Part shown: piece after piece, positions 1 to 64,000 of the stretch | Position numbering within the stretch: position 1 is the stretch's first letter | Layout of the letters: every line of letters starts with the position of its first letter | Assembly: GCA_020629515.1 (NCBI GenBank) | Contig: JAHDDE010000010.1 | Coordinates: 15,227 to 79,226, forward strand | Direction: 5' to 3' | DNA: 64,000 nucleotides | Origin: Saprospiraceae bacterium | Lineage (GTDB): Bacteria > Bacteroidota > Bacteroidia > Chitinophagales > Saprospiraceae | Translations under genes and position numbers: made by a program | Notes under the pieces: generated by a model | What the model was told of the DNA's origin: nothing | The model's input: only the letters and a program-made list of their open reading frames with translations | The model's database searches: none

Positions 1-1681
1 ATTCTTTAGTAAGCTCACCACCTTCATCTGATCCAGAAGTTTTATCTTCTACATTTACAACAGCCCAACTTCTGGCTGTATTCCCTGAAGCATCAGTTAC
101 AACAATTACAACATTTACAGGCGAACCTTCATCATCACATGTTACTGTAATTGCATCACCACAATCATCAGCATCTCCATCTTCTCTGTATACACAGTAT
201 GTTACATCACCACATCCTTGATCATTACTACCAGCATCGATAGCATAACCCGGCACCTTAGCAGTTCCGTCAGGAGTTAATGAAACAGTAACAGCATCTT
301 CTGCAACAGCAACAGGAGGCACATTATCTTCCGGAGTAATATCAATTGTTTCAGTTACAGATTCTCCTGTACATTTGTTAGTCGCCACAACCGTTACAGT
401 TGCAGTTTGTCCAGCCCAAAGTCCTGTAACAGTCCTCGTCATTCCAGTTCCAGTTACAACACCTTCAGTAGTTGACCATACCATAGTTAAATCAGCACAA
501 GAACCATCAGCGTCTACAGTAATTTCTGTTGACCCATCACAGTACCAAGGTCTGATTCCAGGAGTCTGATCACCATCTAACTCTATAGCAGGAGTAGAAT
601 CCTCAACTTTAATCCATTGAACACTATCTGCAACTGAGTTCTTAGCATCACACCAGTTCAGTACAGTCCACATTCTCATTACAACTGGAAGTCCACACTC
701 ACCAGTTAACTCCATATCAACGCACTTCACGTTAATATTACAAGTAGTCTGCTGATTCTCATCATTATCCTTTAATGGGATAACGTTAGGAGTTTTTGTA
801 GTATCATAAAGAGTCACAGTAGTATCTCTCTTTTCAACTATATCCAATAAAACCCAATCATCACCCACTAATACTTTTTGATCTTCTAAAGTATCTAATA
901 GTTGATAAGTTGTGTCTCTATCAGTTATGGTCACAGTACTATCTTTAACCATATGAGGCATTGCCATTACAACTGATCCCATTTGCTCAGCAATTGCGTT
1001 AGGGCTGAAGTCATAAGATCCATCCTCTTCACATTCTATAGTTATTTCTCCCTTAGGGAATATAACAGAAGCGAAATCTAATGGAATTTCAAAAATAGTA
1101 TCTGCTCGTAATACTATACCATTTTTACCATTATTGTCTCCACCAATTACTAATCCAGTAATCGTTTCTACATACATAATAGTATCACATATCCCGCCAG
1201 AAGACTGAGAATATGTAGTTTGAATTGAAGACTCATCTAATTCCGCAAAACACGTATTAGCAGGAGCCTCGTAATCGTACTCTCTCCAAGGTAAATCTTC
1301 ACCACAGCAGACAGTATCTATTATCATACCGCCCTGATCGCCAGGTATATCCTTAGTTTCGAAAGTAACGTTACCCCAACAAGTAGATCCGTCAGCAAAG
1401 TTGACTTCTACCGTTTGAGTTGTCCCAATAAAGCCATTGAAAGGAGAAGAAGCTCCAAATGCAATGGCGCCTGAATTAGTAACTGCACTTCCAGCCAGTC
1501 CACCAATCACGATATTAGTAACAGGCTTTGTGCTTGTAGTTAATCCAGTGAGATCAACCATACAAGTAGCACCATCAACAGAGGCATTCACATCTGCGAT
1601 ACACACTTGAGACCAAGCTTTGTTTGAGACGAAACTCAGTAGGGCGAAAAGAAAAAGAAAAGTAAAATTCGATCTTTTCAT
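1..1681 (-). CDS. Large secreted Ig/HYR-like adhesin, C-terminus cut off by window edge
   Basis: An open frame runs from an ATG at 1681 off the left end of the window, giving 560 residues with no stop. It starts with a clear signal peptide (basic MKRS, hydrophobic stretch to about residue 23, Ala-Trp-Ser before Gln). The rest is low in Lys and rich in Asp, Thr, Val and Cys, with repeating beta-sandwich signatures such as a TDASGNTA motif followed by VVNVEDK near the window edge, typical of HYR/Ig-like adhesin repeats in Saprospiria. It is presumably exported and anchored by T9SS, but the sorting domain lies outside the window. It is the first gene of its transcript, with 650 bp of non-coding DNA upstream. 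The ligand is unknown. Confidence 0.85.
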   Translation of the reverse strand, partial: MKRSNFTFLFLFALLSFVSNKAWSQVCIADVNASVDGATCMVDLTGLTTSTKPVTNIVIGGLAGSAVTNSGAIAFGASSPFNGFIGTTQTVEVNFADGSTCWGNVTFETKDIPGDQGGMIIDTVCCGEDLPWREYDYEAPANTCFAELDESSIQTTYSQSSGGICDTIMYVETITGLVIGGDNNGKNGIVLRADTIFEIPLDFASVIFPKGEITIECEEDGSYDFSPNAIAEQMGSVVMAMPHMVKDSTVTITDRDTTYQLLDTLEDQKVLVGDDWVLLDIVEKRDTTVTLYDTTKTPNVIPLKDNDENQQTTCNINVKCVDMELTGECGLPVVMRMWTVLNWCDAKNSVADSVQWIKVEDSTPAIELDGDQTPGIRPWYCDGSTEITVDADGSCADLTMVWSTTEGVVTGTGMTRTVTGLWAGQTATVTVVATNKCTGESVTETIDITPEDNVPPVAVAEDAVTVSLTPDGTAKVPGYAIDAGSNDQGCGDVTYCVYREDGDADDCGDAITVTCDDEGSPVNVVIVVTDASGNTARSWAVVNVEDKTSGSDEGGELTKE

Positions 1682-1810
1682 GAGATTGAGTTTAGTTATT
1701 AAAAGTTTTTGAGTAAATAAAAAAATCGGTTTGATCCTCTGATCCATTTCTAATGATGATTTCGTTAGAATCTTCAGATCGTATTAAATGATTTTTAATA
1801 CTTGCGAATA

Positions 1811-1941
1811 CCACTTTTGGTTATCGCCAACTGACTACCACTTTTGGTTGTCAACAAGAATAATCCACATTTGGAAAATTCTCAAAAGATTGCAATGACT
1901 ACATTTAGCCATATACTACAAAACCACAAAACCACATTTGG
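1811..1941. repeat. Array of five CCACWTTTGG-like direct repeats
   Basis: Copies lie at 1811-1820 and 1838-1847 (CCACTTTTGG), 1865-1874 (CCACATTTGG), 1899-1908 (CTACATTTAG) and 1932-1941 (CCACATTTGG). Start-to-start spacing is 27, 27, 34 and 33 bp. All copies have the same orientation. They lie 130-260 bp upstream of the adhesin ATG at 1681, reading as CCAAAWGTGG toward that gene. They could be protein-binding sites for a regulator, or remnants of something else. The third copy includes TAATCCACA, one base off a DnaA box; the others do not resemble one. Confidence 0.6.
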
Positions 1942-1981
1942 CTTTGAGTCAAATAAAACCTTCGTACTTTCACGAAGTTTT

Positions 1982-1999
1982 GCCCATACTACTATGGGC
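1982..1999. other. Small perfect hairpin
   Basis: GCCCATA and TATGGGC form 7-bp perfect arms around a 4-nt loop (CTAC). No T-run follows on either strand, so it is not a convincing intrinsic terminator. It ends 12 bp before the weak plus-strand frame at 2012. Confidence 0.35.
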
Positions 2000-2334
2000 G
2001 TTTAGACTAAAATGGATATCGAGAATCTTGCTGATGAGGTATTATCAATTGCTCGCCGAGTAAAACGAGCCCGATTCATCTTATTGATGGTGATAATAGA
2101 GTATCCTCAACAGAGATTTCACTTTTCCTTAATAATGAATGACACCTTCTGCATCATCAGCTACAAATATAGCACTTCGCTATTCTCTAATATCATCCAC
2201 TATGTGGTATTTTTAATATTAAATTATTTTATAATATGTTATAAATGAATATACTATACATCAATTAATAACATATATTAAAAATTTAAATGTAATTGAT
2301 ACAAGCTATTTCTTAATGCGATAAAACGAATGCA

Positions 2335-2919
2335 TTAGTGAACTGAAAGGCTCAAATAACTGAAATATGACTTATTCATATTATGAGCCAAAAGAGTGGC
2401 CAAGTGAAGCTGTTCTTTCTTAGTGTGCGATGTATTGAAAGTCATTTTAAACAATAGACAATCGTGTATTTGCCATGCGTATGTACCAGAATTAACATTG
2501 TATGCTCCGTCAGAACCCATATCCCATGAAGTATACAACGACTTATTCCCATTTAAATCTGTTTCTCCAACCTCTTTGAGCACTCGAATAAATTCTTTAG
2601 TAAAATTACCTTCAAAATCATTATCTCTATTTGTACGCAACTCGAGATAGATGCCTTTATTATTTTCATAGATTGATTCATCCCAAAGAATGAAAGAAAA
2701 TAAACGAGAATTCCTTCTATCCGTTTGCTTTAAGATGATACTGTTTTCTTCTACACCGAATATTTCGGAAATAAAATGAGTATCCACGACATCTCTAATA
2801 CCCGAAGGAATAATACATTCAGACTCTGTGAGCTTTACTTCAGGTAATTGAAATTTTTCATATCTATCACAGGATGCAATAGAAACAATGAATAACAAAT
2901 AAAAAATAATTCTGATCAA
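2335..2919 (-). CDS. Putative lipoprotein of unknown function, third gene of PorP/SprF operon
   Basis: The protein has 194 residues with a short N-terminal hydrophobic stretch ending in Ser-Ile-Ala-Ser-Cys, a good lipobox with Cys17 as the likely lipidated residue. I do not recognise the mature domain. It has mixed alpha/beta composition and a further Cys pair (about Cys36 and Cys154). Its start is 6 nt after the stop of the PorP/SprF gene, so it is probably co-transcribed and translationally close-coupled with it and with the cohesin-repeat protein upstream. An envelope role linked to surface display is inferred from that position only. Confidence 0.75.
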   Translation of the reverse strand: MIRIIFYLLFIVSIASCDRYEKFQLPEVKLTESECIIPSGIRDVVDTHFISEIFGVEENSIILKQTDRRNSRLFSFILWDESIYENNKGIYLELRTNRDNDFEGNFTKEFIRVLKEVGETDLNGNKSLYTSWDMGSDGAYNVNSGTYAWQIHDCLLFKMTFNTSHTKKEQLHLATLLAHNMNKSYFSYLSLSVH

Positions 2920-2925
2920 AAAATA

Positions 2926-3948
2926 TTATTGAGGAGTATTAGAAGAATAAGGCATCAATCGTAGTCTCAAGCCCAACTCATGTGAACCATTGTTATATTG
3001 TTGAAACTCGTGAAACGACATATTATAAGAATAATGAAAACTAAAGTTGCTCATACGAGTACCTATTAAAAAGCCAAGACGCTCTTCTGCTCCTACCGAA
3101 TAAGTTAAGCCAGTAGTTAAAGATTCGCCCAAAAAATCTGCTTTTATATTTACATCTACATGAAAAGGTACCAACATTAATTTCTTAGCATAGATTGACG
3201 GTTCAATTATCAGATCCTTCTCAGGCATTTCCATCCTATAGCCTACATTGGCTATAAAACCTAATTCACTAGCGGCCGCATCGCCATCAGGACCACTAAC
3301 CTTCTGACTCACTAAAGAAGGAAATGCGACTCCATAAATTATTTTACTCTTGTAAACTCCATATACCCCAATGGTAGCATCAAAATAACTCGAACCGTCC
3401 AAAGTGGCTAAGATCTCAGGATCTGAGTTTAATATAAATGGATTATTAACTAAAACATCTCCATCAAGTTTGTGCTGAATATATTCGCCGCTTAAACCAA
3501 CTCCAATTTTATTATCAGGAGTTTCGATGGTATATGATAAACTCAATGCCCCCTTTGAGGTGTTTAAAGAGGCGAAACTATCAGTCAAACCAATTAACCC
3601 AATTCCTATACGATTTCCTATAGGTCCTTCATAACCCACAGTTATGGTCTTAGGTGATCCAGGAAAAGCACTCCATGCATTCCTATAATTTGCCAATACT
3701 TGGCTATATTCATTTTGACCCGTAGCTCCAGGATTAAGCAAATATGGTGATAAAAAATATTGTGTATAAGCCGAGCGTTCTCCTATCAATCTTGTTTGTG
3801 CATCAGATTGGATCACACTCCCTAAGAAAATGAATCCCACTATTGCTAAAATCAAGCGATTTTTTGCAAATAAGGAAAATAGAACACCATGATTTATATC
3901 CGACATCAACGTTAGTTTTCGCAAATTCATAATACGTACTCTATTCAT
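2926..3948 (-). CDS. PorP/SprF family T9SS-associated outer-membrane protein
   Basis: The 340-residue protein matches the PorP/SprF family. After a hydrophobic leader (to about residue 50, AQT cleavage-like) comes the family signature QYFLSPYLLNPGATG, then NYRNAWSAFPGSPKT and repeated amphipathic beta strands ending in a barrel-like C-terminus. Members form outer-membrane barrels that work with T9SS and typically sit beside a gene for a type B-sorted surface protein, which they help translocate or anchor. That is the arrangement here: its ATG shares one base with the stop of the upstream gene (TAATG), implying translational coupling. The long N-terminus before the leader leaves internal Met codons possible, but the overlap supports this start. 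Confidence 0.9.
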   Translation of the reverse strand: MNRVRIMNLRKLTLMSDINHGVLFSLFAKNRLILAIVGFIFLGSVIQSDAQTRLIGERSAYTQYFLSPYLLNPGATGQNEYSQVLANYRNAWSAFPGSPKTITVGYEGPIGNRIGIGLIGLTDSFASLNTSKGALSLSYTIETPDNKIGVGLSGEYIQHKLDGDVLVNNPFILNSDPEILATLDGSSYFDATIGVYGVYKSKIIYGVAFPSLVSQKVSGPDGDAAASELGFIANVGYRMEMPEKDLIIEPSIYAKKLMLVPFHVDVNIKADFLGESLTTGLTYSVGAEERLGFLIGTRMSNFSFHYSYNMSFHEFQQYNNGSHELGLRLRLMPYSSNTPQ

Positions 3949-6626
3949 TATCTTAATAAGGTAAGTGTTCCTCTAAATATTCTTCTATCATCTGGACTGC
4001 CGATAGTCAACACCCACATATAACCACCTTCATCCAAGGTATTTCCATCATTATCCAAACCTCTAAATTCATTAGTATAATCGATTGCTGAATATACCAA
4101 CTTCCCCCACCTATTATATACCGCAAGATCGTTGGATAATGCTGCCACATCAGGATCATTAAGACATCCAATAATGAAATTTTCGTTGGCTCCATCTCCA
4201 TTAGGAGATATGATAGATCGTGCGGTATTACATGGAGTTATATCTGTTGGATCATCACCAATTACAATAACCCCATTGCACTCTTGTAAATTATAGCTAT
4301 ACATATACTCACATCCTTCAGCATCCTGAACGGTAAATGACACCTCCCCTTCTGGCAAATCAGAAATAGTTGTACCTGTTATGGTTCCTGTACTACTGGA
4401 AGTGATGACATAACCACCTGCTCCACCAGAGAAATTAACATTTATTTCGCCATTAGATAGATCCATATCTAAGCAGTTAGTGATTTCGACACTTGACGTA
4501 TCAACAATCGAAGGATTGGTTAATGTAAACATCGAAGAAACACTCACGTTATCTTCATCAACTGCTGTAATAGTATAAGTTCCTTCTCCTTGCCCGACCA
4601 GATTACAATTATTAGTCAATATGCTTCCTGAACCATCTGTCCATGTGCACGTTATACTCCCTTGTAAATTGAGAATATCGACTATTATCGCTCCATCTAA
4701 ATTACCAGGACAGCTTGGGTTGGTTAAAGTAACCAGCTCTATAACAGGATCTTCACGGTCACAATCCCTTGCAGAAATTGTAGCTGCAGATGGTTCTATA
4801 GGTATTAATTGATTATTATCTCCTATTATCTCAAGTGGAAAGCTTCCATCTGTGACAATACGTACTTCTGTCGAAGCACCAGTGCCACACTCTTGAAGTG
4901 CTCGAAAACAAACTTGAAATATGTTAGTCCTATCCGCCAATGTCTGAGGTGAAGTTGGAGTGTAGAGCACTCTTAAAGCATTAGGTGATACAAATACAAA
5001 ATTTGAGGTTCCTCCAGATAATCCAGGTAAGTTTAAGTTACGTGGTTCTAAATATTCTAATACACTCGAATTCCAAGTTACCTCAAAACTCATACCTGCT
5101 ATATCAGTAAAGTTATTAACTAAAAAATCAACACAGACATCTTCTCCGAGATCATAAGTTTCATTACTCAAACTAATACCTACTGGTTCTACCTCAACAG
5201 GTTCTGTACCAACAATGACCACACCGTCATCAATAAAAAACTCAGTGGGGTCAGATGGAAACGCAATTGCTTCTATGGCGAAATTTGGAGGAATATTTAT
5301 AAAACCAATATTAGAAGAGCTCCCTTCCCCACCAATCACATCGAAACAAAGCTCAATAAGCGTCGTCCCATCAGCCAAAGAAACAGCATTGGCGTTTTGA
5401 TCAGTCCAAAGCACTCTTAATTCACCATTGGCACTATTTTGATCAGCTACATTCACATTACTTGCCAAACCAACATTATTAAAACCTGTATACGTCAAAA
5501 CCGACGGATCATAACTTATGCCCGACATGAATGCGACTATTGATTCAAAATTTTCTGTTATAATCGGCACACACACTGATGAGGCGCCGTTGGTATAAAT
5601 ACTATCTATAATGAAACCTACACCATTTCTATCTCCACCACCATTATTTCCTCCACTTCCAACTGTAAAAGTTGCGCTGTCTGTGAAAAAGTCTAACAAT
5701 TGTCCCCCTGCAGTAATTTCGATATTAAAAGGAGGAGAGGCATTTGGAAAATCTACAATTGATACTGAACTACTCTCTCCAGTTTCTCCAATAACATCAA
5801 AACACACTTCGAACAAGGTGGAACCATCAGCCAACGTAACAGGTTCGCTATCAATAAACCATAACACATTCATCTGCCCTTGTCCTACTCTCGAGGCATT
5901 AACGTTGATCGGAGACAAGCCTACACCATTCACTCCAGATTCAGCATCATATGATAATACTGTCGGATCCCACTGCAATCCCAACTGAACGCTCTCGATA
6001 TTATCGAAATCTGATGTGGTTATTGGAATACATAGTTTGCCACCCATTGGAGCATTAACATCTCCAATTATTAATCCAACTCCATCCATTCCACCACCTC
6101 CATTATTGGAGCAGTTGCCATCATCAATTGTGAGTTCACCTCCAGAGGTCGTCACTTCTAGAACATCAAAGTCATTATTTACCACTTCGATTATCCTTGG
6201 CACATTGGATACAATAAGAGAAGTACCACTACAGACATCTCCTACCGAAGATAGTCTAAGTGTGAACAATCTCGTTCCATCTGGTATACTCACAGGTTCT
6301 GTACCTGGTCCACTCCATGAAACAGTCAATTGCCCATCGACCACAGCTTGTGCACTGGTCGGAGTCCCAATGTTATTAGATTCAGTAAACATCGGAAGTA
6401 CATTTGTGACATTCTCTATTGAACTATAACTATATACCGATGGATCCCAATTCAATGAAAATTGTAATGATGGGATGTCGTCAAATCCATCTGCAACTAC
6501 TATATCAACATCTATATTTTGACCAGCAGATGTCACATTGGATGAGTTAAATTGTAAAACGAATTGTCCAAATGAAGCACTTGCAGTGAAAATCAGAGTT
6601 ACAAATAATACATAAATTCTCGTCAT
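3948..6626 (-). CDS. T9SS type B-sorted surface protein with four cohesin-like domains
   Basis: The 892-residue exported protein has a signal peptide (residues 1-20, ends SFG-Q). Four successive cohesin-like modules follow at about 23-168, 183-322, 335-472 and 482-620. Each has the pattern of a WDPSVLSY-type strand and an ADGTTLFEVCFDV-type strand. A beta-sandwich region (about 630-790) with paired Cys leads into a gliding-motility/CHU_C type C-terminal domain (about 797-892) containing SPNGDGANENF, YNRWGKLVY and GGYMWVLTIG. That domain directs export through T9SS. It is followed in the same operon by PorP/SprF. Cohesins bind dockerins, and the next gene upstream encodes a dockerin-like module; a physical partnership is inference. 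Confidence 0.88.
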   Translation of the reverse strand: MTRIYVLFVTLIFTASASFGQFVLQFNSSNVTSAGQNIDVDIVVADGFDDIPSLQFSLNWDPSVYSYSSIENVTNVLPMFTESNNIGTPTSAQAVVDGQLTVSWSGPGTEPVSIPDGTRLFTLRLSSVGDVCSGTSLIVSNVPRIIEVVNNDFDVLEVTTSGGELTIDDGNCSNNGGGGMDGVGLIIGDVNAPMGGKLCIPITTSDFDNIESVQLGLQWDPTVLSYDAESGVNGVGLSPINVNASRVGQGQMNVLWFIDSEPVTLADGSTLFEVCFDVIGETGESSSVSIVDFPNASPPFNIEITAGGQLLDFFTDSATFTVGSGGNNGGGDRNGVGFIIDSIYTNGASSVCVPIITENFESIVAFMSGISYDPSVLTYTGFNNVGLASNVNVADQNSANGELRVLWTDQNANAVSLADGTTLIELCFDVIGGEGSSSNIGFINIPPNFAIEAIAFPSDPTEFFIDDGVVIVGTEPVEVEPVGISLSNETYDLGEDVCVDFLVNNFTDIAGMSFEVTWNSSVLEYLEPRNLNLPGLSGGTSNFVFVSPNALRVLYTPTSPQTLADRTNIFQVCFRALQECGTGASTEVRIVTDGSFPLEIIGDNNQLIPIEPSAATISARDCDREDPVIELVTLTNPSCPGNLDGAIIVDILNLQGSITCTWTDGSGSILTNNCNLVGQGEGTYTITAVDEDNVSVSSMFTLTNPSIVDTSSVEITNCLDMDLSNGEINVNFSGGAGGYVITSSSTGTITGTTISDLPEGEVSFTVQDAEGCEYMYSYNLQECNGVIVIGDDPTDITPCNTARSIISPNGDGANENFIIGCLNDPDVAALSNDLAVYNRWGKLVYSAIDYTNEFRGLDNDGNTLDEGGYMWVLTIGSPDDRRIFRGTLTLLR

Positions 6627-6785
6627 GACCTGGGTTTATACCAATTGCAAAATTAACAATGTTTTTATAAACTATAGTGTTAAGATAGTTTGCATTGAAA
6701 TTGATGGGAGTTAAACAAAAGCTAAAAATTATTCGATTACTTTTAAAAGAACTCCTTCGCTACCTAAATTGCTTATAGTGTATAC

Positions 6786-6818
6786 TAAAAAAGTTCCTCA
6801 TCTAAAAGACGAGGAACT
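6786..6818 (-). terminator. Intrinsic terminator after the LamG/dockerin adhesin
   Basis: In the minus-strand direction AGTTCCTC and GAGGAACT form 8-bp arms, extended by TCT/AGA near the loop and followed at once by six T. It lies 27 bp past the stop at 6845 and separates this gene from the next minus-strand operon beginning at 6626. Confidence 0.85.
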
Positions 6819-6844
6819 CTATATGATCAATTATTTATATCATT

Positions 6845-9800
6845 TTAGATTACAATCATCTTCCTAACCAAAGATCGCTTTTGCGTTTTTATTTGATAGT
6901 AGTGTATACCCTTATTTAATCCAAGCTGATTTTTGTCTAACTCGATAGTATGACTCCCAGCACCATAGTTTTTAGAAGATTGAAAAGCCTTCTGTCCTTT
7001 CATATCATATAATTCAAACGAGACTTCTTCTGACTGTTTCAATTCAAAAGTTATGTAAGTCTTCTCTGTGAATGGATTAGGTTGATTCTGGAAGAGAACA
7101 ATTTCATTTACTTCATCGGTTCTTATGGTCAATTCTTCAAAGCTTGGACTCAAAATATTAAAATTTGAATCATAAATCTGGTTGAAAAGATTGCTCTCCT
7201 CAATACTTATTTCAAATGATTCATGTGCCTTTAGTGAAAATAACCTTTCTCCTGCAGGAATACTCATCCCCTCAATAGAATGCCAAGAAATTCTTGCGCC
7301 ATCTTCCGCCAAGTCATAATTGGACTCTTGAAGTCTGATCATCCCATCGGATATCACCAATTCGTCTGAGTTAATTGATTCAGTACTCAATTGAAATTGG
7401 AAACCCAATAGATCTATATTTTCGCTGGCTATAAGGTCGAAGTACCATCCATCTGCTTCTTGTCTTTTTTGGATAGACATATTAAAAACCGAATTATCTC
7501 GGACTCCTGCAAGAGCAGAATTGGCAATAGCAGAGCCATTAACATCACCAATCTTAATACCTATAAAATCGTTATTGTAGATATTATCTTCCTCAAGTCC
7601 AATAGTAATAGTCTCTTCAAAGTCATAAGGGAAATTCGGATCTAACTCAAAGTCCTTATTAACAAATCTCCATGAATCATTTTCTGGCAACTTATCTATA
7701 ATTCCTAATATTAATTGTCTTAACAAGACCAAATCTATACTTGACAATGACTTATTGTTACTGGCATCAGCCGCAATCATCTGATAAGGACTCTCTAATG
7801 GCTGAATACCTAATATATGCATTTGGATCATGATCAAATCTAAAGTTGACACGCCATTGGTATAATCATCATTTTTCTCTGCTTTCAAGGCATACTGGGC
7901 ATTACCGTTAACATCATTAAACGCGAACACCCCTTGCACATCAGATTGATCGTAGGACATTTTAGCAATATCCATTTGTTCAGCAGACAATTGTGCGCTT
8001 TCTATAGAAACGTTATCCGGCGTGTAGACTGACCCAAAAATACTCGCTGTCAAGGATGATCCATTATTGCCTCCAGTACATTGAGTATTGACTTGCTCGA
8101 ATTGTGGAAATTGATTATCACCTTCAAGACCAGCTAATGTACCAGTGTTAAAATTACTGGATTGATCTATCAAAATTCCTGCAACAGCATTGAAGTCATA
8201 ATAAGCAACTAAACCATCTTCTCGACCAGTCAAATTGTCATTGATATTATTAAGAATTTCAGCCTCTGTTCTTTCGAAGTCCCAGATCCTTAGTTCATCC
8301 ATTTTTCCATTGTAGAAAAGATCTCCAATATTGTGTCCAATTCCAAGTCCTGTACCAGTAAAAGACCCATTAGCAGCTCCTGTTTTTACCAATTCTCCAT
8401 TGATATAAATTTTAGAACTATTAGCATCAACATTGTAAGTAAAGGCGATATGCGTCCAAGTATTACGTGGAAACTCTTCATTGGCAACAATTTGTCCAAA
8501 AATTGTTGGTCTATTAGCTTGAAATCCGATGAAAGGATTGTCTTGTCCAAACTCAACTATTGGTACAAAGTTGTCCTCATTACCTCTGTAAAATAAAACT
8601 GCCTCTACCGTAAATGTTTCTGGAATTGAAAGAGTTGGAATCCCCACATAGTCATCAGTACCATCAAAATCCATAACGAATCCACATGGCAAACCTAAAT
8701 TGTTAAACCCTGGAGTACATACACCAGCATTATCCGAAACTGTAACATTAACCAAACATTCACTTCTATTACCGGAATTATCTTCTACCACGAACTCAAC
8801 TAAGTGATCTCCTACTTCATCACAATCAAACAAGATATTCTCAGTAAGCAAATCTTGTGTATTCGCTATTCTAATTCCTCGAATTTCTATAGCACCACAT
8901 TGATCAAAACTACCAGAATCCAACCTATCCACAGATAGGCTCGCTATCTCTGTACCACCATCTATTTCGATCTCAATTGAACTAATACAATTGGCCACAG
9001 GTTGCTCACTATCAATGATATCAAAAGCATATGTTTGCTCAGTTGTGTTCCCACAAAGATCCATCACAGTCCAAGTAACTTGGTATGTCCCCTGTGAAAG
9101 CTCACTGGTAAAAGAGCTACCTGGGGTAGACCCTATAACTTCAATAGATGAATTGCCTGATAATAGATCAACCTTATATGTCCATATGAGATCAGCATCT
9201 GCCGTACAGTCATCTGAAGCAAGTGGTGTAAGAGTCACTATTGAGTTACATCCATTCATCTCTTGATCTATAGTTGCGATCGATGGAGCAAAATCTGGAG
9301 CTTCAGAATTCTCCACTATAATTGTCTGAACATGAGTCCATATAGCATTTGGATTTTGAGGATATTGGCACCAGTCGACTATTGTCCACGTTCTTAAAAC
9401 TTTCACACAAGCTTCTGACAAATTCTCAAAGATTCTATCCTGAGGCTCTGAATAAATGACATTGCTGCATGACAGATTAGAAGAAAACAAACTGCTTAAT
9501 TCTGTCTCTGTTGGTGCAATATCTCCGCAAGAAGATACTGTCCTATTTGACGGCCAAGAAATATCATTTTCATCAAAAGGATCAAGATTTATAAAGTTGA
9601 CTCGCTGAGTACATATTAAAGAATCTACTTCACCTAATAAAATGGTCCATTCAATATTTTTAAACCCAACTCCACATTCATCGATATCTTCATCTACCAC
9701 CATAGGTATGGGAGTAAGCGTACCTATACAAGTATTATTTGTCAATACCATAGGTGCCGTAAGTGTGTTAGGATCAAAATTGTCAAATGCTGAGCAATCC

Positions 9801-11395
9801 ATATCTTGAGGATTCTCAGGACAAACTATATCTAATATTTCTCCTTGAAATTGAATTACTGCTTCAGCTGTACACGAACTTACAAATCCATTTTCATCTT
9901 CAACTTGCAATTCAACCTCAATAATCTTACCGTAATCTTCACAGCAAAATTTAACGAAATCATCAAAAGTAGAGCTTGATCCGCAACCTCCATCTACCCT
10001 TCTTACTTTGTAAGTTATATCAGAACAACCGTCAAAGCTACCATCATCAAAGGCTTGGGCAAATACACGAGCATTAAAATCTTCATTTAAAGTGATTGCA
10101 GTTCTCAAATCACAAACTGCCATTGGCTCATCATCGTCAGAAATAATTACAGAAAAAACATAATCATCAGTGTTTCCACAATCATCATTAACAGTATATT
10201 GAACTCGGCTTTCTCCTAATGGAAAAGTATAATTTACACTTGCTACCTGAGCTGATAAGCCAGTATTAGATACTACGAATCCAGAAGATCCTGGTTCAAG
10301 TATCGCCACTTCCCAAGACCAATTACTGCATTCATTAGCAGCGATAGATGGACGGTCTAAAGTAACTGAAGCATTACATTCTGAAGGGTCTGCGCTAGCA
10401 TTAATGGTACTCGGTCCAGAGTCAATAGAAATTTGATTATCGGCTACCTTAATAACTTGATAGAAAAATTCTGGAGGATTATTATCGCACCAATCTTGGA
10501 CCAACCATGTTCTAACAATTTTATAGCTATTTCCACAACTTGGGAACTCCTGATCAGAATAACTTATCATGAAGTTACACATGTTGTCACTTACAAAAAC
10601 GCCATCTACTAAATTAGCAAGAGCGACCCCATTAATATTTGGGATTGATATATCTCCATCTCTTTGCAAAAGATATTCTACCGTTGGATATGGCCTACCC
10701 TCTAACTCAGGAAAAGCATCTGTGCAATTAAGAGACATAGCGTCAGTATAGTTCTTAGGAGCATCTACAGACCCTGGAACTACACTTTGATAATAGATGT
10801 CAAATGAACACATTTCTGCATTGGCATGATTGTCCAATGCTCTAAACTCAATATTTCTTACAGCAGAAAATGGACTGCTACATCCATCAGCGAGCTCATT
10901 ACTAATTATTTCGATAGTGACTTGTTCATCACCACAATTGTCTATTATAGTGGATTCTAACAAAGTTTTTAGATAACTTTCGAGAGAAGCATTGGTTGCT
11001 GCATAATCCACATCATCACACATTAAGGTGTCGTTAGGTGGACAAACTATTTCAGGAGCCAATTTATCCTCTACTTTGATGTAGGCATCACAGCTATTAG
11101 TAGCATCAGAAATTCTTACTCTCAGGGTAGTACCTACATATTCACGAGTAATAAGCCTACCGATTGACGCACCAGATGCATTGAAGACCGTAATATTAGC
11201 CGTCGAACAATTTGGGTCAGAACCCTCTAAAACCATGTCAGGCGTAATCACCACTTGACAATCTCTATCAACTGAAATATTGACCGTATCATTACATGCG
11301 AATGTACAAGTCTGTGCGATCGATACCGTCACAACACTGAAGAATGCTGCGATGCTAATACAAATAACTCTAATATTGCTTTTAGCTATTATCAT
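6845..11395 (-). CDS. Giant T9SS type A adhesin: HYR-like repeats, LamG, dockerin-like, cohesin-like
   Basis: The protein has 1516 residues. A signal peptide covers about 1-27. Residues 30-880 are HYR/Ig-like repeats with regular Cys and phrases such as VEDKLAPEIVCPPNDT and VEDNSGNRSEC. Residues about 908-1075 form a LamG/concanavalin-like fold (VMDFDGTDDYVGIP, MDELRIWDFERT, VAYYDFNA). Residues about 1172-1235 contain two dockerin/EF-hand-like helices (TLDLIMIQMHILGI, SIDLVLLRQLILGI). A cohesin-like segment covers about 1300-1420. The end (about 1429-1516) is a T9SS type A sorting domain: QNQPNPFTEKT, LYDMKGQ, then a basic KRSLVRKMIVI tail. It is probably a secreted, surface-attached adhesin or carbohydrate-binding protein. 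A strong terminator follows. Confidence 0.9.
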   Translation of the reverse strand: MIIAKSNIRVICISIAAFFSVVTVSIAQTCTFACNDTVNISVDRDCQVVITPDMVLEGSDPNCSTANITVFNASGASIGRLITREYVGTTLRVRISDATNSCDAYIKVEDKLAPEIVCPPNDTLMCDDVDYAATNASLESYLKTLLESTIIDNCGDEQVTIEIISNELADGCSSPFSAVRNIEFRALDNHANAEMCSFDIYYQSVVPGSVDAPKNYTDAMSLNCTDAFPELEGRPYPTVEYLLQRDGDISIPNINGVALANLVDGVFVSDNMCNFMISYSDQEFPSCGNSYKIVRTWLVQDWCDNNPPEFFYQVIKVADNQISIDSGPSTINASADPSECNASVTLDRPSIAANECSNWSWEVAILEPGSSGFVVSNTGLSAQVASVNYTFPLGESRVQYTVNDDCGNTDDYVFSVIISDDDEPMAVCDLRTAITLNEDFNARVFAQAFDDGSFDGCSDITYKVRRVDGGCGSSSTFDDFVKFCCEDYGKIIEVELQVEDENGFVSSCTAEAVIQFQGEILDIVCPENPQDMDCSAFDNFDPNTLTAPMVLTNNTCIGTLTPIPMVVDEDIDECGVGFKNIEWTILLGEVDSLICTQRVNFINLDPFDENDISWPSNRTVSSCGDIAPTETELSSLFSSNLSCSNVIYSEPQDRIFENLSEACVKVLRTWTIVDWCQYPQNPNAIWTHVQTIIVENSEAPDFAPSIATIDQEMNGCNSIVTLTPLASDDCTADADLIWTYKVDLLSGNSSIEVIGSTPGSSFTSELSQGTYQVTWTVMDLCGNTTEQTYAFDIIDSEQPVANCISSIEIEIDGGTEIASLSVDRLDSGSFDQCGAIEIRGIRIANTQDLLTENILFDCDEVGDHLVEFVVEDNSGNRSECLVNVTVSDNAGVCTPGFNNLGLPCGFVMDFDGTDDYVGIPTLSIPETFTVEAVLFYRGNEDNFVPIVEFGQDNPFIGFQANRPTIFGQIVANEEFPRNTWTHIAFTYNVDANSSKIYINGELVKTGAANGSFTGTGLGIGHNIGDLFYNGKMDELRIWDFERTEAEILNNINDNLTGREDGLVAYYDFNAVAGILIDQSSNFNTGTLAGLEGDNQFPQFEQVNTQCTGGNNGSSLTASIFGSVYTPDNVSIESAQLSAEQMDIAKMSYDQSDVQGVFAFNDVNGNAQYALKAEKNDDYTNGVSTLDLIMIQMHILGIQPLESPYQMIAADASNNKSLSSIDLVLLRQLILGIIDKLPENDSWRFVNKDFELDPNFPYDFEETITIGLEEDNIYNNDFIGIKIGDVNGSAIANSALAGVRDNSVFNMSIQKRQEADGWYFDLIASENIDLLGFQFQLSTESINSDELVISDGMIRLQESNYDLAEDGARISWHSIEGMSIPAGERLFSLKAHESFEISIEESNLFNQIYDSNFNILSPSFEELTIRTDEVNEIVLFQNQPNPFTEKTYITFELKQSEEVSFELYDMKGQKAFQSSKNYGAGSHTIELDKNQLGLNKGIHYYQIKTQKRSLVRKMIVI

Positions 11396-11495
11396 TATAT
11401 TCTTTTTAATTGATCATCAACTATTAAGAATACTTGGGATAAAATGGAGATAATCTGTGTAGACCTAATTGGGAGGAGGTCAAAACGAATTATAA

Positions 11496-12158
11496 TTATA
11501 CCAACTGATGGTCTATTGCAAATTTGATTAAATTGACTGTATTGCGCACATTCAATTTTCTCATTATATTTTTTCTATGTACTCCTACTGTCTGATCACT
11601 GATGTAAAGCTTCTCGGCTATTTCTTTATTATTCATAGCCTTAGTGATCAATTCTAAAACCTCTTGCTCTCTTTTGGTCAATTTCTTTTTTAACAAGAAT
11701 CTATCATCCATGTAATTGGCATCAGTCCTTGACTTCATATTCTTTTTAGGAGTAATATTCAGCCCTGTAGCTAAGAACGTATTACCCAACATGATTTCAT
11801 TGACGCATTGAGTCAATTCTTCTATATCATTAAACTTACTATAGTAACCATCCGCGCCATTCTGAAATGCCTCCTTGACAAATTTATGATCAACATAACC
11901 ACTAAGTACGCAAAGGCGCATTTCTGGGAATTCTGATTTAATCTTCTTGATCAAACTCAGACCATCATCATCGGTAAAATTGAGTTCCATAAACAGCAAG
12001 TCTGGTTTGACCTCGGATAGACCTTCCATCATATCCAATGCATTATATGCTTTGCCTACAACGTTAACCTTCGGGTAATCAATTTCTTCTAACACTCGTT
12101 CCATCCCATCTACAAATAATTGATGTATGTCGGCTAAGTATGTGTTTATAGGAGTCAT
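11496..12158 (-). CDS. NarL/FixJ-type response regulator with atypical (Glu) receiver
   Basis: The 220-residue protein has a receiver-like domain (about 5-125) and a LuxR-type helix-turn-helix (about 155-218: LTKREQEVLELI, NNKEIAEKLYISDQTVGVHRKNI). The receiver keeps Asp10 of the acidic pocket, the Ser86 switch position and Lys108. The phospho-acceptor site reads PDLLFMEL with Glu58 where the family has Asp, and the usual acidic pair is Ala-Asp. Glu there can mimic the phosphorylated state, so it may act without a kinase. It lies 100 bp upstream of the giant adhesin on the same strand, making that gene a plausible target, but no binding site was identified. Confidence 0.88.
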   Translation of the reverse strand: MTPINTYLADIHQLFVDGMERVLEEIDYPKVNVVGKAYNALDMMEGLSEVKPDLLFMELNFTDDDGLSLIKKIKSEFPEMRLCVLSGYVDHKFVKEAFQNGADGYYSKFNDIEELTQCVNEIMLGNTFLATGLNITPKKNMKSRTDANYMDDRFLLKKKLTKREQEVLELITKAMNNKEIAEKLYISDQTVGVHRKNIMRKLNVRNTVNLIKFAIDHQLV

Positions 12159-12390
12159 GTAAAGATTTTTAATAAAAAAGCGAATTATAAATTTCTATAA
12201 CATGTAGTAAATACCAAATTGAGTGCCAAACTCTTTAGATAAATCAGCGCTTCAAACATAAAATATTATTACATGTCTAAATTGCTGATATTTAGATAGT
12301 TAAGTAACCATCAGAGATGTATGAAGAATACCTACATAAACACACTAATTATAAATAATATAGCTTGATGAAAATAAATGAGTGGGAGTA

Positions 12391-14292
12391 TTATCCTTTT
12401 ATCACCCTTAAAATCCGGTAATTTTCTGAGCCCTGAGTAATTAGTACATTATAAAAATTACCTGCGGAGTTAGCCTGTATATCGCACTGGATAAAATTAA
12501 ATCCTTGATTAAGCATTTCATTAGCGGTATAAACTTTTCTGCCTAAACCATCAAATATCGTGACTTCGACATCAGAAACTTGATCTGAGAATATCTTGAT
12601 TTCAAATGCACCAGAAGTAGGATTTGGGAAAGCTTCGGCATTCAAAGCAAATTCTTCCAATTGAGGACCTCTGTCAAGCATGTCAACTGGCATAGCCTGA
12701 AAAACATTTTGCTGCATGATATCGATATCAGTATTGCGCATAATAATGTCCCTCATAGTAGTTGACTTTATCATTTGAACTTCATCAGTACTAAAGGCTC
12801 TATCAGCTTCAAAATAAAATCTATCTCCATCTCTAAGAAGTTGAAACTGACGTTCAATGATCATCATAAGAGTACTTCCCAATATGGCGTCGGGCATATA
12901 ATCCTCAGATAACATTCCTACCCAAGGATCTATATTATCAATATCAGAGTACAATTTTCTCAATTGATCTGCGACCTCTTGATGTTTCGTTATTTCTTCA
13001 AACTCTTTGATTCTTGGTAGACCAAAATCTGAGCGAATCGTATTATAATCACTTAATCCTCTTTCTCGTCCTCGATTAATGTTGATAGCAGCTAAATCGA
13101 GTCCTCCTTGAGATGGTTGACCAAACAAGAAGTTTCGTACATCATCGATGATTTTACTGTCCATTTTTTGTTGGACTTGAGTAGCCATACCCCTCAGATA
13201 AGGATCAATTCCTCCAGCAAAATTGATTACAATGGGGTTGAAATATGAATCTCTTAAGGATATATTTCCACTTGGGATTTCATCTCCGTTTCCCTCTAAT
13301 CGAATCAACTCACTATTAATCAAAGTATGCCCTACTCTGAAAGCCGCAGCAGAAAAAACATTCATTATCTGCGGGTTTAGCTCAGGTATATACTCAATGT
13401 GTTCTGCTAAGGTAATTCCCATAGCAGGCAGCCACTCGTTGTAAGTAATAGATTGTATGAATGCCCCGTTAAATCTTCTCGCCGTCTGATACAATTGCTC
13501 ATCATCCCAATCTGGGTGTGCCACTTTAAGCTCATCACACAATCTGTTGTGCTCTCGATGAAATAATGTATGAAAGGTCAGCAACAAAGGGTTCTCATTA
13601 GCTCTTGCATCACCAGTAACGTACAATTTACTGGTTAAACCAACTGGATTGTCCATATGTGGTGCGTTACGATCATAAGCCCCATTGAATTCACCATCAA
13701 TAGTATTCCAAGGCAAATTATTACCCTCTGAAACCTTTAATTTGCCATCTTCAAAAGTACGCAACCAGTTGGCGCGAGTTTGAGAAGATCCATAGATGGC
13801 ACTACCGTCAATAAAAGCCGAAACTTCATTGTGGTATCTGCGTGGATTGTCTAATGCGTTACCTGTACCAAACTGCGCTAATGAACGAAACATAGGTATC
13901 GGAGGCCCTCCAGGTATGAATACTTTATCGTTAGAAGGTATCTCAATGAGTAATGGCTCAGTGTGATCATCAAACACAAACGATATATCATGATCAATGA
14001 ATTGGCCGAATACCCAAACAAAATCACTAAGATTTTTCACATCCAGTGTACTTGTTTCTTGCGAAAAAAGTTCATTACTTATCTCTCTTGGATTGGGTCT
14101 ATCTAAACCTCCTGGATCAGAATATCCATCAGCAAAACCAATACTTGTTCTTTGACTCAGAATATCTCCTGCACTTCCCCACTCAGGATTGAGGACATTA
14201 TTGAATGAACCATCATATGACCTCACAGACTGTGAAGACATGTTTGCCGCAAAGGCTATAAGGATGAGTAAAATATGATATACTCGGTTCAT
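12391..14292 (-). CDS. Secreted animal-type haem peroxidase with T9SS tail
   Basis: The 633-residue protein has a signal peptide (1-20, ANMSSQ) and an An_peroxidase (peroxidasin/myeloperoxidase-like) domain (about 25-530). Conserved haem-site elements are visible. The distal FGQFIDHDIS has Gln97, His101 and Ca-ligand-type Asp102. The catalytic Arg230 and haem-linking-type Glu233 are in GDARANENPLL. The proximal His322 is in AFRVGHTLI. Residues about 550-633 form a T9SS type A sorting domain (AEAFPNPTSGAFEIKIF, NFYNVLITQGSENYRILRV). It probably oxidises halides or phenolics with hydrogen peroxide outside the cell. It is monocistronic: 232 bp precede the regulator gene and 164 bp separate it from the MATE gene, all on the same strand. 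Confidence 0.9.
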   Translation of the reverse strand: MNRVYHILLILIAFAANMSSQSVRSYDGSFNNVLNPEWGSAGDILSQRTSIGFADGYSDPGGLDRPNPREISNELFSQETSTLDVKNLSDFVWVFGQFIDHDISFVFDDHTEPLLIEIPSNDKVFIPGGPPIPMFRSLAQFGTGNALDNPRRYHNEVSAFIDGSAIYGSSQTRANWLRTFEDGKLKVSEGNNLPWNTIDGEFNGAYDRNAPHMDNPVGLTSKLYVTGDARANENPLLLTFHTLFHREHNRLCDELKVAHPDWDDEQLYQTARRFNGAFIQSITYNEWLPAMGITLAEHIEYIPELNPQIMNVFSAAAFRVGHTLINSELIRLEGNGDEIPSGNISLRDSYFNPIVINFAGGIDPYLRGMATQVQQKMDSKIIDDVRNFLFGQPSQGGLDLAAININRGRERGLSDYNTIRSDFGLPRIKEFEEITKHQEVADQLRKLYSDIDNIDPWVGMLSEDYMPDAILGSTLMMIIERQFQLLRDGDRFYFEADRAFSTDEVQMIKSTTMRDIIMRNTDIDIMQQNVFQAMPVDMLDRGPQLEEFALNAEAFPNPTSGAFEIKIFSDQVSDVEVTIFDGLGRKVYTANEMLNQGFNFIQCDIQANSAGNFYNVLITQGSENYRILRVIKG

Positions 14293-14456
14293 GGTTGCTA
14301 TTATCTCGTCTCTATCGTTTTCTCAGCGTACAAATATAGAATTTATTTTCTTACTCTATCTCAAGAAGTTGAAGAAATTAAAAATCTACAATATCTAATA
14401 ATTCAACATATACATTAAATTATTCATTAATATATAATGAATTGTATTTCTATATT

Positions 14457-15737
14457 TTAGATATCAATGACCTTATAACTCCACCAAAGAAAAGCCGATC
14501 GGTAAATGAAGAAAAGTAAGAAACTAATCCAAATACCCAAGAAATGTGTACCCAAAAATAATTGATGCGTAAACACGAATAAAAACAATGATAAAATCAT
14601 GGTATACATCATATATCTGGATTGGGTTAATCCAATAAAAATTCCATCCCAGATATAACACCAAAAACTAACTAATGGCAGGACCCAAAGAATAATTGAT
14701 AATTTTTTTAATCTCAAAATCACATCCTGATCATCGGTATAAATTGTTATAATAGCCGAATTGAATGACGCCAACACTATAGCATAAGATAACGCAACCA
14801 AAAAACCCCACCTAAAACTTAAATGAATTCCTTTCCTTAAAGATTGATGGTCATTTGCTCCATAATATTTTCCAATGATACTCTCTGCGGCAAACGCAAA
14901 TCCATCTATCCCGTAAGATATCCAGCTCAGTATTTGAAGTATTATCACATTTACAGCCAGATCTATTTCTCCCCCATCCGAGGCAATACTATATAAATAA
15001 GCAAAAGACAGAGTAAGACAAACTGTCCTAATAAACAGATCTTTATTCACACTAAAAAATCTCTTAATCTTGCTCTTACTCCAATATATTCTAACCTCTT
15101 CAAATGAAATAGCCATTCTATCTCTAAATACATAAATACAAAGCATAGAAATTAATCCAGAATACTGAGCAATAACCGTAGCCTTAGCAACTCCTTCGAT
15201 CCCCCACTCTAAACTTTGGACAAAGTAAACACTTAGCAATATGTTGATCGAATTGATCAATAATGTAACTATTAAAGGAACCCATGAATTTTGTCGACCG
15301 AAATACCAACCCATAAAAACGTATAAACCAATAGTCGCTGGTGCATCAAACACCCTGATAGAGGTATATTGCTCAACGTATACAAAGTGCTCAACTTCAA
15401 TATTCAAAAAGTAAGATGCCAGCTCTAATAAGAATGGAGCACCAAGGATTAATACCACTCCAATTAGCCCAGCAATAAATAGTGCACCTAATAATAGGCT
15501 GGTTGTTTCTTTGTATTGATGGGCACCATGATATTGAGCAACTATACCTGTGGTACCCATTCTCAGAAATCCAAAATTCCAATAAATAAAGTTAAAGATC
15601 ATAGTCGCTAAACCAATTGCGCCGATATGCACACTTGATAAGTGCCCCATTAAAGCGGTATCAACAGTAGACAACAATGGTAAAGAAATGTTGCTAATCA
15701 CATTTGGTATGGCCAATCTTAAAATTTCTCTATTCAC
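14457..15737 (-). CDS. MATE family multidrug/cation antiporter
   Basis: The 426-residue protein is almost wholly hydrophobic with about 12 predicted membrane segments and the MATE architecture of two six-helix halves. Its N-terminus has the family pattern AIPNVISNISLPLLSTVDTALMGHL, followed by a GIVAQYHGA-type loop. MATE proteins in the DinF/NorM group export drugs or organic cations using a Na+ or H+ gradient; the substrate cannot be read from sequence. Length is slightly below the usual 440-460. It is divergent from the PASTA gene at 15863. An AT-rich 8-bp inverted repeat (14422-14442) just past the stop could weakly terminate it. Confidence 0.88.
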   Translation of the reverse strand: MNREILRLAIPNVISNISLPLLSTVDTALMGHLSSVHIGAIGLATMIFNFIYWNFGFLRMGTTGIVAQYHGAHQYKETTSLLLGALFIAGLIGVVLILGAPFLLELASYFLNIEVEHFVYVEQYTSIRVFDAPATIGLYVFMGWYFGRQNSWVPLIVTLLINSINILLSVYFVQSLEWGIEGVAKATVIAQYSGLISMLCIYVFRDRMAISFEEVRIYWSKSKIKRFFSVNKDLFIRTVCLTLSFAYLYSIASDGGEIDLAVNVIILQILSWISYGIDGFAFAAESIIGKYYGANDHQSLRKGIHLSFRWGFLVALSYAIVLASFNSAIITIYTDDQDVILRLKKLSIILWVLPLVSFWCYIWDGIFIGLTQSRYMMYTMILSLFLFVFTHQLFLGTHFLGIWISFLLFFIYRSAFLWWSYKVIDI

Positions 15738-15822
15738 TCTTTTTATTAGTCGAATCTGAGGTAATAGTACAAAAACTCTGAACTTGCTTTAGAAAATTGT
15801 CTTTTGTGACCTTTGGATAAGC

Positions 15823-15830
15823 TATTTTTG
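15823..15830 (+). promoter_or_regulatory. Bacteroidota -7 box (TATTTTTG) for the PASTA gene
   Basis: The octamer fits TAnnTTTG and lies 33 bp before the ATG at 15863. The best upstream TTG (15797-15799) gives a 23-bp spacer, longer than the usual 19-21, so support is partial. Confidence 0.35.
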
Positions 15831-15862
15831 CCCTAAGTTGCGTTCATAGTTAAATCGTACAA

Positions 15863-16690
15863 ATGAACTGGGACTCTTGGAAAATCTTTTTTACCCAAAT
15901 TTTTGACTTTTTGACGAATAAAAAATTCATATTAAACGTATTAGGAATGTTACTATTCCTTATCGTTTTTATCTTCATAACTATGCAATGGCTGAAGTTT
16001 TACACCAATCATGGACAAAAACTGGTTATGCCCGATTATGTGAATGTACACATAGATGACGCCAAATCCGATGCTAACAATAAGTCTTTTGTGATGATTG
16101 TGAACGACTCTGTCCACATTGTCGGCAAACCTGGAGGAATCATACAGAACCAAAACCCAAAAGGTGGAGCAGAAGTTAAAGAAAATCGAAAAATCTATGT
16201 AACCACTACTAAGTACAAAGCAGATGTAGTGGATATATCAAGTGTATTCCCGTTATACGGTCAGGATTATGAGTCAAAGAAAAATCAACTACAACAAAAA
16301 GCAATAGCCTCAAAAATTAGAGAATTTAAATATGACGCATTGACTACAGGCTCTATATTAGAAGTATGGGATGGAGACCAACTCATTATTTCGCAATCGA
16401 GAAATCCCGATTCTTATACATTAGAAAGAGGGAGTAAATTAGAATTCGTGATCAGTAGTCCCGAAGGAGCATCATTTAGGATACCTAATTTAGTTGGCGA
16501 ATCAGTAAAGAGTGCGACTTGGATTGCCGAAACTAGTAAATTCAGGATTGGCAACATAACCTATGCTAATGATCTCGGGGTAGATGATATGTCCAAAGCC
16601 ATCGTGGTCTCCCAATATCCAGAGTATGATGGGGTTAGCCTTCTCACAGCTGGAGAAAGCATCGACATAGTAGTTAAAGCGCAAGAGTGA
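15863..16690 (+). CDS. Membrane-anchored PASTA-domain protein
   Basis: The 275-residue protein has a short cytoplasmic N-terminus, one membrane helix (about 25-45: ILNVLGMLLFLIVFIFITMQW) and three PASTA-like repeats outside (about 50-115, 120-200 and 205-273). The repeats show the pattern IPNLVGESVKSAT, then VVSQYPEYDG ending in VDIVVKA. PASTA domains bind peptidoglycan fragments or beta-lactams in kinases and PBPs; here there is no kinase or transpeptidase domain. In Bacteroidota such stand-alone PASTA proteins are common and their role is not known to me. Its stop is 4 bp from the convergent dcd stop. Confidence 0.85.
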   Translation: MNWDSWKIFFTQIFDFLTNKKFILNVLGMLLFLIVFIFITMQWLKFYTNHGQKLVMPDYVNVHIDDAKSDANNKSFVMIVNDSVHIVGKPGGIIQNQNPKGGAEVKENRKIYVTTTKYKADVVDISSVFPLYGQDYESKKNQLQQKAIASKIREFKYDALTTGSILEVWDGDQLIISQSRNPDSYTLERGSKLEFVISSPEGASFRIPNLVGESVKSATWIAETSKFRIGNITYANDLGVDDMSKAIVVSQYPEYDGVSLLTAGESIDIVVKAQE

Positions 16691-16694
16691 TTTT

Positions 16695-17231
16695 TTAGAA
16701 CTTATTCTTCCACATCATAGACTCCATAGGCTTGTTAGTCCTTTCTATGTATTTGGCGTTTGACTTACGATTATAAAAATTAATAATATCTCCATCAATT
16801 TTAAAGTAGATCAACTGTCCTATGGGCATTCCTTCATAAACTCTTACAGGATGTACACATGATATCTCCAATGTCCACGTATTACAAAATCCTACATCTC
16901 CTTTTCCTGCCGTGGCGTGTATGTCGATGCCTAATCGACCAATAGATGACTTACCCTCTAAAAAGGGAACTGAATTATGCGTTTCGGTATACTCTTGTGT
17001 AACTCCCAGATATAATGTCCCTGGCTGTAGAACAAATCCGTCTGAAGGAATCTCAATGTGCTTTACTTTATTATGACGTTTAGCATCCAATATGTCATCT
17101 TGATAGACGGCCAGATGCTTACTTAAGTGTACATCATAAGAATTAGTTCCTAAGCAATTCCGATCAAAAGGCTCTATGACTATCTCTTTTTTTTCTATCG
17201 ACTCTAAAATTTTGGAATCAGTAAGGATCAT
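16695..17231 (-). CDS. dcd: dCTP deaminase
   Basis: The 178 residues are the normal length for the Bacteroidota enzyme. It deaminates dCTP to dUTP, feeding dUTPase and dTMP synthesis in the cytoplasm. Family motifs are present: MILTDSKI at the N-terminus, GTNSYDVHLS, the nucleotide-binding GKSSIGRLGI (Ser and Arg contacting phosphates) and GFCNTWTLEIS with the catalytic Glu. The terminal Dcd segment MPIGQLIYFKI is intact. Deaminase-only versus bifunctional dCTP deaminase/dUTPase cannot be separated with certainty. The gene is divergent from the phosphopantetheinyl transferase gene, with 49 bp between starts. Confidence 0.93.
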   Translation of the reverse strand: MILTDSKILESIEKKEIVIEPFDRNCLGTNSYDVHLSKHLAVYQDDILDAKRHNKVKHIEIPSDGFVLQPGTLYLGVTQEYTETHNSVPFLEGKSSIGRLGIDIHATAGKGDVGFCNTWTLEISCVHPVRVYEGMPIGQLIYFKIDGDIINFYNRKSNAKYIERTNKPMESMMWKNKF

Positions 17232-17280
17232 TATTCTTTATTTTGCGCAAAGAAACACTATATATCCATTATTTGAAAAG

Positions 17281-17910
17281 ATGCCTCTAATACTAACAAA
17301 AGAAATTCATGGGTCAGGATCTTTATGGTTATGGCATATAAAAGAAGAAGAGGCATACTTTATCCATCGACTTGAATTAGAATTTGAAAATCTATCGGAA
17401 ATAAATAATTGGGCCGCAACCCGTAGATTAGAATGGTTGTCTGGCCGTTATCTAATTTGGACTTACTTAGGTTATCATCCAAGAGAAATATTAATTGATG
17501 AATATGGCAAACCACACTTGCCCGATAGCAACCAGAATTTTAATCTTTCACATTCTGGAAATTTTATAGGACTTTACAAAGACAACAAATCTTGTGGACT
17601 AGATATTCAAATGTTTAAAAAATCAATCGATCGAATTGCTCATAAGTTTTGTGCACCAGGTGATATCGAACAGTTTTCATCATTCGGTACAACCGAATCA
17701 TTTCATTTTATTTGGGCGATAAAAGAAGCAGTATATAAAGCCTATGGACTAAGAGAAATTGATTTTAAGAGGGATATTAAATTATATGGCCTTGAATGGG
17801 TCAATGGGATTTTAAAAATCAAAGCTGTATTGTCTAAGAATAGTCAGAACTTCAATTATACAATCGAAATTAAAAAGATTGGCCAATTGTATATGGCCCA
17901 TACTATCTGA
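17281..17910 (+). CDS. 4'-phosphopantetheinyl transferase superfamily protein
   Basis: It transfers the phosphopantetheine arm of CoA to carrier proteins. I chose ATG 17281 (209 residues) because the longer frame would run back into dcd and adds a non-homologous leader. The Sfp/HetI-type motifs are in order: GKPHLPDSNQNFNLSHSG (substrate loop with conserved Ser-His), CGLDIQ (Mg-binding Asp) and WAIKEAVYKAYG (Glu and Lys of the WxxKEAxxK signature). At about 210 residues it is closer to the two-half Sfp type than to the short AcpS. It could serve fatty-acid ACP or a secondary-metabolite carrier protein; no synthase gene is nearby. Confidence 0.88.
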   Translation: MPLILTKEIHGSGSLWLWHIKEEEAYFIHRLELEFENLSEINNWAATRRLEWLSGRYLIWTYLGYHPREILIDEYGKPHLPDSNQNFNLSHSGNFIGLYKDNKSCGLDIQMFKKSIDRIAHKFCAPGDIEQFSSFGTTESFHFIWAIKEAVYKAYGLREIDFKRDIKLYGLEWVNGILKIKAVLSKNSQNFNYTIEIKKIGQLYMAHTI

Positions 17911-17912
17911 TT

Positions 17913-18389
17913 TCAACCCACAGAGGTCCGTAATTTATCTAATAGATAATTTAATTTTTCAACCTCATCATGATCTAAACTAGAGAAGATGTCTTGGGCT
18001 TTTTTTTCGATTCCTTTTATATCATCCAATAGATCTAACCCTTTATCTAATATTTTGATATCCACCAATCTTTTGTCAAAATCACAAATCGATTTTTGTA
18101 CCCATTCTTTTTTGATCATTCGATCTATAAGACGAGTAGTATCAGACATCTTATCCACCATCCTTTCTCTAATTTCTGATGTTGTTAGTGGCTTATCTGC
18201 ACCTCTAAGAATTCTGAGTATGTTATATTGCTTTAAGGTTATACCATATTGTGACAAATAGAGTTTCAATTGGTCTCTTAACCATCCTTGCGTGTACAGG
18301 ACATTTACCAGTGCTTTCTCATGAACGAATTCGAAAGATTTTTTTTGACCTATAGCTTCCTCAATAGTTTTTATAGTACTTGTTGACAT
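17913..18389 (-). CDS. MarR family transcriptional regulator
   Basis: The 158-residue protein has the MarR winged-helix layout. N-terminal dimer helices are followed by a helix-turn-helix around residues 50-105 (YGITLKQYNILRILRGADKPLTTSEIRERMVDKMSDTT is the core region) with RLIDRMIKKEWV as recognition helix and start of wing, then a C-terminal dimerisation helix. The ligand and target are unknown. The gene follows the PAS kinase gene on the same strand with a 55-bp gap, so co-transcription is possible. It converges with the phosphopantetheinyl transferase gene, stops 2 bp apart. Confidence 0.88.
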   Translation of the reverse strand: MSTSTIKTIEEAIGQKKSFEFVHEKALVNVLYTQGWLRDQLKLYLSQYGITLKQYNILRILRGADKPLTTSEIRERMVDKMSDTTRLIDRMIKKEWVQKSICDFDKRLVDIKILDKGLDLLDDIKGIEKKAQDIFSSLDHDEVEKLNYLLDKLRTSVG

Positions 18390-18444
18390 GTAGATTTAAA
18401 CCACATCAATAGACAATGGTTTATTTCTATTTCTATTTTGTGCC

Positions 18445-20934
18445 TTAAATGGATGTATAATCCACATTGTCTGATTCGGGCATGATGTTTTTGCTCAATG
18501 TAAAGTTAAAATTACTCCCTACACCCATCTCAGAGTCTACCCAAATCTTACCATGATGTTGTTCGACAATTTTAGAGCAAATACTCAAGCCTAGGCCAGT
18601 ACCTTCATAAACATCTTTGCTATGAAGTTTTTCGAATATGCCAAATATTTTTTTAAAATGATCTTGTGAAATTCCAATTCCATTATCTCGAATACTGAAC
18701 TTATGATATTGCCCCTCATCCGAATAGTCTATATGTATTAGAGGTTTTTCGTCCGCTTTAGTAAACTTGATGGCATTTCTAATCAAATTTTCAAACAATT
18801 GAACCAACTTAACCTTGTCTGCTAAAATAATTTGATTTTCAAAATTCCAAATTAGCTCTGCTTCATTTTGAATTATAGCACTGGTTAAATCTAATAGGAT
18901 AGTTTCCTTAAGATCATTAATATTCAACTGTTCAACTTGAACTTTCTTAGTATTCACTCTAGAGAATGTCAGCAAATCTTCGATTAAAAGCATCATGTTA
19001 TTAGTACTTTTAATCACTATATCCAAAAACTCCTTGTCTCGGGTCTCCAATTTATCGTAAGAAGATCTTTTTATCAATTGAGAAAATGAAAGTACCGTCC
19101 TCAATGGAGCTTTTAAGTCATGAGAAGCTATGTAGGCAAAGTTTTCCAATTGAAGATTTGACTCAATATATTTCTCAAGCTCAACTTGTCTCTCTTGCAA
19201 AGTCTCCAGTTGATTAGAAATAATTTTATTTTGTTGATATTCTTCTGTTATATCGTCAACGATTCTAATGATGAAAGTTTTCTCATTAACTTCAATTAAC
19301 CTAAAATTGGAATTGTAATATTTTCTCCCTTCTTTATGATCAATGAAAAATCGAGTACGGATGTATTTATCTTCAAAAAGCCCTTTGAGTCTAACTTTTT
19401 GTTCTTCCTTATTTTCATAAAATAAAAGATCTAACTGCTGCTCGATCTGTTTTTCACTCAATTCTCCTTCGCCGACACCAAAAATCTCCTGCATACTTAG
19501 ATTGGAGATAATAATGTTAGCTTTTTTAATTGAGTAATTAATCCTATCTAACTCAACTTCGGCAATATCAATTCCACTAAAAGAATAATCAATAAGCGCT
19601 TCGTATATAGCCTTTCTCTCCTTTATGTCATTCTGAGCGATCTGTTTTTCAGTACTATCATTTATATAAGTGATAATCTCTGACTCACCTGTCTCCTCAT
19701 TGACAAATTTCTTAGCATGAATCTCTACAGGAAATTCAGACCTGTCAGACCTAATACCTTGCAAATTAAAATATTTAGATTCGGGCTTCTGATTATTATT
19801 AGAGAATTCTATTAGCTCTTTATGATTTTTCTTGACAAAATAATCTGTAACAAATGTCCCAGTAAAATCGTAATTAGCAGGATGACCGAAAATCTTGTTG
19901 GCTTGAGGAGAAGTAAAAATATGTTTACCCGTTTTGTCAATCATCGTTATTCCACCGGGTAATGCTTCTATAATTCCTCTCAGCTTCTTTTCATTTATTC
20001 TTAATTCTAACTCTTTACTTTTTAATTCTGAAACGTCTCTAAAATGTCTTATAAACAAAAATTTATCATTGACTTTTAGAAGCTGAACCTCATAATTAAT
20101 CTTTCGCCTTTCTCCATCAATGATAAAATCAAATTCTCCCGAATCTTGACGATTTTTCATTATTCTACCCCAAGACTCGTGTAGTGCCTGCTGTGATGAT
20201 AATCCAGAGGACTGATATTCTGGCATGATAGATTTGAAATGATCTGGCAATGTATAATAACAATCATCTTGTGGAAGTATTCGTCGCATTGCTGGATTCC
20301 TTGTGATAAGTTTGAATTCGGCATCCTTATCAGCACTCGACAATTCCAATATTTCTAAACCTTCAGATGAATTATCAATCAATGACTCGTAGACGATACT
20401 GAGTTCTTCACTTTTCTGCTGAGTTTCGTTTAACAAGGATAAATCCATTGTACTCACTACTACACTTTCGACACGTCCTAAAGAATTCTTATTAGCTATA
20501 AATTGACTTCTAACCCACGTCGTAACCCCTGTCTTGGTAACTAATCTGTGTACAATATCTATTTTATCTTGTACTCCACTGTACAAACGCTTAAATGCTA
20601 TTTCTATTCCTCTAACATCTTGTGGGTGGATGATCGATAAACTGTTGGATAAACTTTTTAATTCATCTTCAGTGTATCCCGTAAGTGTACAGAAAAATTT
20701 ATTGCCAAAAGCAAATTTCTTATTTATAATCAGCGCAAACCCTGAAGCTAAGTCCTCAACTATTCTGTCAAATATCTGATTCAGTTGCCCATTTTCCTTA
20801 ACATATTGTGATTGCGTTGAAAGCCTTTGAGCCAATCGGACTGTTCTCTCATCACTAAGATCAAATCCTTCCTCTTGCAATATATCAGCTATCTCTCTAT
20901 TTATATTGCTAATCTCAATAGTGCTGGTCTGCAT
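18445..20934 (-). CDS. Soluble multi-PAS hybrid-less sensor histidine kinase
   Basis: The 829-residue protein has no membrane segment. Four PAS or PAS-like domains cover about 50-170, 178-305, 312-432 and 442-565; two contain PAC-type ends. A coiled coil (about 566-597) leads to HisKA with His605 in NFAYIASHDLKAPLRT. The HATPase_c domain has the N box Asn720 (LIRNAIKFTKADEKP), the G1 box Asp750 (RDNGIGIS) and the G2 box GTGLGLSI at 778. This is the cyanobacterial-phytochrome-like kinase class common in Bacteroidota. No cognate response regulator is adjacent, so it is an orphan kinase. The signals sensed are unknown. Confidence 0.92.
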   Translation of the reverse strand: MQTSTIEISNINREIADILQEEGFDLSDERTVRLAQRLSTQSQYVKENGQLNQIFDRIVEDLASGFALIINKKFAFGNKFFCTLTGYTEDELKSLSNSLSIIHPQDVRGIEIAFKRLYSGVQDKIDIVHRLVTKTGVTTWVRSQFIANKNSLGRVESVVVSTMDLSLLNETQQKSEELSIVYESLIDNSSEGLEILELSSADKDAEFKLITRNPAMRRILPQDDCYYTLPDHFKSIMPEYQSSGLSSQQALHESWGRIMKNRQDSGEFDFIIDGERRKINYEVQLLKVNDKFLFIRHFRDVSELKSKELELRINEKKLRGIIEALPGGITMIDKTGKHIFTSPQANKIFGHPANYDFTGTFVTDYFVKKNHKELIEFSNNNQKPESKYFNLQGIRSDRSEFPVEIHAKKFVNEETGESEIITYINDSTEKQIAQNDIKERKAIYEALIDYSFSGIDIAEVELDRINYSIKKANIIISNLSMQEIFGVGEGELSEKQIEQQLDLLFYENKEEQKVRLKGLFEDKYIRTRFFIDHKEGRKYYNSNFRLIEVNEKTFIIRIVDDITEEYQQNKIISNQLETLQERQVELEKYIESNLQLENFAYIASHDLKAPLRTVLSFSQLIKRSSYDKLETRDKEFLDIVIKSTNNMMLLIEDLLTFSRVNTKKVQVEQLNINDLKETILLDLTSAIIQNEAELIWNFENQIILADKVKLVQLFENLIRNAIKFTKADEKPLIHIDYSDEGQYHKFSIRDNGIGISQDHFKKIFGIFEKLHSKDVYEGTGLGLSICSKIVEQHHGKIWVDSEMGVGSNFNFTLSKNIMPESDNVDYTSI

Positions 20935-21081
20935 AGTTAGTTAATAATAAGACTTAATAGGGTATTCATATAATAGACACAATATTTTATTCCTAACACT
21001 ACAGAATTCTAAAAAAATGGAATCGCTGGATAGCCGCTCTTACTTATATTCACAGTTTAATAAGCTTAAATGTAATTAATA

Positions 21082-21438
21082 ATGGCAAGAAATTTAGCGC
21101 CACATTATTCCTCTTATGTTCGACAAGACAACCTAATCTTTACTTCTGGTCAGCTCCCACTATTAGATAGAACATCCAAAGAAGTTCCGTCAGGCATTAA
21201 AGAGCAAACATTGTTAGTCTTACAAAAGGTTGAAAAACTGCTCATCAGTGAAGGTTTAGATAGACAAAATATCATTAAGACAACTGCATTCATAACTGAC
21301 ATTGACTATTGGAACGAAGTGAATGAAGTCTATTTTGAATTTTTTGGAGATTATAAACCAGCTAGATCGATTATTCCTGTGTCTAAACTTCATTATGGGT
21401 GCAAAATCGAACTTGAAGCAATAGCAATAGTCAAGTAA
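21082..21438 (+). CDS. RidA family reactive-intermediate deaminase
   Basis: The 118-residue protein belongs to the RidA/YjgF/UK114 family. Visible family features are NLIFTSGQLPLLD near residues 18-30 and the C-terminal PARSIIPVSKLHYGCKIELEAIAIV, with the conserved Arg that in RidA binds the carboxylate of imine substrates and the conserved Glu. RidA members hydrolyse enamine/imine intermediates made by PLP enzymes and thereby protect such enzymes. It forms soluble trimers in the cytoplasm. It is transcribed alone and converges with oxyR. Confidence 0.88.
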   Translation: MARNLAPHYSSYVRQDNLIFTSGQLPLLDRTSKEVPSGIKEQTLLVLQKVEKLLISEGLDRQNIIKTTAFITDIDYWNEVNEVYFEFFGDYKPARSIIPVSKLHYGCKIELEAIAIVK

Positions 21439-21451
21439 TGTTGGTTAAAAA

Positions 21452-22375
21452 CTATAATTCTATCGGGACGTTATTAAAATCATCTTTTATTTTCATGTAA
21501 TTCGGAACGCTCTGACCAATGGAATTTTTCAATACTTCCAAAAGATTTTGTTTAACTGAATATTTATGAAATATTAGACTAATTTCTCTTGCTGGAGCTG
21601 GTTTATCAAAAAGCATAAGTTTTGATTTTCTTTCTTCAGATAATGATTTAGCATATAATTCAGGGATAATCGTAATCCCTCCGTAACTGTCGACAAGATT
21701 GATCAATGTCTCTATACTGCCAGCACTATAATTCACGCCAAGTTTAGTTTGAGAGCGAAGTTCGCAGAGATTAATAACTTGACTTCTTAGACAGTGTCCT
21801 TCTTCCAATAACCATAATTTGTCTATGTCAAGATCAGACGGTATTATATATTTTTTGTGTAATGGACGTGATGAATACGCTATAAAGTCTTCGTAATACA
21901 TAGGACTGGCGCTAAGCTTGATTCCTTCAAGAGGAGTGGCAACTATCCCAGCATCCAACTCCTCCTCATCAATGGCACTTAATATATTGACAGTGGTCAT
22001 TTCTTCGATATCCAATTTTATATTTGGATATTCTTGAATAAAATGACCAATGAATTGAGGTATAAGTGATGATGCTATGGTTGGGATAATACCGAGACGA
22101 ACTCTCCCAGAGAGCTCATTTTTGGATAATCCATAATCCATCATGGTATCATACTCGTTGACTATTTTTTTTGCGTGAGACAATATACTTAACCCGAAAT
22201 CCGTAAGACGAATTGGGTTTTTCTGACGATAGATAAGTGGATGTCCCAATTTCTGCTCTAAACTCTTAATAGCCATACTCATGGCTGGCTGAGATATATT
22301 GCAATGTTGTGCTGCCTCTCTATAATTAGCCTTTTTAGCTAATACAACGAAGTACTTTAAGTGAAAAATATTCAT
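21452..22375 (-). CDS. oxyR: LysR-type peroxide sensor OxyR
   Basis: The 307-residue LysR-family regulator has an N-terminal winged helix (residues 1-60: HLKYFVVLAKKANYREAAQHCNISQPAMSMAIKSLE). The effector domain carries the OxyR hallmark LLEEGHCLRSQ with Cys195, and a second Cys at 204. The nine-residue spacing equals that of E. coli Cys199 and Cys208, which form the peroxide-induced disulphide. It should therefore activate antioxidant genes on hydrogen peroxide exposure. None of the neighbouring genes is a catalase or peroxiredoxin. Confidence 0.92.
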   Translation of the reverse strand: MNIFHLKYFVVLAKKANYREAAQHCNISQPAMSMAIKSLEQKLGHPLIYRQKNPIRLTDFGLSILSHAKKIVNEYDTMMDYGLSKNELSGRVRLGIIPTIASSLIPQFIGHFIQEYPNIKLDIEEMTTVNILSAIDEEELDAGIVATPLEGIKLSASPMYYEDFIAYSSRPLHKKYIIPSDLDIDKLWLLEEGHCLRSQVINLCELRSQTKLGVNYSAGSIETLINLVDSYGGITIIPELYAKSLSEERKSKLMLFDKPAPAREISLIFHKYSVKQNLLEVLKNSIGQSVPNYMKIKDDFNNVPIEL

Positions 22376-22435
22376 AACAAATACTTATGAATATAACAAA
22401 AGACATCAGAATTAATTATTGAGTATTGAAAATTA

Positions 22436-22466
22436 AAAAGGGACATTAAAAAATAATGTCCCTTTT
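22436..22466. terminator. Bidirectional terminator below tRNA-Leu
   Basis: Perfect 13-bp arms (AAAAGGGACATTA and its complement) enclose a 5-nt A-rich loop. A/T runs at both ends would allow use on either strand. It lies 11 bp past the 3' end of tRNA-Leu on the minus strand. Confidence 0.85.
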
Positions 22467-22476
22467 CATTGTATAG

Positions 22477-22560
22477 TACCCGGAGCCGGAATCGAACCGG
22501 CACGGCCGCAAAGCCACAGGATTTTAAGTCCTGCGTGTCTACCAATTCCACCACCCGGGC
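22477..22560 (-). tRNA. tRNA-Leu (anticodon TAA)
   Basis: The 84-nt minus-strand cloverleaf begins GCCCGGG and ends TCCGGGTA. The anticodon stem CAGGA/TCCTG holds loop CTTAAAA, giving anticodon TAA. A long variable arm typical of Leu tRNAs and a T loop GTTCGATTC are present. Acceptor pairs include two G-U. The CCA end is not encoded. Confidence 0.95.
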
Positions 22561-22617
22561 CTAAATAAAAAAGTAAGATTGAATAAATCTTACTCTCTTT
22601 AAATTGATAGCTTTATG

Positions 22618-22690
<73 letters not shown>

Positions 22691-22873
22691 TTTTAATAAA
22701 CTGCTTTCTTTAAAGCGTGTGCAAATATATAGGATTTGAAATCACATAAACAATCACAGGTATTATTTTTTTCAAAATAGCTTTGATACTTATTTTTATA
22801 ATGATTTCTGAGTGAACCAATATTAGTTATGTGCATTTTGTAGTTATAACATATATTTGATGACGAAGACAAT

Positions 22874-23530
22874 ATGTTGATAAGCAAAGTACCTAATTTC
22901 ATTACGCTGTGCAACGCAGTTTGTGGGATCATTGCCATCCTCTTAGGCAACCCAATCTTAGGAGCCTATTTGGTCCTCTTAGCCATGGTTTTAGATACTG
23001 TAGACGGATTAGCAGCACGAATGCTGAATGTCAAAAGTGAATTAGGTAAACAATTAGATTCGCTGGCTGATCTAATCAGTTTTGGCGTAGCTCCAGCTTT
23101 TCTGTACTATACACTTTTTACAGATACAGAGTCTTTGTTGGCTTGTGTATTCTATATTTTATCTGGATTATTTAGATTAGGAAAGTTCAATACTTTAGCT
23201 TATTCCAATGATTTTAATGGACTACCAATACCAGCAGCGGCTGGCATAGTATCAGGATATGTATTGTTATATGCCTTTGATGCTCCCGCCAGTCCTGACA
23301 TTCTTCCACTATTAGCCATAATAGGCCCTGGAGTTTGTATGAACATACATATGAAGTTTTTCTCATTAAAAGGTGAGTCTGTCTTAACCAATTGGAAACT
23401 ATGGATAGTTATCTTATCTACATTAATTACGCTTTATATAGATTGGCATTACGCACTCTTAATGTGCTTTACTTCATATCTGTTAGTGAGTTTTCTTAGC
23501 GGATTGATGAGAAATGTTAAAAGTGTATAG
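22874..23530 (+). CDS. pssA: CDP-diacylglycerol-serine O-phosphatidyltransferase
   Basis: The 218-residue integral membrane protein belongs to the CDP-alcohol phosphatidyltransferase family. The full catalytic signature DG-x2-AR-x8-G-x3-D-x3-D is present: DGLAARMLNVKSELGKQLDS followed by LAD, starting near residue 55. About six to seven membrane helices follow. It makes phosphatidylserine, the precursor of phosphatidylethanolamine. A short length and NFITLCNAVCGIIAILLG at the N-terminus match the Gram-positive/Bacteroidota-type PssA. A TATATTTG box at 22852-22859 precedes the start by 14 bp and could be its -7 element, though no good TTG lies at the right distance. Confidence 0.9.
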   Translation: MLISKVPNFITLCNAVCGIIAILLGNPILGAYLVLLAMVLDTVDGLAARMLNVKSELGKQLDSLADLISFGVAPAFLYYTLFTDTESLLACVFYILSGLFRLGKFNTLAYSNDFNGLPIPAAAGIVSGYVLLYAFDAPASPDILPLLAIIGPGVCMNIHMKFFSLKGESVLTNWKLWIVILSTLITLYIDWHYALLMCFTSYLLVSFLSGLMRNVKSV

Positions 23531-23584
23531 TCTATTCATCTAATGTATTCCGAAACAAGTATAGCATCTTTATTGTTTAGCCCT

Positions 23585-23592
23585 TACTTTTG
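23585..23592 (+). promoter_or_regulatory. Bacteroidota -7 box (TACTTTTG) for ferredoxin
   Basis: The octamer matches TAnnTTTG and lies 32 bp before the ATG at 23625. No TTG is found 19-21 bp further upstream, so only half the promoter is supported. Confidence 0.35.
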
Positions 23593-23624
23593 CAATCATT
23601 TTAAATCAACATAAAAAAATTTCA

Positions 23625-23972
23625 ATGGCAATTTTTATCACAGATGAATGTATCAATTGTGGAGCATGTGAACCAGAGTGTCCTAATAATGCCATTTATG
23701 AAGGCGGAGTTGATTGGAAAATGTCAGATGGCACATCACTAAAGGGCGAATATACCCTTGAAGATGGCAAAGTGGTTGGGGTAGATCAAGAGCAGAACCC
23801 TATTGATGATGATATTTATTTCATTGTCCCCGATAAATGTACAGAATGTATAGGTTTTCATGAAGAACCTCAATGTGCTGCAGTTTGCCCAGTAGACTGT
23901 TGTGTGCCAGACGAGGATCGTGTCGAAAGTGAAGAAGTGCTATTGGAGCGAAAGGATAGATTGCATCTATAA
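23625..23972 (+). CDS. 2[4Fe-4S] ferredoxin, YfhL/Bacteroidota type
   Basis: The 115-residue protein has two cluster-binding regions. The first is Cys9, Cys12, Cys15 and Cys19 ([12 protein letters not shown]). The second contains Cys72, Cys75, Cys84 and Cys88 ([19 protein letters not shown]) with an insertion between the second and third Cys, as in YfhL-like ferredoxins. About 50 residues separate the clusters. Two more Cys (92, 93) follow. It is a small acidic electron carrier; the redox partner is unknown. It is monocistronic with a strong terminator 22 bp after the stop. Confidence 0.92.
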
Positions 23973-23993
23973 TAAAGAAATTGAGTTTAATCG

Positions 23994-24029
23994 AAAAAGG
24001 CATTACGTATTACTACATAATGCCTTTTT
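23994..24029. terminator. Intrinsic terminator after ferredoxin
   Basis: Perfect 12-bp arms (AAAAAGGCATTA and complement) enclose a 12-nt loop, with T-tracts in both directions. It ends the ferredoxin transcript and could also serve transcripts coming from the right. Confidence 0.9.
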
Positions 24030-24082
24030 TATTGATCGGAAATTTGCCAGAACCAATCAATAAATGACCATCGGTTTAGAAA

Positions 24083-24196
24083 TTAGATTCCTAACCAACT
24101 GTCATATTCTTCGTCTGCCATGAGCAATCTTCTCCTCCTTTTCGTTAGAGAGAACCACTTCGCAGCGCTCACTAAAAATTTACTAATAATGTTCAT
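24083..24196 (-). CDS. Possible 37-residue small protein
   Basis: An ATG at 24196 opens a 37-codon frame in an otherwise gene-free 380-bp gap. The peptide has a hydrophobic/amphipathic first half (MNIISKFLVSAAKWFSL), a run of four Arg (residues 20-23) and an acidic tail ending EEYDSWLGI. The ordered charge pattern is unlike neighbouring spacer translations, but I recognise no family and no clear ribosome-binding site. It lies downstream of ctlX on the same strand, 155 bp after its stop. Translation is unproven. Confidence 0.35.
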   Translation of the reverse strand: MNIISKFLVSAAKWFSLTKRRRRLLMADEEYDSWLGI

Positions 24197-24351
24197 GGGT
24201 CTCAATTAAAAATTATACTCAGTGTTAAGACGTATGAGAGTACCAAAATGTTTCCTCTCTTAAGTGTTAAAATTCATTTTTTTTAAAAATTAATTTAATT
24301 TAACACATTACATCAAATACTAATATATAACTAACTATTAATCTGACCAAT

Positions 24352-25290
24352 TCATATCTCATTTTTTTGTGATAGAAATATTTCAGCCATCATACATCTG
24401 GCACTACCACCTCCATACTTTTCGATAGTCGAAAGATCTGCATGGATAATTTCACAATATTCAGATATTTCATCTTTTTGACTTGGGGTTAAACTTCTAA
24501 ATGCCGATGACGACATGATCAAGAATTTTGAACCATTTTTATTATTCACCTGCAGCATATTACCAGCGAATTTTACTACCTGATCTCTTGTAATATCAAT
24601 AATTATCTTTCCGCAGTCCTTTAATGATTCTTCCACTTTTTTTCTTTCATCAATTTCCACAATCGATTCTAAACAAATTATTGCAATATCTTCACCTAAT
24701 GCCATTATGACATTGGTGTGATAATAGGCTAAACCATCACTATCCTTGGCAATGAAAGCAATAAGCTTATAGTCCATTTGTCGAGCAAACTTTTCGAGAA
24801 TATATTGGTTGCTTCTTTCACTTATGCAAGCATATATAATTCCATTAGGACGGTCTATAATCATACTTCCTGTCCCTTCTAAAAATTGATTCTTTGCTTC
24901 GTATCCTGATAGATCAAAATATTTATTAACAATGAATCTTTCACTCAAAGCATCTATAATGTCTTTTCGCTTTTCTAATCTCCTATTAGGTGAGTACATA
25001 GGATAGATAAATATATCCCCATTAGCATGTGTAGAAAACCAATTATTAGGAAAAACCGCATCAGTCTTAACAGGTTCATCACTATCTTCTATTACGATAA
25101 CATCGATTGAATTCTGTCTAATTTTCTTCACAAAAAAATCGAACTCTTTTAAAGCCGCATCTTTAATTTGAGCAATTGTCAGACTTGTATCATTTATTTG
25201 AAAGGCGTTATTTTCTGCAGTCTCCGTATTAAAACCAAAATTGGCTGGTCTAACCATCAAGATGGTATTGGCACATTGTTTTATTTCCAT
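24352..25290 (-). CDS. ctlX: Citrulline-utilisation type arginine-deiminase-fold hydrolase (CtlX)
   Basis: The 312-residue protein is an amidinotransferase/deiminase-fold enzyme of the CtlX group. It has MVRPANFGFNTETAENNAFQ near the N-terminus, acidic DSDEPVKTDAVFPNNW, a FLEGTGSM segment, a YHTNVIMALG segment (catalytic His) and a terminal GGGSARCMMAEIF with Cys299 as the nucleophile. The named family acts on citrulline or a related guanidino/ureido compound; the substrate here is inferred from the family. Its ATG directly follows the stop of the upstream transporter gene (TAGATG), so the two are co-translated. Confidence 0.85.
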   Translation of the reverse strand: MEIKQCANTILMVRPANFGFNTETAENNAFQINDTSLTIAQIKDAALKEFDFFVKKIRQNSIDVIVIEDSDEPVKTDAVFPNNWFSTHANGDIFIYPMYSPNRRLEKRKDIIDALSERFIVNKYFDLSGYEAKNQFLEGTGSMIIDRPNGIIYACISERSNQYILEKFARQMDYKLIAFIAKDSDGLAYYHTNVIMALGEDIAIICLESIVEIDERKKVEESLKDCGKIIIDITRDQVVKFAGNMLQVNNKNGSKFLIMSSSAFRSLTPSQKDEISEYCEIIHADLSTIEKYGGGSARCMMAEIFLSQKNEI

Positions 25291-26079
25291 CTATTCATTT
25301 TTCATTGCCAATCTCTTTAATCGATCAGCAGTTTCTTTACCTAAATAATTATCTATTATCTCATGAGCCAAATATATCAAAGGTGTTAGTGCAACGGCAA
25401 TGATAAACTTATACAGATAATTAACAAATCCAATAGCCAATACTCGCACTAACTCCCAATCCGCTCCAATATAAAAGGCCACAATAAGAACTACAAAACT
25501 ATCGATAAACTGGGAAACAAGAGTTGATCCAGTCGCTCTCAACCATATCCGGCCCTCTCCCGTATGCTGCTTTATCTTGTGGAAAGTAAACACGTCAACG
25601 ATTTGCCCGATTAAGAAAGCGACCAAACTACCAACAATAATCCATAGCCCTTGCCCAAATATTTTTTTAAAGGCTAAATCCATATTCTCGATGTCTCCTC
25701 CTCCCAACAATCCACTCTGACTGGTCCACCACTCATTGGGTGCCAGATATATAGCCATATAGACCATGGCAAAGGCATAGATGATCAAGCCTACAGTGAA
25801 GTAAGATAATAATTTAACTCCCTTCTCTCCATAATACTCGTTGATGACATCAGTCATAATGAATACTACGGGCCACAAAACAACACCAGCTGTCAAATTA
25901 AATCCTAATCCGTCTACACCAAAAATCTCCCAATTAAATGGAGAAAAGCCAAGTGTTTTCTCCAAGGAGAATATCTTTACACCAACAAATTCAGCAATTA
26001 GAGCATTAGTAATGAAAAAACCTCCTAAAAAGAGGTATAATCTGTTGATTTTGTTCTGATAAAAATCTTTGATCATCAA
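25291..26079 (-). CDS. YhhQ-type queuosine precursor transporter
   Basis: The 262-residue membrane protein has six to seven helices and matches the YhhQ/vitamin-precursor transporter family. N-terminal FFITNALIAEFVGVKIF, VFIMTDVINEYYGEK and VAFLIGQIVDVFTFHKIK are family-like segments, as is the C-terminal GSTLVSQFIDSFVVLIVAFYIG. Members take up preQ0/preQ1 for queuosine tRNA modification. It is somewhat longer than E. coli YhhQ, with an insert near residues 110-135. It is divergent from hscA and directly upstream of ctlX; the pairing has no obvious metabolic logic. Confidence 0.87.
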   Translation of the reverse strand: MMIKDFYQNKINRLYLFLGGFFITNALIAEFVGVKIFSLEKTLGFSPFNWEIFGVDGLGFNLTAGVVLWPVVFIMTDVINEYYGEKGVKLLSYFTVGLIIYAFAMVYMAIYLAPNEWWTSQSGLLGGGDIENMDLAFKKIFGQGLWIIVGSLVAFLIGQIVDVFTFHKIKQHTGEGRIWLRATGSTLVSQFIDSFVVLIVAFYIGADWELVRVLAIGFVNYLYKFIIAVALTPLIYLAHEIIDNYLGKETADRLKRLAMKNE

Positions 26080-26141
26080 TAATTTTTAGGATGATTATAA
26101 TATCAATAAACCTATCGAATCTAAAGTTTAAATAAAAGCGT

Positions 26142-27998
26142 ATGGCTAAATTTTCGATAAATCTAAAAGATGGGAGTGTAAAAAAAGAAGAAGCCGAGGA
26201 AACTATTGTTGGTATAGACTTAGGCACTACAAATAGTCTAGTAGCTTATATTAGTGACGGAGAACCAACAATTATAAAATCAGATCAAAATAGTTCTTCA
26301 TTAGTCCCTTCCATTGTTCATTTTAACGAAGACGGATCCACCGTCGTCGGCGAAAACGCCAGATTAAAACTTCTCAGAGCTCCAGAAAGAACGATTTATT
26401 CGGTCAAAAGACTATTAGGTAAATCATTTCAAGATATTGAAAATTTCGAATCACAACTGGGCTATAAGATCATCAACGAAGATGTCGACTCTTTGGTAAA
26501 AATACGTATCGGAGATACTTACTACTCCCCTATAGATTTATCAGCAAAAATATTAAGTGAGCTCAAACGAATAGCTGAGGCACAACTGGGTAAAGCCATC
26601 AGCAAGGCTGTTGTAACCGTCCCAGCATACTTTAATGATTCGCAAAGGCAAGCTACAAGAGACGCAGGTAAATTAGCAGGATTAGATGTACTCAGAATCG
26701 TAAATGAACCTACTGCTGCAAGTTTGGCATACGGTATAGGATTAAAGAAGAATCAAAGTGAGGTCATCGCAGTTTATGATCTTGGTGGTGGCACGTTTGA
26801 TATATCAATATTAGATATTCAGGATGGCATATTCGAAGTACTGGCCACTAATGGAAATACTTTTTTAGGCGGCGATGATATAGATAAGGCGATAGTAGAT
26901 TACTGGGCAGAGCAGTACAAAATCGATCAATCAACTAATAATAAAAAAACTGTACAAGAACTACGTTTGTTAGCAGAAAAAGCTAAAAAACAACTCTCTA
27001 ACTCGATAATCTTTGAAGCTACATTAGGTGATATAAGTATTAAATTAAAGAGAGAAAGTTTAGAAGATCTCGTACGACCTATAATACAGCAAACATTAGA
27101 CTGCTGTAGTCGATGTATTGAAGATTCTAATAAATCAATTAGCGAGATAGATCACGTTGTTTTAGTAGGAGGATCAACCAGGATCCCTTGTATAAAAGCT
27201 GCCGTGACCGATTTTTTCGGTAAGCAGGTAAATGACAATCTTAATCCCGATGAAGTAGTTGCCTTGGGTGCCGCTCTTCAAGCAGATATTTTGGCGGGGA
27301 ATAGAAGTGACATGCTACTTCTTGACATAACTCCATTGTCTTTAGGAATAGAGACAGTGGGAGGATTAATGGACACTATAATACCAAGAAATTCAAAAGT
27401 GCCTAATAAGGCCGGGCGACAGTATACAACCTCTGTAGATGGACAGACCAACTTAAAAGTTGCTGTGTACCAAGGAGAAAGAGAACTGGTGGCTGACAAT
27501 AGAAAATTAGGAGAATTCATCCTTAGAGGGATTCCACCTATGGCAGCAGGAATGCCCAAAATTGATATTCAATTTATACTTGATGCTGACGGAATATTAA
27601 GAGTCAAGGCTAGTGAACTACGATCCAATGTTGAAACCGAAGTTCAAATAAAATCTCAATATGGTATATCAGAAGAGGAGATGGCCCTGATGCTCAAAAA
27701 TTCTATCGTTAATGCACAAGACGACCTAAAGAAAAGAGCACTAATTGAAGCACAGAATGAAGGAAAAAATGTGGTACATCATACCAATAAATTTATCGAA
27801 CAGAACATTAATCTATTGACTGAGGAGGAAGTAGAAGGTTTGCAAAAACTGAATACTTTGTTGAATTCTACCATTGTTCAAGGCAGCAAAGACGAAATCA
27901 ATAAAGCCATGGATGAACTAAATGATTATTCTGCACCATTAGCCCAGAAAGCTTTAGATCATAACATAGCTATAGCACTAAAAGGAAAAGAATTATAG
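26142..27998 (+). CDS. hscA: Hsp70-family Fe-S assembly chaperone HscA
   Basis: The 618-residue Hsp70 has the nucleotide-binding domain (about 20-385) with the phosphate-1 motif [34 protein letters not shown], the phosphate-2 motif [15 protein letters not shown] and the adenosine motif [14 protein letters not shown]. The substrate-binding domain has [17 protein letters not shown]. The length and the short lid lacking a DnaK-type Gly/Glu-rich tail match HscA (E. coli 616 residues) rather than DnaK. HscA helps transfer Fe-S clusters from the scaffold IscU. No isc genes or hscB are adjacent, so the assignment rests on length and lid type. It is followed 8 bp later by the GH3-like gene. Confidence 0.78.
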
Positions 27999-28006
27999 GG
28001 ATCGAG

Positions 28007-29515
28007 ATGAAGTCACTGTTTATCAAACCATACGCTCTATACATTAAGAAAGAGGTAAAGAATATAAGATGTAACGCCCTAAAAGATCAGAACAAATGGT
28101 TCAATCAATTGGTCAAAAGAGCGGTAACAACGCAATATGGTAAGGATCATCAATTTGATCGAATAAAAACTTATCAGGATTATAAAGAAGCCGTCCCTAT
28201 AGTTGATTACGAAAAGGGGCGTCATTATTTTGATCAAATCAAAGAAGCTCAACCCAATATCACTTGGCCTGGCCAACCAAAGTATTTTGCTAAAACCTCA
28301 GGCACCACCTCTGGTGTAAAATATATCCCAATCAGTCGAGATAGTATCTCTAATCATATTAATACTGCACGTTCAGCTCTTTTGAATTATGCGGCTCACC
28401 ACAATAACTCCAAAATATTTGATGGTAAGGTTATATTCTTGTCAGGCTCTCCTACTCTATTAGAGACTAATGGTATAGCTACCGGGAGACTTTCTGGTAT
28501 AGTCAATCACGAAGTACCTAGATGGATCAAAGGCAATCAACTCCCCAGTTATCCAACCAACTGTATAGAAGATTGGGAAGAAAAGCTAGATAAAATTGTG
28601 GAAGAGACCATCCATCAAGATATGAGATTGATTAGTGGGATCCCCCCTTGGGTGCAGATGTATTTTGAGAGAATTCTCAGTCTATCCAACAAGGGTAGCA
28701 TTCTCGAAGTCTTTCCCAATCTTCAACTTTTCGTTTATGGAGGAGTGAACTACGAACCCTATAGATCAGCCATTGAAGCCTTAATAGGTGATCGAATTGA
28801 TTCTTTAGAGACCTATCCAGCTTCTGAAGGATTTTTGGCTTTTCAGGATACCATAGAGCATAAAGGATTGTTGCTCAACACTAATTCTGGCATTTTTTAC
28901 GAATTCATTCCGCTACAACACATACACGATCAAGATCCACCAAGATATCAATTAAGTGAAGTTGAATTAGATAAAGACTATGTCCTTATCATTAATAGCA
29001 ATGCAGGTCTTTGGGGTTATAATTTAGGAGACACAGTTCGATTTGTTAGTATAGACCCATATAGATTGATAGTAAGCGGACGCGTCAAACATTTCATTTC
29101 TGCCTTCGGTGAGCACGTCATAGCTAAGGAAGTGGAGCAAGCTTTGCTAGAATCACTGCCTTCTACCATTAGTATCCGAGAGTTCACTGTAGCACCTCAA
29201 GTAAATCCGCCCAAGCAAGAAAAACCATATCATGAATGGTTTATTGAGTTCGAAAAACCAGTCAATGCCCTGACTGGACTTGCTAAGAAAATTGATTCTG
29301 CCCTAAGAAATCAAAATATCTATTACGATGATTTGATCAAAGGGGGTATCCTTCAACCTCTTAAGATACGTCCTTTAAAACCAAACGCTTTTAGAACATT
29401 GATGCACAAAAGAGGTAAGCTAGGTGGACAAAACAAGGTACCTCGATTAAGTAATGATCGAAAAATTGCAAACGACCTTTACAATTATGAGCTAGTAGAA
29501 TTAAATATTTCATAA
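28007..29515 (+). CDS. GH3-family acyl-adenylate (auxin-conjugase-like) protein
   Basis: The 502-residue protein belongs to the GH3 family, best known from plants, where members adenylate jasmonate or auxin and join it to amino acids. The ATP-binding P loop FAKTSGTTSGVKYIPIS, the YPASEGFLAFQ motif and the NLGDTVRFVSIDPYRLIVSGRVKHFIS hinge are conserved. Bacteroidota homologues are common and their substrate is unknown. The start lies 8 bp after hscA, and the two probably form an operon. An acyl-acid amido synthetase activity is inference. Confidence 0.88.
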   Translation: MKSLFIKPYALYIKKEVKNIRCNALKDQNKWFNQLVKRAVTTQYGKDHQFDRIKTYQDYKEAVPIVDYEKGRHYFDQIKEAQPNITWPGQPKYFAKTSGTTSGVKYIPISRDSISNHINTARSALLNYAAHHNNSKIFDGKVIFLSGSPTLLETNGIATGRLSGIVNHEVPRWIKGNQLPSYPTNCIEDWEEKLDKIVEETIHQDMRLISGIPPWVQMYFERILSLSNKGSILEVFPNLQLFVYGGVNYEPYRSAIEALIGDRIDSLETYPASEGFLAFQDTIEHKGLLLNTNSGIFYEFIPLQHIHDQDPPRYQLSEVELDKDYVLIINSNAGLWGYNLGDTVRFVSIDPYRLIVSGRVKHFISAFGEHVIAKEVEQALLESLPSTISIREFTVAPQVNPPKQEKPYHEWFIEFEKPVNALTGLAKKIDSALRNQNIYYDDLIKGGILQPLKIRPLKPNAFRTLMHKRGKLGGQNKVPRLSNDRKIANDLYNYELVELNIS

Positions 29516-29564
29516 AATTTCTCCGAGAATCAAGCACTATAAGAAATATACGTTTGAAATACTA

Positions 29565-29595
29565 TTGTAAAGACAGTAATAAAACTCTAATTTTG
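29565..29595 (+). promoter_or_regulatory. Bacteroidota-type promoter (TTG-N20-TAATTTTG) for bamD operon
   Basis: TTG at 29565-29567 and TAATTTTG at 29588-29595 are separated by 20 bp, matching the phylum's -33/-7 consensus. The expected start of transcription near 29600 argues against the longer bamD frame starting at 29554 and for an ATG at 29602-29611. Confidence 0.65.
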
Positions 29596-29610
29596 CGGCC
29601 CATGATGAAT

Positions 29611-30411
29611 ATGCGCAATTTATTCTTTTCAACACTTTTATTAATTTCTTTTGCATCTTGCAAATCTGATTTTGAGAGAATCAGAACAAGTAGTAACGTG
29701 GAGGCAATCTACGAGGCGGCAGATGCATATGTTGAGGCTGAAGAATATAATAAAGCCATCTTACTTTATGAGATGATAATACCTTCTTATCGAGGCAAAT
29801 CAGAGGCTGAGGATTTAAATTATAAATTCGCTGAAACCCATTTTAAAAATGGGAACTATGTTCTTAGTTCGCATTACTTCAAAACATTTGCAGATACATA
29901 TACCTCTTCGCCCAAACGTGAAGAAGCTCTATTTCGTAATGCCTACTCCGAATATCGTCAAGCTCCTTTTATAGAATTGGATCAGACGAATTCAAATGCT
30001 GCAATAGAAGCCTTTCAATTATTCGTCAACAGTTTTCCTGAAAGCGAAAAAGTGAATGAAGCGAATAAGTACATGGATGAACTGAGAGCTAAGTTGGAAG
30101 AAAAAGCATTTAAATCGGGAGAGCTTTATTATAATTTAAAAAATTATAATTCGGCCATTCAAACCTTGGAGAACATGTTAAAGGATTTTCCAGGATCAAA
30201 ATTATCAGAAGAAGCCTATTTTCTGATTGCTAAAGCAAGTCACGAGTGGGCAGATAAAAGTATATATACACGACAAGAGGAACGTTTTAACAAAACCATG
30301 AAGAGGTGTGACTTATTCCTGAAAAAATTTCCTGGTTCGGAGTATGGCGAAAAAATTGAAGATTATAAAATCAAATGCCAGAAGGCAATAAATAGTTTAA
30401 CAAATGGCTGA
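29611..30411 (+). CDS. bamD: Outer-membrane assembly lipoprotein BamD
   Basis: From ATG 29611 the product has 266 residues. A lipoprotein signal (MRNLFFSTLLLISFASC, Cys17) precedes TPR-like helical repeats (about 30-250: AEEYNKAILLYEMII, FKNGNYVLSSHYFKTF, LKNYNSAIQTLENMLKDFPGS). BamD is the essential lipoprotein partner of BamA in inserting beta-barrel proteins into the outer membrane. Earlier in-frame Mets at 29602 and 29605 are possible, but the promoter places the mRNA start just before them. Its last codons overlap the next gene by 8 bp, and the cluster with rpoZ, coaBC and the DUF4835 gene is typical of Bacteroidota. Confidence 0.88.
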   Translation: MRNLFFSTLLLISFASCKSDFERIRTSSNVEAIYEAADAYVEAEEYNKAILLYEMIIPSYRGKSEAEDLNYKFAETHFKNGNYVLSSHYFKTFADTYTSSPKREEALFRNAYSEYRQAPFIELDQTNSNAAIEAFQLFVNSFPESEKVNEANKYMDELRAKLEEKAFKSGELYYNLKNYNSAIQTLENMLKDFPGSKLSEEAYFLIAKASHEWADKSIYTRQEERFNKTMKRCDLFLKKFPGSEYGEKIEDYKIKCQKAINSLTNG

Positions 30412-30748
30412 TATAAAAACTCAGGTACAAGGTATTGATCCTAATTTAAAAGCTCGTGATCTGGCAGATATGTCGAAAAGAACGAGTAATATTTATGAGT
30501 CTATAAACATAATAGGTACAAGAGCTCGAGAGCTTAACATCGCTATTAAAACAGAACTTCAGGGAAAACTCGAAGAATTCGCTGTTACCACTGATACCAT
30601 TGAGGAAATTCAAGAAAACAAAGAACAAATTGAGATTTCTAAGTTTTATGAAAAACTTCCTAATCCTTCAGTAATTGCTACTAATGAATTTTTGGATGAA
30701 AGGTTAGATTATCTATATAAGGATAATGTAGACGAAAGAGACTACTAA
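30404..30748 (+). CDS. rpoZ: RNA polymerase omega (Rpb6-like) subunit
   Basis: The 114-residue protein matches the Bacteroidota form of the omega/Rpb6 family. The core DLADMSKRTSNIYESINIIGTRARELN corresponds to the conserved omega segment that latches onto the beta' C-terminus. The acidic C-terminal half (about 60-114) is a lineage extension. It overlaps bamD by 8 bp, and coaBC follows after 33 bp, so it is part of the same operon. Confidence 0.88.
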   Translation: MADIKTQVQGIDPNLKARDLADMSKRTSNIYESINIIGTRARELNIAIKTELQGKLEEFAVTTDTIEEIQENKEQIEISKFYEKLPNPSVIATNEFLDERLDYLYKDNVDERDY

Positions 30749-30781
30749 GATCAGGCATTCTTCAAAACTGATCTTTAGCAA

Positions 30782-31966
30782 GTGTCTAAAAAAATCATAC
30801 TTGGTGTAAGCGGCAGTATAGCCGTCTATAAATCTGTCTATTTGGTAAGGTTGCTTATCAAATCAGGTTATGATGTCAAAGTAGTTATGACACCTGCTGC
30901 AACTAAATTTGTCAGTGCTCTAACATTTGCTACTATCTCAAAAAATCCAGTAAGCCTCAATATAATTGATAAAGATACCTGGAGTAATCATGTTGAATTA
31001 GGATTGTGGGCTGATGCTATGTTGATAGCACCAGCTACGGCTTCAACTTTATCGAAGTTATCGACTGGATTATCTGATAATATGCTCATTGCTACTTATC
31101 TCAGTGCTAAATGTCCAGTTTTTATCGCCCCTGCAATGGATTTAGATATGTGGAAGCATCCTTCTACAAGATCTAACATTACCGCTCTTCAATCTTATGG
31201 TAATTATATCATTCCTGTAGGGACCGGCGAATTAGCAAGTGGGCTTATAGGTGATGGAAGACTGGCTGAACCTGACGATATACTTCGCTACTTGAATGAG
31301 GCACTCATCAATAAAGATCTCAAAGGAAAAAAAGTAATAATCACCGCCGGACCTACTCAAGAGGCACTCGACCCCGTAAGGTTCTTATCTAATCATAGCA
31401 CTGGGAAAATGGGTATATGTCTTGCAGAAGAATGTGCCATACGAGGGGCAAAGGTAACTCTCATATTAGGCCCAACACATCTCCAATGCAACCACCCTGA
31501 GGTGAAAACGATCAAAATTTCTACTGCCCAAGACATGTATGATGTAGCTGTAGAAGAGTTTAAGAGTAGTAGTATAGCTATAATGGCAGCTGCCGTCGCA
31601 GATTATCGACCTAAAAATACATCCGCTCAAAAGATCAAGAAAAAAAACAATGATATGTCTATTGAGCTCGAGAGAACTCCAGATATAGCTAAAACTTTAG
31701 GAGAGAATAAGACCCATGAACAATATACAATCGGCTTCGCTCTAGAAACACACAATGCACTAGAAAATGCAAAGGGAAAATTAAAACGTAAAAACTTCGA
31801 TTTAATCGTATTGAATTCATTAGAAGATAAAGGAGCTGGATTTAAACACAATACTAATAAGGTTTCTATCGTCAATAAGAGTGGAGATGTGGAAGAGTAT
31901 CCATTAAAGCCCAAACAACAAGTTGCAATTGATATAATTGATCAACTGATAAGCATTATGAATTAA
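30782..31966 (+). CDS. coaBC: Bifunctional phosphopantothenoylcysteine decarboxylase / phosphopantothenate-cysteine ligase
   Basis: The 394-residue protein starts at GTG 30782. The CoaC flavoprotein half (1-175) has GVSGSIAVYKSVYLVR, active-site His70 in NHVELGLWAD, and the PAMDLDMW motif. The CoaB half (about 180-394) has KKVIITAGPTQEALDPVRFLSNHSTGKMG and AAAVADYRPK. Together they make 4'-phosphopantetheine from phosphopantothenate and cysteine in CoA synthesis. At the E. coli Cys158 position (ACGD loop) this protein has Ser153 in ELASGLIGDGR. The frame is otherwise complete. It follows rpoZ in the bamD operon. Confidence 0.92.
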   Translation: MSKKIILGVSGSIAVYKSVYLVRLLIKSGYDVKVVMTPAATKFVSALTFATISKNPVSLNIIDKDTWSNHVELGLWADAMLIAPATASTLSKLSTGLSDNMLIATYLSAKCPVFIAPAMDLDMWKHPSTRSNITALQSYGNYIIPVGTGELASGLIGDGRLAEPDDILRYLNEALINKDLKGKKVIITAGPTQEALDPVRFLSNHSTGKMGICLAEECAIRGAKVTLILGPTHLQCNHPEVKTIKISTAQDMYDVAVEEFKSSSIAIMAAAVADYRPKNTSAQKIKKKNNDMSIELERTPDIAKTLGENKTHEQYTIGFALETHNALENAKGKLKRKNFDLIVLNSLEDKGAGFKHNTNKVSIVNKSGDVEEYPLKPKQQVAIDIIDQLISIMN

Positions 31967-31980
31967 GCTTACCCTCAACT

Positions 31981-32889
31981 ATGAATTCTAAGAATATTAT
32001 TTCTCTACTTCTTATTTTTTTCGTTGGCCTGAAATGTGCTACGGCGCAAGAATTCAAGCTTGAAGTAAGTGTAAACGCGCCTAGCTTGAAAATAGCTGAT
32101 CCCAAAAGTGTCAAAACTTTAGAAAAGGCTATTAGAGAATTCTTCAATGATAGAAAATGGACTTCAGATGATTTTGAGTCAGAGGAGTTGATTGAAGGAT
32201 CAATACAGATTAATATCAAAGATGACCCATCCGCTAATTCATTTATAGCTGATATGTATATCAGTACAGGTCGACCGGTGTATAATAGTAATTATACATC
32301 ACCCATACTTAATCATGTAGATAGAGATATCTCCTTTAATTATACAGAAGGAGATCCTATAAGAGATAACAGAAGTACCTTCACAGACAATCTATCCTCA
32401 ATTTTAACCTTTTATGCGTACGTGATATTAGGATTTGATTATGATACATTTAGTTTATTAGGTGGAGAAGAGCACTTCAAAACAGCAAATAATATTGTCG
32501 CCAACATCCCGCCAAATATCTCAAGTAGTGATCGTAACTGGTCTTCATTAGGAGGAGACCGAAATAGATATTGGTTAATGGAGAACCTTTTGAACGCCCG
32601 AGTTAAAAGATACAGAGAAGCTATATATAGTTACCATAGGCAGGGATTGGATAAAATTGAAAATGATGCTACAGTATCAAAAGCAATAATGCTTAGCGCT
32701 CTAAAGCAGATAGGCAAGGTCAACGAAACCTATCCCAACTCCATGATAATTCAGATGTTTTCTAATAGTAAAAGAGCAGAAATACTCGAAGTATTTAAAA
32801 ATTCTGTCAAATCTGAGCAACGAAAAGTTTTTGATATTATGGCGAGTATCGATCCGGCGCAGTCAGACTTTTTAAAAGAACTGAGGTAA
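31981..32889 (+). CDS. DUF4835 family exported protein
   Basis: The 302-residue protein has a signal peptide (MNSKNIISLLLIFFVGLKCATAQ) and the DUF4835 core: LEVSVNAPSL, a FDYDTFSLLGGEEHF segment and NRYWLMENLLNARVKRYREAIYSYHRQGLD. The function of the family is not known. It regularly follows coaBC in Bacteroidota, and here the gap is 14 bp, so it belongs to the bamD-rpoZ-coaBC operon. The recN gene that often comes next in this cluster is absent; instead rbfA converges from the other strand. Confidence 0.9.
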   Translation: MNSKNIISLLLIFFVGLKCATAQEFKLEVSVNAPSLKIADPKSVKTLEKAIREFFNDRKWTSDDFESEELIEGSIQINIKDDPSANSFIADMYISTGRPVYNSNYTSPILNHVDRDISFNYTEGDPIRDNRSTFTDNLSSILTFYAYVILGFDYDTFSLLGGEEHFKTANNIVANIPPNISSSDRNWSSLGGDRNRYWLMENLLNARVKRYREAIYSYHRQGLDKIENDATVSKAIMLSALKQIGKVNETYPNSMIIQMFSNSKRAEILEVFKNSVKSEQRKVFDIMASIDPAQSDFLKELR

Positions 32890-32892
32890 TAA

Positions 32893-33240
32893 TTACTTTA
32901 TAGAGTCAAACAGTTCATTAAGTTTATACATCTCATCAAGAGTGTCATCGAGATAAATATCAATTCGAGGAATTCGCCTGACGTGTTTTTTAATTCTCTG
33001 TGTAAGTTGCTGCTTAAATCTCGTCATGTTCTCACGTGCTTGTAAAAGAACAGCTTCTTTATTCTCTGTGTTGTACACACTGATATAGATTTTAGCCATT
33101 CCGAGGTCTGGAGTCATGATAACCTTGGTAACCGAAACCAATACTTCTGAGTCAAAGATATAGGTACCTTCTTCTCTCAATACAACACTAAAATGTCTCT
33201 TAATAAGTTCGCCTGCTTGTAACTGTCGTCTTGACTCCAT
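32893..33240 (-). CDS. rbfA: 30S ribosome-binding factor RbfA
   Basis: The 115-residue single KH-like domain protein begins SRRQLQAGELIKRHFSVVLRE, the RbfA N-terminal signature. It contains VTKVIMTPDLGMAKIYISVY and ends with a helix containing IPRIDIYLDDTLDEMYKLNELFDSI. It binds immature 30S subunits and aids 16S rRNA 5'-end maturation. It is transcribed alone, converging with the DUF4835 gene and divergent from recG. Confidence 0.93.
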   Translation of the reverse strand: MESRRQLQAGELIKRHFSVVLREEGTYIFDSEVLVSVTKVIMTPDLGMAKIYISVYNTENKEAVLLQARENMTRFKQQLTQRIKKHVRRIPRIDIYLDDTLDEMYKLNELFDSIK

Positions 33241-33345
33241 TCTTCACTTTTTTACAAAAGTATAGTTTTTTGATATCAAAGACATTCTATCTAATTACCC
33301 CTTAAGAATAAAAAGATTTTCTTGCGATAAACCTATTTTTATAGC

Positions 33346-35445
33346 GTGAGTAGAGTATTGTCACAAAAGATAGAATTTGTTAAAGGTGTTGGAGAAAATA
33401 GAGCTAAGCTTCTCCAAGAAGAGTTAAACATAAAAACGGTCGATGATTATCTCAACATATTTCCTTTTAGATATGATGATCGTTCAAGCTTTCAATTGAT
33501 TAAGGATATCCGAAATGATGAAAATGTACAACTACGAGGAGAAATAGTCAGTATCGATAAAATACGAGGAAAAAAGTCAAACAGATTAAAAGCCACCTTC
33601 AAAGACTCAACTGGATTTATAGAACTTACTTGGTTTAGAGGGATCAAATGGATAGCGGATAACCTCCAGATGAATGTACCTTATGTACTCTATGGAAAAG
33701 TCAATCAATATGCTGGGAAAAAGAGCATCCCTCATCCTGAATTAGAGCACGAACAAAAGTTTAATCAAAATGCTAATTTTCTTTCCATTTATCCTTCAAC
33801 CGAAAAATTGAATCAAAGAGGAGTATCAATGAAGATAAGACGCTCCATCTTGAGAAACATATTCGCTCTAATAAGTAAAGGAGACATTGTTGAGACGCTA
33901 CCCGAACATTTGATAAAACAACTAAAACTCTGCACACGATACGAAAGCTACTATTGGATACATCTGCCTAATAGGCAAGAAGAAATACTATCAGCAACCA
34001 ATCGAATGAAGTTTGAAGAATTATTATTTCTTCAGCTCAGAATATTACAGCAGAAAAAACAGAGAGACCTACAGCTCATTGGATTAAACTTTGAAATTGT
34101 AGGAAAATACTTTAATAAGTTTTACAATGAAAAACTCGCTTTTGAGCTGACCTCCGCCCAAAAAAGAGTCATAAAAGAAATCCGAAGAGATATGGGTAGA
34201 GGAATTCAGATGAATCGTCTACTCCAAGGTGATGTCGGCAGCGGCAAGACCATCGTATCCTTAATGGCTATGCTTATAGCTATAGATAATGGTTATCAAG
34301 CCTGTCTCTTAGCTCCAACACAGATCCTTGCACAACAGCATTATCAGTCCATAGTAGAATCTACTAAAGGCTTAGGGATCAGAATAGCTTATCTATCTGG
34401 GTCCGTTAAAGGGAAAACAAGAAAAGAGTTGCTACACTATCTACAAGAGGGCCATATAGATATTTTGATTGGAACTCATGCCGTATTAGAGGACAACGTA
34501 ATTTTTAAAAAATTAGGCCTGGCAGTAGCAGACGAGCAACACAGATTTGGAGTAGTACAGAGATCCAAGCTTTGGACTAAAAATAATGATATCCCTCCAC
34601 ATATATTGGTTATGACCGCTACACCCATACCTCGCACTCTCGCAATGACAGCATATGGTGATCTTGATGTATCTATAATTGATGAATTACCACCTGGGCG
34701 CAAAGCCGTAAAAACAATTCATAAAAATGATGCTTACAGGAGCTTCGTTACCAAATTTATGAAAGAAGAGATTAGAAAAGGAAGACAAATATATATCGTA
34801 TATCCCTTGATAGATGAATCTGAGAATCTCGACCTCCAAAATCTTCAAACTGGATACGAAGAGTTATTGCAGAGCTTTCCTAAACCAGAATATCAAATCA
34901 CTGTAGTTCATGGCAGGATGAAACCTCAAGACAAAGATTTAGAAATGCAAAGGTTTGTATCTGGTAAAGCCCAAATCATGGTCGCCACAACGGTTATAGA
35001 AGTAGGAGTAAATGTGCCTAATGCCTCAGTGATGATCATAGAAAATGCAGAGCGTTTTGGCCTCTCTCAATTGCATCAATTAAGAGGTCGTGTCGGGAGA
35101 GGAGCAGATCAATCTTATTGTATTTTAATGACTAAAACGAGGTTAAGCAAATATGCTCAAGAGCGCATTAATACTATGTGTCAAACCAATGATGGGTTTA
35201 AAATTGCCGAGGTTGATATGAAGCTTAGAGGTCCTGGTGACATAGATGGTATACAACAATCAGGTGTAATGGATCTTAAGATAGCTGATATCTCACATGA
35301 TAGTAGGATTATGGAGACAGCACGGCATTTCGCCATAAATATACTTGACAAAGATCCAAATTTGGAGCAACCTACTCATTTAGCCTTAAAGAATCATTTA
35401 AGTAGACTTAGACTAAAAAATAAAAATTGGGGTAGAATTTCGTAG
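33346..35445 (+). CDS. recG: ATP-dependent DNA helicase RecG
   Basis: The 699-residue protein starts at GTG 33346. An N-terminal wedge/OB domain (about 55-150) binds branched DNA. The helicase core has motif I LLQGDVGSGKTIVSL, motif II VADEQHRFGV (DEQH box), motif III VMTATPIPRTLAMTAYGD and motif VI QLRGRVGRGADQSYC. RecG remodels stalled forks and Holliday junctions. The length is normal. It is monocistronic; a 9-bp perfect hairpin follows. Confidence 0.95.
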   Translation: MSRVLSQKIEFVKGVGENRAKLLQEELNIKTVDDYLNIFPFRYDDRSSFQLIKDIRNDENVQLRGEIVSIDKIRGKKSNRLKATFKDSTGFIELTWFRGIKWIADNLQMNVPYVLYGKVNQYAGKKSIPHPELEHEQKFNQNANFLSIYPSTEKLNQRGVSMKIRRSILRNIFALISKGDIVETLPEHLIKQLKLCTRYESYYWIHLPNRQEEILSATNRMKFEELLFLQLRILQQKKQRDLQLIGLNFEIVGKYFNKFYNEKLAFELTSAQKRVIKEIRRDMGRGIQMNRLLQGDVGSGKTIVSLMAMLIAIDNGYQACLLAPTQILAQQHYQSIVESTKGLGIRIAYLSGSVKGKTRKELLHYLQEGHIDILIGTHAVLEDNVIFKKLGLAVADEQHRFGVVQRSKLWTKNNDIPPHILVMTATPIPRTLAMTAYGDLDVSIIDELPPGRKAVKTIHKNDAYRSFVTKFMKEEIRKGRQIYIVYPLIDESENLDLQNLQTGYEELLQSFPKPEYQITVVHGRMKPQDKDLEMQRFVSGKAQIMVATTVIEVGVNVPNASVMIIENAERFGLSQLHQLRGRVGRGADQSYCILMTKTRLSKYAQERINTMCQTNDGFKIAEVDMKLRGPGDIDGIQQSGVMDLKIADISHDSRIMETARHFAINILDKDPNLEQPTHLALKNHLSRLRLKNKNWGRIS

Positions 35446-35488
35446 GGTTGATAGACTTCTTAATGGTCTAATAAGTGATTGAGTGGTT

Positions 35489-35510
35489 TATTATAGGGTT
35501 TCCTATAATA
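35489..35510. other. 9-bp perfect hairpin after recG
   Basis: TATTATAGG and CCTATAATA pair perfectly around GTTT. It lies 44 bp past recG and 53 bp before the DUF1800 start. There is no T-run, so it may be a weak terminator or an mRNA-end structure. Confidence 0.4.
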
Positions 35511-35562
35511 TAAACATTATATCACCACAGTATTTTTATCCTTATACCAATTGTTTATTTTG

Positions 35563-37419
35563 ATGCATTTAACCATTAAGTCTTGTTGTCATTTCTTTGG
35601 GTTGACCATGTTTATTATTGCTCTACCGTTTTCACTGTTGACAGGTCAATCAATTGTGCTTGGTATAGGTAATACAGAGGGTATAACTATAACAAGTAGT
35701 AATAATTCTGTAGTTAGTGGAGCAACTACCATGAGTCAAAGCGGATTCTTACCAAATCATAATAAATCATCCAGATTTCTATCTCAAGCAACCTTAGGGT
35801 ATAACATGGAAGAAATCGAAAAAGTGAATGAAATAGGCATTGAAGATTGGATAGATGAACAAATTAATCTTCCTATCAGCTATACATTTGAATCTGCTGT
35901 AAAGGCATATCACCAGCTAGTAAGAGATAGCTTAGTAAACAGAGATCCAACCATAGATCCTAATAGCATTTCTGCTTCGATAAGATATTGGGATTACGCT
36001 TGGTGGCAGTATCACATGACTCAGCCCGACCTATTAAGACAACGTATAGCTTTGGCTTTGTCTGAAATTTTGGTCATATCGACGAAATCAGGATTTGGAA
36101 ATGAGCCTTATGCATTCGGATCGTTTTATGATATACTTATGCGTCATTCCTTTGGAAATTATCGGGATATTTTACAAGAAGTCACCTATCATCCTGCCAT
36201 GGGTTCTTATCTCACTTATCTTGCCAACCCTAAATCTGATACCATACGTAATATTTTTCCTGATGAAAATTATGCCAGAGAAGTAATGCAATTATTTTCC
36301 ATCGGTTTGGATTCTTTAAATTTAGATGGGACAGTGGTGTATGATACTATCACTATCACTGCAGATAGCTTTCTTGTGGCAAAAGTTCCGACTTATGACA
36401 ACACTGACATTGCCGAATATTCTAAAATATTTACCGGATTAATATTTGGAGATCGAACATTAGATTCTAAAGGTTTCAAGACTAATGCGCTTAACGATAC
36501 GAGCTGGGCTCTGCCTATGCAGATGAATGACGCATATCATGAACCAGGATTGAAGTATTTATTCAATAATCAGAGCGTGGGCTCGCAAAATACAGTGGAT
36601 GGTGACCGTGATATATCAGAAGCTTTGGACAATTTGTTTGCACATCCTAATGTTGGGCCATTCATTTCAAAATTATTGATTCAGCGTCTCGTAACATCTA
36701 ATCCTTCACCTCAATATGTCGAGAGAGTAGCTAGTATGTTTAATAATAATGGTAATGGGATAAAAGGGGACTTGGCATCTACTGTAAGGGCTATTCTATT
36801 AGATCCTGAGGCATCTAATTGTCAAGCAAAAATGAACACTAAATATGGTATGATGCGTGAGCCGTTTATTAGATATGTACATAGCCTGAAGGCCTTTGAC
36901 TTAGCGACACAAAGTGGAAGACATAGAAACGCTATGCGAGATGTATACGACGATATAGAACAAAAGCCTTTTGCCTCACCAAGTGTATTTAATTTTTTCC
37001 AACAAGACTATCAGCCTATTGGCCCATTAGAACAGGAAGGACTTTTCGCACCTGAATTTCAAATTTCTAATAGCCAAACGATAATTGGCTATCTCAACGG
37101 ACTCAACCAGTGGATAGTCAGAGATGACCCTACCGATGAATGGGGATTATTTTCAAATGAAAATATTCCAGAAGATGAAAAAGCCTTTATTGATATATCA
37201 GACGAAATAGCACTAGCTGGAGATGATGACCAACTTCATATATTGGTAGATAGATTGAACATGCTTCTCGCACATGGCAATCTCTCCGCGACTTCTACTC
37301 AGTTAATCGTTGATGCATTGAAGAAATTTCCTTTAGCAAATGAAGGCGATATAGAAGACAGGACACGCATTGCCATATATATGGTCATGTCCTCTCCTGA
37401 GTATATAATAAACAGATAA
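35563..37419 (+). CDS. DUF1800 family exported protein
   Basis: From ATG 35563 the protein has 618 residues. A signal peptide reaches about residue 29 (LPFSLLTGQ). The rest is the helical DUF1800 domain: RFLSQATLGYNMEEIEKVNEIGIEDWIDEQI, RQRIALALSEILVIS, ENYAREVMQLFSIGLDSLN, VGPFISKLLIQRLVTSNPS and KYGMMREPFIRYV. An insertion carries GDRDISEALD. The function of the family is unknown. The gene is followed 9 bp later by a DUF1501 gene, the standard partner, and by a PA14-like protein, so the three form one operon. The longer frame from 35551 uses a TTG and is not preferred. Confidence 0.9.
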   Translation: MHLTIKSCCHFFGLTMFIIALPFSLLTGQSIVLGIGNTEGITITSSNNSVVSGATTMSQSGFLPNHNKSSRFLSQATLGYNMEEIEKVNEIGIEDWIDEQINLPISYTFESAVKAYHQLVRDSLVNRDPTIDPNSISASIRYWDYAWWQYHMTQPDLLRQRIALALSEILVISTKSGFGNEPYAFGSFYDILMRHSFGNYRDILQEVTYHPAMGSYLTYLANPKSDTIRNIFPDENYAREVMQLFSIGLDSLNLDGTVVYDTITITADSFLVAKVPTYDNTDIAEYSKIFTGLIFGDRTLDSKGFKTNALNDTSWALPMQMNDAYHEPGLKYLFNNQSVGSQNTVDGDRDISEALDNLFAHPNVGPFISKLLIQRLVTSNPSPQYVERVASMFNNNGNGIKGDLASTVRAILLDPEASNCQAKMNTKYGMMREPFIRYVHSLKAFDLATQSGRHRNAMRDVYDDIEQKPFASPSVFNFFQQDYQPIGPLEQEGLFAPEFQISNSQTIIGYLNGLNQWIVRDDPTDEWGLFSNENIPEDEKAFIDISDEIALAGDDDQLHILVDRLNMLLAHGNLSATSTQLIVDALKKFPLANEGDIEDRTRIAIYMVMSSPEYIINR

Positions 37420-37428
37420 GTCAATCTT

Positions 37429-38919
37429 ATGTCAAAGAACAGAATTAATAGAAGAAAATTTTTGGGGCAAGCAAGTTGTGCTGCTATTGGTAGTAGTACT
37501 TTTTTGTCAACAGCTCTCAATTTAGGGATGATAAAAACTGCTGCTGCCAGACCACATATTCTTTCTAATTCTAATGATTATAAAGCTATCGTATGTATAC
37601 TACTTGCGGGAGGAGCAGATTCTCATAACATGTTGGTACCTACCTCAGATAGTGCATATGCTGAATACCTCGCCACCCGAACCACCTTAAGCTTAAACAG
37701 AACTGATGGCATAAATATAGGAGCTACTCCAGAATTTTTTGATTATACCATCCCTCTTATCAATCCCAATCAGATGGACACCGGGTATGGTGTCCAAGGG
37801 GGGATGTCAAGAGTTAGAGATTTATTCAACCAAGGTAATCTTTCATTCATTTCTAATATTGGAACCCTGGTAGAACCCATAAGCGACAAAAACGAGTATA
37901 AATCCAAGATCAAAAAACTTCCTTTGGGCCTATATTCTCATAGTGATCAAATCATGCAATGGCAAACTTCTGTTCCGCAAGACAGGTCTGCTGTAGGTGT
38001 GGGTGGAAGAATAGCTGATATTCTATCAGACTCGCAGACTATACCAGAAATTTCTATGAATATTTCTTTGGACGGCAAGAATCGTTTTCAATCAGGAAAT
38101 CAGGTCTTAGAATATTCTATAAAGAATAATGCGACAACTGAAAATATTGGAATCGAAGGCCTTCCTTCTTGGTATAGTGATGGAGGTTTCCTTAATCAAA
38201 CGAAGGATCAAGTGACCAAAAATATGGTTGAACAAAGTTATAGTAATCTATTTCACCAGACTTATAGTCAGCTCGGCAAGCAGTCATTTGAGGCTATAGA
38301 AATATTCAAAACGGCACTTGGCAAGGTCCCTCCTATAAATACGACATTTTCTGATACATCATTATCAGAAGATCTAAGAATGATGGCCAAGGTGATGAGT
38401 ATCCATGAAGAATTGGGTAAAAATCGGCAGATCTTTTTCACCACTTTTGGTGGCTGGGATCACCATGACAATGTTATTGGCAAACAGGCAGGAATGCTTC
38501 CAGTTTTAAGCAATGGGCTAGGAGAACTTTATGAATCACTCGAAGAGCTTGGACTTCAAGACAATGTAACTGTTATTACTATTAGTGATTTTGCAAGAAC
38601 TCTAACAAGTAATGGCAATGGATCTGACCATGCCTGGGGTGGAAATCAGATGATCATGGGAGGTGCCATAAATGGAGGGCAAATCTTCGGCAATTATCCC
38701 TCACTTGCTCTTAACAGCGACTTTAATCTTTCTGATAGAGGGAGAATTCTACCAACTACTTCGGTGGACGAATTATACGCCTCAATAGCTCTTTGGTTTG
38801 GTGTGTCGCCTAATGACTTGAGCTATATTCTACCTAATATTAATAACTTCTATTCTCCACCGACAGGAGCAATCACAGGCAACGATCTACCTATATCTAT
38901 GCTGTATAATCAATTGTAA
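37429..38919 (+). CDS. DUF1501 family protein with Tat-like signal
   Basis: The 496-residue protein has a twin-arginine leader (RINRRKFLGQASCAAIGSSTFLSTAL, residues 4-29), so it is exported folded. The DUF1501 domain has the alkaline-phosphatase-like features ILLAGGADSHNMLVPTSDSAY, SHSDQIMQWQTS, FTTFGGWDHHDN and TISDFARTLTSNGNGSDHAWGG. These contain candidate metal-binding Asp and His residues. The substrate is unknown. It is always or nearly always paired with DUF1800, as here. Confidence 0.92.
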   Translation: MSKNRINRRKFLGQASCAAIGSSTFLSTALNLGMIKTAAARPHILSNSNDYKAIVCILLAGGADSHNMLVPTSDSAYAEYLATRTTLSLNRTDGINIGATPEFFDYTIPLINPNQMDTGYGVQGGMSRVRDLFNQGNLSFISNIGTLVEPISDKNEYKSKIKKLPLGLYSHSDQIMQWQTSVPQDRSAVGVGGRIADILSDSQTIPEISMNISLDGKNRFQSGNQVLEYSIKNNATTENIGIEGLPSWYSDGGFLNQTKDQVTKNMVEQSYSNLFHQTYSQLGKQSFEAIEIFKTALGKVPPINTTFSDTSLSEDLRMMAKVMSIHEELGKNRQIFFTTFGGWDHHDNVIGKQAGMLPVLSNGLGELYESLEELGLQDNVTVITISDFARTLTSNGNGSDHAWGGNQMIMGGAINGGQIFGNYPSLALNSDFNLSDRGRILPTTSVDELYASIALWFGVSPNDLSYILPNINNFYSPPTGAITGNDLPISMLYNQL

Positions 38920-38921
38920 GC

Positions 38922-41279
38922 ATGACATTTAAAAGAATAATATCGATTATCATAGGAGGTATTTACTTTATCTCTCTGAGTGCTCAGGTAACCATTGGGA
39001 CTCCTGGACAGATAGAATGGGAGTATTGGCGAGAATTACCTGATGACAAGTTCGAAGAACTTTTTGCACGAGAAACCTATCCAGATAATCCAGATGGCAC
39101 ACAAATCTTATACTCTCTGAAGTCTCCATCCAATTTTGACAACCTATACGGTTCACGCATGACAGGATTCATTAGGATTGATCAGACAGAAAATGTCCAA
39201 TTTAACATTACTGGTGACAATAGAACTGAACTTTTTATAAGTACTGACCATACAAAAGAAAACCTGGATCTGGTAGCATCGATCGATGGTCATACAGGAT
39301 CTAATGAGCATGACAAATATGAATCTCAAACTACCTCAATGATCTCATTTTCTGGAGGTCAATATTATTACTTCGAGTTAATTCATGTTGAAGGAGGTGG
39401 TGGAGATCATTCTGCGGTATGGTGGAAAACCTCATTTACAGGTACCTCAGATTGGAATTATATTACAAGTGATTATCTATATCAGGCAATCGACAATTCT
39501 TTACCTTCTTGCCCATCGAGAGGAACATCGTGTGATGATAATAATAGTGCCACGATAGATGATAAAGAAGATGGATACTGCAACTGTATGGGAAGTCCTA
39601 TTGTCGATAATCCGTGTATCGGTGAAAGGCAGGAAATAAATTGGTATCAATATGAAAATATACCTGGAGGATCATTGAATGATCTATTAACCAATGAAAA
39701 CTTCCCTGGCATGCCCAATACTAGTACAAATTTGGAGTTTTTGGGCATATATAGCCAGTCCCGTCTAGATAGTATAGGTTCATTAATTGAAGGATATATC
39801 GTAGTACCACAAACAGGTTCATATGAATTCAATCTTACTGGGAATTCGAGAGCTCGATTTTTCTTGAGCAGTGATGATAATCCAGATAACAAAACGGCGC
39901 ATCAAATTTTAAATATAAACACAGTAGGCGCAACAGATCATGACAATGACTTATCTCAAAACATGAAAGTTGATCTTGAAAAAGATAGATATTACTATTT
40001 TGAGTTAACGCACAAAGAGAGTACAGGTTCAGAACACTTTGGGATATTTTGGAAAACGCCATTTGCCAATAATAACGACTGGAAACGAATACCTACTTTC
40101 TACCTATATGACTACAATTGTGAATTAGCTTGTATCAATGATGGTACGCCATGTGACGACGGCAATCCATATACTAACGATGATCAATACTCTAATTGCG
40201 AATGTACTGGCACCCCTTGTGAATCTACAGATTGTGATAACCCTTTAGCAAGCTATGACTACTATCCAGATTGCGGTATCACAGATCAACTTGATAATAG
40301 GTCTGACGCGTCTTGGTTAAGCTGTGCTCTAACCACATCACCCCATTCATCTAGAGGAGCTGGGCATTGGATTATGTATGATTTTGGAGAAATCTATCAA
40401 TTATATAATACTCAGATCTGGAATTATAATGCAGCAGGAGCCACCGAAAATGGATTTAATCAAGTCGTTATTGATTTATCCAATGATGGTCTGACATGGA
40501 CTCAATATGGAGATATTTATACCTGGGAGTTGGCTGATGGCAGTTCTGAGTACAGTGGTTTTCAAGGACCAAACTTTGAGGGACTTGGAGCAAGATTTGT
40601 TTTAATAACTTCCATTGATGATCCGAACACAAGTGGTTGTAGGGGAATTGGGAAAATCCTTTTTAACGCTGAAGCGTGCCCCTCCGAGGGTTCTTCATGT
40701 AATGATGGAGATTCTTTCACTGCTGGAGACATAATTATTGATTGTCAATGTCAGGGTGTTCTAACTATAGTAAATGATTGCGATGTTGATACACTTAATT
40801 TAGGCAGCAATTCTCTAGCGACGGACAATTACAGCGCCATACAGAAAGTTATTTCATCTAATACAATCAAAGAAAACAACCTCGTCAGTTTTGTTTCAGG
40901 CAAAAGTATAGAACTGGATTATGATTTTGAGGTCATGGAAGGAGCTAATTTTGTAGCCCAAATCTTAGATTGCGGAGAAATTTCTGCCCAAAATCAAATA
41001 AATAAAATACTCAAGTCTAAAACAGGTGTGTATCTGTCAATATCTCAACCTGAAAATGGCAATGAAATAATAATAGATTATCTAATACCATATGCAGGAT
41101 TCGCTCAACTCCGTATAATGGATTCTGAACAAAACAGCGTTAGAACGTTGTTCTCAGATAAGCTACTTAATCCAGGCTTTTATAGAAAGATCATCAAATC
41201 CACAAAATTAATCCCTGGGGAGTACTCGATAGAACTCTTAACAACGAAGGATGGCGCAACACAATTACTTCAAATTTAG
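38922..41279 (+). CDS. Exported protein with two PA14-like domains, discoidin-like domain and Cys-rich linkers
   Basis: The 785-residue protein has a signal peptide (1-21). Two PA14-like sugar-binding modules (about 25-195 and 235-400) share EINWYQYENIPGGSLNDL-like starts and RYYYFELTHKE segments. Cys-rich linkers of pattern GTPCDDGNPYTNDD/CxCxGTP occur at about 198-230, 403-435 and 585-615. A discoidin/F5-8-like domain covers 440-583 (GHWIMYDFGEIYQLYNTQIWNY). A three-element adhesin segment follows (about 640-690, KSIELDYDFEVMEGANFVAQILDC). The last 80 residues form a beta-sandwich resembling a T9SS type A tail, though weakly. The start is 2 bp after DUF1501, so it is co-transcribed. The 3' end overlaps the convergent channel gene by 15 bp. 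Confidence 0.85.
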   Translation: MTFKRIISIIIGGIYFISLSAQVTIGTPGQIEWEYWRELPDDKFEELFARETYPDNPDGTQILYSLKSPSNFDNLYGSRMTGFIRIDQTENVQFNITGDNRTELFISTDHTKENLDLVASIDGHTGSNEHDKYESQTTSMISFSGGQYYYFELIHVEGGGGDHSAVWWKTSFTGTSDWNYITSDYLYQAIDNSLPSCPSRGTSCDDNNSATIDDKEDGYCNCMGSPIVDNPCIGERQEINWYQYENIPGGSLNDLLTNENFPGMPNTSTNLEFLGIYSQSRLDSIGSLIEGYIVVPQTGSYEFNLTGNSRARFFLSSDDNPDNKTAHQILNINTVGATDHDNDLSQNMKVDLEKDRYYYFELTHKESTGSEHFGIFWKTPFANNNDWKRIPTFYLYDYNCELACINDGTPCDDGNPYTNDDQYSNCECTGTPCESTDCDNPLASYDYYPDCGITDQLDNRSDASWLSCALTTSPHSSRGAGHWIMYDFGEIYQLYNTQIWNYNAAGATENGFNQVVIDLSNDGLTWTQYGDIYTWELADGSSEYSGFQGPNFEGLGARFVLITSIDDPNTSGCRGIGKILFNAEACPSEGSSCNDGDSFTAGDIIIDCQCQGVLTIVNDCDVDTLNLGSNSLATDNYSAIQKVISSNTIKENNLVSFVSGKSIELDYDFEVMEGANFVAQILDCGEISAQNQINKILKSKTGVYLSISQPENGNEIIIDYLIPYAGFAQLRIMDSEQNSVRTLFSDKLLNPGFYRKIIKSTKLIPGEYSIELLTTKDGATQLLQI

Positions 41280-42779
41280 ATATCCAAAGATTTTATTCAT
41301 TATAATCTTCCTGGCGGATTGAATAGGAATATTGGAGCTATTCTTGGCTTCTTCTATGATTTTTGTCAATGAAGACTGATGAGACTCCAAGGCATCAAAT
41401 AGAGAGCCTAAAATTTTAGAATCTTTGGCTAATATTTTAGTGAATGATGCCTTATCGATCACTATAACTTCAGTATCCTCAGAGGCTCTAACTGTAGCTG
41501 TTCTCGGATCTCCTGTAAGTAAACTCATTTCTCCGAAAAAGTCCCCTACTTTCTTGTCAGCTACATATACATCAGTGTTATATGCTCCTTTTACCAAAAC
41601 CTTAGTCGATCCGCTAACTACAAAAAACATAGAATCCCCCTCTTCTCCTTGCGTCACCAAATTATCATTGGCTGCATATCTTTCTAACCTAGCACTCTCA
41701 GATAAGAGATCTAATTGAGATTCATCCAGTTCACTCAGCCAATCCTGTTCGGATAATTTTTCTTTTATATAATTCGATTTTTCCTCCTTTTTGCGCTTAT
41801 CCGATTCTGGGGACTCCAATTCCATATGAATCTCACTAATGGTATAAGGAATTTTAATCTTGTTTCTATCTAAAGTATACCACAGCCTTGTTAACACTAC
41901 ATCTTGTATAGCTATCACATTAGCATAATCTTCAATCCAATATTTAATACAATATCTAATCCCACTTGCCTCATAGCTCACCACAAATGGATAGGCTGTA
42001 CTATCAATGGATACTTCATCTATTTCATCCAGCAAGGCTGAAATAGTATTCTTTACGAAATTGGGTGGATGAGCATAGTCCAAATCAACATAAAAACTGT
42101 GAATCTGCCTTAAGGTGGGTCTTGAAAAGTTCACAATCTTTTCTTCAGCTACTGCCTTATTAGGTAAAAATATTCGGTGATTTTCTCTAGTGAGCAACGT
42201 AAGTGATCGCCAATTCTGACTGACCACTTTACCTTCATACCCTCCTAAATTAACCCAGTCATCTACATTGAATGGAGACTCCACTTGCAACGATAGACCT
42301 GCAAATAAATTAGTCAGAGTATCCTGTAGCGAAAGGCCAATAACCGCAGATAATACTGTCGAGGTCACTAATAAATGAGAAAGATTAGCGTTGAATATCA
42401 GCTTATAAGAGTATAATGATATACCAACTATAACCAATAAGGCAAAAATATTAAAAATAAATCTGGGCATCTTGACCAGATCATTCTTCCTAATTATTGT
42501 AAAAATGGACCAAAAAATGAACTGAATAATCGCATTTGACGCAAAAACTAAAATCAAAAGTTTTGTCCACTTTTGTATTGATGAAGGGTCTATCTGATTA
42601 TTGAATATGCTGCTTTGCATATCTCCCCATTTCCAAAGAATCAACGCAACAAGTAAAAATAGAAAAGCGGAAAATATAGTTTTGCGATCATATCTAACCT
42701 CATAACGCCTTTTCAAAAAAATAGATAGCGCTAAAACCAGTACCAAATAGATATTTGCGAAAAGCAAGACTCCGTTCAT
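41265..42779 (-). CDS. MscS-type mechanosensitive channel with C-terminal cyclic-nucleotide-binding domain
   Basis: The 504-residue membrane protein has about five N-terminal helices. Then come the MscS pore/beta domain (about 120-265: VTSTVLSAVIGLSLQDTLTNLFAGLSLQ, ESPFNVDDWVNLGGYEGKVVSQNWRS, LPNKAVAEEKIVNFSR) and a cNMP-binding domain (about 345-470) with the phosphate-binding cassette FGEMSLLTGDPRTATVRA. The Glu and Arg that contact the cyclic nucleotide are both present. Such fusions are cyclic-nucleotide-gated MscK/MscS-like channels. It overlaps the preceding gene's 3' end by 15 bp on the opposite strand. Confidence 0.9.
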   Translation of the reverse strand: MNGVLLFANIYLVLVLALSIFLKRRYEVRYDRKTIFSAFLFLLVALILWKWGDMQSSIFNNQIDPSSIQKWTKLLILVFASNAIIQFIFWSIFTIIRKNDLVKMPRFIFNIFALLVIVGISLYSYKLIFNANLSHLLVTSTVLSAVIGLSLQDTLTNLFAGLSLQVESPFNVDDWVNLGGYEGKVVSQNWRSLTLLTRENHRIFLPNKAVAEEKIVNFSRPTLRQIHSFYVDLDYAHPPNFVKNTISALLDEIDEVSIDSTAYPFVVSYEASGIRYCIKYWIEDYANVIAIQDVVLTRLWYTLDRNKIKIPYTISEIHMELESPESDKRKKEEKSNYIKEKLSEQDWLSELDESQLDLLSESARLERYAANDNLVTQGEEGDSMFFVVSGSTKVLVKGAYNTDVYVADKKVGDFFGEMSLLTGDPRTATVRASEDTEVIVIDKASFTKILAKDSKILGSLFDALESHQSSLTKIIEEAKNSSNIPIQSARKIIMNKIFGYLNLK

Positions 42780-42836
42780 AATGCTAAAATTAACATCCTC
42801 CTATTAGAATAATATCCTTTCTATCAAGAAATAATA

Positions 42837-44165
42837 TTAACCTTTAGTGATAGTATCCGCTATATCTTTATTGGCAGCTTGATAGGCCGGTATCAATGCA
42901 GAAATAATCCCGATCGCAAGAGCCGTTAGGAATAAATAAAATTCAGCTGTTAAGAATTGCCATCCACTGAACTCATAACGATATGTATCATCGAGAAACG
43001 AGCTAAAATAACCCATGCTAAAATGACTCAAAAACAAACCAATAATTGCTCCTATTATGGCGATGATAAGTCCTTCTAAAGTAATAAGTCCAAAAATCTT
43101 CATTCTACTGGCCCCCATACTCCTCATTAATGCCAATTCATACTGTCTTTCGTTGAGAGAACTATACAAGGATATAAAAACACTCAGTGCAGATACAATG
43201 ATTATCACAATCGCTAAAAGACGTAAGGCTCTCTCTGCACTATCCATCATCGAAAACAATCTATTGATCTCAATCGCTGGAGTAGCGGCTTGCATATTAG
43301 TATTCTCATTTATGCTCCTTTGCATGTTAAGAGCTTGAAAATTCCTTCCTCTAAATCTTATTAAAAGATTAGTAATCTCTTTATCATCTGCAGATGCGCG
43401 CAAATCAAATGGTTCATCATGATTGTGATGAACATCATGTTCGTGATCGTGATGATCATGATTGTGCTCTTCGTGATGATCATGATTGTGTTCATCTTGA
43501 TGATTATCACTAGTATCCTGGATATCTAAATGATCCTCGTGATCGTGAACTCTCCAAAATGTTCTATTTGTAGTTAGAATAAGTTGATCCAACACTGACC
43601 CCGTAGGTTGCAAAATTCCTTTTACAATAAAGCTTTGTACATCATCATGTTCTAAACCTTCGTCATCATTAAGTCCATGACTACTCTTAAAAGTATCTCC
43701 TATATTAATCCCTAAATCAGCAGCAACCTTAGCACCTACGGCAACTTCAAAGTCTTTCCCCCAAACTTCACCTTGATCAATCTGACCATTATACCATTCT
43801 AATATTTTAGTCGTAGTCCCAGCAATTCTGAATCCTTTATATGAATCACCCAGTGACAATGGTAGTGCGTCTTTAATAAGTGGATGTTTGGGATTGAGAA
43901 AGGGACGTATATCCCCTATAGAAATGTTGCCTGTGGGTGCATCAACATGATACATTGCACTCAGTATCATTTGTAGAGGACTTCCCTTGGCGCCGATTAC
44001 CAAATCTACTTCAGCCAAATTTTTTTCAAAATTGTCTTGAAGTTGCTTATCCATCAAGATTAAAAAAGAAATTAATCCAACTCCCAATGCGAATAAGATC
44101 AAGCTTAAGGTCAGACGCATCGGTTTATGCAACAAATTCTTCCAACTCAACTTCAGGATATTCAT
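42837..44165 (-). CDS. FtsX/MacB-type ABC permease with histidine-rich loop (candidate metal transporter)
   Basis: The 442-residue permease has one N-terminal helix (about 18-38), a large extracytoplasmic domain and three C-terminal helices (about 310-420), the FtsX-fold layout. Residues 207-249 contain 17 His among Asp, Glu and Asn, partly as an 8-residue tandem repeat (EHNHDHHE/EHNHDHHD). Such loops bind zinc or related metals. The gene overlaps its ATPase gene by 4 bp (ATGA). The MerC gene upstream and its dyads point to metal handling. Zrg-type zinc-uptake systems of Vibrio also pair an FtsX-like permease and an ATPase; equivalence is inference. Confidence 0.85.
   Translation of the reverse strand: MNILKLSWKNLLHKPMRLTLSLILFALGVGLISFLILMDKQLQDNFEKNLAEVDLVIGAKGSPLQMILSAMYHVDAPTGNISIGDIRPFLNPKHPLIKDALPLSLGDSYKGFRIAGTTTKILEWYNGQIDQGEVWGKDFEVAVGAKVAADLGINIGDTFKSSHGLNDDEGLEHDDVQSFIVKGILQPTGSVLDQLILTTNRTFWRVHDHEDHLDIQDTSDNHQDEHNHDHHEEHNHDHHDHEHDVHHNHDEPFDLRASADDKEITNLLIRFRGRNFQALNMQRSINENTNMQAATPAIEINRLFSMMDSAERALRLLAIVIIIVSALSVFISLYSSLNERQYELALMRSMGASRMKIFGLITLEGLIIAIIGAIIGLFLSHFSMGYFSSFLDDTYRYEFSGWQFLTAEFYLFLTALAIGIISALIPAYQAANKDIADTITKG
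43449..43496. repeat. 24-bp coding tandem repeat in the His-rich loop
   Basis: Two 24-bp units begin at 43449 and 43473 and share their first 19 bases (CGTGATGATCATGATTGTG). They encode EHNHDHHx twice on the minus strand. Replication slippage here could lengthen or shorten the loop in frame. Confidence 0.7.
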
Positions 44166-44785
44166 AACTCGATACGATTTATGAATTTATCCTTCAATCT
44201 CTGATCATGTGTTACCACTATTAACGTGGCCTCCACTTCATTCGCCTGTTCTATTAGCAGTTCAAATACTGCATTAGTGTTAGAATCATCAAGTGCTGAG
44301 GTCGGTTCATCTGCCAAAATAATAGCTGGATTATTTATTAATGCTCTGGCAATAGCAACCCTTTGCTGTTCTCCTTGACTTAGTTCATGACACTTTCTCT
44401 TAATCTTACCTTCTATATTTAATCGATCCAATAATTTTATGATCTTTTTAGAATCAACTCTTTGTCCGGCCAAAGATTGAGCAATAGCTAAATTTTCATA
44501 GACTGTTAGAGCTCTGATAAAATGGGACGTCTGAAAAATTAATCCAATTTTATCTCCTCTAAACTGATCCAATTCAGCATTACTTAAGTTTTTTAATGAC
44601 GTTCCGTCTATAGATATATCTCCTTTTTGGATGCTGCGAAGTCCACATAGTAATTGAAGTAATGTAGTCTTACCACACCCAGAGTCACCTAATAACAATG
44701 TATGATCTCCTTTTGAGCAATTAATATTAGGAAAGATAAGCGTCTGATCGGGATAACTATATGATATATTAGATGTAATCAGCAT
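44162..44785 (-). CDS. ABC transporter ATP-binding protein (LolD/MacB-like) partner of the His-rich permease
   Basis: The 207-residue ATPase has Walker A LLGDSGCGKTTLLQL, Q-loop LIFQTSHFIRALTVYENL, signature LSQGEQQRVAIARAL, Walker B AIILADEPTSALD and the H-loop VVTHD. The set is complete. The subfamily is that of FtsX-fold permeases (LolD, MacB, DevA). It overlaps the permease start by 4 bp and is 32 bp downstream of the MerC gene, so all three are likely one operon. Confidence 0.92.
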   Translation of the reverse strand: MLITSNISYSYPDQTLIFPNINCSKGDHTLLLGDSGCGKTTLLQLLCGLRSIQKGDISIDGTSLKNLSNAELDQFRGDKIGLIFQTSHFIRALTVYENLAIAQSLAGQRVDSKKIIKLLDRLNIEGKIKRKCHELSQGEQQRVAIARALINNPAIILADEPTSALDDSNTNAVFELLIEQANEVEATLIVVTHDQRLKDKFINRIEL

Positions 44786-44817
44786 TGAGAAACAAAATAG
44801 TCATTTAACTTATATTC

Positions 44818-45204
44818 TCATATGGATTCTGCTCTCACTTTATGCCTTAGCATTTTATGATTAGTTAAATGCGCGCATGCGACTATAAGTCCCCCCAAAG
44901 CCATGAGTATGTGTCCCTTAAGACCGTCTACGGTCAATCCAAAACAAATGATCATAATTCCTGCTAAAAAAAGAATTAGAGGCAATAGATTTGAGTGTTT
45001 TCTGATCCCTGATATAACAGCGATAATAGCAAGAAAAAAAGTTATTGATAACACAGATATTTCAAACAAATCATGAGATGACTCTAAGGCCATTCCTTCG
45101 GCTATACCGAAGGAAAGTAAAAAGGGTAAAGCCAAACAGTGAATGGCACAAAGACCAGATGTCAGCAACCCAAAAATATCTATATGCCTTCCGATTCTAT
45201 CCAT
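44818..45204 (-). CDS. MerC-domain membrane protein
   Basis: The 128-residue protein has four membrane helices and the MerC motif LCAIHCLALPFLLSFG near residues 18-33, with the Cys-x2-His-Cys pair (Cys19, His22, Cys23) that binds soft metals in MerC mercury transporters. A further His-containing tail (about 111-128) ends the protein. In Bacteroidota, MerC-domain proteins usually occur without other mer genes, and often near zinc-regulated genes, so a metal-uptake or sensing role is as plausible as mercury resistance. Two dyads overlap its promoter region. It is the first gene of the likely metal operon. Confidence 0.85.
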   Translation of the reverse strand: MDRIGRHIDIFGLLTSGLCAIHCLALPFLLSFGIAEGMALESSHDLFEISVLSITFFLAIIAVISGIRKHSNLLPLILFLAGIMIICFGLTVDGLKGHILMALGGLIVACAHLTNHKMLRHKVRAESI

Positions 45205-45211
45205 GTATTAC

Positions 45212-45267
45212 TTGCAACATTGATGCAAATATACCTATATGAACACCGTAAATGCAATATGGTTGCA
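45212..45267. promoter_or_regulatory. Two TGCAA/TTGCA dyads upstream of the MerC operon
   Basis: TTGCAACATTGATGCAA (45212-45228) is a near-perfect 17-bp palindrome, with one mismatched pair off centre. TGCAATATGGTTGCA (45253-45267) has perfect 5-bp arms around TATGG. Centres are 40 bp apart, and the first is 16 bp upstream of the MerC ATG. The size and symmetry fit a dimeric regulator such as a Fur/Zur-family repressor; that identity is inferred from the neighbours. Confidence 0.55.
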
Positions 45268-45271
45268 AATA

Positions 45272-46912
45272 TTAATTAGAATATCTAACCTTATACTTAC
45301 TGTATCCTTTAAGCACCTTTCCATTATCGTCTAAAGCAGAAACCAAGACTATATACTCGCTTACATCATCACTGTTATGATATTTGACCGATACACGTCC
45401 ATTAATTGAGTCAGGGTCTGGATTCCAATAAATCATTGAACGATATAGAGGCTCTGATGATAAGATGGTTTCTTCAGTAATATTAGGCACTTCCGTTGTA
45501 GGAAGAAATCCATTGAGCTCGACTATATCACTCTCCTCATTCTCTTCCAATAAAAAATTAGGATAAGAAGTAGTTATTATCGCATAGGCGCTTCCTCCAA
45601 AGGTCCCGAAGTCTCTTTTTATATCATCTTTCTTGTAATAAAGACCAACTGTCTCAATATTATCAAGTGGTAATCTCGCAATTTTATTCGCGTCCTTAGT
45701 GATCTTATCATCTATTATGAAAATAGGTTCTTTCTCAAAGTAACTACTCTCCTTACGATTTGAGTTTTTTCGATTCTTCGGATTATACATCCTCCCTTTG
45801 TAAGTACCATCCTCTTGTAAGACAAAGCTAAGCTCCGAAGAAAGAATTTCATTAAAAAAAGCGGCTACATTATCGAAGTTTTGATAATCACTAATCTTAT
45901 AAACACGATTAGGCTTTAGATCCTTTTTATTCATTCTTGTTTCTTCTGCTATTAATTCGTTTTCTACTTTACCATATTGCTGATATATTTTTTTGCGCAT
46001 TTGAGAAATGGCAATATAGTTCAATACAGTAGAGTCAATAGTTATTGGAGATTCTGCCGTTATTCCAATATTGACTACTTTCTTTACTTTAATATCCTCG
46101 TACTCATCAAACAGATAAGGGTTAAAATGAAACCTTTTCACACCTTTAAAAGGATCCAAATCCAATTTAAACCGGCCTGCAGCATCAGCTTTGCTGTAAA
46201 GCATATCATGGCATTTCATATCATATGCTCCTAATACATTAATCCTTAATTCGTCTCCAGACTCAGAAAACACTTGACCAGTAATATAAGGATTAGGATT
46301 CCAATTGATAACAGACTGGTCAATAGTACTCTGGACCGTTTTTACTTGTCCACCTATCTGATTATCAGTATAAAACTTGTTATCCACGACTACGATAGAA
46401 ACATTTGATAATGATTCGCCATCGAGGTTAATACTAACTTCTTCTCTCGGCTGATAGACCTTCTTGTCTAATGAAACTTTGATCTGTTCCTCTATGGCAA
46501 TCCCATCGATGGCCTCCTGAGAGAACTCCATTTGTCCGCCATTTATATCATTATATATAGGCACCTCTATATGAGCTAGTATACTCTCTACCCCATCTGA
46601 TCTATTCTGAGCTCCTAAGGCTAACAGGTAGTTATCAGAATTCCAAGAATAAGGTATTTGGAAATGACCTTTAATCATATTCTTAGAACCATTAGAGATA
46701 AAGTATTGCTTTTGGACATTGCCCTGGCTATCTGTCACATAATTATTGAATGCCACCTGCCTATTCGTATAAGATGATGGAAGCTTAACACTATACCAAA
46801 CTATATCTCCTGAAACATAAAATGGCTTGTCCAAATGAAAGGTATAGTCATTCTGCGAATAGCCAGCCGAAGCCAGTGCAACTAATAGACAAATAGAAAT
46901 AAAATTTTTCAT
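45272..46912 (-). CDS. Exported MG2-like protein of the TonB receptor/DUF4249 operon
   Basis: The 546-residue protein has a signal peptide (1-19, SAGYS-Q). Residues about 20-115 resemble an alpha-2-macroglobulin MG2 module (FHLDKPFYVSGDIVWYSVKLP). A second beta-sandwich block (about 150-260) has KKVYQPREEVSINLDG. Later residues lack a family I can name, but WNPNPYITGQVFSESGDEL resembles a carboxypeptidase-regulatory-like fold. It contains almost no Cys. It follows the DUF4249 gene by 9 bp. Homologous MG2-like proteins accompany TonB-dependent receptors in Bacteroidota; their job is unknown. It probably sits in the periplasm or on the outer membrane with the receptor. Confidence 0.78.
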   Translation of the reverse strand: MKNFISICLLVALASAGYSQNDYTFHLDKPFYVSGDIVWYSVKLPSSYTNRQVAFNNYVTDSQGNVQKQYFISNGSKNMIKGHFQIPYSWNSDNYLLALGAQNRSDGVESILAHIEVPIYNDINGGQMEFSQEAIDGIAIEEQIKVSLDKKVYQPREEVSINLDGESLSNVSIVVVDNKFYTDNQIGGQVKTVQSTIDQSVINWNPNPYITGQVFSESGDELRINVLGAYDMKCHDMLYSKADAAGRFKLDLDPFKGVKRFHFNPYLFDEYEDIKVKKVVNIGITAESPITIDSTVLNYIAISQMRKKIYQQYGKVENELIAEETRMNKKDLKPNRVYKISDYQNFDNVAAFFNEILSSELSFVLQEDGTYKGRMYNPKNRKNSNRKESSYFEKEPIFIIDDKITKDANKIARLPLDNIETVGLYYKKDDIKRDFGTFGGSAYAIITTSYPNFLLEENEESDIVELNGFLPTTEVPNITEETILSSEPLYRSMIYWNPDPDSINGRVSVKYHNSDDVSEYIVLVSALDDNGKVLKGYSKYKVRYSN

Positions 46913-46921
46913 AGTGCTAAT

Positions 46922-47986
46922 TTATTCTTCCCAATAATCTGGCTGTACTGTAGTACTTTGAGGCTCCGCCAAGCAGTCACAACAAATCCCAAACGGACAT
47001 CCAAATGGTGGTGGATTATTAACTACTGGTGGACAATAAGGAGTAACAGGCCCAGTAAATTCTTCTGTTACTCTGATTCTTTTTACATCCACAGATGTAG
47101 CAAAGAAAAATCCAAATACTCGATCGGAAGGGTCTGACGTATTAAATATATTAGTGGTTACCTCTCCTACAGGGTCGTCAAACATGTTACCTGTCCTTTC
47201 GGTGAGCGTTTTTACTTGTTGCCAATATTCAAAGGCTGCCTCACTTAATGAATATTGGTTAACCAAGTAATAAAGTCCTTCGCCAAATTTGAAATTAATA
47301 TCCGTTGTAAACAGTTCCAAATTATCTACTCTACCGACCGTTGATTCGCTTGGATCTAAAACTAAGACTTTGTCTCTTCCAACTGGCTCAGTGATATAGC
47401 AGGTTTTCATTTCTATCCTATCATCCGTTGGAGTATCGGTGATTTGATATACATTTTCTACTTCCCAAAGTATTCCTCCTTTCTTACTTATATCTATAGG
47501 CGTTGATATCCTTAATTGAAGTTTCTCCTCAGTTACATAGTTGTCAAGATTATCAATGACCAACTTATCTACAAAACCTAAAGACAAACTTTCTGATTGA
47601 ATCACTTCATCTAATACATCAAATTGAGATTCAAATACTCGATTGTCTAAAGTGATTACCTCAATTTTATAAGCATTACCTATTTCAGCTTGAATAGGAG
47701 AATTATTACCCAATGTTGCCCCGTATAATCCAACGTCAAGGCTTTCTAACTCCATTTCATTGTTATTATCATCAAAAAGTTTCACGCTTTTAACTACAAC
47801 TGCAGTACGACTATCTGTTGTGAAATCAAAAACATTAGAAACTGAAACTTCCACAAATGAAGTTTCTCCTCTGACAATGCGTCCTTGTATAGCCACGCTG
47901 TCTGTCAAGTCACCTGGTACCGTCAAATCAATCTCTTCGATACATGACATACAAAAGATTACCAGAATACCTATAATATATTTCAT
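46922..47986 (-). CDS. DUF4249 lipoprotein, receptor-linked
   Basis: From ATG 47986 the product has 354 residues with a lipoprotein signal (MKYIIGILVIFCMSC, Cys15). A longer frame from 48022 would overlap the receptor stop by 14 bp. DUF4249 signatures include IDLTVPGDLTDSVAIQGRIVRGETSFVEVSVSNVFDF and the C-terminal GICCDCLAEPQSTTVQPDYW. DUF4249 proteins are outer-membrane lipoproteins that usually accompany TonB-dependent receptors and probably cap or bind the cargo. It lies between the receptor and the MG2-like gene. Confidence 0.88.
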   Translation of the reverse strand: MKYIIGILVIFCMSCIEEIDLTVPGDLTDSVAIQGRIVRGETSFVEVSVSNVFDFTTDSRTAVVVKSVKLFDDNNNEMELESLDVGLYGATLGNNSPIQAEIGNAYKIEVITLDNRVFESQFDVLDEVIQSESLSLGFVDKLVIDNLDNYVTEEKLQLRISTPIDISKKGGILWEVENVYQITDTPTDDRIEMKTCYITEPVGRDKVLVLDPSESTVGRVDNLELFTTDINFKFGEGLYYLVNQYSLSEAAFEYWQQVKTLTERTGNMFDDPVGEVTTNIFNTSDPSDRVFGFFFATSVDVKRIRVTEEFTGPVTPYCPPVVNNPPPFGCPFGICCDCLAEPQSTTVQPDYWEE

Positions 47987-48008
47987 CTCTCTTATCATTA
48001 TTCTTCTA

Positions 48009-50708
48009 TTATAGTAATTCAAAATTGATAGTTAATGATGGGAAGACAGAGCCCAGAATAGATAACTTGTTAGCCTGAACCAAGTTGAAAGGTGCCTGAG
48101 TAAAGAAAACTGAGTAAGGATTCTTACGGCCTAACAAATTATATATAGAGAATGTCCAACTCGTCCTAAATTTTTGATCAACCTTATAACCTTGCCCTAA
48201 AGTATAAGACAAATCTACTCGAAAGTAATCAGGTATTCGGAGTGCATTTCTTTCAGAAAAAATAGGAACTATCAATCCTCCTGAGCTCCTATAATTGCCT
48301 ACTGGTGGAGTAGTAGGTCTCCCAGTAGAGTAATTGATATTAGCAGTAAGCGTGTTTCTTTGATTAGGATTATAATTAAATATCAAAGACACATCATGCG
48401 TTTTATCAAAATTAGAAGGATACCACTCTCCATCATTTATATCGGCTATTTGTCTTTCAGATTTAGCATATGTATAACTTAACCATCCGTTCATTATACC
48501 TTTATTCTTCTTAATGCTTAATTCAGCACCATATGCCCTACCTTCTCCATTGAGTAGTTCCGTTTCGATATGATCATTTATCAAGAGGTCTGCAAAATCC
48601 CTGTAATCATATAATTGATCAATTTTCCGCCCATACAACTCGAAGGAGGTCTCCCAAATATTATCGTTGAAGTTTTTAAAATATCCTATAGAGACATTAT
48701 GTGACTTCAATGGATCAATATAACGATTACTCAACTGCCACTGACTCGTTGGTGTTGGAGAATCTGCATTGAAGATTTGATTAATAAATTGAGAAGTACG
48801 ACTATATCCAGCTTTTAATGAGGTTTCATCAGTCAACTTTAATCTCATTGAGACTCTGGGCTCGAGAGCCGTGAACGATTTGATAGTTCCGGTTTTAAGC
48901 TCTGTCCCAGTTATTGTTTCAACTGACGGTTGTGATTCATCACTGTACTGATACTCCGTTTTAGGACCCAAATATTGGAAATAGGTAAATCGGGCTCCTC
49001 CAGAAACCTCTAACACATCCGTCAAAGCAAACTTCGCATTAGCATACACTGCTGACTCTCTTCCCTTTTCATCTTCTAAAATCTTAGGAGATATAGTAGA
49101 TAATTCACCTAACGGAGACCTATCTCCAGGGCCTATATCATAAGTTATAGATGATAAACCCACATTAAACTCAGTTACCTCGTTAGGGATATACTTAATG
49201 TTTTCCTTGATTTTGAGATAATCTACTGTTGTATTGATTGTAGAGGCATCTATACCATCAAAATCAGCTTGATTACTGTCATATCGACTTCCAACCACAG
49301 TGAACTTTGAAAAAATATTCTTCCCCAAAATAAGACCATAGCTTAACTCAGCGAATTGAGTTTGATAATCGAAACCAAATTCATCGTTATAGACAAAATC
49401 ATCTTTTGAACTATAACCAGATAAAGTTATGGAGTGATTGGCATTGGGTTTAGCAGTTATTCTAAAATTTCCATCATAGAAAAAAGAACTACTTTTTTGC
49501 AATTCAGGTTCTTGCATCAAACTCAGTAACCATCCAGTATATGATGATCTGAATCCACCTATAATAGACACCTTATCTTTAATAACAGGCCCTTCAAAAC
49601 TTACTTTACTAGAGATAGGACCGACTCCTCCTTTAATTTTAAAACTTTCAAAATTTCCGTCCTTCATCTCTACATCCATTACGGAGACCAAACGCCCCCC
49701 ATATTGGGCTGGAATGTTAGCTTTATATAAGTCAACTTTATTAATCAAATCAGAATTGAACGTAGAGAAGAAGCCTAAAGAGTGGGATGAATTAAATATG
49801 AAAGTCTCATCTTGCATGATCAAGTTTTGATCAACATTACCTCCTCTTACATTAAATCCAGAAGCTCCTTCACCTATCGAGCCTACTCCAGGCTGCAGCA
49901 AGAAACTTTTTATGACATCGACCTCACCCATGAAAGTGGGTAATTTCTTAATCGTGCTCATGTTGATAGATTGTACACCTATCTGCACGTTTTCAACACT
50001 TGCGTCAGCCGCTCGGGCGCTAATTGTTACTTCGTCTAACTCAATAGCCCCTTTATCAAGATCAACGTCTAAAGAACCGTCACTTCGAATCTCAAAAGCC
50101 TTGTAATTATCTTCATATCCTATGAAATTGATTACAATTTGGTGTTGCCCTGCCGGCAGATTGATCTCATAGCTGCCATCAAAGTCGGTAGCTGTACCTA
50201 TATCCGTGTCGGTCACAGATATGGTTGCGCCAATAATAGGCTCTCCAGTTTGGGCGTCCCTGACTATACCATTTAATGTACCCATCCCATCGGCTCCAAG
50301 CTGATTGAAGGACCCAATCACCATTGAGTTCTCATCTTGCTCATCTTGTCCACTCAAGGCACTATAAAACTCAGCACTATATTCTTGTTCTAAAATTGTC
50401 TTATCCAATACTACAAATCCATACCCTCTATACTCTACAAAATCATAAAACGTGTTCTCCAATAAAGCAGATAATGCCGACGAGAGGTCCTGTTTATCAA
50501 CAGAAATAGATTTATTCAATTTAATGGTCGGATCTACTTTGTAGAATATCTTGATAGGTGTTGAATTATCAAGGGACTCAAGAGCATCTGCTAAAAGGCC
50601 TGCTTGAACAGTAATCGTCTCTGATTTCTTATCTTCTTGAGCCTTTAAATCGTTAAAAATAAAGGAAGTCAATATACAAAGGATGAATACGGAATTAAGA
50701 TTTTTCAT
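48009..50708 (-). CDS. TonB-dependent receptor with STN and carboxypeptidase-like N-domains
   Basis: From ATG 50708 the product has 899 residues; the longer frame from 50729 adds seven residues. A signal peptide (to about 23) is followed by an STN domain (about 30-100: ITVQAGLLADALESLDNSTPIKIFY). Then come a carboxypeptidase-regulatory-like domain (about 142-225, GTLNGIVRDAQTGEPIIGATISVTDTDIGTATDFDGSYEI), a plug domain (about 240-350) and a 22-strand-type barrel to a terminal FPSLTINFELL (aromatic-rich end typical of outer-membrane barrels). The STN domain suggests possible regulation by an anti-sigma factor elsewhere. The substrate is unknown. It heads the operon with DUF4249 and MG2-like genes. 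Confidence 0.92.
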   Translation of the reverse strand: MKNLNSVFILCILTSFIFNDLKAQEDKKSETITVQAGLLADALESLDNSTPIKIFYKVDPTIKLNKSISVDKQDLSSALSALLENTFYDFVEYRGYGFVVLDKTILEQEYSAEFYSALSGQDEQDENSMVIGSFNQLGADGMGTLNGIVRDAQTGEPIIGATISVTDTDIGTATDFDGSYEINLPAGQHQIVINFIGYEDNYKAFEIRSDGSLDVDLDKGAIELDEVTISARAADASVENVQIGVQSINMSTIKKLPTFMGEVDVIKSFLLQPGVGSIGEGASGFNVRGGNVDQNLIMQDETFIFNSSHSLGFFSTFNSDLINKVDLYKANIPAQYGGRLVSVMDVEMKDGNFESFKIKGGVGPISSKVSFEGPVIKDKVSIIGGFRSSYTGWLLSLMQEPELQKSSSFFYDGNFRITAKPNANHSITLSGYSSKDDFVYNDEFGFDYQTQFAELSYGLILGKNIFSKFTVVGSRYDSNQADFDGIDASTINTTVDYLKIKENIKYIPNEVTEFNVGLSSITYDIGPGDRSPLGELSTISPKILEDEKGRESAVYANAKFALTDVLEVSGGARFTYFQYLGPKTEYQYSDESQPSVETITGTELKTGTIKSFTALEPRVSMRLKLTDETSLKAGYSRTSQFINQIFNADSPTPTSQWQLSNRYIDPLKSHNVSIGYFKNFNDNIWETSFELYGRKIDQLYDYRDFADLLINDHIETELLNGEGRAYGAELSIKKNKGIMNGWLSYTYAKSERQIADINDGEWYPSNFDKTHDVSLIFNYNPNQRNTLTANINYSTGRPTTPPVGNYRSSGGLIVPIFSERNALRIPDYFRVDLSYTLGQGYKVDQKFRTSWTFSIYNLLGRKNPYSVFFTQAPFNLVQANKLSILGSVFPSLTINFELL

Positions 50709-50826
50709 AATTTCAATTGAACAGCACAATAGTACTTAAAATAAATTATTTTGAGATTGAAGAGCGATGCTTATTCGACAAGCGTTAATATATAAATGTC
50801 ATCCTCAAACGTTATTATTACAGTAT

Positions 50827-51912
50827 ATGAAATTGAACATATTTAAAATTTCTTTTCTATCTCTTCTAGTAGTCCTGTCTTGTGTTGAACCAATTGAATT
50901 TAGCATTGAGCGAGGGAAAAACGATAGTTTGGTCATTGACGGTCGGATAGTGGAGTTTCTAAACGGAGATAATAATTATGCCGAAGTAAATATCCAAAGA
51001 GTTTTCAATTTTGAGAGCTCTTCCAGATCAACGATTTCAGCGAAAAAGGTGGTAATATCCAATGGAATTCAATCTTTGGAACTTCAACAATTGGGGTTAG
51101 GCTCTTATGGTAAAGAATTCGATGAGAGTATTTTTAGCTTAGCAGAAGACCTAAGTTTCACTCTTTATGTAGAAACCTTAGATGGTCGCGAATATAAATC
51201 TAAAGACGTAAAAAAACCACCGTTAGCTATACCAGAAAAATTATACTCGGAAATCGTCTCAACCGAATTTATTGATTCAACTGGTCTAACTTTCTTGCAG
51301 GATCAAGTAATTATAAGCATTGACTCTCCAGTAAAAGAATTTCCAAATAATGGTCTACTTTGGGAATTTCAGCACACCTTTCAGGTGAGCACTACACAAC
51401 CTAGAAAATGTTATGTTACTGAAGATATTATTAGAGACCGTATAGTTTTCTTAGACACTAAAGAACTCAGAATTGACAGACTAGATGATTTTACACTTTT
51501 TAGAACACCGATAAGTAAGAAATTTAGAGAAGGCTTATATTTCAGAGTACGTCAATTTTCAATAGATCAAGAGGTCACTACTAATCTTAGAAATATCACA
51601 TCACTTATTACTCGATCTGCCACACTTTTTAATGACCCTCTGAACAAACTTACTTCTAACATCTCCAACGTCGATGACCCAGAAGAGGATGTATATGGTT
51701 TTTTCTATGCGACTCAGGCTTATGATATTAGGATAAAAATGGATAGTGTGAGAACGTATTGCAATAGAGCAGCTCCTCAAGGCACAGATCGAGAAGCTGA
51801 TTGTGTACTGCATTTTGCAACGCTTAGGCCTGAGCCAGGATCAGATTTGTTATGTTGCGATTGTAGAAAAGAGCCAGGCTCTTCAACGATAAAACCCGAT
51901 TGGTGGAAATAA
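50827..51912 (+). CDS. DUF4249 lipoprotein, first of a tandem pair
   Basis: From ATG 50827 the product has 361 residues with a lipoprotein signal (MKLNIFKISFLSLLVVLSC, Cys19). The upstream extension (to 50767) is not needed. Family features are DSLVIDGRIVEFLNGDNNYAEVNIQRVFNFESSSRSTI and the tail LLCCDCRKEPGSSTIKPDWWK. It is a paralogue of the next gene: both share the NFESSSRSTI core (encoded by a nearly identical stretch) and the CCDCRK tail. It is divergent from the receptor operon. Its 3' end overlaps the next gene. Confidence 0.88.
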   Translation: MKLNIFKISFLSLLVVLSCVEPIEFSIERGKNDSLVIDGRIVEFLNGDNNYAEVNIQRVFNFESSSRSTISAKKVVISNGIQSLELQQLGLGSYGKEFDESIFSLAEDLSFTLYVETLDGREYKSKDVKKPPLAIPEKLYSEIVSTEFIDSTGLTFLQDQVIISIDSPVKEFPNNGLLWEFQHTFQVSTTQPRKCYVTEDIIRDRIVFLDTKELRIDRLDDFTLFRTPISKKFREGLYFRVRQFSIDQEVTTNLRNITSLITRSATLFNDPLNKLTSNISNVDDPEEDVYGFFYATQAYDIRIKMDSVRTYCNRAAPQGTDREADCVLHFATLRPEPGSDLLCCDCRKEPGSSTIKPDWWK

Positions 51913-52994
51913 ATAAAAAGATCCCATTAATACTTCTCTTAACCCTACTTTTTGGTTGCGTGGAGCCTATAGAGTTTGAAATATCTTCTGGCAGCAATGA
52001 TCAAATTGTAATAGATGGCCGAATAATCGAAATGATTGATAGTCCCATTAATTTTGCCGAAGTTAGTATCCAAAAGGTATTTAATTTTGAGAGCTCTTCG
52101 CGATCTACCATTCCCATAAAATCGGTTCAAATTTCAAATGGCGAACAAAATATTGAGCTCAAGGAATTAGGCTTGGGCGATTTTAGGGCAGAATTTAATA
52201 ATTCAACATATAGCTTAGCATCGTCATTGGGACATAAATTAACTGTGGTAGATCTAAAAGGAAATCTTTATGAATCAAAAATTGTGTATAAACATAATGT
52301 CCCAAGGCCTGATAGTTTGCAGATTGCTACCTCTACTAATACTCAAACGGATTCACTTGGACAAAACACTAATGTAAAATTAGCATCTGTCCATATATCA
52401 ACACCAATATTGCCGCAAGAAAATAATGCATTAATGTGGGAAGTAAGCCAAATTTTTCAAGTTAGCACCACTCAACCCCGAAAGTGTTATATCACAGAAA
52501 GCCCTGTAAAGGATGAGGTGTTATTTTTAGATACAAGGACCTTAACCCTAAACCAAGTGGACAAACTTCAACTCTTAGAAGTCCCCATCACAAAAAAATT
52601 TAGAGAAGGTATTTACTTCTCGGTAAGGCAATATTCGATAGACGAACCAACTTTAGAACACCTCAGCAATATTAAGTCTCTTCTCACCGAGCCCAAGACA
52701 ATTTTCACCAATCCATTGAATAAATTAAGTTCTAATATTCGAAATATAACCAATATCGAAGATGAAGCCTTAGGCCATTTTTATATTTCTCAAGCTGTAG
52801 ATGTACGAATCAAATATGATAGTATAAGAACATATTGCCATAGACCTCCGCCTTTTGGCACAGATGACTTTGGAGATTGTGTATCTGATGGACTTACAGG
52901 ATGTGCTGCTCCGGGTACTAATTCAGATCCGCTCTGTTGCGATTGTAGAAAAGTGGAAGGAAGCTCCACACAAAAACCAACTTGGTGGAAATAA
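51903..52994 (+). CDS. DUF4249 lipoprotein, second of a tandem pair
   Basis: The frame has no ATG at its start; GTG 51903 (363 residues) or TTG 51900 are the options, both overlapping the end of the previous gene by about 10 bp. A hydrophobic stretch ending in LLFGC gives the lipobox. It is a close paralogue of the preceding gene: CVEPIEFEISSG, ESSSRSTIPIKSVQISNG, FREGIYFSVRQYSID and a CCDCRK...KPTWWK tail. The dense overlap and shared blocks point to a fairly recent tandem duplication. A role beside the receptor as a cargo-binding surface lipoprotein is inferred. Confidence 0.87.
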   Translation: MEINKKIPLILLLTLLFGCVEPIEFEISSGSNDQIVIDGRIIEMIDSPINFAEVSIQKVFNFESSSRSTIPIKSVQISNGEQNIELKELGLGDFRAEFNNSTYSLASSLGHKLTVVDLKGNLYESKIVYKHNVPRPDSLQIATSTNTQTDSLGQNTNVKLASVHISTPILPQENNALMWEVSQIFQVSTTQPRKCYITESPVKDEVLFLDTRTLTLNQVDKLQLLEVPITKKFREGIYFSVRQYSIDEPTLEHLSNIKSLLTEPKTIFTNPLNKLSSNIRNITNIEDEALGHFYISQAVDVRIKYDSIRTYCHRPPPFGTDDFGDCVSDGLTGCAAPGTNSDPLCCDCRKVEGSSTQKPTWWK

Positions 52995-53038
52995 CTTATG
53001 GTCCAAATTCATAAGACTAAACAGTTAATATTAAGCTA

Positions 53039-53082
53039 AGTTCAATCTTCTATTTGTACCTGTACAAATAGAAGATTGAACT
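53039..53082. other. 44-bp near-perfect palindrome (21-bp arms)
   Basis: The left arm 53039-53059 (A + GTTCAATCTTCTATTTGTAC) and right arm 53062-53082 are exact reverse complements with only CT between. It lies 45 bp after the second DUF4249 stop and 57 bp before the next gene. There is no T-run on the plus strand, so an ordinary intrinsic terminator is not evident; a very stable mRNA hairpin or a protein-binding site is possible. Confidence 0.8.
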
Positions 53083-53138
53083 GGTGTAATAGATCAAAAT
53101 GAACGTTATTCGCGGTGTAAAACTTTATCTCTTGGTAC

Positions 53139-53696
53139 ATGCATGATATAGAGCCCTATTTTAAATGGAGAGATCAATACATTTCCTCAGAAGATGACAA
53201 GAGTCCTCTTTATGGAAGACAATACAATGAATTTCAGTATACCCAAAAAATTTACAATTATTTCATCCATCCACAATGGGACAATATGGGTTCGCCTACT
53301 CTATATCTTAAGATAATCTATGTTGATTATACTGAGCAATATAGCATAATAGAGCTCATAGGCGAATGGAATGACTGTATCAATAATGATGTCATGTACC
53401 TCAAAAGAGAAATTATAGATTATCAATTAAAGAGTGGTATCAATAAGTATATCGTACTTTGCGACCATGTTCTTAACTTTCATTCAGGTGATGATTGTTA
53501 TTACGAAGAATGGTATGATGATATCAAAGATGAAGATGGTTGGATTGCCTTCATAAATACAAGGGAACATGTCATCAATGAAATGAATTCGGTGAGATTA
53601 GGTAATTATATAAATTTGGGAGAAGACTTTAATGAGATAGAATGGCGAACTCTCAAACCTAAAATCATGTTCAACTTAATAAATGAATATATATAG
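53139..53696 (+). CDS. Conserved hypothetical protein preceding era
   Basis: The 185-residue acidic protein is rich in Asp, Glu, Tyr and Trp, with no signal peptide or membrane segment. I recognise no domain. An alternating strand/helix pattern (LYLKIIYVDYTEQYSIIELIGEW, NKYIVLCDHVLNFHSGDDCYYEEW) suggests a small alpha/beta fold. Its stop shares one base with the GTG of era (TAGTG), so translation is coupled to era. Function unknown. Confidence 0.8.
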   Translation: MHDIEPYFKWRDQYISSEDDKSPLYGRQYNEFQYTQKIYNYFIHPQWDNMGSPTLYLKIIYVDYTEQYSIIELIGEWNDCINNDVMYLKREIIDYQLKSGINKYIVLCDHVLNFHSGDDCYYEEWYDDIKDEDGWIAFINTREHVINEMNSVRLGNYINLGEDFNEIEWRTLKPKIMFNLINEYI

Positions 53697-54589
53697 TGCA
53701 TAAGTCGGGATTTGTTAACATAATTGGCCATCCCAATGTGGGTAAATCTACCTTATTGAATAGCCTAATTGGTGAAAAACTATCAATTATCACCAACAAA
53801 CCACAAACAACAAGACACAGAATCATTGCTATAATCAATGAAGACGACTATCAGATAGTTTTTAGTGACACCCCTGGGCTAATAGGTGAACCACATTATA
53901 AGATGCAGTCAGCGATGAATTCTTTTGCCTATTCTGCATTGGAAGATGCAGATATTTTGATCTATATGACTGACGTAACTGAAGACAAAGCAATAGATCC
54001 TGCTTTAGCCAATCGAATCAATCAATTAGATGTTTGTAAAATTTTGATCATTAATAAGATTGACATCTCAGATCATGAACATATTGATAAAACTTCATCT
54101 TGGTGGTCTGAAAGAATCAATTTCGATCACATATGTGCCATTTCCGCAAAAGAAAAGGCTGGTGTTGATGGTTTAATAAAAATTATAATTGAAAATTTAA
54201 ATGAAGGGCCGCCATTTTATCCAAAAGATCAGTTTACGGATAAATCCGAGCGATTTTTTGTGTCAGAAATAATTAGAGAAAATATTCTTTCTCAATATCA
54301 TCAAGAGATACCATATAGCTGTGAAGTCGTAGTCAATAGTTTTAAGAAAAAAGAATCCAAGAGGGGGCCATTAATTCATATATCAGCAGATATCATAGTC
54401 AATAGAAAAACGCAGAAGTCTATTATTATTGGCAAAGGAGGGACTGCTATAAAACAATTAGGCATATCCTCTCGCAAATCTATAGAAGAATTTTTAGGTC
54501 AAAAGATTTTTTTGGAGCTACATGTTAAAGTCAAAGAGAAATGGCGGGATGATGATCGTTCTTTAAAATCTTACGGATATTTGCATTAA
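53696..54589 (+). CDS. era: GTPase Era
   Basis: The 297-residue protein starts at GTG 53696, the first codon after the overlapping TAG. The GTPase domain has G1 GHPNVGKSTLL, the T of G2 in PQTTRHR, G3 DTPGL, G4 NKID and G5 SAKE. The C-terminal KH domain (about 205-290) has SIIIGKGGTAIKQLGISSRKSIEEFLGQKIFLELHVKVKEKWR. Era binds the 3' end of 16S rRNA and checks 30S assembly. It lies 9 bp before der. Confidence 0.95.
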   Translation: MHKSGFVNIIGHPNVGKSTLLNSLIGEKLSIITNKPQTTRHRIIAIINEDDYQIVFSDTPGLIGEPHYKMQSAMNSFAYSALEDADILIYMTDVTEDKAIDPALANRINQLDVCKILIINKIDISDHEHIDKTSSWWSERINFDHICAISAKEKAGVDGLIKIIIENLNEGPPFYPKDQFTDKSERFFVSEIIRENILSQYHQEIPYSCEVVVNSFKKKESKRGPLIHISADIIVNRKTQKSIIIGKGGTAIKQLGISSRKSIEEFLGQKIFLELHVKVKEKWRDDDRSLKSYGYLH

Positions 54590-54598
54590 CAAATTAAT

Positions 54599-55906
54599 AT
54601 GTCACAACTCATAGCAATTGTAGGTCGCCCTAATGTTGGGAAGTCTACATTATTTAATCGATTGATTGGAGAACGAAAATCCATCATTGACAACGTTAGT
54701 GGTGTAACCCGTGATAGAATCTACGGATATACAGAGTGGAATGGACGCAAAGTTAATGTGGTTGATACTGGTGGATTTGTTATTAACTCTAATGATGTTT
54801 TTGAGTCGGCCATTCGTGCTCAAGTTCAGATTGCTATAGATGAGGCTGATGTAGTAATTTTCATGACAGATGTTACCACTGGTATAACAGACTTGGACGA
54901 ATCTGTAGCTCGCATGTTAAGGAAAAGTAATAAACCCACTGTATTAGCTGTTAACAAAGTTGACAATGGGACACGCCAATTAGCGGCTAATGAATTTTGG
55001 AGTTTAGGCTTCGAAGATACTTTCTTTTTGTCCTCTATAACTGGTAGTGGGTCAGGTGAGCTTCTTGATGCCATTATTGATATTTTGCCTGAAGAGGAGG
55101 TTGATTTAAGCCAATCAGAATTACCAAAATTTGCAATATTAGGTAGGCCAAACGTCGGTAAATCCTCTATGATAAATGCGCTGCTTGATGAGGACCGTAA
55201 CATAGTCACCGATGTAGCAGGTACAACTCGAGATGCTATACATAGTCATTACAAAAAATATGGGCATGAATTCATATTAATCGACACTGCAGGAATCCGA
55301 AAAAAGAAAAAAGTCCATGAAGACTTAGAGTTTTATTCTGTTATCAGGGCCGTCAAGTCCATAGATGAAGCTGATGTATGTCTTTTGATGATAGATGCCA
55401 CTTTGGGGATGGAGTCACAGGATATGAATATCTTTTCTCTTATTGCCAAAAGAAAAAAAGGTGTAGTCCTACTCGTTAACAAATGGGACTTAATTGAAAA
55501 AGAAACCAATACCGCAAGGGACTATGAAAGAGAGCTTAAGAACAAATTAGCTCCATTCGATGATGTGCCGATCATCTTCGTCTCAGCTACTGAAAAACAA
55601 AGAATTTTTAAAGCGGTTGAAAACTTAATGGAAGTCTACAAAAACAGAACGCAAAAAATCAAGACTTCCGAATTGAATGAAGCATTGCAAGAAATGATGA
55701 CTAAATACCCTCCTCCTGCTTATCGGGGCAAACTCATTAAAATCAAATATGTCACCCAGCTTCCAACACATTATCCTGCTTTTGCATTTTTCTGCAATCA
55801 TCCTAAACATGTAACAGGGAGCTACAAAAATTATCTCGAAAATCAATTAAGAGATAGATATGATTTTAAAGGGGTACCATTAACTTTATTCTTTAGAGAT
55901 AAATAA
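54599..55906 (+). CDS. der: Double-domain ribosome-assembly GTPase Der (EngA)
   Basis: The 435-residue protein has two GTPase domains in tandem. The first (1-165) has GRPNVGKSTLFNRL, DTGGF and NKVD. The second (about 175-345) has GRPNVGKSSMINALL, DTAGI and NKWD. A C-terminal KH-like domain (about 350-435) follows with KIKYVTQLPTHYPAFAFFCNHP. Der acts in 50S maturation. Its gene lies 9 bp after era, and rfbC follows after 10 bp. This era-der order is common in Bacteroidota. Confidence 0.96.
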   Translation: MSQLIAIVGRPNVGKSTLFNRLIGERKSIIDNVSGVTRDRIYGYTEWNGRKVNVVDTGGFVINSNDVFESAIRAQVQIAIDEADVVIFMTDVTTGITDLDESVARMLRKSNKPTVLAVNKVDNGTRQLAANEFWSLGFEDTFFLSSITGSGSGELLDAIIDILPEEEVDLSQSELPKFAILGRPNVGKSSMINALLDEDRNIVTDVAGTTRDAIHSHYKKYGHEFILIDTAGIRKKKKVHEDLEFYSVIRAVKSIDEADVCLLMIDATLGMESQDMNIFSLIAKRKKGVVLLVNKWDLIEKETNTARDYERELKNKLAPFDDVPIIFVSATEKQRIFKAVENLMEVYKNRTQKIKTSELNEALQEMMTKYPPPAYRGKLIKIKYVTQLPTHYPAFAFFCNHPKHVTGSYKNYLENQLRDRYDFKGVPLTLFFRDK

Positions 55907-55916
55907 TAACATTAAA

Positions 55917-56459
55917 TTGATTGTTACATCAACTCCATTAGAAGGACTTCTCATTATCGAACCAAAAGTATTCGAAGATGATAGAGGATATTTCTTCGAA
56001 TCTTACAATAAATCAAAATGGACTCAGATCCCTGAATTTAATTGGGTTCAGGATAATGAGTCAAAATCCCAAAAAGGTGTCTTGCGTGGAATGCATTATC
56101 AAACAGGCCAATATGGTCAAGCTAAATTGGTGAGAGCCATAATTGGTGAAATATATGATGCCGTTGTAGATATAAGACCTCAATCCCTTACTTATGGACA
56201 ATCCTTCGGTATACTCTTATCCGATTCTAATAAAAAACAGCTACTTGTGCCGAGAGGGTTTGCCCATGGATTTTTAGTTATTTCTGATATTGCGATTTTT
56301 GGCTACAAATGTGACAACTACTATTCTAAAGAACATGAGGGAGGAATCCTATATGCGGATCCTCAACTAAACATTGAATGGCCTGAATTAGATATTCCTT
56401 ATCAACTTTCTGAAAAAGATAGAGCACAACCGCTATTTAAGGATCACTTACCTTATTAA
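55917..56459 (+). CDS. rfbC: dTDP-4-dehydrorhamnose 3,5-epimerase
   Basis: The 180-residue cupin protein uses a TTG start at 55917; its N-terminus (IVTSTPLEGLLIIEPKVFEDDRGYFFESYN) fits the family, and no ATG lies nearby. The catalytic His is in GVLRGMHYQTG, with the Asp/Lys partner region AVVDIRPQSLTYGQ and VPRGFAHGF. It makes dTDP-4-keto-L-rhamnose for cell-surface polysaccharide. It is followed by rfbD, the next pathway step, 6 bp later. The first two enzymes (rfbA and rfbB) are not in the window. Confidence 0.93.
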   Translation: MIVTSTPLEGLLIIEPKVFEDDRGYFFESYNKSKWTQIPEFNWVQDNESKSQKGVLRGMHYQTGQYGQAKLVRAIIGEIYDAVVDIRPQSLTYGQSFGILLSDSNKKQLLVPRGFAHGFLVISDIAIFGYKCDNYYSKEHEGGILYADPQLNIEWPELDIPYQLSEKDRAQPLFKDHLPY

Positions 56460-56465
56460 AAAAAT

Positions 56466-57332
56466 ATGAGAATATTAGTTACAGGGGCTAACGGTCAATT
56501 GGGACGTCAGTTTAATAGTTTACACAATTCTTATCCAAAAATAATCTGGAAGTTCTGTAGCAAGAATGAACTTGATATTACCGATAGTAATAGTGCATTA
56601 AATGTAGTTAATAGTTTCAATCCTGATTATATGATCAACTGTGCTGCTTACACTGCAGTTGATAAGGCAGAAGAAAATCAGAATGCGGCATTTAGAGTCA
56701 ACGAATATGGTGTTAGCATATTAGCGCAAATAGCTAAAGAAAGTGGTATTCACTTGATACATTATAGTACGGATTATGTCTATGACTTATTGAAAAATAC
56801 ACCTCTAATTGAGACTGACATTTGCCAACCCAAAAGCATATATGGTAAATCCAAAAGAGCTGGAGAAATAGCACTAATTAATAGTGGAGCTTCTTATACT
56901 ATATATAGAGTTTCTTGGCTCTACTCTTCTTACAACAACAATTTTGTTAAAACAATGCTCAAATTAGGAAGCTCGAGAAATGAATTGAAAATTGTAAATG
57001 ATCAAATCGGGGCTCCTACCTATAGTAAAAACTTAGCCGAAGATACATTGAAGGTTATAAGTGGACTTCAAGTAAATAAGACAAATGAAATCTACAACTA
57101 CTGTAACGGAGGGCAGACCACTTGGGCAGAATTCGCAGAGCGCATTTTCCATCATAAAAGTATCTCTTGTAAAATTAAAGGTATATCAACTGAAGAATAC
57201 GGTGCTCCAGCTCCTCGACCTAAATGGAGTGTGATGAATACGCTGAAAATAGAGAATATTCTAAGTGCCAAATTGAACCATTGGGAAGAAAGTCTCGTCG
57301 AATGTCTTGAAGAATTAGATGCTATGGCTTAA
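56466..57332 (+). CDS. rfbD: dTDP-4-dehydrorhamnose reductase
   Basis: The 288-residue SDR-type enzyme has the NAD(P)-binding ILVTGANGQLGRQF at the N-terminus, a CAAYTAVDKAEEN segment, and the active-site Tyr-x3-Lys in YGKSKRAGE following HYSTDYVYD. It completes dTDP-L-rhamnose. The length is normal. It follows rfbC in the operon that runs from era. The next gene starts 9 bp later. Confidence 0.94.
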   Translation: MRILVTGANGQLGRQFNSLHNSYPKIIWKFCSKNELDITDSNSALNVVNSFNPDYMINCAAYTAVDKAEENQNAAFRVNEYGVSILAQIAKESGIHLIHYSTDYVYDLLKNTPLIETDICQPKSIYGKSKRAGEIALINSGASYTIYRVSWLYSSYNNNFVKTMLKLGSSRNELKIVNDQIGAPTYSKNLAEDTLKVISGLQVNKTNEIYNYCNGGQTTWAEFAERIFHHKSISCKIKGISTEEYGAPAPRPKWSVMNTLKIENILSAKLNHWEESLVECLEELDAMA

Positions 57333-57341
57333 ATTGCTACA

Positions 57342-60083
57342 GTGAGTCAACACAACCCATATTTCAGTCTATTTCTATTACTTATACTCCTATGTATATC
57401 TAACTTGTGTATGGCTACTCATAACAGAGCAGGAGAGATAACTTATACGCAGATTGGAGAATTGACTATCCGAGCCACAATTACTACATATACACGTACG
57501 AGTAGTTTTGCTGCTGATAGGGATAGCTTAGAATTATTCTGGGGAGACGGAACAAGTACAATAGTTCCACGATCTAATGGTAACGGAGAAGAATTACCTA
57601 ATGATATTAAAGTAAATAGGTATACTGCAGAACATAGTTATCCGACGAGAAGTCAGTATAAATTGTCAGTTACAGACCCCAATAGAATCGCCGGTATTCA
57701 GAATATTGACTTCCCCAATTCCGTTAATATTCAGTTTTATATTGAGACCACGTTGACTCTTCTGGATCAACGATTTCAAGGAGAGAATAGCTCGGCAATT
57801 TTACTCCAACCCCCAATCGATTTTGCCTGCTTAGGACAGCCTTTTTTGCACAATCCAAATGCTTTTGACGCAGACGGAGATAGTTTATCATATGAGTTGA
57901 TTGCACCATTTCAGGAAGAAGGAGTGAATGTACCCAATTATAGTTTTCCTGATGAAATAGCACCAGGTGAAGACAATCAAATCTCTATAAACCCCGAGAC
58001 TGGGGATTTTATCTGGGAAAGTCCACAGATATTAGGTGAGTTTAATCTAACTATACTTATAAAAGAGTATCGCAATGGATTTTTGATCAATCAGATCATT
58101 AGAGATATGCAGATACTTATCGCGCCATGCTTTGACAATAATATGGAGCAGAATGTTGCTCCTCAGATAGAATCCATTGATGAGATTTGTGTTATTGCTG
58201 GCGAAAAAATTGAATTTGATGTTATCGCAACTGACTTAGACTCATTACAATTCTTAACTCTTTCTGCACTTGGAGGTCCATTTATTATTGATAGCAATGA
58301 TGTCTCATTTGATCAACAACTTCAAACTGGTTTGAGCCCGTTTAAAGGCACTTTTGTATGGAATACAGATTGCTCAAATATATCTGAAGAATACTATCAA
58401 GTAGTGTTTAAGGCTATTGATAATTTTTTGGGTACTAATGCTGGAGGAGCAGCAACACTCAAAACAGTTAGAATCAAAATAGTAGCCCCACCACCAATAA
58501 ATGTAAACACAGAAAAGATAGATTCTGAAACAATCAGAATTTCTTGGCAAAGTCCATATTCCTGTCAAAATACAGATCTCTTTCAAGGGTTCTCAGTATG
58601 GCGAAGGCTAAACACCCGCATATTAGCAATAGATAGTTGTAAAGGGGGTTTAGAAGGACAGGGCTATGAAAAAATCATCTTTCTCACTAATGAAAATGAT
58701 AATAATCAATACTTCTCAATCGATATTGATCTAGAAGGAAACAATATATATTGTTATAGAGTACTAGGAGAATTTGCTCAATTAACTGACAATGGTAATC
58801 CCTATAACCAAACTGCAAGTATTCCTTCTAATGAGAGTTGCCAACAATTTGAGAGAAACGCACCACTTATAACAAAGGTTTCAGTTTTGGATACAGATGA
58901 TTCTGATGGAAGGATCGAAATCAACTGGTCCTTGCCCTCCCCTGACGAAATAGACACAATTGCTTCCAATGGACCATTTGGTTTTAGGCTTTTGAGATCA
59001 ATTGGGGCGGACAATACAGATTTAACTTTGATAGAAGAATCTGTTGTAATCAAAGAAGAATTTAACTCTCTTAGGGCGGACACTTCCTATATCGACTTGG
59101 GATTAAATACTGAACAAAATATTTATAATTATAGGGTTGAATTCTTTGTAGGTAACAATCTTATTAATTCAAGCAATACGGCATCTTCATTGTTTTTAAT
59201 AGCCATAGGAAGAGATCATAATGTTGAATTAAAGTGGCAATCCTCAGTGCCTTGGACAGAAATATTTTATAATATTTATCATGACAGTAATGATGAACTT
59301 ATATTTCTGAATCAGGTCACTGGTGACAATTTCATCATTCCTGATTTACCTAACGGAATAGAACAATGTTATGTCATCGAAAGTGTAAGCACCTATGGCT
59401 TGGATAATATCATCGATCCCATTTTAAACACATCTCAAATTGCATGTGCTATACCAACTGATTCAATTCCTCCTTGTCCACCAGTCCTAACCGTAACAAC
59501 TGAATGCCAACAAAGTATACTAATTAATGAATCTTTTACTAATGAAATTACTTGGTCATATTCTGACCTTAGTTGTTCAAACTCGGGAGACACAAAAAAT
59601 ATTAGTATTCTTTACAGTTTATCTGAACAGGAAGAATTGAGAGAAATAGATATGGTTTCATTGTCGGACAATATCTTTTTTCATGAGATCACCAATAATA
59701 TTTCAGGATGTTATGCTCTGGTCGGAATCGACTCGAGCGGTAATAGAAGTGAAAGAAGCTCAGTCATATGTGTAGATAACTGTCCATCATATCGCTTACC
59801 TAACGCCTTTACCCCCAATGATGACAACAATAATGATCTCTACGTACCAATCATCAACAGATTTATAGAAAGAGTCGAATTCGAAGTATATAATCGATGG
59901 GGGCAGATTGTATTTGATACTGACGATCCAGCTATCCAATGGGATGGTACTAACTATGGAGGTCAACAACTGGCTGATGGGACCTATTACTTCACGTGTA
60001 GAGTTTTTGAACGACGTGTAAGTGGAATCGAAGAACAAGTTGAGCCCTTAAGCGGTTATATTCAAATAATAACGGGAAATTAA
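57342..60083 (+). CDS. Large T9SS type B-sorted surface protein with fibronectin-like repeats
   Basis: The 913-residue protein starts at GTG 57342. A signal peptide (about 1-25, ending CMATHNRAGEI) is followed by beta-rich modules. Residues about 26-265 share the HNRAGEITY pattern that opens many gliding/adhesion proteins and include cadherin-like FDADGDSLSYEL. Later there are fibronectin type III-like segments (about 390-700). The C-terminal CHU_C domain (about 815-913) contains LPNAFTPNDDNNNDLYVPI, EFEVYNRWGQIVFDT and LADGTYYFTCRVFER. It is exported by T9SS. The stop overlaps the start of ribE by one base (TAATG), an unusual companion for a biosynthetic gene. Confidence 0.87.
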   Translation: MSQHNPYFSLFLLLILLCISNLCMATHNRAGEITYTQIGELTIRATITTYTRTSSFAADRDSLELFWGDGTSTIVPRSNGNGEELPNDIKVNRYTAEHSYPTRSQYKLSVTDPNRIAGIQNIDFPNSVNIQFYIETTLTLLDQRFQGENSSAILLQPPIDFACLGQPFLHNPNAFDADGDSLSYELIAPFQEEGVNVPNYSFPDEIAPGEDNQISINPETGDFIWESPQILGEFNLTILIKEYRNGFLINQIIRDMQILIAPCFDNNMEQNVAPQIESIDEICVIAGEKIEFDVIATDLDSLQFLTLSALGGPFIIDSNDVSFDQQLQTGLSPFKGTFVWNTDCSNISEEYYQVVFKAIDNFLGTNAGGAATLKTVRIKIVAPPPINVNTEKIDSETIRISWQSPYSCQNTDLFQGFSVWRRLNTRILAIDSCKGGLEGQGYEKIIFLTNENDNNQYFSIDIDLEGNNIYCYRVLGEFAQLTDNGNPYNQTASIPSNESCQQFERNAPLITKVSVLDTDDSDGRIEINWSLPSPDEIDTIASNGPFGFRLLRSIGADNTDLTLIEESVVIKEEFNSLRADTSYIDLGLNTEQNIYNYRVEFFVGNNLINSSNTASSLFLIAIGRDHNVELKWQSSVPWTEIFYNIYHDSNDELIFLNQVTGDNFIIPDLPNGIEQCYVIESVSTYGLDNIIDPILNTSQIACAIPTDSIPPCPPVLTVTTECQQSILINESFTNEITWSYSDLSCSNSGDTKNISILYSLSEQEELREIDMVSLSDNIFFHEITNNISGCYALVGIDSSGNRSERSSVICVDNCPSYRLPNAFTPNDDNNNDLYVPIINRFIERVEFEVYNRWGQIVFDTDDPAIQWDGTNYGGQQLADGTYYFTCRVFERRVSGIEEQVEPLSGYIQIITGN

Positions 60084-60676
60084 TGTTTACAGGCATAGTC
60101 GAATGCGTCGGGGAAATAATAGATATAGTCAAAGACAAAAGTAACGTCCATATTACTATATCATCTGACATATCTTCAGAACTTAAAATTGATCAATCTG
60201 TTGCTCATGATGGGATTTGCTTGACAGTTATTAAGACTGATGGTAATAATCATACTGTAACCGCAATAGACGAAACTCTAAATAAGACTTGTTTAGGTGA
60301 TTGGATCATAGGCCAATCCGTTAACCTCGAAAGATGTATGACATTAGGTGGTCGTTTAGATGGTCATATTGTACAAGGCCATGTGGACTGTACTGCAACA
60401 TGTATTTATATCAAGGAATCAAATGGAAGCTGGGAATTTAGATTTAAATATCCAAGTGAGTTCGATGGTCTTATAATTTCTAAAGGATCAATAACAGTTA
60501 ATGGGACAAGTCTTACAGTAGTAAATCCTTCAGAAGGAGAATTCAGTGTTTTTATTATTCCCTATACTTATCACAATACTAAATTTAATCAAATCAAAGT
60601 TGGGAGTTTGTCCAACTTGGAATTTGACATATTAGGTAAATATATTTTGAAAAATCTGACATTACATAAGGCATAA
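60083..60676 (+). CDS. ribE: Riboflavin synthase alpha subunit
   Basis: The 197-residue protein has the two lumazine-binding halves of riboflavin synthase. MFTGIVECVGEI opens the first, SVAHDGICLTVI is its core, and GGRLDGHIVQGHVD and GSITVNGTSLTVV belong to the second. It dismutates 6,7-dimethyl-8-ribityllumazine to riboflavin. Its ATG overlaps the previous stop, so it is translated from the era-der-rfb transcript end. It converges with rpoC, separated by the rpoC terminator. Confidence 0.94.
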   Translation: MFTGIVECVGEIIDIVKDKSNVHITISSDISSELKIDQSVAHDGICLTVIKTDGNNHTVTAIDETLNKTCLGDWIIGQSVNLERCMTLGGRLDGHIVQGHVDCTATCIYIKESNGSWEFRFKYPSEFDGLIISKGSITVNGTSLTVVNPSEGEFSVFIIPYTYHNTKFNQIKVGSLSNLEFDILGKYILKNLTLHKA

Positions 60677-60770
60677 CCATCAAAATAAACAACTACTCGA
60701 GCTATTATATTACTTTAAAAATTAAAAGAGTGGAATTTTATGAGATGGACATTAGCAGTAATTTTTAATT

Positions 60771-60800
60771 AAAAAAGGCCAACTCAATAGAGTTGACCTT
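60771..60800 (-). terminator. Intrinsic terminator of rpoC
   Basis: On the minus strand AAGGTCAACTC pairs with GAGTTGGCCTT (one G-U) around a 4-nt loop and is followed by a T-run of six. It lies 30 bp past the rpoC stop. Confidence 0.9.
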
Positions 60801-60829
60801 CTAATTTCTCAAGCATTTTTGATACCTGT

Positions 60830-63800
60830 TTATTCTTCTACTTCTTCCTCCTCTTCTACATACTCTTGTGCTGTAACAGCCAAGGTGTCGTAACGTCTCA
60901 ATCCAGTTCCTGCAGGAATCTTCTTTCCTACAATAACATTTTCTTTAAGACCTTCTAAACGATCCCTTTTAGCGTTTATAGCTGCCGTACTAAGTACCTT
61001 AGTAGTCTCTTGGAATGAAGCGGCAGAAATCCAACTTACTGTTCCTAAAGAAGATTTAGTTATACCTTGCAACAATGGCTTAGATGTAGCTGCAATCGCA
61101 TCTCTGAACTCTACCACTTTTAAATCATTTCTCTTCAAGTATGAGTTCTCTTCTCTAATTTGTCTTATTGTTGCAATCTGCCCTGGTCGAAGCTTATTGG
61201 AATCACCAGATTCAGTAATCACTTTTTTATCAAAAATCCAATCATTCTGAGCTAAAAAGTCATACTTCTCAACTGGTTCACCCTCTAAGAAAGTTGTATC
61301 ACCCGCATCTACAATTTCAACTCTTCTCATCATTTGGCGACATATAGTTTCTATATGTTTATCGTTGATACCAATCCCTTGTGATCTATAAACTTCCTGT
61401 ATTCCATTGACTATATATCTCTGAACTCCACCTGGCCCCATGATATTCAAGATATCTTGAGGAGAAGTTGCCCCATCTGACAAATGAGATCCTGCCCTTA
61501 CGAAATCACCCTCCTGTACTAACAAGTGTTTGGATAATCCTACAAGATATTTTCTCTTTTGACCAGACTTTTCGTCTTCTATGAAAATCTCTCGATTTCC
61601 TCTTTTTAACTTACCGAAAGAAACTATACCATCAATTTCAGCTGTAACTGCAGGATTTGAAGGATTTCTTGCTTCAAATAATTCTGTTACTCGTGGAAGA
61701 CCACCCGTAATATCCTGAATCTTTCCTAATTGACGTGGAATCTTCGCTATTCTTGATCCAGCAATGATGCTATCACCATTCTCGACCAAAATATGCGACC
61801 CTACTGGCAAGTTATAGCTTTTCATAACCTCACCATTCTCATCAACTATATTTACAGTTGGAATTTTCTTCTTCTTCTTTGATTCGATTATGATCTTTTC
61901 GACATTGCCTGTCTGATCATCTCTTTCTGCTCTAAAAGATACTCCTTCTTCAATGGACTCGTATTGTACAATTCCCGAAAACTCAGAAACAATAACAGCA
62001 TTGAATGGATCCCATTCACATATCACTGTTCCCTTCTTAATTTTTCGTTTCCCTTTAACGAATAAGTTTGAACCGTAAGGAATATGAAGATTAGCTAAAA
62101 CCTTTTTTGTTTCAGGCTCCAGAATTCTTAATTCTCCAGATCGTGAAAGAACCACTTCGTTTACATCATCTCCGTCTTTGTAAGATACTGTGCTCACATT
62201 ATCAAATTCCAATATCCCATCGAACTTCGCGACATTAGACGATTCAGTTTTACTTACTGATGCTACACCACCCACGTGGAAGGTTCTTAATGTTAACTGT
62301 GTTCCTGGCTCACCAATACTCTGAGCTGCAATAACTCCTACGGCATCTCCTAATTCTGAAATCCGACCAGTTGCCAAATTTTTCCCATAGCACTTAGTAC
62401 ATACCCCTTTCTTAGTCTCACATGTTAAAACCGATCGTATTGTAACTGTTTCAACACCTGCATCTTCAATTTTTCTTGACAACTTCTCAGTGATATACTC
62501 ATTAGCAGCCAAGATTAATTCATCAGTCTCGGGATGTAGGATATCATATAGCGAGTACCTTCCTGCAATTCTCGGGGCAAGATTTTCGACTACCTTATCA
62601 TTATCAATTAGCGCTGTTGTTTCTATTCCTCTTAAAGTATCACAATCCTCTTCGATTATAATTACATCTTGAGATACATCAACAAGTCGTCGTGTTAGGT
62701 ATCCAGCATCTGCTGTTTTAAGCGCGGTATCTGCCAAACCTTTTCGTGCACCGTGGGTAGATATAAAGTACTCGAGTACGGATAATCCGTCAACGAAGTT
62801 GGCCAAAATCGGATTTTCAATGATAGCCCCACCAGTATCTCCAGATTTTCTTGGCTTAGCCATCAATCCCCTCAATCCACAAAGCTGTTTAATCTGTTGC
62901 TTACTACCCCTTGCTCCACTATCCAACATCATATATACTGAATTGAAGCCACCCTTATGCTCAGCCAATTCTTTCATAAGGGAATCTGTGATCTTATTAT
63001 CAGCGAATGTCCACTTATCTATAACTTGATTATACCTCTCATTTGAGGTAATTAATCCCATATTGTAATTCTCCCATACTTCATCAACTTCGTCCTGAGC
63101 CTCAACAAGAGTGCTTTCCTTGATTGTAGGAGTAATTAAATCTCCAAGGTTGAAGGATAACCCACCTTTAAATGCCCAGTAAAATCCTAAATCTTTGATT
63201 TGATCTAAGAATTCAGCTGCCACGGTAAAATCCGTTCTTTCGATGATATCTCCGATTACTCTCTTTAGATTCTTCTTGGTCAATAGATCATTGCAATAAG
63301 GGACTCCTTCTGGAACTTTCTCATTAAAAAGTACTCTACCAACTGTAGTAATAACTCTTTCATGTACTAAATGCCCTAATTCATTTTCTACTAATACCTT
63401 CACAGAAACTCTATCGTGTAGGCCATATTTGCCCTCATTATAAGCAATCATCACCTCTTCAGATGAGTAAAAATTTCTTACTTCTTCATCTTTCTTATTA
63501 TCTGCTTTGGGCTTTGTGATATAATAAAGACCCAATACCATATCCTGTGATGGCAATGTTATAGGAGAACCGTTCTGAGGATTCAACATATTATGACATG
63601 CGAGCATGAGTAGTTGAGCCTCTAGTATCGCACCTTGACTTAACGGTACGTGAACTGCCATTTGGTCACCATCAAAATCCGCGTTAAATGCTCCACAAAC
63701 CAATGGGTGCAATCTAATAGCTTTACCCTCTACAAGTTTAGGCTGAAACGATTGTATCGATAGTCTGTGTAATGTAGGGGCCCTATTGAGCATGATTGGG

Positions 63801-64000
63801 TGTCCTTTCAAAATTCCCTCCAATATCTCCCAGATAACAGGATCCTTTCTATCTACCAGTTTCTTAGCAGATTTTACGGTTTTAACAATGCCTCTCTCTA
63901 TAAGCTTCCTAATAATAAAAGGCTTAAATAGCTCTGAAGCCATTCCTTTAGGCAAACCACACTCATGTAGCTTTAGGTTAGGTCCTACAACTATCACTGA
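60830..64000 (-). CDS. rpoC: RNA polymerase beta' subunit, N-terminus outside window
   Basis: About 1056 residues of the C-terminal two-thirds of beta' are in the window; the gene continues past 64000. The first residues read [28 protein letters not shown], the region just before the active centre. The catalytic metal-binding [12 protein letters not shown] follows at about residue 108. The trigger loop area and the zinc-binding Cys set ([13 protein letters not shown] with an earlier CDTLRG) are present. The tail ends in acidic Glu residues. The GTG near 63997 is an internal codon, not a real start. A strong terminator follows. Confidence 0.97.

Follow-up and report, generated by a model that had tools for sequence, protein, structure and literature searches.

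Does a compact operon that joins a MerC-family protein to an ABC transporter of the FtsX type acquire a metal, expel it, or move nothing across the inner membrane? We address this question for a locus in a 64-kb window (the whole stretch of DNA that was analysed, 64,000 nucleotides) from a Saprospiraceae bacterium. A sequence-only reading had proposed a metal-responsive unit for zinc acquisition or metal export, with an FtsX-type transporter at its core in place of ZnuABC. The comparative evidence presented here supports a metal-responsive and probably zinc-acquiring unit and refines the proposal, as the ABC pair is of a known type, the probable regulator is encoded elsewhere and some relatives carry the dyad of the promoter ahead of zinc exporters as well.

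Architecture of the merC-ABC operon

ORF translation places the three genes in tight order on the minus strand, as had been described, with merC followed by the ATPase and the permease genes (Table 1). Only 32 nt separate merC from the ATPase gene, the ATPase and permease genes overlap by 4 nt, and a 67-nt promoter gap upstream of merC, at 45205-45271, is filled by two TTGCAA..TTGCAA dyads. Scans for sigma-70 promoters (24 promoter-like versus 21.7 in shuffles) and for terminators (2 terminator-like versus 1.9) performed about as shuffled sequence did, and no terminator evidence therefore parts the permease gene from the downstream MscS/cNMP gene.

Table 1. Features of the operon and its promoter (positions within the window)
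Feature	Position	Strand	Basis
merC (first in the operon), a MerC-family membrane protein of 128 aa that has the CAIHC motif	44818..45204	-	Pfam
ABC ATPase, 207 aa, LolD/DevA/FtsE type (ZrgC/PA4064-like)	44162..44785	-	Pfam, NCBIfam
FtsX-type (type VII ABC) permease, 442 aa (ZrgB/PA4065-like)	42837..44165	-	Pfam, AlphaFold2, homology
Histidine-rich loop in the permease (residues 207-249)	43419..43547	-	composition, pLDDT
Dyad 1, TTGCATCAATGTTGCAA, predicted Zur site	45212..45228	-	pattern search
Dyad 2, TTGCAACCATATTGCAT, predicted Zur site	45252..45268	-	pattern search

In a Pfam scan of the neighbourhood, which covered five proteins, the ATPase matched ABC_tran (PF00005, 119 bits) and the permease FtsX (PF02687, 60 bits). 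Walker A (GDSGCGKTT), signature (SQGEQ), Walker B (IILADEPT) and H-loop (VVTHD) motifs can be read in the translated ATPase, whose best NCBIfam models are LolD, DevA and FtsE, every one of them scoring under its cut-off. The AlphaFold2 model of the permease (pLDDT 84.1) matches the fold of LolE, MacB, HrtB and FtsX, with 354 residues aligned to MacB (5gko_A; Z 19.2, rmsd 4.5 Å) and 326 to the heme exporter HrtB (7w7a_J; Z 19.4, rmsd 6.7 Å). The model displays the two features that define the type VII ABC class, an FtsX-type fold and, following the first membrane helix, a large extracytoplasmic domain. Because the permease is of the FtsX type and a ZnuA-type gene lies elsewhere in the genome, we rejected ZnuABC as the identity of the operon.

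Predicted Zur sites in the genome and in its relatives

The two promoter dyads noted by the sequence-only reading depart from TTGCAAYNNNRTTGCAA by one mismatch each. Dyad 1 overlaps the end of TATATTTG, a -7-type element at 45226-45233, while dyad 2, at a distance of 40 bp, spans a TTG located 21 nt upstream of this element. They are the only matches at one mismatch in the window, which contains 5 matches at up to two mismatches (1.44 ± 1.10 in shuffles). A search of the entire genome with TTGCAACNNNGTTGCAA revealed nine sites at up to two mismatches, four of which form two tandem pairs, one in the operon promoter and the other at 12281/12305 of contig C87. At up to three mismatches, 105 matches barely exceed the 90 of the control, so that only the best sites carry meaning. 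The C87 pair, the only other tandem pair of the genome, precedes a lipoprotein/TonB-receptor operon whose receptor gives sub-threshold matches of the hemin/ZnuD class.

The sequence-only reading had suggested that the dyad be sought before other zinc genes of this genome. The single ZnuA-type gene has no dyad and is neighboured by a 222-aa protein that we take to be DtxR/MntR-like. The genome's third exact TGCAAN5TTGCA place, on contig C41, is surrounded by genes of seemingly metabolic function; we treated it as a chance match. Judged from their sequence context, the operon dyads are not a chance occurrence: they recur in a sister genome, where the pair lies upstream of the same operon with the 40-bp spacing kept, and the other tandem pair precedes the lipoprotein/TonB-receptor operon.

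According to the sequence-only reading, absence of the dyads upstream of homologous operons would argue against it. We found dyads before 9 of the 10 related clusters with merC or a zur relative versus 2 of the 82 others, a contrast whose Fisher test ignores relatedness; these 92 clusters were retained from 119 loci after dropping those with fewer than 120 nt upstream, those for which an ATPase was not found and those whose permease segment was a duplicate, and promoter geometry was compared across 20 promoters. As 80 of the 92 have neither the dyad nor merC/zur, the ABC pair is not always under dyad control. In one relative (G029), a stand-alone merC is preceded by this dyad, and so is a receptor cluster that neighbours the ABC pair. 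The dyad also lies upstream of genes for ZntA-like P-type ATPases (zinc exporters) in three genomes, two of Pedobacter and one of Dysgonomonas; in both Pedobacter genomes, a Zur relative and czc-type genes (the latter read by eye) adjoin them. The dyad alone therefore does not signify uptake. Across eight relatives, 51 dyad places at up to one mismatch were found versus 9 for a backward control. Among 11 stretches around such places, picked by eye and not at random, four contain metal genes (L190, L191, L192, L194), four contain none (L195, L196, L198, L202) and three are ambiguous (L193, L197, L201).

As had been noted, the window, which together with the operon belongs to contig C80, holds no Zur gene; the two Fur-family genes of the genome reside on contigs C12 and C81, the latter encoding Zur. 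When Fur-family regulators encoded beside such genes in Bacteroidota were compared with these proteins, 16 of the 17 tested matched this Zur better than the genome's own Fur-family protein L019.

A histidine-rich permease linked to MerC

The permease was confirmed to carry 17 histidines in its richest 43-residue stretch, versus 6 in the other 399 residues. This loop, predicted to be disordered (pLDDT < 50 for residues 210-227 and 229-248), sits in the domain that separates the first predicted membrane helix from the later ones; by analogy with LolE and MacB, this domain would be periplasmic. His163 and His207 are present in 120 of the 120 permeases compared and His173 in 119 of 120. At least five histidines occur in 91 of 106 Bacteroidota loops, and three or fewer in eight. 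The His loop is missing from all six ZrgA-linked permeases examined, and five proteobacterial or Deinococcus permeases whose examined surroundings contain no ZrgA are likewise poor in histidine; this second loop count left out the unannotated plasmid loci L239 and L240 as well as L242, in which an IS6 transposase gene directly follows the permease gene. A trade-off between loop and ZrgA is confounded by phylogeny and has exceptions on both sides (His-poor Bacteroidota loops, His-poor permeases without ZrgA), Proteobacteria being sampled through plasmid records only in the collections used. The permease family was gathered from genome contigs with an alignment query, of which the best 80 of 585 matches were kept; a single-protein query against genome contigs gave no matches, and no permease ORF was obtained for locus L059.

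MerC is a family of mercury-resistance operons, and in mer systems it provides a route for Hg(II) across the inner membrane. The first product of the operon belongs to this family (PF03203, 72.3 bits versus a cut-off of 27.6), and the CAIHC metal motif pointed out earlier corresponds to its residues 19-23. Linkage of merC with the same ABC pair recurs in relatives (sister genome L052/L092, L105, Pedobacter L159, L167, L170, L208), and in three Pedobacter loci the dyad is followed by merC, ATPase and permease genes, with a Zur relative in the same cluster. No mer regulator or reductase (merR, merA) is found among the five neighbourhood proteins scanned.

A candidate zinc-acquisition operon and its alternatives

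With somewhat better than even confidence, we favor a Zur-repressed zinc-acquisition operon in which the permease took over the capture role of ZrgA and MerC is the entry at the inner membrane. When cytoplasmic zinc is plentiful, the Zur encoded on C81 would occupy both dyads, which lie across the -7/-33 part of the merC promoter; zinc starvation would open this promoter. The second dyad pair would control the lipoprotein/TonB-receptor operon and with it the passage of zinc across the outer membrane. Within the periplasm, the His-rich loop would gather zinc for a putative structured site of His163, His173 and His207, so that the capture job ascribed to ZrgA in proteobacteria would here be carried by the permease. 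ATP hydrolysis could then drive a type VII (LolCDE/MacB-like) conformational stroke by which zinc is handed on, with MerC as the likeliest inner-membrane route, as for Hg(II) in mer systems. We infer Zur binding, repression, the identity of the metal and its direction, along with the zinc hand-over and the role of MerC, from sequence. Against this reading, we know of no type VII ABC transporter that carries its substrate inward. A bolder version, which strikes us as rather doubtful, has the type VII machine handle zinc directly: the His loop and the His163/His173/His207 triad would capture the metal, ATP-driven mechanotransmission would push it into MerC, and the loop would have replaced ZrgA in Bacteroidota. 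If true, an ABC motor and a non-ABC pore (MerC) would share the work of import; direct metal handling by the permease's own loop and invariant His triad is testable by point mutation.

The resemblance of the permease model to MacB and HrtB could instead reflect a MacB-type exporter, induced by zinc starvation, whose ABC pair expels a metallophore or metal complex (cf. PA4063-PA4066) while MerC does a separate job. Such an interpretation, export of a pyochelin-cobalt complex, has been put forward for PA4063-PA4066 and is reported in PMC11481552 to be supported by PA4065 mutants, and the pair is adjoined by a biotin/lipoyl-binding, MacA-like gene in Ruegeria and Alisedimentitalea relatives. On the other hand, PMC9820375 and PMC9817125 report that the zrg genes of Vibrio are important for growth when zinc is limited, and the His loop is more in keeping with the handling of a metal than with expulsion of a bulky chelate. 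Moreover, the five neighbourhood proteins scanned include no MacA-like protein (nor any resembling LolA or EnvC), and the partners of the operon are MerC and, through the shared dyad, a TonB receptor. On balance we regard export as unlikely. Membership of MerC in the mer-operon family and the dyad before ZntA-like ATPases would also suit a resistance unit, induced by excess, in which merC and the ABC pair serve to eliminate or detoxify ions such as zinc or mercury; Zur can reportedly activate export genes in Streptomyces. We judge this improbable, since dyads over the core promoter have the geometry of a repressor, the second dyad operon of the genome includes a TonB receptor (uptake) and, according to PMC9817125 and PMC11481552, zinc deficiency induces the homologous operons of Vibrio and Pseudomonas.

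Lastly, the pair might be a periplasmic zinc chaperone machine that loads or unloads extracytoplasmic proteins, with nothing crossing the inner membrane. The type VII fold is common to LolCDE and FtsEX, which act on periplasmic substrates, 82 of the 92 Bacteroidota clusters lack both merC and a zur relative next to the pair, and a sister subfamily lies behind an annotated alkaline phosphatase and a small protein (Paracoccus, two Deinococcus species, Qingshengfaniella, Ensifer, Cereibacter), the latter resembling DUF3299, by eye, in the five translated. The merC linkage in the clade of the operon points to import, however, and leaves this proposal very improbable in our estimation.

The analysis yields a predicted Zur site together with a small set of candidate regulon members (merC-ABC, TonB receptor, stand-alone merC, ZntA), which can be tested in those Pedobacter or Dysgonomonas relatives that grow in culture. 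Little of the zinc control of Bacteroidota seems to have been charted, as a search of open-licence papers gave no description of a Zur box or regulon for the phylum and no MerC-Zur link. The operon also bears on the dispute whether the Zrg/PA4064-4065 pair is a zinc importer or a chelate exporter and, if the favored reading is true, a family known from mercury resistance, MerC, would acquire a physiological function in the supply of zinc.

Comparison with known systems

On sequence grounds, the ABC pair is of a known type (Zrg/PA4063-4066), a type VII ABC module. It is homologous to the pair (ZrgC/ZrgB) of operons with ZrgA and DUF3299, the permease being a full-length homolog (27% identity) of the Phaeobacter permease in a Fur-ZrgA-ATPase-permease-DUF3299 operon, and one homologous pair adjoins genes annotated as zinc ABC binding protein and GTP-binding proteins. 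ZrgA operons of Aeromonas, Phaeobacter and Pseudomonas (P. aeruginosa plasmid copy) were compared by sequence, those of Vibrio by description only.

ZrgABCDE of Vibrio cholerae and V. parahaemolyticus is described in PMC9820375 and PMC9817125 as an ATPase plus an FtsX/MacB-like permease with a large periplasmic domain, under reported Zur control. The operon shares the ATPase and FtsX-type permease with this system, and relatives of the operon have DUF3299 near the pair; it differs in that it has neither ZrgA nor a linked DUF3299 gene, carries the His loop on the permease and is led by merC. ZrgA (PF10986) has no match in the genome and exceeds the cut-off in none of 296 Bacteroidota genomes (four weak matches), whereas it was found in 5 of 5 positive-control records. 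DUF3299 (ZrgE/PA4066) is unlinked to the operon in the window; its apparent absence from the genome in an uncontrolled PF11736 search was overturned by a direct protein search, which revealed two unlinked DUF3299-like copies. A DUF3299-type gene lies near the permease gene in 16 of 39 family loci, and of two members scanned one scored above and one just below the Pfam cut-off.

PA4063 of P. aeruginosa is, according to PMC11481552 and PMC8561739, a ZrgA homolog with His-rich stretches. PA4063-PA4066 has the same ABC pair and a DUF3299 gene; by contrast, in the plasmid copy the permease loop contains 2 histidines, versus 17 here, and the stretch shown includes no merC. The operon resembles MacB, LolCDE and FtsEX in permease fold and ATPase class and differs from them in the His loop and invariant His163/173/207, and from MacB also in that ATPase and permease are encoded by separate genes rather than in one chain. 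Finally, its MerC is of the same family (above cut-off) as that of mer operons and has the same CAIHC motif, yet the genes examined include no mer regulator or reductase, and here MerC is accompanied by predicted Zur-type sites and zinc-type genes.

Organization of the operon and its promoter

The sequence-only reading had placed merC, an ABC ATPase gene and an FtsX-type permease gene in tight order behind two TGCAA/TTGCA inverted repeats (dyads, here predicted to be Zur sites), and this arrangement was borne out: three minus-strand ORFs, with a gap of 32 nt after merC and a 4-nt overlap of the ATPase and permease genes, follow a 67-nt gap that holds both dyads. The operon is real. NCBIfam searches gave matches below cut-off only, headed by LolD/DevA/FtsE-type models for the ATPase and by LolCE-, ADOP- and FtsX-type models for the permease. 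A downstream gene, identically positioned in the sister genome, encodes an MscS-type channel with a fused cyclic-nucleotide-binding domain and could be co-transcribed with the permease gene. Of the three genes ending 67 nt upstream of merC, whose order the sister genome also keeps, the one for the 906-aa product appears TonB-receptor-like by eye.

Features discussed (window positions unless a locus or contig is named)
Feature	Position	Strand	Remark
merC	45204-44818	-	ORF; Pfam MerC over cut-off
ABC ATPase gene	44785-44162	-	ORF; Pfam ABC_tran over cut-off
Permease gene	44165-42837	-	ORF; Pfam FtsX over cut-off
Dyad 1	45212-45228	-	In 67-nt gap before merC
Dyad 2	45252-45268	-	In 67-nt gap before merC
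-7-type element	45233-45226	-	TATATTTG
MscS/cyclic-nucleotide-binding fusion	41265-42779	-	57 nt 3' of permease gene
Three genes 5' of merC	45272-50729	-	Products 906, 366, 546 aa
Dyad pair, contig C87	12281/12305		Own genome
Dyad, locus L191	3371-3387		Before ZntA-like P-type ATPase
Dyad, locus L192	3319-3335		Before ZntA-like P-type ATPase
Dyad, locus L194	3509-3525		Before ZntA-like P-type ATPase
Dyad, locus L197	3609-3625		Before oxidoreductase-like gene
Dyads, locus L201	3501-3560		Before oxidoreductase-like gene
Catenovulum cluster, locus L248	1361-4649		MerC, DUF3299, ATPase, permease

TATATTTG fits the Bacteroidota -7 element (consensus TAnnTTTG) and has a TTG 21 nt upstream; dyad 1 overlaps the former and dyad 2 covers the latter, an arrangement that suits a repressor. 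Among 20 displayed dyad promoters, 16 contain TANNTTTG, often touching the dyad (far from it in L149), against 6.5% of random 135-nt stretches from the same loci (492/7,600), a figure below the true background because intergenic DNA is richer in A+T.

Within the window, single-mismatch matches to TTGCAAYNNNRTTGCAA are confined to the merC-promoter dyads. Across the 3.9-Mb genome, TTGCAACNNNGTTGCAA occurs at nine places with at most 2 mismatches, four of which form two tandem pairs, at the merC promoter and on contig C87; weaker sites were ignored because the pattern at up to 3 mismatches hardly exceeds the control (105 versus 90). The C87 pair precedes a gene judged lipoprotein-like by eye, for which Pfam gave no match, and the gene for a 774-aa TonB receptor, whose top NCBIfam classes, all below cut-off, are heme/hemoglobin receptors and ZnuD. 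In the sister genome (L092) both merC dyads recur at matching positions, likewise 40 bp apart; paired dyads lie 39 bp apart in G029 (L054), 40 bp in L096 and 24 bp on C87. No dyad was found at the two DUF3299-like genes encoded away from the operon or at the ZnuA-type gene of this genome; the latter adjoins the gene for a 222-aa protein, which we take to be DtxR/MntR-like, and given this neighbor and the missing dyad it may be manganese-type.

Dyads among related clusters and the predicted regulator

The expectation that homologous operons carry dyads upstream held for a part of them. From 119 loci with a homologous permease we kept 92, dropping those whose permease segment was a duplicate, those in which no ATPase was found and those with less than 120 nt of upstream sequence, and scored dyads with at most 2 mismatches in the 250 nt that precede the first gene. 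Nine of 10 clusters with merC or a zur relative had a dyad (the exception, L208, has at -43 a site with 3 mismatches) versus 2 of the 82 others (Fisher p = 6e-10, which, the loci being related, is not an independent-sample probability). From the background of 31 sites in 983 kb, 0.8 upstream sites were expected, and 15 were observed. Since 80 of the 92 clusters have neither dyad nor merC/zur, dyad control appears to be a property of a subset of ABC-pair clusters. In eight relatives the pattern occurred at 51 places, versus 9 for the backward control; around such places, 11 fetched stretches contained metal genes in 4 cases, none in 4 and were unclear in 3.

Searched alone, merC was present in 103 of 296 Bacteroidota genomes. 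Among the 30 best-matching merC loci, 8 have a dyad with no more than 2 mismatches where merC starts, among them all 6 fetched loci that belong to the window's order but to other families, and 8 have a Zur relative within ~1.5 kb; in G029 the dyad precedes both a stand-alone merC and a receptor cluster adjoining the ABC pair. Because dyads also precede ZntA-like exporters in three genomes, two of Pedobacter and one of Dysgonomonas (the ATPases of L191 and L194 were scanned), the dyad, as a predicted Zur site, would mark zinc homeostasis and not uptake alone. The Pedobacter ZntA-like loci have a Zur relative and, by eye, czc-type genes alongside. In two Pedobacter genomes dyads precede a gene whose product (302/317 aa) looks by eye like an oxidoreductase, possibly a further regulon member.

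Two Fur-family proteins are encoded in the genome, of which the predicted Zur, on contig C81, has 137 aa and a His-rich stretch, HHHHDQHAHFHCQKC. This protein is the better match (31-46% identity) for 16 of the 17 Bacteroidota regulators whose genes adjoin merC, an ABC pair or a ZntA-like gene; the 17th (L211) matches both paralogues poorly. Neither paralogue matched the regulator of a Phaeobacter operon (L173) in the search, and the pairwise match is weak. Three Pedobacter loci unite merC, ATPase, permease and a C81-like regulator, with DUF3299 nearby in 3/3 by tblastn and 2/3 as a called ORF.

Permease fold and His loop

By its AlphaFold2 model (30-sequence alignment, mean pLDDT 84.1), the permease is a type VII ABC permease, resembling 5xu1_M (Z 24.0, rmsd 7.4 Å, 351 aligned), LolE 9rld_E (Z 23.0, 8.7 Å, 358 aligned) and MacB 5gko_A (Z 19.2, 4.5 Å, 354 aligned); the large rmsd values call for caution. 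It is kept at family level, with matches at E < 1e-50 in 54 of 61 genomes. Long stretches with pLDDT below 50 (210-227 and 229-248) occur only in the His loop, whose previously noted 17 His in 43 residues (207-249) we recovered, against 6 in the other 399.

Loops with at least 5 His (median 10) are found in 91 of 106 distinct Bacteroidota permeases (4 His in 7, at most 3 in 8), and PF10986, the family of the His-rich zinc-binding protein ZrgA, gave no match over cut-off in 296 Bacteroidota genomes (4 weak matches) and none in 14 named control genomes; the model finds 5/5 positive-control records. In all 6 ZrgA-operon permeases examined the loop is short and holds 1-2 His. In two alphaproteobacteria (Ruegeria L244, Alisedimentitalea L249) a gene for a MacA-like, biotin/lipoyl-binding protein occupies the place of ZrgA, and the permease loops hold 16 and 14 His; the Paracoccus loop has 14. 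The trade-off is one-way in this sample, since Catenovulum, D. radiodurans, Qingshengfaniella, Ensifer and Cereibacter combine a His-poor loop with no ZrgA in the fetched stretch: ZrgA-linked permeases are without the loop, and absence of ZrgA does not guarantee one. Catenovulum, a gammaproteobacterium, has MerC beside DUF3299, ATPase and this His-poor permease.

His163 and His207, the latter the first loop residue, are invariant in 120 aligned permeases (106 Bacteroidota, 14 others), as are Asp107 and Asp193; His173 is present in 119. We regard such residues as candidates for a structured zinc site. The best-matching LolF chains have, in a weak alignment, no His opposite the conserved HG of His163.

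Proposed working and relation to Zrg-type systems

The mechanism that we consider most likely begins with the release of Zur from the predicted operator under zinc starvation, a step that we strongly predict. MerC, ATPase and permease would then be co-produced with an outer-membrane receptor, and the His loop would concentrate zinc in the periplasm. We infer that the permease-ATPase motor would pass zinc onward and that MerC would bring it in. The main rival is export by the ABC pair, which has been argued for the Pseudomonas system from mutant phenotypes (PMC11481552); the Vibrio system is reported to play a part when zinc is limiting (PMC9820375, PMC9817125), and PA4063 has been treated as a possible periplasmic chaperone (PMC8561739).

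Of 39 fetched loci, 16 have a DUF3299-type gene near the permease gene, a label based on scans of two members, of which one exceeded the cut-off and the other fell just short of it. On plasmids of Deinococcus, Paracoccus, Qingshengfaniella, Ensifer and Cereibacter (L238, L241, L242, L243, L245, L251), a sister subfamily of the ABC pair stands behind a gene annotated as alkaline phosphatase and one for a small protein; the five small proteins that were translated look DUF3299-like by eye.

On plasmids, permeases homologous to that of the window are encoded in Zrg-type operons, ordered Fur-ZrgA-ATPase-permease-DUF3299 in Phaeobacter and ZrgA-ATPase-permease-DUF3299 in Sulfitobacter, P. aeruginosa, Rhodobacteraceae SC52 and Pseudooceanicola, an order also seen by ORFs in Aeromonas; the Phaeobacter permease and that of the window align from end to end, the His loop falling in a gap. 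The operon, probably zinc-regulated, is a well-supported relative of the already known Zrg-type ABC group, within which it is a variant that has no ZrgA, a permease bearing a His loop, and merC as its lead gene.
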